The notes beneath the pieces are model-generated. The model was not told the origin of the DNA and did not search any database. It was given only the letters and a program-made list of their open reading frames with translations. A program made the translations under genes and the position numbers. From the NCBI GenBank assembly GCA_003157295.1, contig PMJF01000064.1, forward strand, positions 1-12,750: a stretch of 12,750 nt of DNA, read 5' to 3'. The DNA comes from Candidatus Moraniibacteriota bacterium. Its GTDB lineage: Bacteria; Patescibacteriota; Minisyncoccia; Moranbacterales; UBA11712. Below are positions 1 to 12,750 of this stretch, piece after piece. Each line of letters starts with the position of its first letter. Positions within the stretch are counted from its first letter, which is position 1.

Positions 1-31
1 GGGGTCCGCGGTTCGAATCCGCGCAACGGCT
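1..31 (+). tRNA. tRNA, 3' part only
   Basis: Only the end of the gene is in the window. Bases 7-11 (CGCGG) pair with 19-23 (CCGCG) around the T loop TTCGAAT (12-18). The 3' acceptor strand CAACGGC (24-30) and a T discriminator (31) follow. No CCA is encoded. A T discriminator is compatible with Thr, Gly or Cys, but the anticodon is off the edge, so the isotype cannot be called. It lies 24 nt before the next start codon. Confidence 0.85.
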
Positions 32-55
32 CAAGAATAATAAACAACAAAAATT

Positions 56-943
56 ATGATAAAAAAAGCAATAATAGTTATCCTGATCATCGCGGTAGCC
101 GGTTTTCTTTGGTATCGCAGCCATGTCCCAAAAAATAAAATCATCCAAACGGTGAATAAACCGACCGAAACGGCGATTAACCCTCCTCAAACGGATCAAA
201 GCGTCGTTGACGATTCAAGCAGCCTGGCAGACGCCAGCAGCGATGAAACGGACACGGCGCAAGCGGATTTCAACGCCCTTTGCGAGAAGGGAGAATGGAT
301 GAAGATCGTGGATCTATCGGGTGAAATGACAACTGCCTCCGGAAAGTTGAGGAAAGTTTATCCGGATGAGGAAGCTTCAAAAGAATTCCAAAATTATCCA
401 TACTTTCTTGAAGGGAGCGAAAAAATGGCGTTGACCGGAAAGGACCAGACGAAAATTGATAATTTCGAAGATCGCGAGGTGGAGGTGCAAGGCGCGAAGG
501 CCACGGACGGAAAGTCGCTTGAAATTTCCCAAATCCGATGTGCCGGGTCTGAAACAGATCAAACCGTGATCAGCCAGCGAAACAAAGCGTTGGCCTATAT
601 TGCAAAAAATATCAGTTCGATCGCTCCCGAAAAACCTCCATACCAAAAATGGGTAGTGGACTCGGCGATCATCCTGGATGAAAATGATTTTTATGTGGAT
701 TATTATGATACGATCGAAGACAGTGATAACAGCGATCCAAATCTTGATACGATGCACAGGGTTCTATTGGAGATCTCCCCGAAGGACGGGGTAAATTTCG
801 GGGTAAAAGTAGCGGCTTACTATGTTCCGGGCGAGGAAGATCTTGCGTTGAAGCAGGGAATCGATAAATTCAAAAATATGGACGAAACCACTTTTCCTTC
901 CTATACTTATGATTCGGAGGAAAATTCATGGACCAGGGATTAG
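56..943 (+). CDS. membrane-anchored extracytoplasmic protein of unknown function
   Basis: A 295-residue protein that I do not recognise as a named family. It begins MIKK and has one hydrophobic segment (about residues 5-19), so it is probably an uncleaved anchor with the rest outside the membrane. Residues 23-70 are polar, rich in Thr, Ser and Asp, and look like a linker. Residues about 73-165 form a compact region bounded by two cysteines (Cys76 and the Cys of the IRCAG motif), which could form a disulfide. The C-terminal half is rich in acidic and aromatic residues and looks globular. The ATG at 56 is the first start after the upstream tRNA, and no SD is visible. Overlapping minus-strand frames are shadows. 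Confidence 0.85.
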   Translation: MIKKAIIVILIIAVAGFLWYRSHVPKNKIIQTVNKPTETAINPPQTDQSVVDDSSSLADASSDETDTAQADFNALCEKGEWMKIVDLSGEMTTASGKLRKVYPDEEASKEFQNYPYFLEGSEKMALTGKDQTKIDNFEDREVEVQGAKATDGKSLEISQIRCAGSETDQTVISQRNKALAYIAKNISSIAPEKPPYQKWVVDSAIILDENDFYVDYYDTIEDSDNSDPNLDTMHRVLLEISPKDGVNFGVKVAAYYVPGEEDLALKQGIDKFKNMDETTFPSYTYDSEENSWTRD

Positions 944-957
944 AGCAGGGTTATAAA
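929..957 (+). promoter_or_regulatory. candidate promoter for rpmG-trnW
   Basis: TGGACC (929-934), a 17-nt spacer, then TATAAA (952-957), placing a start near 963-965 and a leader of about 15 nt before the rpmG ATG. The -35 lies inside the end of the previous gene. The assignment is by motif only. Confidence 0.35.
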
Positions 958-978
958 TAAATTTAATTTATAAATATT

Positions 979-1140
979 ATGTCACAGGATAACCTAGTTG
1001 GACTCAAGTGCGAGGTGTGCAAGAAGATCAATTATCAAACCAATCGCAACAAAAAAAAGATCAAAGAAAAGCTGGCGCTGAAAAAGTATTGTCCCAAATG
1101 CCGGAAGCACACGCCGCACAAAGAGGTAAAACAACTATAG
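979..1140 (+). CDS. rpmG: 50S ribosomal protein L33
   Basis: A 53-codon gene starting at ATG 979 and ending with TAG at 1138-1140. The product starts [14 protein letters not shown]. It carries two CxxC pairs, Cys11/Cys14 and Cys38/Cys41, which are the zinc-ribbon ligands of the cysteine-containing form of L33. A basic lysine- and asparagine-rich stretch lies between them, and the tail contains [11 protein letters not shown], typical of L33. The size fits the family (about 50-55 residues). The protein sits in the large ribosomal subunit near the E site. It is followed by a hairpin and tRNA-Trp, a common bacterial neighbourhood for rpmG. No SD is visible; the start is set by family length. Confidence 0.95.
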
Positions 1141-1147
1141 AATACTT

Positions 1148-1174
1148 CACTCCTAAAGCTCGACTTTAGGAGTG
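1148..1174 (+). terminator. hairpin between rpmG and tRNA-Trp, possible weak terminator or processing site
   Basis: A perfect 11-bp stem, CACTCCTAAAG (1148-1158) with CTTTAGGAGTG (1164-1174), and a 5-nt loop. The tail is only GTTTG, so termination may be partial. Being 8 nt from the tRNA 5' end, it could instead separate the mRNA from the tRNA by RNase cleavage. Confidence 0.6.
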
Positions 1175-1181
1175 TTTGAAT

Positions 1182-1255
1182 GCGGGTGTCGTATAGTGGT
1201 AGTACGGAGGTCTCCAAAACCTTTAGCGGGGGTTCGATTCCCTCCACCCGTGCCA
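1182..1255 (+). tRNA. trnW: tRNA-Trp (anticodon CCA)
   Basis: A full cloverleaf can be drawn by hand. The acceptor GCGGGTG (1182-1188) pairs with CACCCGT (1245-1251). The D stem GTAT/GTAC has loop AGTGGTA. The anticodon stem GAGGT/ACCTT has loop CTCCAAA, with anticodon CCA at 1214-1216. The variable loop has 4 nt. The T stem GGGGG/CCCTC has loop TTCGATT. The discriminator is G (1252), the usual bacterial Trp identity base, and CCA is encoded at 1253-1255. It follows rpmG, as in many bacteria. Confidence 0.97.
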
Positions 1256-1260
1256 ATAAA

Positions 1261-1288
1261 TTGCGTTTTCGCCGATATGGCGCATAAT
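1261..1288 (+). promoter_or_regulatory. candidate promoter of the exporter operon
   Basis: TTGCGT (1261-1266), a 16-nt spacer and CATAAT (1283-1288), inside a run of TA-rich sequence. Transcription would begin only a few bases before the ATG at 1302, giving an almost leaderless mRNA. Read-through from trnW is an alternative. Confidence 0.3.
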
Positions 1289-1301
1289 ATATTATATACA
1301 G

Positions 1302-2072
1302 ATGAGAAAAACCATTCTAATTTTTCTTTTTATTCTTTTTTTCGGGGGTTTGGCGACTCTCGTTTTCGGTTTTTATAATGCCAGGAGCATCCGCCATTTC
1401 TCCGCGTCGGCGGAAAACTTGATCGCTAAATACGATGGAGCGCTGCGGATCAAGGAAGCGGAAAAAGATTATCAGAAAAGCGGAACACGGGATGCCCTTC
1501 AGCTCAAGGGCGAAACTGACAATTTCCTCTCAAAACTTGATGAAATGACCGCCAGCGCCGAAGCGGCCAAGCAGGAAGTCGATCGCTTAAACGTTCCTTT
1601 GACCGAAATGGGCATCAAAGACGAGATGAAAGATTATTATTCAAAAGCGGGCACGCAGATACAAGACGCCAAAAATATCTCTGAGTTCATGAACCAGGTA
1701 TTCCAAGTTGCGGTAATCTTTGGTAAAATAAAAGGAGATGTCGATCTGGATCAGATGAAAAATCTGATCACTGAAGCGAAAAGCGAAAATACGAAGGTTG
1801 ATGTCACCGGTCTGCCAAAAAATATTGAAGCGAATGGACGGTCTCTCAAGAAAGCGACGGATGATTTTCTGGCCGAAATGGAAAAAGTGGCGGGCGGAAC
1901 GACCGAAAACTCGGATCAGTTGAACGCGGCTTACGATGAATTTTCGAACAAGGTGAACGAATTTTCCACGAGTTCGCGCGGTTTCATCAGTTCAGCCGAA
2001 GATCTGACGCCTCTTCAAGGCAAGATCCGTTCGGATCTTGGGGATCTTCAAAAAATATATTTCAAAATATAA
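1302..2072 (+). CDS. membrane-anchored helical protein, first gene of the exporter operon
   Basis: A 256-residue protein with one transmembrane segment (about residues 4-24), then a long charged region rich in Glu, Lys, Ala and Asp, with spaced hydrophobic residues that suggest helical bundles or coiled coils. It contains no cysteine. I cannot name a family. The stop (2070-2072) is only 4 nt before the adaptor ATG at 2077, so the two genes are very likely co-transcribed. The protein may therefore be an extracytoplasmic accessory of the exporter; this is inferred from position only. The ATG at 1302 is used because it places the hydrophobic segment at the N terminus. No SD is visible. Confidence 0.85.
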   Translation: MRKTILIFLFILFFGGLATLVFGFYNARSIRHFSASAENLIAKYDGALRIKEAEKDYQKSGTRDALQLKGETDNFLSKLDEMTASAEAAKQEVDRLNVPLTEMGIKDEMKDYYSKAGTQIQDAKNISEFMNQVFQVAVIFGKIKGDVDLDQMKNLITEAKSENTKVDVTGLPKNIEANGRSLKKATDDFLAEMEKVAGGTTENSDQLNAAYDEFSNKVNEFSTSSRGFISSAEDLTPLQGKIRSDLGDLQKIYFKI

Positions 2073-2076
2073 AAAA

Positions 2077-3399
2077 ATGCCGCAGAAAAAAACCATCATT
2101 TGGACCCTTATCGCCTTTTTCGTGATCGGCGGTATAGTTTATTTTTCATTTCTCAGAAAACCGAAGATCCAGTACACGACCGAAACCGTAAAGCGGGGCG
2201 AACTGGCGCAGACGGTTTCGGTAACCGGCACTTTGAAGGCCAACGATACGCTCGGCCTTAATTTCGAAGTTCCTGGCCGGATAAAAAAGGTAAACATTGA
2301 AATTGGACAAAAAGTCGCAAAAGGAGATGTTTTGGCGATGCTGGATCAGGCGAATCTTGAGCTTGGCGCCGAGCAAGCCAAAGCCAATCTCGATAAAGCG
2401 CGGGCGGACGCGGGGGCCAATACCAATACCGTCCACATCGACGATGTATCGGTGGAGAATGCCGAAAAAACATTGAAAGACACCAAGAGTCTCAATGACG
2501 CTAACGTCAAAGCTGCGGACCAGACCGTGTCGGATGCCAAAAAAAAGCTCGAGGATGCCCAGAATTTTTATGACCAGGTGAAAAGCGAAAGCGGCTCGTC
2601 CAGCTCGATAACGAAAAACGCGAAACTGACGCTTGACGCGGCCGAAGCCGGCCTCAATCAGGCGAAAAAAAATTCGGACGTAGCCGATCAACAGGCGGAT
2701 CTCAGCGAGACCGAAGCCACTAATAACCTAAATTCAGCCAAAGCCAATCTCGGGGCGGCCAAGTCAAAATTTGTGTCAGCCAGCGATAACGCCGTTGTCC
2801 AAAGTTTTGAGGCTGCCTATGAAACTGCCCTCAATAATCTTGACAAAGCGGTCTTGCGCTCTCCGGTGACCGGAACCATCACTAAACTGAATTTCAAGGC
2901 GGGAGAGGTGATCGGGTCACCCAGCGTAACCTCGACAACCGGAATATTCGCCCAAATGATCTCCCAGGATTTTATTTTCGAAGCTTTGGTTTCCGAGACG
3001 GACATTGCCAAAGTTTCTATCGGGCAAAGCGCCTCCTTGGCCTTCGATGCCTTGCCCGGTGAAACATTTGATTCATCAGTGGTCTCCATAGAACCTTCAG
3101 CCACGGTTGTCCAGGATGTCGTGGATTACTTAGTTAAACTGAGTATTCCCAAATCTGATCCGAGGCTCAAGGACGGCCTTAGCGCCGATGTAAATATCGC
3201 AACGGCGAAAAAAGAAAATATCATTGCCGTGCCCGAAAGGATCGTCAAGGATCAAAATGGAAAAAAAGTTATTTCCGTTCTTGCCGGCGGAAAACCGGAT
3301 GATCGGGTGGTCACGCTAGGCCTCGGCGGTGACGAGGGAATGATTGAGATAACCAGCGGACTTAAGGAAGGAGACGAAATTATAACTTCGCAAAAATAA
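2077..3399 (+). CDS. MacA-like (HlyD/RND-adaptor family) exporter adaptor subunit
   Basis: 440 residues. An N-terminal membrane anchor spans about residues 8-25. The first half of a biotinyl-lipoyl-like domain follows (about 45-95, with VPGRIKKVNIEIGQKVAKGD). Next is a long Ala/Lys/Glu/Asp-rich alpha-helical hairpin (about 96-258). The second lipoyl half comes next (about 259-280, with LRSPVTGTITKLNFKAGE), then the beta-barrel and membrane-proximal domains (about 295-440). This order is diagnostic of adaptors that work with MacB-type ABC transporters. In a cell without a classical outer membrane it would act outside the cytoplasmic membrane, receiving or guiding substrate. The ATG at 2077 is preferred over an in-frame TTG at 2038, which would overlap the previous gene and add only 13 basic residues before the anchor. 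Confidence 0.93.
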   Translation: MPQKKTIIWTLIAFFVIGGIVYFSFLRKPKIQYTTETVKRGELAQTVSVTGTLKANDTLGLNFEVPGRIKKVNIEIGQKVAKGDVLAMLDQANLELGAEQAKANLDKARADAGANTNTVHIDDVSVENAEKTLKDTKSLNDANVKAADQTVSDAKKKLEDAQNFYDQVKSESGSSSSITKNAKLTLDAAEAGLNQAKKNSDVADQQADLSETEATNNLNSAKANLGAAKSKFVSASDNAVVQSFEAAYETALNNLDKAVLRSPVTGTITKLNFKAGEVIGSPSVTSTTGIFAQMISQDFIFEALVSETDIAKVSIGQSASLAFDALPGETFDSSVVSIEPSATVVQDVVDYLVKLSIPKSDPRLKDGLSADVNIATAKKENIIAVPERIVKDQNGKKVISVLAGGKPDDRVVTLGLGGDEGMIEITSGLKEGDEIITSQK

Positions 3400-3481
3400 C
3401 CCAAAGCTCAAAACCGCAGCGTAAAATTCGACCCCAAAAATCTGCGCTTTCAATTGTGGCTTGGCGTTTTAAGCCTCATTT

Positions 3482-4207
3482 ATGTTAATTTCCGTAAAAA
3501 ATCTTTGCAAAAAATATTTAAACGAAGGAGTGACGACCGAAGCCCTCAGCGGGGTTTCTTTTAGTATTGAAAAAGGGGAGTTTGTGGCCATAATGGGCCC
3601 TAGCGGGAGCGGAAAATCAACCTTGATGCAGATAATCGGCCTTTTGGACCGTCCCAGCGATGGAGAATATTTTTTCAAAGTAGAGTACATTCGAACCCTA
3701 ACTGACGACGAACTGGCGCTTATCCGAAACCAAAACATCGGTTTTGTTTTTCAGTCATTCAATCTGCTTCCCCGAACGACGGTCTTTGAAAATGTCGAGC
3801 TGCCGCTTCTTTACGATGAAAGAAGCGACTCAAGAAAAAATATTGAAAAACGAGTCGGCGAAGTGCTTGAAGCGGTTAGTCTCGGGCATCGCGTCAATAA
3901 TTTTTCCAACCAGCTTAGCGGAGGAGAGCAGCAAAGGGTGGCTATCGCGCGAGCCTTGGTCAATGATCCGGCGATAATTTTGGCGGACGAACCAACGGGG
4001 AACCTCGACTCGAAAGCGGGACTGCAGATCATGAAAATCCTCCAGCGGCTTAATGACGAAGGGCGCACCATTGTTATGGTGACCCACGAAACCTATACCT
4101 CTGAGCATGCCAAAAGGATCATTCAAATGCTCGACGGTAAAATAGTGGCGGACGGAGCGGTAAAAAAGAGAAGAATCGCGGAAGGGGAAGAGAGATTGTT
4201 GAAGTAG
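3482..4207 (+). CDS. MacB/LolD-type ABC transporter ATP-binding protein
   Basis: 241 residues with all ABC ATPase motifs: Walker [10 protein letters not shown] (39-47), Q-loop Gln91 within [10 protein letters not shown], signature [14 protein letters not shown] (145-158), Walker B IILADEP (165-171) with D-loop NLD, and switch His202 in VTHE. Length and motif spelling fit the LolD/MacB/YknY group, which energises mechanotransmission permeases from the cytoplasmic face. The segment after Walker A ([13 protein letters not shown], 64-76) departs somewhat from the usual form. It is encoded 82 nt after the adaptor and 79 nt before the first permease, with the same orientation. The ATG at 3482 has no SD but gives the expected family N terminus. 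Confidence 0.96.
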
Positions 4208-4218
4208 TATCTGGCAGC

Positions 4219-4280
4219 TGGTATTTAGTATTATTGCTTTAATTTAAAATACCAAATACTAAATACAATATACTAAATAC
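4219..4280 (+). repeat. AT-rich direct and inverted repeat between ATPase and permease genes
   Basis: GTATTTAGTATT (4221-4232) is the exact inverse of AATACTAAATAC (4255-4266), and TACTAAATAC occurs twice directly (4257-4266 and 4271-4280), the second copy ending 6 nt before the permease ATG. The arrangement can form a hairpin over 4221-4266. A related word, TCTGGTATTT, lies before the DUF4012 gene near 9617-9626. It could be a regulatory hairpin or a genome-wide simple repeat. Confidence 0.6.
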
Positions 4281-4286
4281 TAAAAA

Positions 4287-5531
4287 ATGCGTTTCTCCGA
4301 TCCTCTCAAAATTTCCTATCGCAATATTTTGGCGGCGAAAGTCCGTTCTTTTTTGACCATTCTAGGCATCATAATCGGCATCGCTTCGGTGATCATCATC
4401 ATTGCCATCGGAACCAGCGCCCAACAGCTGATCTTGAACCAGATCCGGGGCATCGGTTCGAACCTAATCGGCGTTTTGCCCGGAGCGTCCGAAGAAAAAG
4501 GGCCGCCGGCGGGCGCGTTTGGAGTTTCCATCACAACCCTAAAGTACGCCGATCTTCAAGCGATCCTCAAGAAACAGAATGTGCCTAATGTCGTGGATGG
4601 AGCCGCCTATGTCAATGGGAACAAAACTGCCAAATTTCAAGATCAAAGCAAAAGCACCGCCTTCACGGGCACGACGGCCAGTTACATCAATGTTGAAAGC
4701 GCGTCAGTTGCCAATGGCCGCTTTTTCACGAAAGAAGAAGAAGCGGATCTGTCCCGCGTGGCGGTTCTGGGCTCGCAAGTCGCGCTGGATTTTTTTGGCA
4801 CGAACATCGATCCAATTGGAAAACGCTTTAAAGTCGGAGACCAGAGCCTCACTGTTATCGGCGTTTTATCTTCGCGCGGATCAACAGCTTTTTCCAATCA
4901 GGATAAATCCATATTCATCCCGCTTTTCACGGCGCAAAAAGTAGTGCTGGGGATCGACCATATCAATTTCTTGCGCCTCAAGGTTGACGATGAAAAAAAT
5001 ATTGACCGTTCGGTGGCGGATATCAAGGCGACGTTGCGCGATCAGCATCAGATCAGAAATTCGGCCAACGATGATTTCACCGTCCGCGATCAGCGGGCGG
5101 GACTCGACGCTATCACCTCCATCACAAATGCCATAAAATATTTTTTGACGGCTATCGCTGCCATCTCTCTTCTGGTGGGCGGAGTGGGGATCATGAACAC
5201 CATGCTCATTAGCGTGAACGAACGAATTCGAGAAGTGGGCCTTCGCAAAGCGATTGGCGCAAAAAATTCAACGGTCATGTTCCAGTTTCTGATCGAATCG
5301 GCCGTGATCACGCTGATTGGAGGCGTAGTGGGAATAATTTTCGGTGCCCTAGTTTCTTTTTTGGCGGCGATAATTATGCAAAAGTTAGGCTACCAATGGC
5401 CGTTTATCGTCACTCTTTCCTCGGTCATATTGGCAGTTGTGATATCAACAATGGTGGGAATATTCTTCGGGCTTTATCCCGCCCGGCGAGCCGCGAAGTA
5501 TAATATTGTCGAGGCGCTGCGCTATGAATAA
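4287..5531 (+). CDS. MacB-like ABC transporter permease, first copy
   Basis: 414 residues with the MacB layout. A first transmembrane helix (about 21-43, LTILGIIIGIASVIIIIAIG) is followed by a large extracytoplasmic MacB periplasmic-core domain (about 45-275). Three C-terminal helices follow (about 285-308, 333-363, 374-398) that form the FtsX domain. The conserved segment GGVGIMNTMLISVNERIREV and the following GLRKAIGA are typical of this superfamily, and the C-terminal YPARRAAKYNIVEALRYE is the family ending. Such permeases move or extrude peptides, lipoproteins or drugs using an ATPase dimer; the substrate here is unknown. The stop lies inside the next gene's start (ATGAATAA), so the two permeases are translationally coupled and probably form a heterodimer. 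Confidence 0.95.
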   Translation: MRFSDPLKISYRNILAAKVRSFLTILGIIIGIASVIIIIAIGTSAQQLILNQIRGIGSNLIGVLPGASEEKGPPAGAFGVSITTLKYADLQAILKKQNVPNVVDGAAYVNGNKTAKFQDQSKSTAFTGTTASYINVESASVANGRFFTKEEEADLSRVAVLGSQVALDFFGTNIDPIGKRFKVGDQSLTVIGVLSSRGSTAFSNQDKSIFIPLFTAQKVVLGIDHINFLRLKVDDEKNIDRSVADIKATLRDQHQIRNSANDDFTVRDQRAGLDAITSITNAIKYFLTAIAAISLLVGGVGIMNTMLISVNERIREVGLRKAIGAKNSTVMFQFLIESAVITLIGGVVGIIFGALVSFLAAIIMQKLGYQWPFIVTLSSVILAVVISTMVGIFFGLYPARRAAKYNIVEALRYE

Positions 5532-6831
5532 AAAAATAAGGCAAAATTATAAAACAATTCTCAGGTTCGGAATTAGATCTCCCCACGAGTGGTCAGTTGT
5601 CTTTCGCATGGCTTTTCGCAATCTCCGGATGAACAAGATGCGCACGGCCCTTACCACGCTTGGCATAATCATCGGAATTATGTCGGTGATCATTGTGATG
5701 GCGGGCGGAGCGGCTCTCAAGGGTTTTGTGATTGGCCAGGTGGCGGCTTTTGGAAGTGATTATATCCAGGTGGAAGTGAAGGTTCCCGGAACGGGCGCCA
5801 CATCTCTGGCTAATGCCACGGGGCGCGCGACTGGCGTTTCGATAACGACGCTCAAAGAAGAAGACGCGAAAGCCGTGGCGAAAATTCCGAACGTTTCCGC
5901 CTGGGCGGCGGGAAATATGGATCAGGAACTGGTTGCCTACAAAAACACCACAAAACGGGCAATTCTTTTTGGCGTCAGCCCAACTTGGCCGCTGATTGAC
6001 GCCCAAGCAATAATTGATGAAGGAAATTTTTTTTCGGATGGTGAAAACAACGCGCTTAACCAGGTGGCGGTCATTGGTTCTGGAGTCAAAGACAGCTTTT
6101 TTGGTCTGGAAGATCCGATCGGGAAAAATATCAAAATAAAAGGGCAAAGTTACCGGGTGATCGGCGTCGGAAAGAAAAGGGGAGCGGCCGGATTCATCAG
6201 CTTTGACGACGCCATTTTCGTTCCGGTGAATACGCTCAATAAAAAACTGCTCGGCATAAACTATTTTCAGTTTGTCACTTTCAAAGTTGCGGACCAGGCG
6301 CGCATGGAGCAGACGGCGCTTGATATCCGCGCCGTAATGGACAAGCAGCATAAAACCACGGATCCGGACAAGGAAGATTTTTCCGTGGTTTCAGCGACGG
6401 AAGGAATGAAAATTCTCAACAGCGTTTTTGGAACTATAAATTATTTGTTGCTGGCGCTCACTTCCATCTCGCTCGTTGTCGGAGGAGTGGGGATCATGAA
6501 CGTCATGTATGTGGCCGTCACGGAGCGCACCCGGGAAATTGGCCTTCGCAAAGCGCTCGGCGCCAGGAATTCCGGAATTCTGCGGCAGTTTTTGTTCGAA
6601 GCGCTGGTCGTCACTTTTTTGGGCGGAGTGATCGGAATTGTGCTCGGCGTCGGAGCGACCTTTCTTCTAAATCAGCTAATAGCGAACTTTGGTTATAATC
6701 TTATTTTTACGATACCGCTCGAATCAATTCTGATCGCCGTAGGATTTTCTTTCTTCACAGGTCTCATTTTCGGCATCTATCCGGCTTGGAAAGCTTCGCA
6801 ACTTTTGCCCATCGAGGCGTTGCGGAAGTAG
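5524..6831 (+). CDS. MacB-like ABC transporter permease, second copy
   Basis: 435 residues and clearly paralogous to the preceding permease, with the same topology: first helix about 41-63 (TTLGIIIGIMSVIIVMAG), core domain, and three C-terminal helices. The hallmark segment here reads GGVGIMNVMYVAVTERTREI followed by GLRKALGA, and the end is YPAWKASQLLPIEALRK. It carries an extra basic N-terminal extension of about 25 residues. I chose ATG 5524, which overlaps the upstream stop by 8 nt and has a weak GAGG 12 nt upstream, over an in-frame TTG at 5506. Tandem non-identical permeases imply a heterodimeric exporter. It is the last gene of the operon and faces a converging minus-strand terminator. 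Confidence 0.95.
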   Translation: MNKKIRQNYKTILRFGIRSPHEWSVVFRMAFRNLRMNKMRTALTTLGIIIGIMSVIIVMAGGAALKGFVIGQVAAFGSDYIQVEVKVPGTGATSLANATGRATGVSITTLKEEDAKAVAKIPNVSAWAAGNMDQELVAYKNTTKRAILFGVSPTWPLIDAQAIIDEGNFFSDGENNALNQVAVIGSGVKDSFFGLEDPIGKNIKIKGQSYRVIGVGKKRGAAGFISFDDAIFVPVNTLNKKLLGINYFQFVTFKVADQARMEQTALDIRAVMDKQHKTTDPDKEDFSVVSATEGMKILNSVFGTINYLLLALTSISLVVGGVGIMNVMYVAVTERTREIGLRKALGARNSGILRQFLFEALVVTFLGGVIGIVLGVGATFLLNQLIANFGYNLIFTIPLESILIAVGFSFFTGLIFGIYPAWKASQLLPIEALRK

Positions 6832-6885
6832 AAGCCAACACGAAAAAAACACATCCAGAGATGCGTTAAATAATAAGGGTCGATT

Positions 6886-6934
6886 AAATAAAAGAGCCCC
6901 GGCTATAGGCTGCTGGATGAGCTTCTAGCCGGGG
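6886..6934 (-). terminator. intrinsic terminator ending the minus-strand island
   Basis: CCCCGGCTA (6897-6905) pairs perfectly with TAGCCGGGG (6926-6934). Read on the minus strand, the stem is followed by CTCTTTTATTT. It faces the end of the exporter operon and may also slow + strand read-through, although its + side tail is poor. Confidence 0.7.
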
Positions 6935-6938
6935 TTTG

Positions 6939-7169
6939 CCCTCAAAAGAGGGTGCGTGGTATTAACTCACGCTTTGTGGGATCGCTGTTAAAATCCGGAC
7001 AGCCTTGGCCTGCCGCTATTCCGGGAGGAATTTTGGAAGGTTTAAAGGCGGGATGCGACCCCAATTTGAGATAGGACATCCTCCTTCCCCGGTTTTCACT
7101 TGGCCGAGGACCAAGGGAGGACCCGCGCTGACCAAAGCAAGGGGCGCAGGTCGGGATCAGGCTATCATA
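6939..7169 (-). ncRNA. candidate structured minus-strand transcript (unit E)
   Basis: The region between two minus-strand terminators holds several short hairpins: CCCTC/GAGGG (6939-6952), GCGTG/CACGC (6954-6972) and, in minus sense, CTTGG/CCAAG near 7100-7116. A TATGAT box lies on the minus strand at 7164-7169 but has no convincing -35. A 45-codon minus ORF (7079-6942, starting MSYLKLGSHP) exists, but its GGAAGGAGG abuts the ATG with no spacing and its stop falls in the first hairpin, so coding is doubtful. The unit may be an RNA, a small-protein gene or neither. Confidence 0.3.
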
Positions 7170-7206
7170 AATACTTGAAATTGAAAAGGGAGATATTTTT
7201 GCCAAC

Positions 7207-7232
7207 AAAAAAACCAGTTTGGATTTCTGGTT
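7207..7232 (-). terminator. small intrinsic terminator, minus strand
   Basis: AACCAG (7212-7217) and CTGGTT (7227-7232) form a 6-bp stem with a 9-nt loop. On the minus strand the stem runs into TTTTT. It is probably a back-up to the terminator at 7257-7308. Confidence 0.5.
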
Positions 7233-7256
7233 GAGTATCTTGATGTTTGATCTTGA

Positions 7257-7308
7257 GAAATAAAAGGAGCCTGCACAGTTGGCCCCAGCCAAACCAATTG
7301 TGCAGGCT
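7257..7308 (-). terminator. strong intrinsic terminator, possibly bidirectional
   Basis: AGCCTGCACAGTTGG (7268-7282) pairs with CCAATTGTGCAGGCT (7294-7308): 15 bp with one wobble and an 11-nt loop. The minus-strand tail is CCTTTTATTT; the plus-strand tail TTCTATT is weaker. Confidence 0.75.
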
Positions 7309-7640
7309 TTCTATTGCGTGGACTCCGAAAAAAATTCAGAAATAATATAATGTTACTGATGTTGAGAATGTTCTCTAAATAAGGAACTGCGGCCTGAAGA
7401 GGGCGCCCCAAAGGTGTTGTTTGGCATATGCCCACCCTCTCCAGGGAAAATACCAACCCTAGGATATCTGCATATAATAGTTAAGGCGCTCTCAATGAAT
7501 TGAGATTTTTTTCGCCTCGTCTTGTGCAAGTGCAGATATCCCATTTTCGCTACTGAGGCGGTACTCTATGGAAGTGCTACCTCCTAAATCCGCGCTATTA
7601 TGATAGCCGCGGTTGGTTATGTAGAACTTTTCTCCCCTTG
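7309..7640 (-). ncRNA. candidate structured minus-strand transcript (unit D)
   Basis: A stretch between a minus-strand promoter (7647-7675) and the terminator at 7257-7308. Its centre is a long-range inverted repeat, GGATATCTGCA (7462-7472) with TGCAGATATCC (7531-7541). This encloses AGGCG/CGCCT (7484-7488, 7513-7517), which in turn encloses CTCAAT/ATTGAG (7491-7504). This nesting favours one folded RNA. Only short ORFs occur; the best has 23 codons (ATG at 7423 on the minus strand) behind a GGAGAGG. I cannot match it to a known RNA family. Confidence 0.4.
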
Positions 7641-7646
7641 TAATGG

Positions 7647-7675
7647 AATATAAAGGATTGCGTAAATTTTTGCAA
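7647..7675 (-). promoter_or_regulatory. candidate sigma-70-like promoter for unit D
   Basis: On the minus strand: TTGCAA (7675-7670), a 17-nt spacer, then TATATT (7652-7647). It lies just after two minus-strand terminators, as expected for a new transcription start. Confidence 0.5.
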
Positions 7676-7705
7676 ATAAAAAAAAGCCTTTTAGCGTTGG
7701 CTTTT
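7674..7705 (-). terminator. short intrinsic terminator, minus strand
   Basis: AAAAGCC (7682-7688) with GGCTTTT (7699-7705), followed on the minus strand by a T-rich run. It is second in tandem behind the stronger hairpin at 7726-7757 and overlaps the -35 of the next promoter. Confidence 0.5.
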
Positions 7706-7712
7706 GAATTTC

Positions 7713-7757
7713 AAAAAAAACGGTTGAGTGGAATCGGTTGTTAAACCGATCCCACTC
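7713..7757 (-). terminator. strong intrinsic terminator of the 191-residue gene
   Basis: GAGTGGAATCGGTT (7726-7739) and AACCGATCCCACTC (7744-7757) form a 14-bp stem with a GTTA loop. The single A/C mismatch becomes a G-U pair in the minus-strand RNA, which then runs into eight U residues. The asymmetry shows that minus is the intended strand. A 3' untranslated region of about 110 nt lies between the stop and this stem and includes ACCCGGCTT/AAGCCGGT (7830-7855). Confidence 0.85.
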
Positions 7758-7865
7758 GGGATCCTAGCTGATGCCAGGAGTTTAGTCTTGCGTTTGAGTC
7801 AGAAATCAATGAGAGGAGTCGCACCTCCCACCCGGCTTATAACTCCAAAGCCGGTGTACCTTTAC

Positions 7866-8441
7866 TTAGACGAAGGCCGCCGCCATGTCGTAGTTGAACC
7901 CGATGGGGGTGCCCCGGGCGGCCGCCAGATGGGCGTAGGCTTTGGCGTGGTCGTAGAACCGGGAACCGGCGGCTGTGGCCTTGTTGGCTTTGCCGGCGAT
8001 ATTGTCCCAGGGGGCCATCTTCTTAAATTCGGCCTCTCCCGCTTTGCATTTGGGGTCGTTGGCCGCTTCTTGGTGTTGCGCTTGACCCGGGACCGCCAGC
8101 CGTATCAGCTCGAAGGCCACCCGGGGAGTCCACGGAGAGGTTTTGCGCAGGTCGGCGGGCGATGCCTGATAGGCTTCCACTTTTTGCCCATAGATGCCGG
8201 CCTCAGCCAGGTTAAAGTCAGCCATGAAAGGTACTTTCCCCACGGAGACCTCGGAGGGTTTAAGCCCATGTATGGAGATCGCAGCCGCGATGTCAGCGCC
8301 TAAACCGATCTTTTCTGCGGTCAAGGGGGCGCCAACGATACCGCCCAAGCGGGGCGAGCCATCCAGATCCAAACTCACGCCATAGCCCATGGCTTGTGCG
8401 TGGATCAATGCCAATGTTGCTTTGTCTTGCCGTGTCAACAT
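7866..8441 (-). CDS. GC-rich orphan protein of unknown function
   Basis: 191 residues starting MLTRQDKATL and ending MAAAFV. I recognise no family. The protein is soluble-looking with no signal or membrane segment. It is rich in Ala, Gly and Lys, has one Cys, and has a Trp/Pro-containing centre (KTSPWTPRVAFELIRL, about residues 110-125). Coding is supported by a strong SD (AGGTGGAG, 4 nt before the ATG), a dedicated upstream promoter (8617-8644), a downstream terminator, and GC-rich third codon positions in this frame only. A hand count of 7921-8400 gives about 62% GC, well above the neighbouring genes. The strong SD and composition differ from the rest of the window and suggest recent transfer or a distinct expression regime. 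The leader (about 165 nt) has a GTGAGA/TCTCAC stem (8461-8497). Confidence 0.8.
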   Translation of the reverse strand: MLTRQDKATLALIHAQAMGYGVSLDLDGSPRLGGIVGAPLTAEKIGLGADIAAAISIHGLKPSEVSVGKVPFMADFNLAEAGIYGQKVEAYQASPADLRKTSPWTPRVAFELIRLAVPGQAQHQEAANDPKCKAGEAEFKKMAPWDNIAGKANKATAAGSRFYDHAKAYAHLAAARGTPIGFNYDMAAAFV

Positions 8442-8616
8442 GGTTCTCCACCTCGTAAGAGTGAGAGGTTGATAAGAAGATACTTTCAGTTTCTCACCGC
8501 TTCTTCCATAGCAGTGATGCGACTTTTTTCCTCCTTTTTTATGGGATTAACTGATTTGGAACGTGGGGATTTTGTTGGGAAGGAGCAAATATATAGAAAC
8601 GTTTTACGTTGTTTAT

Positions 8617-8644
8617 ATAATAACACAAAACAACAGTTGCGCAA
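8617..8644 (-). promoter_or_regulatory. promoter of the 191-residue orphan gene
   Basis: On the minus strand: TTGCGC (8644-8639), a 16-nt spacer, TATTAT (8622-8617). An alternative -10, TTATAT, gives an 18-nt spacer. It sits immediately after the terminator at 8655-8679, in an AT-rich patch between GC-rich blocks. Confidence 0.55.
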
Positions 8645-8654
8645 TATATGTAAC

Positions 8655-8679
8655 AAAAAAAGCCTTTCTACAAAGCTTT
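8655..8679 (-). terminator. intrinsic terminator of the upstream minus-strand unit (unit B)
   Basis: On the minus strand AAGCTTT and AAGGCTT form a 7-bp stem (one wobble) with a 5-6 nt loop, followed by TTTTTTTG. There is no T tract on the plus side, so the direction is clear. Confidence 0.65.
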
Positions 8680-8695
8680 AAAAAATAAGTGGTGA

Positions 8696-8754
8696 GGCGG
8701 GTAATCAACGTTTGGTGAGAAAGGATATTATCCCGTCTCCGTTGATTACCCACC
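8696..8754 (-). repeat. long imperfect hairpin downstream of the 39-codon ORF
   Basis: GGCGGGTAATCAACG (8696-8710) pairs with CGTTGATTACCCACC (8740-8754), 15 bp with one wobble. The 29-nt interior can itself form GAGA/TCTC and GGAT/ATCC. Upstream on the same transcript are ACCAGCTGGACAGCTGGT (8766-8783, perfect inverted repeat) and GCCTCC/GGAGGC with a tetraloop (8790-8805). Together they make a dense 3' structured region before the terminator. Confidence 0.7.
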
Positions 8755-8822
8755 TCGAGTGTTGCACCAGCTGGACAGCTGGTTACCTTGCCTCCCTCAG
8801 GAGGCTTCTTCCCGCCCGGCGC

Positions 8823-8942
8823 TTAGAAGTTGCAGCCCTTGGTGGCATCGTCTTTTTCCCGGCAGTTGGACCGCATCCCGATCTTGGTGGCCGTGCCGGC
8901 GATGGTGGTGTACCCGGTAATAGCCTGCAGCAGTCGTTGCAT
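8823..8942 (-). CDS. possible 39-residue small protein
   Basis: ATG at 8942 on the minus strand, TAA at 8823-8825. The product begins MQRLLQAITGYTTIAG and ends KGCNF, with two cysteines. Support comes from an SD-like AAGAAGGGG six nt before the ATG, strongly GC-rich third positions in this frame (like the 191-residue gene downstream), and position inside a unit with its own promoter and terminator. The overlapping minus frame from 9000 is His-rich and looks like an out-of-phase reading. The ORF is short, so chance cannot be excluded. It could be a small regulatory or toxin-like peptide, but nothing in it assigns a role. Confidence 0.4.
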   Translation of the reverse strand: MQRLLQAITGYTTIAGTATKIGMRSNCREKDDATKGCNF

Positions 8943-9010
8943 AATCGTCCCCTTCTTGGTGCCCCAGTCGAAGCTGAGGCTTCTGATTTTTAGTGGTCAT
9001 TTGGTATGAG

Positions 9011-9187
9011 CTAGTGGGTTTTCCGACCCGCAATCCTCGAAGGGATTCTCACACTAGGAGTACGCGGTGAAATGCTTATACTACCGATAATGTGTCGGGT
9101 AGCGTATCCTCCTCTTCCATACGTTGATGGTTTACTGCATCATCTCTTCGACCTGGGGGAGCCGATGATAATTGGCTATGGACGAAG
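9011..9187 (-). ncRNA. structured leader of unit B, with a predicted three-way junction
   Basis: Three successive folds lie between the minus promoter at 9208-9236 and the 39-codon ORF. First, CTTCG/CGAAG (9146-9150, 9183-9187) encloses AGCCGAT-GATA-ATTGGCT (9160-9177). Second, TACGC/GCGTA (9061-9065, 9102-9106) overlaps the end of CTACC/GGTAG (9081-9085, 9098-9102). Third, CTAGTG/CACTAG (9011-9016, 9052-9057) closes two hairpins, GGT/ACC (9017-9028) and AATCC/GGATT (9032-9047). The last has the shape of a compact three-way junction, a layout used by many riboswitches. I do not recognise the consensus of any named class. It could equally be the 5' half of one large structured RNA reaching the terminator at 8655. 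Confidence 0.5.
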
Positions 9188-9207
9188 AAAATGCGGTGTT
9201 AATCACA

Positions 9208-9236
9208 AGAATACAATATAAATAAAATATCTGCAA
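9208..9236 (-). promoter_or_regulatory. candidate promoter of unit B
   Basis: On the minus strand: TTGCAG (9236-9231), a 17-nt spacer, TATTCT (9213-9208). The transcript would start near 9200 and enter the structured leader at once. Confidence 0.45.
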
Positions 9237-9276
9237 TATACTAGTATTAACTGTGACTGTGGATAACTTTTAAAAG

Positions 9277-9497
9277 AATTCCTGCAAGCGGAGAGGTTCT
9301 GTGACCAGCCCAAGGAGAGGAAAAGCTGGTGGCGTGATGAGCGGGTGGCAAGGGCGAGCTTCCTCATAAAGGCGTCCCCCAGAGGAGCTCAAGCTCAACG
9401 CGCGTAGCCAGGGCGAGCTCCGCAAAAACGCGCCGCCGCCGATATCTCTCATCACCTTCCCTTTTCAGCCTCAACCGCTTGCAGGAATTTCTTTTTT
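9277..9497. ncRNA. candidate structured RNA of about 220 nt, family unknown
   Basis: AATTCCTGCAAGCGG (9277-9291) and CCGCTTGCAGGAATT (9475-9489) form a perfect 15-bp terminal stem. Inside are GTGATGAG/CTCATCAC (9334-9341, 9448-9455), ACCAGC/GCTGGT (9304-9330) and GAGCTTCCTC with GAGGAGCTC (9356-9390, one bulge). AGGGCGAGCT is present twice directly (9351-9360, 9410-9419). On the plus side the terminal stem runs into TTCTTTTTT. On the minus side there is a good promoter just outside the stem (TTGACT at 9521-9516, 17-nt spacer, TAAAAA at 9498-9493), so the strand is unresolved. The rod-like closing stem and size recall 6S RNA, but I cannot confirm this. RNase P, tmRNA and SRP signature sequences are absent. 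Confidence 0.6.
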
Positions 9498-9529
9498 AGC
9501 AAGGCACAAGGAAAAAGTCAAGAAAAACA

Positions 9530-9557
9530 TTGACAAACGCTCTCAATCTGCTAAATT
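9530..9557 (+). promoter_or_regulatory. promoter of the DUF4012 gene
   Basis: A perfect TTGACA (9530-9535), a 16-nt spacer and TAAATT (9552-9557). The leader of about 65 nt contains the GC-rich hairpin at 9586-9604. Confidence 0.65.
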
Positions 9558-9585
9558 AAGCTGTTAAAAGCGTGTCCGGTATTTG

Positions 9586-9604
9586 GCCCGCCTAGCGGCG
9601 AGGC
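9586..9604 (+). repeat. GC-rich hairpin in the DUF4012 leader
   Basis: GCC-CGCC-TAGC-GGCG-A-GGC: a 7-bp stem with one bulged A. It is followed by a TATCTTGTATCTGG stretch and the ATG at 9630. It could affect translation or be a dispersed palindromic repeat. Confidence 0.5.
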
Positions 9605-9629
9605 AAGTATCTTGTATCTGGTATTTTGT

Positions 9630-11009
9630 ATGCAAAATAAGCCAACTAGCACAAAAAAATATTCTCTAAAGTTTTGGATTATCTTCTGGATAGTGGCCTC
9701 TCTGGTTCTTTTTGGTTGGTTTGTATATCTCCAGATAAAAAACAAAAACATCGAGAACTTGAAGCCTCTCGTCAAAATTTTTCCGATCGGAGCAGAGCGG
9801 AGACAGGAGCTGAATGCGCTGGCCGACATCTATGCGAAAGCGGGCGGATTCAATGGCGAAAAAACTTTTCTCATTCTCTTCCAGAACAACATGGAACTTC
9901 GCCCAGGCGGCGGATTCATCGGATCTTTTGGAATTTTGAAAACCAAAGGCGGAAAAATAAGCGATGTCCAGATTTTTGATACCGGAATTTTTGACGCCCA
10001 AATTCCTAACACGGAAACTCCGCCTTATCCTCTAGGAGATATGCTTCCCATAAAATCATGGAAAATGCGCGATTCCAACTGGTCGCCGGACTTCAAAACC
10101 AATGTCGAAAAAGCGCAATATTTTTACCGTCTTGGCGGGGGACAGGAAAACTTCGACGGCGTGATCGCGATCAGCACCAGCGTTCTCAATTCTTTTCTCT
10201 CGATTACCGGTCCGGTGAAGATCGATGATTATCCCGGACTATACAACGATGAAACGGCCATTCTCCAACTGGAATATCAAGTCGAAAAAGGATATGTTGA
10301 ACAGGGGATCGAAAAAAGTGATCGGAAAAGCGTGATGAAAGAAATGGCCCAAGTTTTGGTGGAAAAAGCCCATAATTTCAGCTTGTCCCAGCAGTTTGCG
10401 CTGGCGCAAAAAATCGAAGACCATCTCAAGAAAAAGGACATCCAGTTTTTTTTCCGGGACGACGCGCTTCAAGCCGAAGCGGAAAAGCTGAATTGGGCGG
10501 GGCAAACTCGGGATTTCGACGGTGATTATCTTCAGGTGGTGGACGCCAATCTCAATTCTTTGAAGAGCGATATCTGCATCAGGCGAAAAATTGATTATGA
10601 AATTGATCTGAGCGCCGATCAACCGCAAGCCAAACTGGCCATACAATATGAACATACTTGCCGGGCACGCGACTGGATGACGACGAACTATAACGATTGG
10701 ACAAGAGTTTATGCCCTGGCTGGTTCCTGGCTGGTTGATTCCAGCGTCCCGCCAGAAGAAATGCGCTTTAGCGACGAACTGGGCAAGAAAGTTTTTGGTT
10801 TCCCTGTCTATGTTCCGATCGGAAAAACGGAAACAGTCAACTTAACATACAATCTTCCGGCTGATCTCAAAAACAAGACATATCATCTGCTGATCCAAAA
10901 ACAATCCGGATCGGGCGATCTGCCGGTGAAAATCAGGGTCGTCCAAAAAGACGGCAGCGAAACGGTAATTGAGGAAAAATTGCAGGGCGACAAAGAGTAT
11001 GATTTCTGA
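9630..11009 (+). CDS. DUF4012 domain membrane protein
   Basis: 459 residues. One transmembrane helix at about residues 14-34, then a large extracytoplasmic part. The segment FQNNMELRPGGGFIGSFGI (84-102) and SNWSPDF (149-155) are characteristic of DUF4012, a family I know from CPR bacteria and Actinobacteria; its biochemical role is not established. Two cysteines flank the KIDYEIDLSADQ region in the C-terminal third. The ATG at 9630 is preferred to an in-frame TTG at 9612 because it puts a short basic segment before the helix; there is no SD. The gene has its own promoter upstream and a terminator downstream, so it is probably monocistronic. It ends with TGA, the only such stop among the confidently called genes here. 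Confidence 0.88.
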   Translation: MQNKPTSTKKYSLKFWIIFWIVASLVLFGWFVYLQIKNKNIENLKPLVKIFPIGAERRQELNALADIYAKAGGFNGEKTFLILFQNNMELRPGGGFIGSFGILKTKGGKISDVQIFDTGIFDAQIPNTETPPYPLGDMLPIKSWKMRDSNWSPDFKTNVEKAQYFYRLGGGQENFDGVIAISTSVLNSFLSITGPVKIDDYPGLYNDETAILQLEYQVEKGYVEQGIEKSDRKSVMKEMAQVLVEKAHNFSLSQQFALAQKIEDHLKKKDIQFFFRDDALQAEAEKLNWAGQTRDFDGDYLQVVDANLNSLKSDICIRRKIDYEIDLSADQPQAKLAIQYEHTCRARDWMTTNYNDWTRVYALAGSWLVDSSVPPEEMRFSDELGKKVFGFPVYVPIGKTETVNLTYNLPADLKNKTYHLLIQKQSGSGDLPVKIRVVQKDGSETVIEEKLQGDKEYDF

Positions 11010-11023
11010 TCAACATGAAATGG

Positions 11024-11069
11024 AAAAAGCGAAACAAAACTTTACCGGCTGGCTATTGCCCGCTTTTTT
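11024..11069 (+). terminator. intrinsic terminator after the DUF4012 gene
   Basis: AAAAAGCG (11024-11031) pairs with CGCTTTTT (11061-11068), with a large loop holding GGC/GCC (11051-11053, 11058-11060), and a T run at 11064-11069. The long loop makes it unusual. Its 3' arm overlaps the -35 region of the next promoter. Confidence 0.5.
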
Positions 11070-11083
11070 GATTGTGGTATAAT
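11056..11083 (+). promoter_or_regulatory. promoter of the large terminal gene
   Basis: TTGCCC (11056-11061), a 16-nt spacer and a perfect TATAAT (11078-11083). The leader to the ATG at 11180 is about 90 nt and contains the small hairpin TTAGG/CCTAA (about 11139-11156). Confidence 0.65.
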
Positions 11084-11179
11084 TTAGGCAATAAATGAAT
11101 CTTTATTAAGTGTGTTATAAGAAACAAAAATATTTTGTGTTAGGGGTCGGGACCTAATATCTATAAAAAGAAAAATAGT

Positions 11180-12750
11180 ATGTCAACAATGGAGGAAGGA
11201 ATAAAAAATTTCCATAAGGAAAACGAGAAAAAAATAAAAGCCGCATTTCTATCCGAAGACAACCAGAAAGAGATTGACAAGTGGTTTCCCAATGAAAAAG
11301 ACTTTACTCCGAAAGATTGGCAGAGGGTTGACGTGATTGCCTATCATATTTATCAGCGCCGGATGAGTGGGCATGAAACGAGTCAGGAAGATTTAGCGAA
11401 AGAATACGGACTGCCCGCCGGAGAGTTCAAGAAGGAAAATGTTAACGATATCTTGAAAAAAGAAAAAATTGACCGATGGTCTCCGCAAGCCGAAAAATAT
11501 ATGAGAGACTGGGACAAAGAGACAGCCCTGGAAATATACAAAAGAAAAAAATATGAATGGAAAAAGGAAGAAATCGAGCAGCGAAAAAAAGATGCTCCAA
11601 AGAATAAGGATGAGGAGCAGCCTTTTAACGCGATGGTGCCGGTGACTGAAACCCAAGCTTTGACTCGCCAAGGCGCCAGCCAAGGACGTGATCTGGGAAG
11701 CCGTGGAAGCAGGGATATGATTCCTATCGAGCGTGGAGAAGCCGGATTGCCAGCTATTCGCAAAACGGGCGAAGTTCCGGCGAAACGCGAAAAAGCCGGG
11801 TTTCCCGCCGTTCAAAAAGAAAAAATCAGAGTCAATGTCGTCAACGTCGACGAGATCGTAAAAGGATATGCGTGGCGGCTGGCGGAAGAGAAAGTGCGGG
11901 AACTTTTGCATCGGCCGGAAGAAAATATGCAGTCTGGCGGCCGGCTGAAGTCATTTTGGAATCAAATTTCCGCTCCGTTCCGGCACCCTGTTGAATTTGG
12001 ACGAAAAGCCTGGGTGCGGTTGGCAGAAAACGGTTATCGGGAAAAATTTTATCAGGAAGCGCTGGCGGAAATCACGAATGATCAAAATCTGCTTCTTGAA
12101 ATTGAGGCCAGTGCCCGTTTGAATGCGCCGATCAGAAGAACCAGTGATCCTAATCAGCGCGATCGCCATTTTGAGATACTAGATAAAATTGTCCAAGAAT
12201 ATTCAAATAATGCGGCGGAGAACGAAGAAAAAGGCCGGTCAGTCAATTATCCGCCGGTCGATTCCGCCTTCAAAGGATTGATTAGTCAATACTATCAGCA
12301 CGTGAAGTCCAATCCGGGCGAAAGTCCATCTGATCGGAGAAGCTGGTTTGAACAGGAACAAAAAAATATGATCAACGGCCTCAAAGGCCAGGGACTTCTC
12401 GCGGATGCCGATTTTTTGGGTGACACAGGGAGATCATTGGACGAATCTCGAGAAGGCCGAATGTACGCGACAAATATGTTCAAGGTGGCGGAGGATTATC
12501 TGGCCCATGTGGACAGCAAATTGGCAGAAATGAGAAAAGAAAACAATTTGACGCCGGAACAAATGCAAGCTGCCAGGGAGCATGTGATGTCAACGATGGA
12601 TCTGGATATCAATCTGGGAGCCAAGCTTTCGGACATCCATAACAAGAAGCCGCAAGGAACACTGGGCTGGTTTGAAAAATTTGTGGGTGAAAAAATGCAA
12701 AATTGTCCAATTTTGGGAAGATTGGCTTCGAGTCCAGGAGGAGCGGCGAT
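11180..12750 (+). CDS. large protein of unknown function, 3' end outside the window
   Basis: An open frame of 523 codons with no stop before the window edge. The ATG at 11180 is the first in frame after the promoter; there is no SD. Residues about 41-95 (KDWQRVDVIAYHIYQRRM, then TSQEDLAKEYGLPAGEF) are helical and loosely resemble a helix-turn-helix. Residues 115-145 are a very charged Lys/Glu helix. Residues 150-215 are a low-complexity, Gly/Arg/Pro-containing linker. From about 217 on a helical domain follows, including WRLAEEKVRELLHRPEEN and the Trp-rich SFWNQISAPFRHPVEFGRKAW. No membrane segment is seen in this part, but the missing C terminus may hold one. I cannot assign a family. Codon use matches the plus-strand neighbours. 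Confidence 0.85.
   Translation, partial: MSTMEEGIKNFHKENEKKIKAAFLSEDNQKEIDKWFPNEKDFTPKDWQRVDVIAYHIYQRRMSGHETSQEDLAKEYGLPAGEFKKENVNDILKKEKIDRWSPQAEKYMRDWDKETALEIYKRKKYEWKKEEIEQRKKDAPKNKDEEQPFNAMVPVTETQALTRQGASQGRDLGSRGSRDMIPIERGEAGLPAIRKTGEVPAKREKAGFPAVQKEKIRVNVVNVDEIVKGYAWRLAEEKVRELLHRPEENMQSGGRLKSFWNQISAPFRHPVEFGRKAWVRLAENGYREKFYQEALAEITNDQNLLLEIEASARLNAPIRRTSDPNQRDRHFEILDKIVQEYSNNAAENEEKGRSVNYPPVDSAFKGLISQYYQHVKSNPGESPSDRRSWFEQEQKNMINGLKGQGLLADADFLGDTGRSLDESREGRMYATNMFKVAEDYLAHVDSKLAEMRKENNLTPEQMQAAREHVMSTMDLDINLGAKLSDIHNKKPQGTLGWFEKFVGEKMQNCPILGRLASSPGGAA

Follow-up and report, generated by a model that had tools for sequence, protein, structure and literature searches.

The gap between a macB-type permease gene and a DUF4012 gene in a Candidatus Moraniibacteriota contig is probably a fixed, family-specific, hypervariable site that carries minus-strand small ORFan genes and stand-alone structured RNAs. 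The window, i.e. the whole stretch of DNA that was analysed, is 12,750 nucleotides long. The evidence comes from a protein gene that the window shares with a relative of the same genus, from compensatory base changes in RNAs that occupy the same site in other genera, and from folding of the window's own units.

The gap and its flanks

The gap (6832-9530) is bounded by the macB-type permease gene, which ends at 6831, and the DUF4012 gene, which starts at 9612 or 9636. There is no convincing plus-strand gene between the two, as the earlier note had stated. The gap is indeed gene-sparse, but it is not empty; a minus-strand gene of 191 codons (8441-7866) had been overlooked. A codon-score gene finder, applied to 215,753 bases of the genome, left six intergenic stretches longer than 1 kb. 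Two of these are the parts of the gap on either side of its single gene, and the longest (1,429) lies elsewhere in the genome.

At the right edge, a generic scan placed a plus-strand promoter-like site before the DUF4012 gene (9530-9557; TTGACA - 16 - TAAATT, TG extended). Identity in the surrounding stretch is 95% with the relative G007 and 86% with G006. The four genes upstream of the gap look like a MacAB-type exporter consisting of an adaptor, an ATPase and two permeases. The best NCBIfam scores of the ATPase are with darobactin-export DarD and MacB, all under the cut-offs. It also matches PADLOC ATPase-type models, as any ABC ATPase would.

None of 4227 Rfam families scored over its gathering cut-off in the gap, where two matches at E<=5 were far under it; the only one in the whole window is a tRNA at 1182-1252. 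ARAGORN found no tRNA or tmRNA in the gap, its single match in the window being the tRNA-Trp at 1182. A housekeeping RNA such as tmRNA is ruled out by these scans, and the units differ between genera. Searched against 54 genomes, the whole gap matched three, its own and, solely at the DUF4012 promoter, G006 and G007; plasmids and phages gave none. Within its own genome, which is 90% complete, the gap matches nothing but one of its own palindromes.

Units of the window

The earlier note had described about five repeated units, a fair description. They are named T1 to T5 here, and all the features that follow are on the minus strand. The promoter-like site of T1, TTGACT - 17 - TAAAAA (9493-9521), was found by reading and is a weak, tentative assignment; the corresponding place in the same-genus relative G001 reads TTGACA-17-TAATAT. 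T1 itself (9272-9494) is a predicted rod-like element of ~220 nt, closed by a 20-nt inverted repeat that is 90% complementary. The fold of 9265-9494 has a z of -3.40. A 249-nt stretch at the corresponding place in G001 has a z of -4.44 and no sequence likeness to T1.

T2 has a promoter-like site from the generic scan, TCCACA - 17 - TATATT (9235-9263). Its 3' end (8655-8756) is a 17-bp hairpin (8756-8740 / 8710-8694) followed by AAAGCTTTGTAGAAAGGC-T7, with a local fold z at 8661 of -6.2 on the minus and -3.9 on the plus strand. Fifty-one bases of this end are 74.5% like the stretch 3' of a 141-aa gene in G001 (E 8e-4). T3 contains the 191-codon gene. By reading, its promoter-like site is TTGCGC - 16 - TATTAT (8617-8644), and TTGTGT-17-TATAAT stands upstream of the homologous gene in G001. 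The generic scan gave other weak sites nearby, at 8670-8643 and 8615-8588. The T3 leader has a Shine-Dalgarno-like AAGGAGG (8529-8540) with no ATG at the usual spacing, and the G001 homologue has AAGGAGG in its leader too. The 3' end (7678-7757) consists of a 14-bp hairpin (7757-7726), T8 and a second hairpin, AAAAGCC..GGC-T8 (7705-7678), with minus-strand local fold z of -6.0 at 7641 and -5.0 at 7701.

T4 follows a promoter-like site from the generic scan, TTGCAA - 17 - TATATT (7647-7675). It has a predicted structured body (7258-7646) that ends in a 15-bp hairpin and TTTTATTT; the fold of 7200-7650 has a z of -6.00. The end hairpin of T4 can be read as a plus-strand terminator too. T5 (6886-7160, its start guessed) is a predicted structured body that ends in a CCCCGGCTA..TAGCCGGGG hairpin and TCTTTTATTT, and the z of -5.50 for 6885-7330 includes an overlap with the end of T4. 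The last minus-strand terminator-like site (6843-6867) faces the macB-type gene.

By their folds and positions, T1, T4 and T5 may be RNAs of the same sort as the units of the relatives. Folding and position are the evidence for the window's RNAs because none has a detectable homologue in the relatives, the 54 genomes searched, plasmids, phages, Rfam or the models of unit D, an RNA of the relatives described below.

Protein-coding genes of the gap

The 191-aa ORFan protein gene (7866-8441, minus strand) has GAGGTGGAG before its ATG. Its open frame, its codon-position GC of 0.62/0.48/0.70 and its relatives show that it is a coding gene common to the window and G001. A two-sequence BLASTP comparison of the window and G001 proteins gave an E of 2e-5. 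The profile of the two matched P0002, itself in the profile, with an E of 2.6e-59 and then, at 8.2e-32 and 1.1e-29, the rest of the P0002-P0004 family; the P0002 gene is at the same genomic site in G001. The family has four members in the database, and one of them appears to come from the organism of the window. When 54 genomes were searched the protein was found in its own genome only, and there was no match in phages or viral contigs. The AlphaFold pLDDT values of the protein and of P0003 are 32.5 and 34.5. The RNA of the gene is not unusually structured, with a mean z over eight windows of +0.38 on the minus and +0.44 on the plus strand.

A 39-aa ORF (8823-8942, minus strand), with AAGGGG 6 nt before its ATG, probably encodes a peptide. 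A possible 60-aa ORF inside T1 (9270-9452, minus strand), with GGGAAGG shortly before its ATG, is doubtful as a gene. Neither has a family match. Downstream of both the 191-aa gene and the 39-aa ORF stands a pair of hairpins that ends in a T-tract. Comparison of the island proteins with Pfam, PHROG and PADLOC gave no match; for PADLOC, three window ORFs and P0002-P0004 gave 0 matches at E<=0.1. By eye, no double-glycine leader or signal peptide is evident in the island proteins. The small ORFan genes mostly have Shine-Dalgarno-like sequences.

Terminator-like and promoter-like signals

Signals were scored by a hairpin-plus-T rule, a hairpin of <= -5 kcal/mol with a T-run. Five of the six minus-strand terminators listed in the earlier note were recovered (T-runs at 8661, 7720, 7685, 7265 and 6893). 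The sixth, a weak AACCAG..CTGGTT-T7 hairpin (7207-7232), was not. The same rule found three further minus-strand sites, at 9527, 9428 and 6849. There are thus 8 sites on the minus strand vs 3.58+-1.81 expected and 5 on the plus strand vs 3.17 (60 shuffles). The strong stems are at 7757-7726 (-21.7), 7308-7268 (-25.6) and 6934-6897 (-20.8). A stricter terminator rule left two minus-strand sites and one on the plus strand, where 100 shuffles gave 0.33 on the minus strand and 0.65 on both strands combined. Over the whole window, the generic scan found 20 terminator-like sites vs 17.6+-5.0 expected, which is no excess, and 29 promoter-like sites vs 14.3+-3.5; those in the gap are on both strands. 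The claim that every directional signal points to a single strand was therefore overstated, since the excess of terminators over chance is modest and the plus strand has sites too. The local fold z is also nearly equal on both strands of the gap, with means outside the 191-aa gene of -1.27 (minus) and -1.02 (plus); in the flanking genes it is about 0.

The same site in relatives

The relatives of the window are Candidatus Moranbacteria. A similar minus-strand array follows the macB-type permease in all seven family relatives examined (three seen in part), showing that the site is occupied in the family. The gap between the permease and DUF4012 genes is 2194 nt in G001 (locus L029), 1872 in G002 (L031), 3169 in G006 (L033) and 1170 in G007 (L030); the arrays of G003, G004 and G005 are at contig ends. 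G008, the sole genome of another family examined at the site, has ordinary genes there, and macB2 is present in 4 of 80 DUF4012 loci. The contents of the arrays differ between genera and are mostly unshared. Against Rfam at E<=1, six of the relatives' loci gave five tRNAs and one match far under the cut-off.

The covariation check proposed in the earlier note turned out in favour of its claim for the relatives, where units C and D covary and behave as RNAs under structural selection on the minus strand. Unit C covaries in a structure predicted from the same alignment that was counted, as that of unit D was, and its mean alignment z is -3.47 sense vs -1.05 antisense. It has an anti-Shine-Dalgarno-like loop; such motifs are not enriched (11 vs 10.0). 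Unit B has a z of -3.27 sense vs -2.01 antisense, with changes on both sides in 1 of 52 pairs. Unit A as a structured RNA was rejected because its sense strand gave no structural signal (z -0.89). Its block is 189/197 identical where the DUF4012 CDS is 1026/1335. Of 128 genomes of the order, ten matched units A-C: three, all in genus g2, over long stretches and seven over 22-66 bases. These short matches aside, the units were found only at this site in g2, and phages gave none.

Unit D is clearly a structured, terminator-ended new RNA that can be defined as a family. It is present at the site in three genera (G002, G003 and G005). In 9 of 36 pairs both sides have changed, a count as high in none of 500 shuffles, with 0-3 in slid controls. 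When G014 was added the count became 12 of 36 pairs against 0-4 in slid controls, a comparison that is partly favoured because three of the four sequences supplied the structure to which G014 was aligned. Unit D is 128/178 identical where the macB2 CDS is 862/1275; it and the unit A block are conserved at least as well as the neighbouring genes. It was found in 4 of 128 genomes, the fourth being G014, of another family, where it is alone and away from the site. Among the 80 DUF4012 loci only L031 and L032 (G002 and G003) fell below E 0.001, and L061 had E 0.0054. The window has no match to its covariance models (R1, R2) up to E 10. A search of 379 genomes of the phylum with R2 found none, which is weak evidence of absence because the filters were stricter and the genomes listed include no known carrier.

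Shine-Dalgarno signals

The seven islands contain 28 Shine-Dalgarno hexamers in the sense direction vs 9.0+-3.7 in shuffled sequences, and 11 antisense vs 10.0; reversed motifs number 14 vs 9.9. Counted as distinct sites, the sense and antisense numbers are 21/11 for the seven islands, 16/9 without G006 and 5/4 in the window alone. Genome-wide, G006 has 28 against 17 reversed motifs and 6 complements, and G000 has 11, 3 and 5. A looser genome-wide count gave 136 vs 170 and 153, no excess. On these counts a genome-wide Shine-Dalgarno class was not accepted as proven. A further reading makes the site a nursery: new stand-alone structured RNAs and ORFan genes led by Shine-Dalgarno sequences would arise there and older ones would be replaced one at a time. 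In genomes whose ordinary genes make little use of Shine-Dalgarno sequences, these would form an accessory class with a translation signal of its own; this is speculative and rather unlikely.

Alternative explanations

The gap could be a spacer in decay. It would then consist of functionless DNA, old or captured, where palindromes, T-rich runs and an ORF or two mimic units. The modest or absent excess of terminator-like sites, contents mostly unshared between genera and window RNAs without a homologue all agree with this. It is nevertheless unlikely, given that units C and D show compensatory changes, that the unit A block and unit D are conserved, and that the 191-aa frame is open, has coding-type GC and is related to P0002-P0004. 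Remnant mobile DNA, one reading of the earlier note, is unsupported in the window, where the scan of the ORFs revealed neither a transposase nor a recombinase. A more specific form is an insertion hotspot of a REP-associated (RAYT, Y1) transposase, with mobile or captured cassettes that enter next to macB and then decay. G001 does have a Y1/REP-type transposase gene at the macB edge (Y1_Tnp 21.6 bits, cut-off 23; REP_Tyr_transpos E 1.4e-5, 25 bits, cut-off 80), G006 has a copy with 79% DNA identity, and by reading, CCTAAGATC-type palindromes are at the edge in G001, G006 and partly G002 and G007. In the window, blastn of the gaps against G001 showed no such palindrome. Together with the confinement of units A-C to this site in g2 and the lack of matches to the gap elsewhere in its own genome, this makes a hotspot distinctly unlikely.

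A defence or competition cassette has no positive evidence. In its competition form the small ORFan proteins would be exported or toxic and served by the adjoining MacAB-like exporter, whose ATPase is nearest DarD and MacB. The proteins are small and ORFan, but by eye they show no leaders and they have no Pfam, PHROG or PADLOC match, the array is opposite in direction to the exporter genes, and several of the relatives' units are RNAs. Such a cassette is very improbable. Of the three readings in the earlier note, the one with regulatory RNAs and small proteins in a cluster has the best support, through the covariation of units C and D and the shared 191-aa gene; a regulatory role of the RNAs is putative.

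In the preferred reading, in which small ORFan genes and stand-alone RNAs share a hypervariable site, the units would be transcribed independently. The RNAs would work in trans, since each has its own terminator and no gene behind it to control. The ORFan proteins would be accessory with a fast turnover, and units would be gained and lost one by one. The small RNAs and small, cytoplasmic proteins may be tuned to local hosts or rivals.

Comparison with known systems and significance

The units resemble stand-alone terminator-ended small RNAs in their hairpins, terminator stem with U-tract and promoter-like sites (by reading), and unit D in its compensatory change. Unlike these, several unrelated units are lined up at a single site and turn over from genus to genus, and the gap and the relatives' regions searched reach no Rfam cut-off, tRNAs outside the gap aside. 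Fixed flanks, changing content and proteins that have at most a few relatives in databases are features of ORFan or hypervariable accessory loci; here, however, long ORFs are mostly absent, the one-strand units have their own terminators and no recombinase was recognised in the window. With its RAYT-like gene and its palindromes, the macB edge of G001 and G006 recalls REP elements and RAYT (Y1) transposases, but none was recognised in the window and the units of the array are not repeats.

In Patescibacteria, whose genomes are small, little is known of non-coding RNAs and ORFan genes. Unit D, as a new RNA family, lends itself to further searches and to probing. If the Shine-Dalgarno contrast between small accessory and ordinary genes holds, selective translation becomes a testable question. 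Since sister genera differ in the RNAs and small proteins that they carry at this fixed site, it is a place to watch such genes appear and vanish.

Organization of the gap

The window (C60:1-12750) belongs to a genome, G000, of 1.02 Mb in 84 contigs. Its gap (6832-9530) is preceded on the plus strand by genes for a MacA-type adaptor, an ABC ATPase and two MacB/FtsX-type permeases, assigned by domain and family matches. It is followed by the plus-strand gene of a DUF4012 protein (domain match, E 4.5e-25), the best named relatives of which come from Candidatus Moranbacteria / Moraniibacteriota. A promoter-like stretch before the DUF4012 gene is matched at 95% identity in G007 and at 86% in G006, two family members of another genus.

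Five proposed minus-strand units, T1 to T5, run from about 9521 down to 6886. T1 is a rod-like element of 220 nt (fold z -3.40). T2 consists of a leader, a 39-aa ORF, a 17-bp hairpin and a second hairpin with T7. T3 has a 170-nt leader, a 191-aa gene (8441-7866, minus), a strong hairpin and then a weak one with T8. T4 and T5 have structured bodies, each ending in a strong hairpin and T-tract, with z of -6.00 and -5.50 over stretches that overlap. The last minus-strand terminator-like site in the gap faces the permease gene. A promoter-like box precedes each of T1 to T4, found by reading for T1 and T3 and also by scan for T2 and T4; no convincing box was seen upstream of T5.

The 191-aa ORF is coding, as judged from its codon-position GC (0.62/0.48/0.70) and from a per-residue codon score resembling that of the DUF4012 gene. 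Among 5.8 billion proteins its product has a sole match, P0001, in which its last 142 residues recur unchanged; the source of P0001 seems to be the same organism as the window. The different start (MSATPVTHR...) of P0001, a protein from a 38,879-base contig, points to a strain variant or to chimeric assembly within the 191-aa gene. The gap of G001, a genome of the same genus, has a related 141-aa minus-strand ORF (BLASTP E 2e-5), labeled in the database as a hypothetical protein of a Moranbacteria bacterium. A profile of the two proteins additionally retrieves P0003 and P0004. Among 128 genomes of the order, the 191-aa protein finds matches in G000 and G001 only.

Signals compared with chance

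With terminators defined as a hairpin of -5 kcal/mol or lower plus a T-run, the gap has 8 minus-strand sites against 3.58±1.81 in 60 dinucleotide shuffles, and 5 plus-strand sites against 3.17. A stricter rule leaves 2 minus and 1 plus, with a minus-strand expectation of 0.33±0.62 (100 shuffles). In a generic scan of the whole window, terminator-like sites showed no excess (20 vs 17.6±5.0) and promoter-like sites did, on both strands (29 vs 14.3±3.5).

Local folding was scored in 120-nt windows. Outside the 191-aa ORF the gap has a mean z of -1.27 on the minus and -1.02 on the plus strand, with z < -2 in 8/31 and 7/31 windows; the flanking genes average 0.02 and 0.14 (3/103 and 2/103 windows), and the 191-aa ORF +0.38 and +0.44 (8 windows). 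Structure is thus more frequent in the gap than in the flanking genes, and the ORF shows none. The fold z hardly discriminates strand, as palindromes would predict. The earlier note had named a cluster of small RNA and protein units as one of its possible readings, and that broad idea holds; its argument that chance palindromes would not give such one-strand agreement was too strong, and it overlooked the main gene, that of the 191-aa protein.

The same site in relatives

The family sample comprised eight genomes, G000 to G007. The order second MacB-type permease gene (macB2), gap, DUF4012 gene is complete in G000, G001, G002, G006 and G007. In G003 the site is split over two contig ends, one carrying an array next to the DUF4012 gene and the other a 286-nt stub next to macB. 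The sequence seen after macB2 extends for 1.3 kb in G005 and only 178 nt in G004. By reading, minus-strand hairpins and T-tracts occur in all family relatives, G004 being judged on little sequence. In G008, from another family, ordinary plus-strand genes follow macB2. Among the 80 best DUF4012 loci of named genomes, macB2 lay within the flank examined in 4 (G001, G002, G006 and G007).

Between macB2 and the array, G001 carries a REP-associated Y1-type transposase gene (L018:7865-8530), and so does G006 in the corresponding part of L020. It is accompanied in both by CCTAAGATC..GATCTTAGG palindromes, of which remnants occur in G002 and G007. For G001 and G006 a mobile-element history at this macB edge is plausible; the ORFs scanned in the window include no recognizable transposase or recombinase. 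G006 also has a second gene-sparse stretch (L148; C1, about 392,700-398,700). It contains T-tracts and several small ORFs led by Shine-Dalgarno sequences on the minus strand, and no DNA match to units A-C.

Units A to D, array units of the relatives' gaps, were compared between genomes. Structure prediction and the pair counts that follow drew on the same small sets of sequences. In unit D (G002, G003, G005) the closing stem doubles as the terminator stem and is joined by a 21-pair hairpin. Both sides changed in 9/36 pairs, and 97.1% of cells are paired; 0/500 shuffles reach 9 pairs and slid versions give 0-3. A model search of the order found unit D in 4/128 genomes, the same three plus G014 of another family (E 2.9e-7), and adding G014 raises the count to 12/36. 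The G014 element (L179:5077-5229) is a lone copy, oriented opposite to both its neighbors, an ABC-type permease gene and an epimerase-like gene as named by reading their translations; the 13 kb covered there showed no macB2 or DUF4012 match. Another Moraniibacteriota genome has a weak model match (L061:7449-7533; 26 bits, E 0.0054).

Unit C (G006, G007) has both-side changes in 15/134 predicted pairs and a mean alignment z of -3.47 sense and -1.05 antisense (7 blocks each). For unit B (G002, G006, G007) the z values are -3.27 and -2.01 (3 blocks each), with both-side change in only 1/52 predicted pairs. For unit A (G002, G006) the sense strand gives no signal of structure (z -0.89; antisense -1.50); one block is identical at 189/197 bases, against 1026/1335 in the DUF4012 coding sequence of the same two genomes. 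Judged by these comparisons, at least units C and D appear to be RNAs subject to selection, and unit content mostly differs from genus to genus.

Translation signals

Shine-Dalgarno matches of at least 5 bases before the first ATG of predicted genes, with uncurated starts, occur by length class in 2-9% of a 186-gene sample of G000 and 7-12% of 308 genes of G006, random ATGs giving 4.4 and 4.6%. The anti-Shine-Dalgarno sequence adjoins 16S rRNA matches in G006 and G003; a search of G000 for 16S rRNA found none. The rRNA genes of G006 look interrupted: the 16S rRNA (L169) breaks near GTCGTAA and CAAGGCATCCGTAG comes about 770 bases further on, and the 23S rRNA match (L130) spans 4,036 bases for a model of 2,925 positions.

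ORFs of the islands tend to have Shine-Dalgarno-like sequences. Over seven islands the hexamers number 28 on the sense strand against 9.0±3.7 expected, 11 against 10.0 antisense, and 14 against 9.9 for reversed motifs. Distinct sites, sense/antisense, are 21/11 in the seven islands, 16/9 without G006 and 5/4 when the window is taken by itself; the density in other intergenic DNA is about 0.9 hits per strand-kb. A genome-wide class of small Shine-Dalgarno-led genes is suggestive, not proven. Strong motifs with no ATG at normal spacing occur in the window (8529-8540 and 7579-7585, minus) and in leaders of G001, G002 and G006; some have ATT, ATC or ATA at the start position. The whole pattern could be chance. 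Literature on Shine-Dalgarno use in this group was not among the matches listed; the portion of PMC5397173 consulted lists Bacteroidetes, Cyanobacteria and others as groups with little Shine-Dalgarno use and nowhere mentions Parcubacteria or CPR.

A proposed hypervariable site of small genes

None of the literature matches listed describes arrays or RNAs of this kind for this group, which is thin evidence for their novelty. The hypervariation described in a Gracilibacterium, in the part of PMC6851277 consulted, concerns a repeat-bearing gene. The gap is best accounted for as a hypervariable site, peculiar to this family, at which small genes stand as separate units. Stand-alone RNAs with terminators of their own would most simply act in trans, and the small proteins of the site may have an accessory role.
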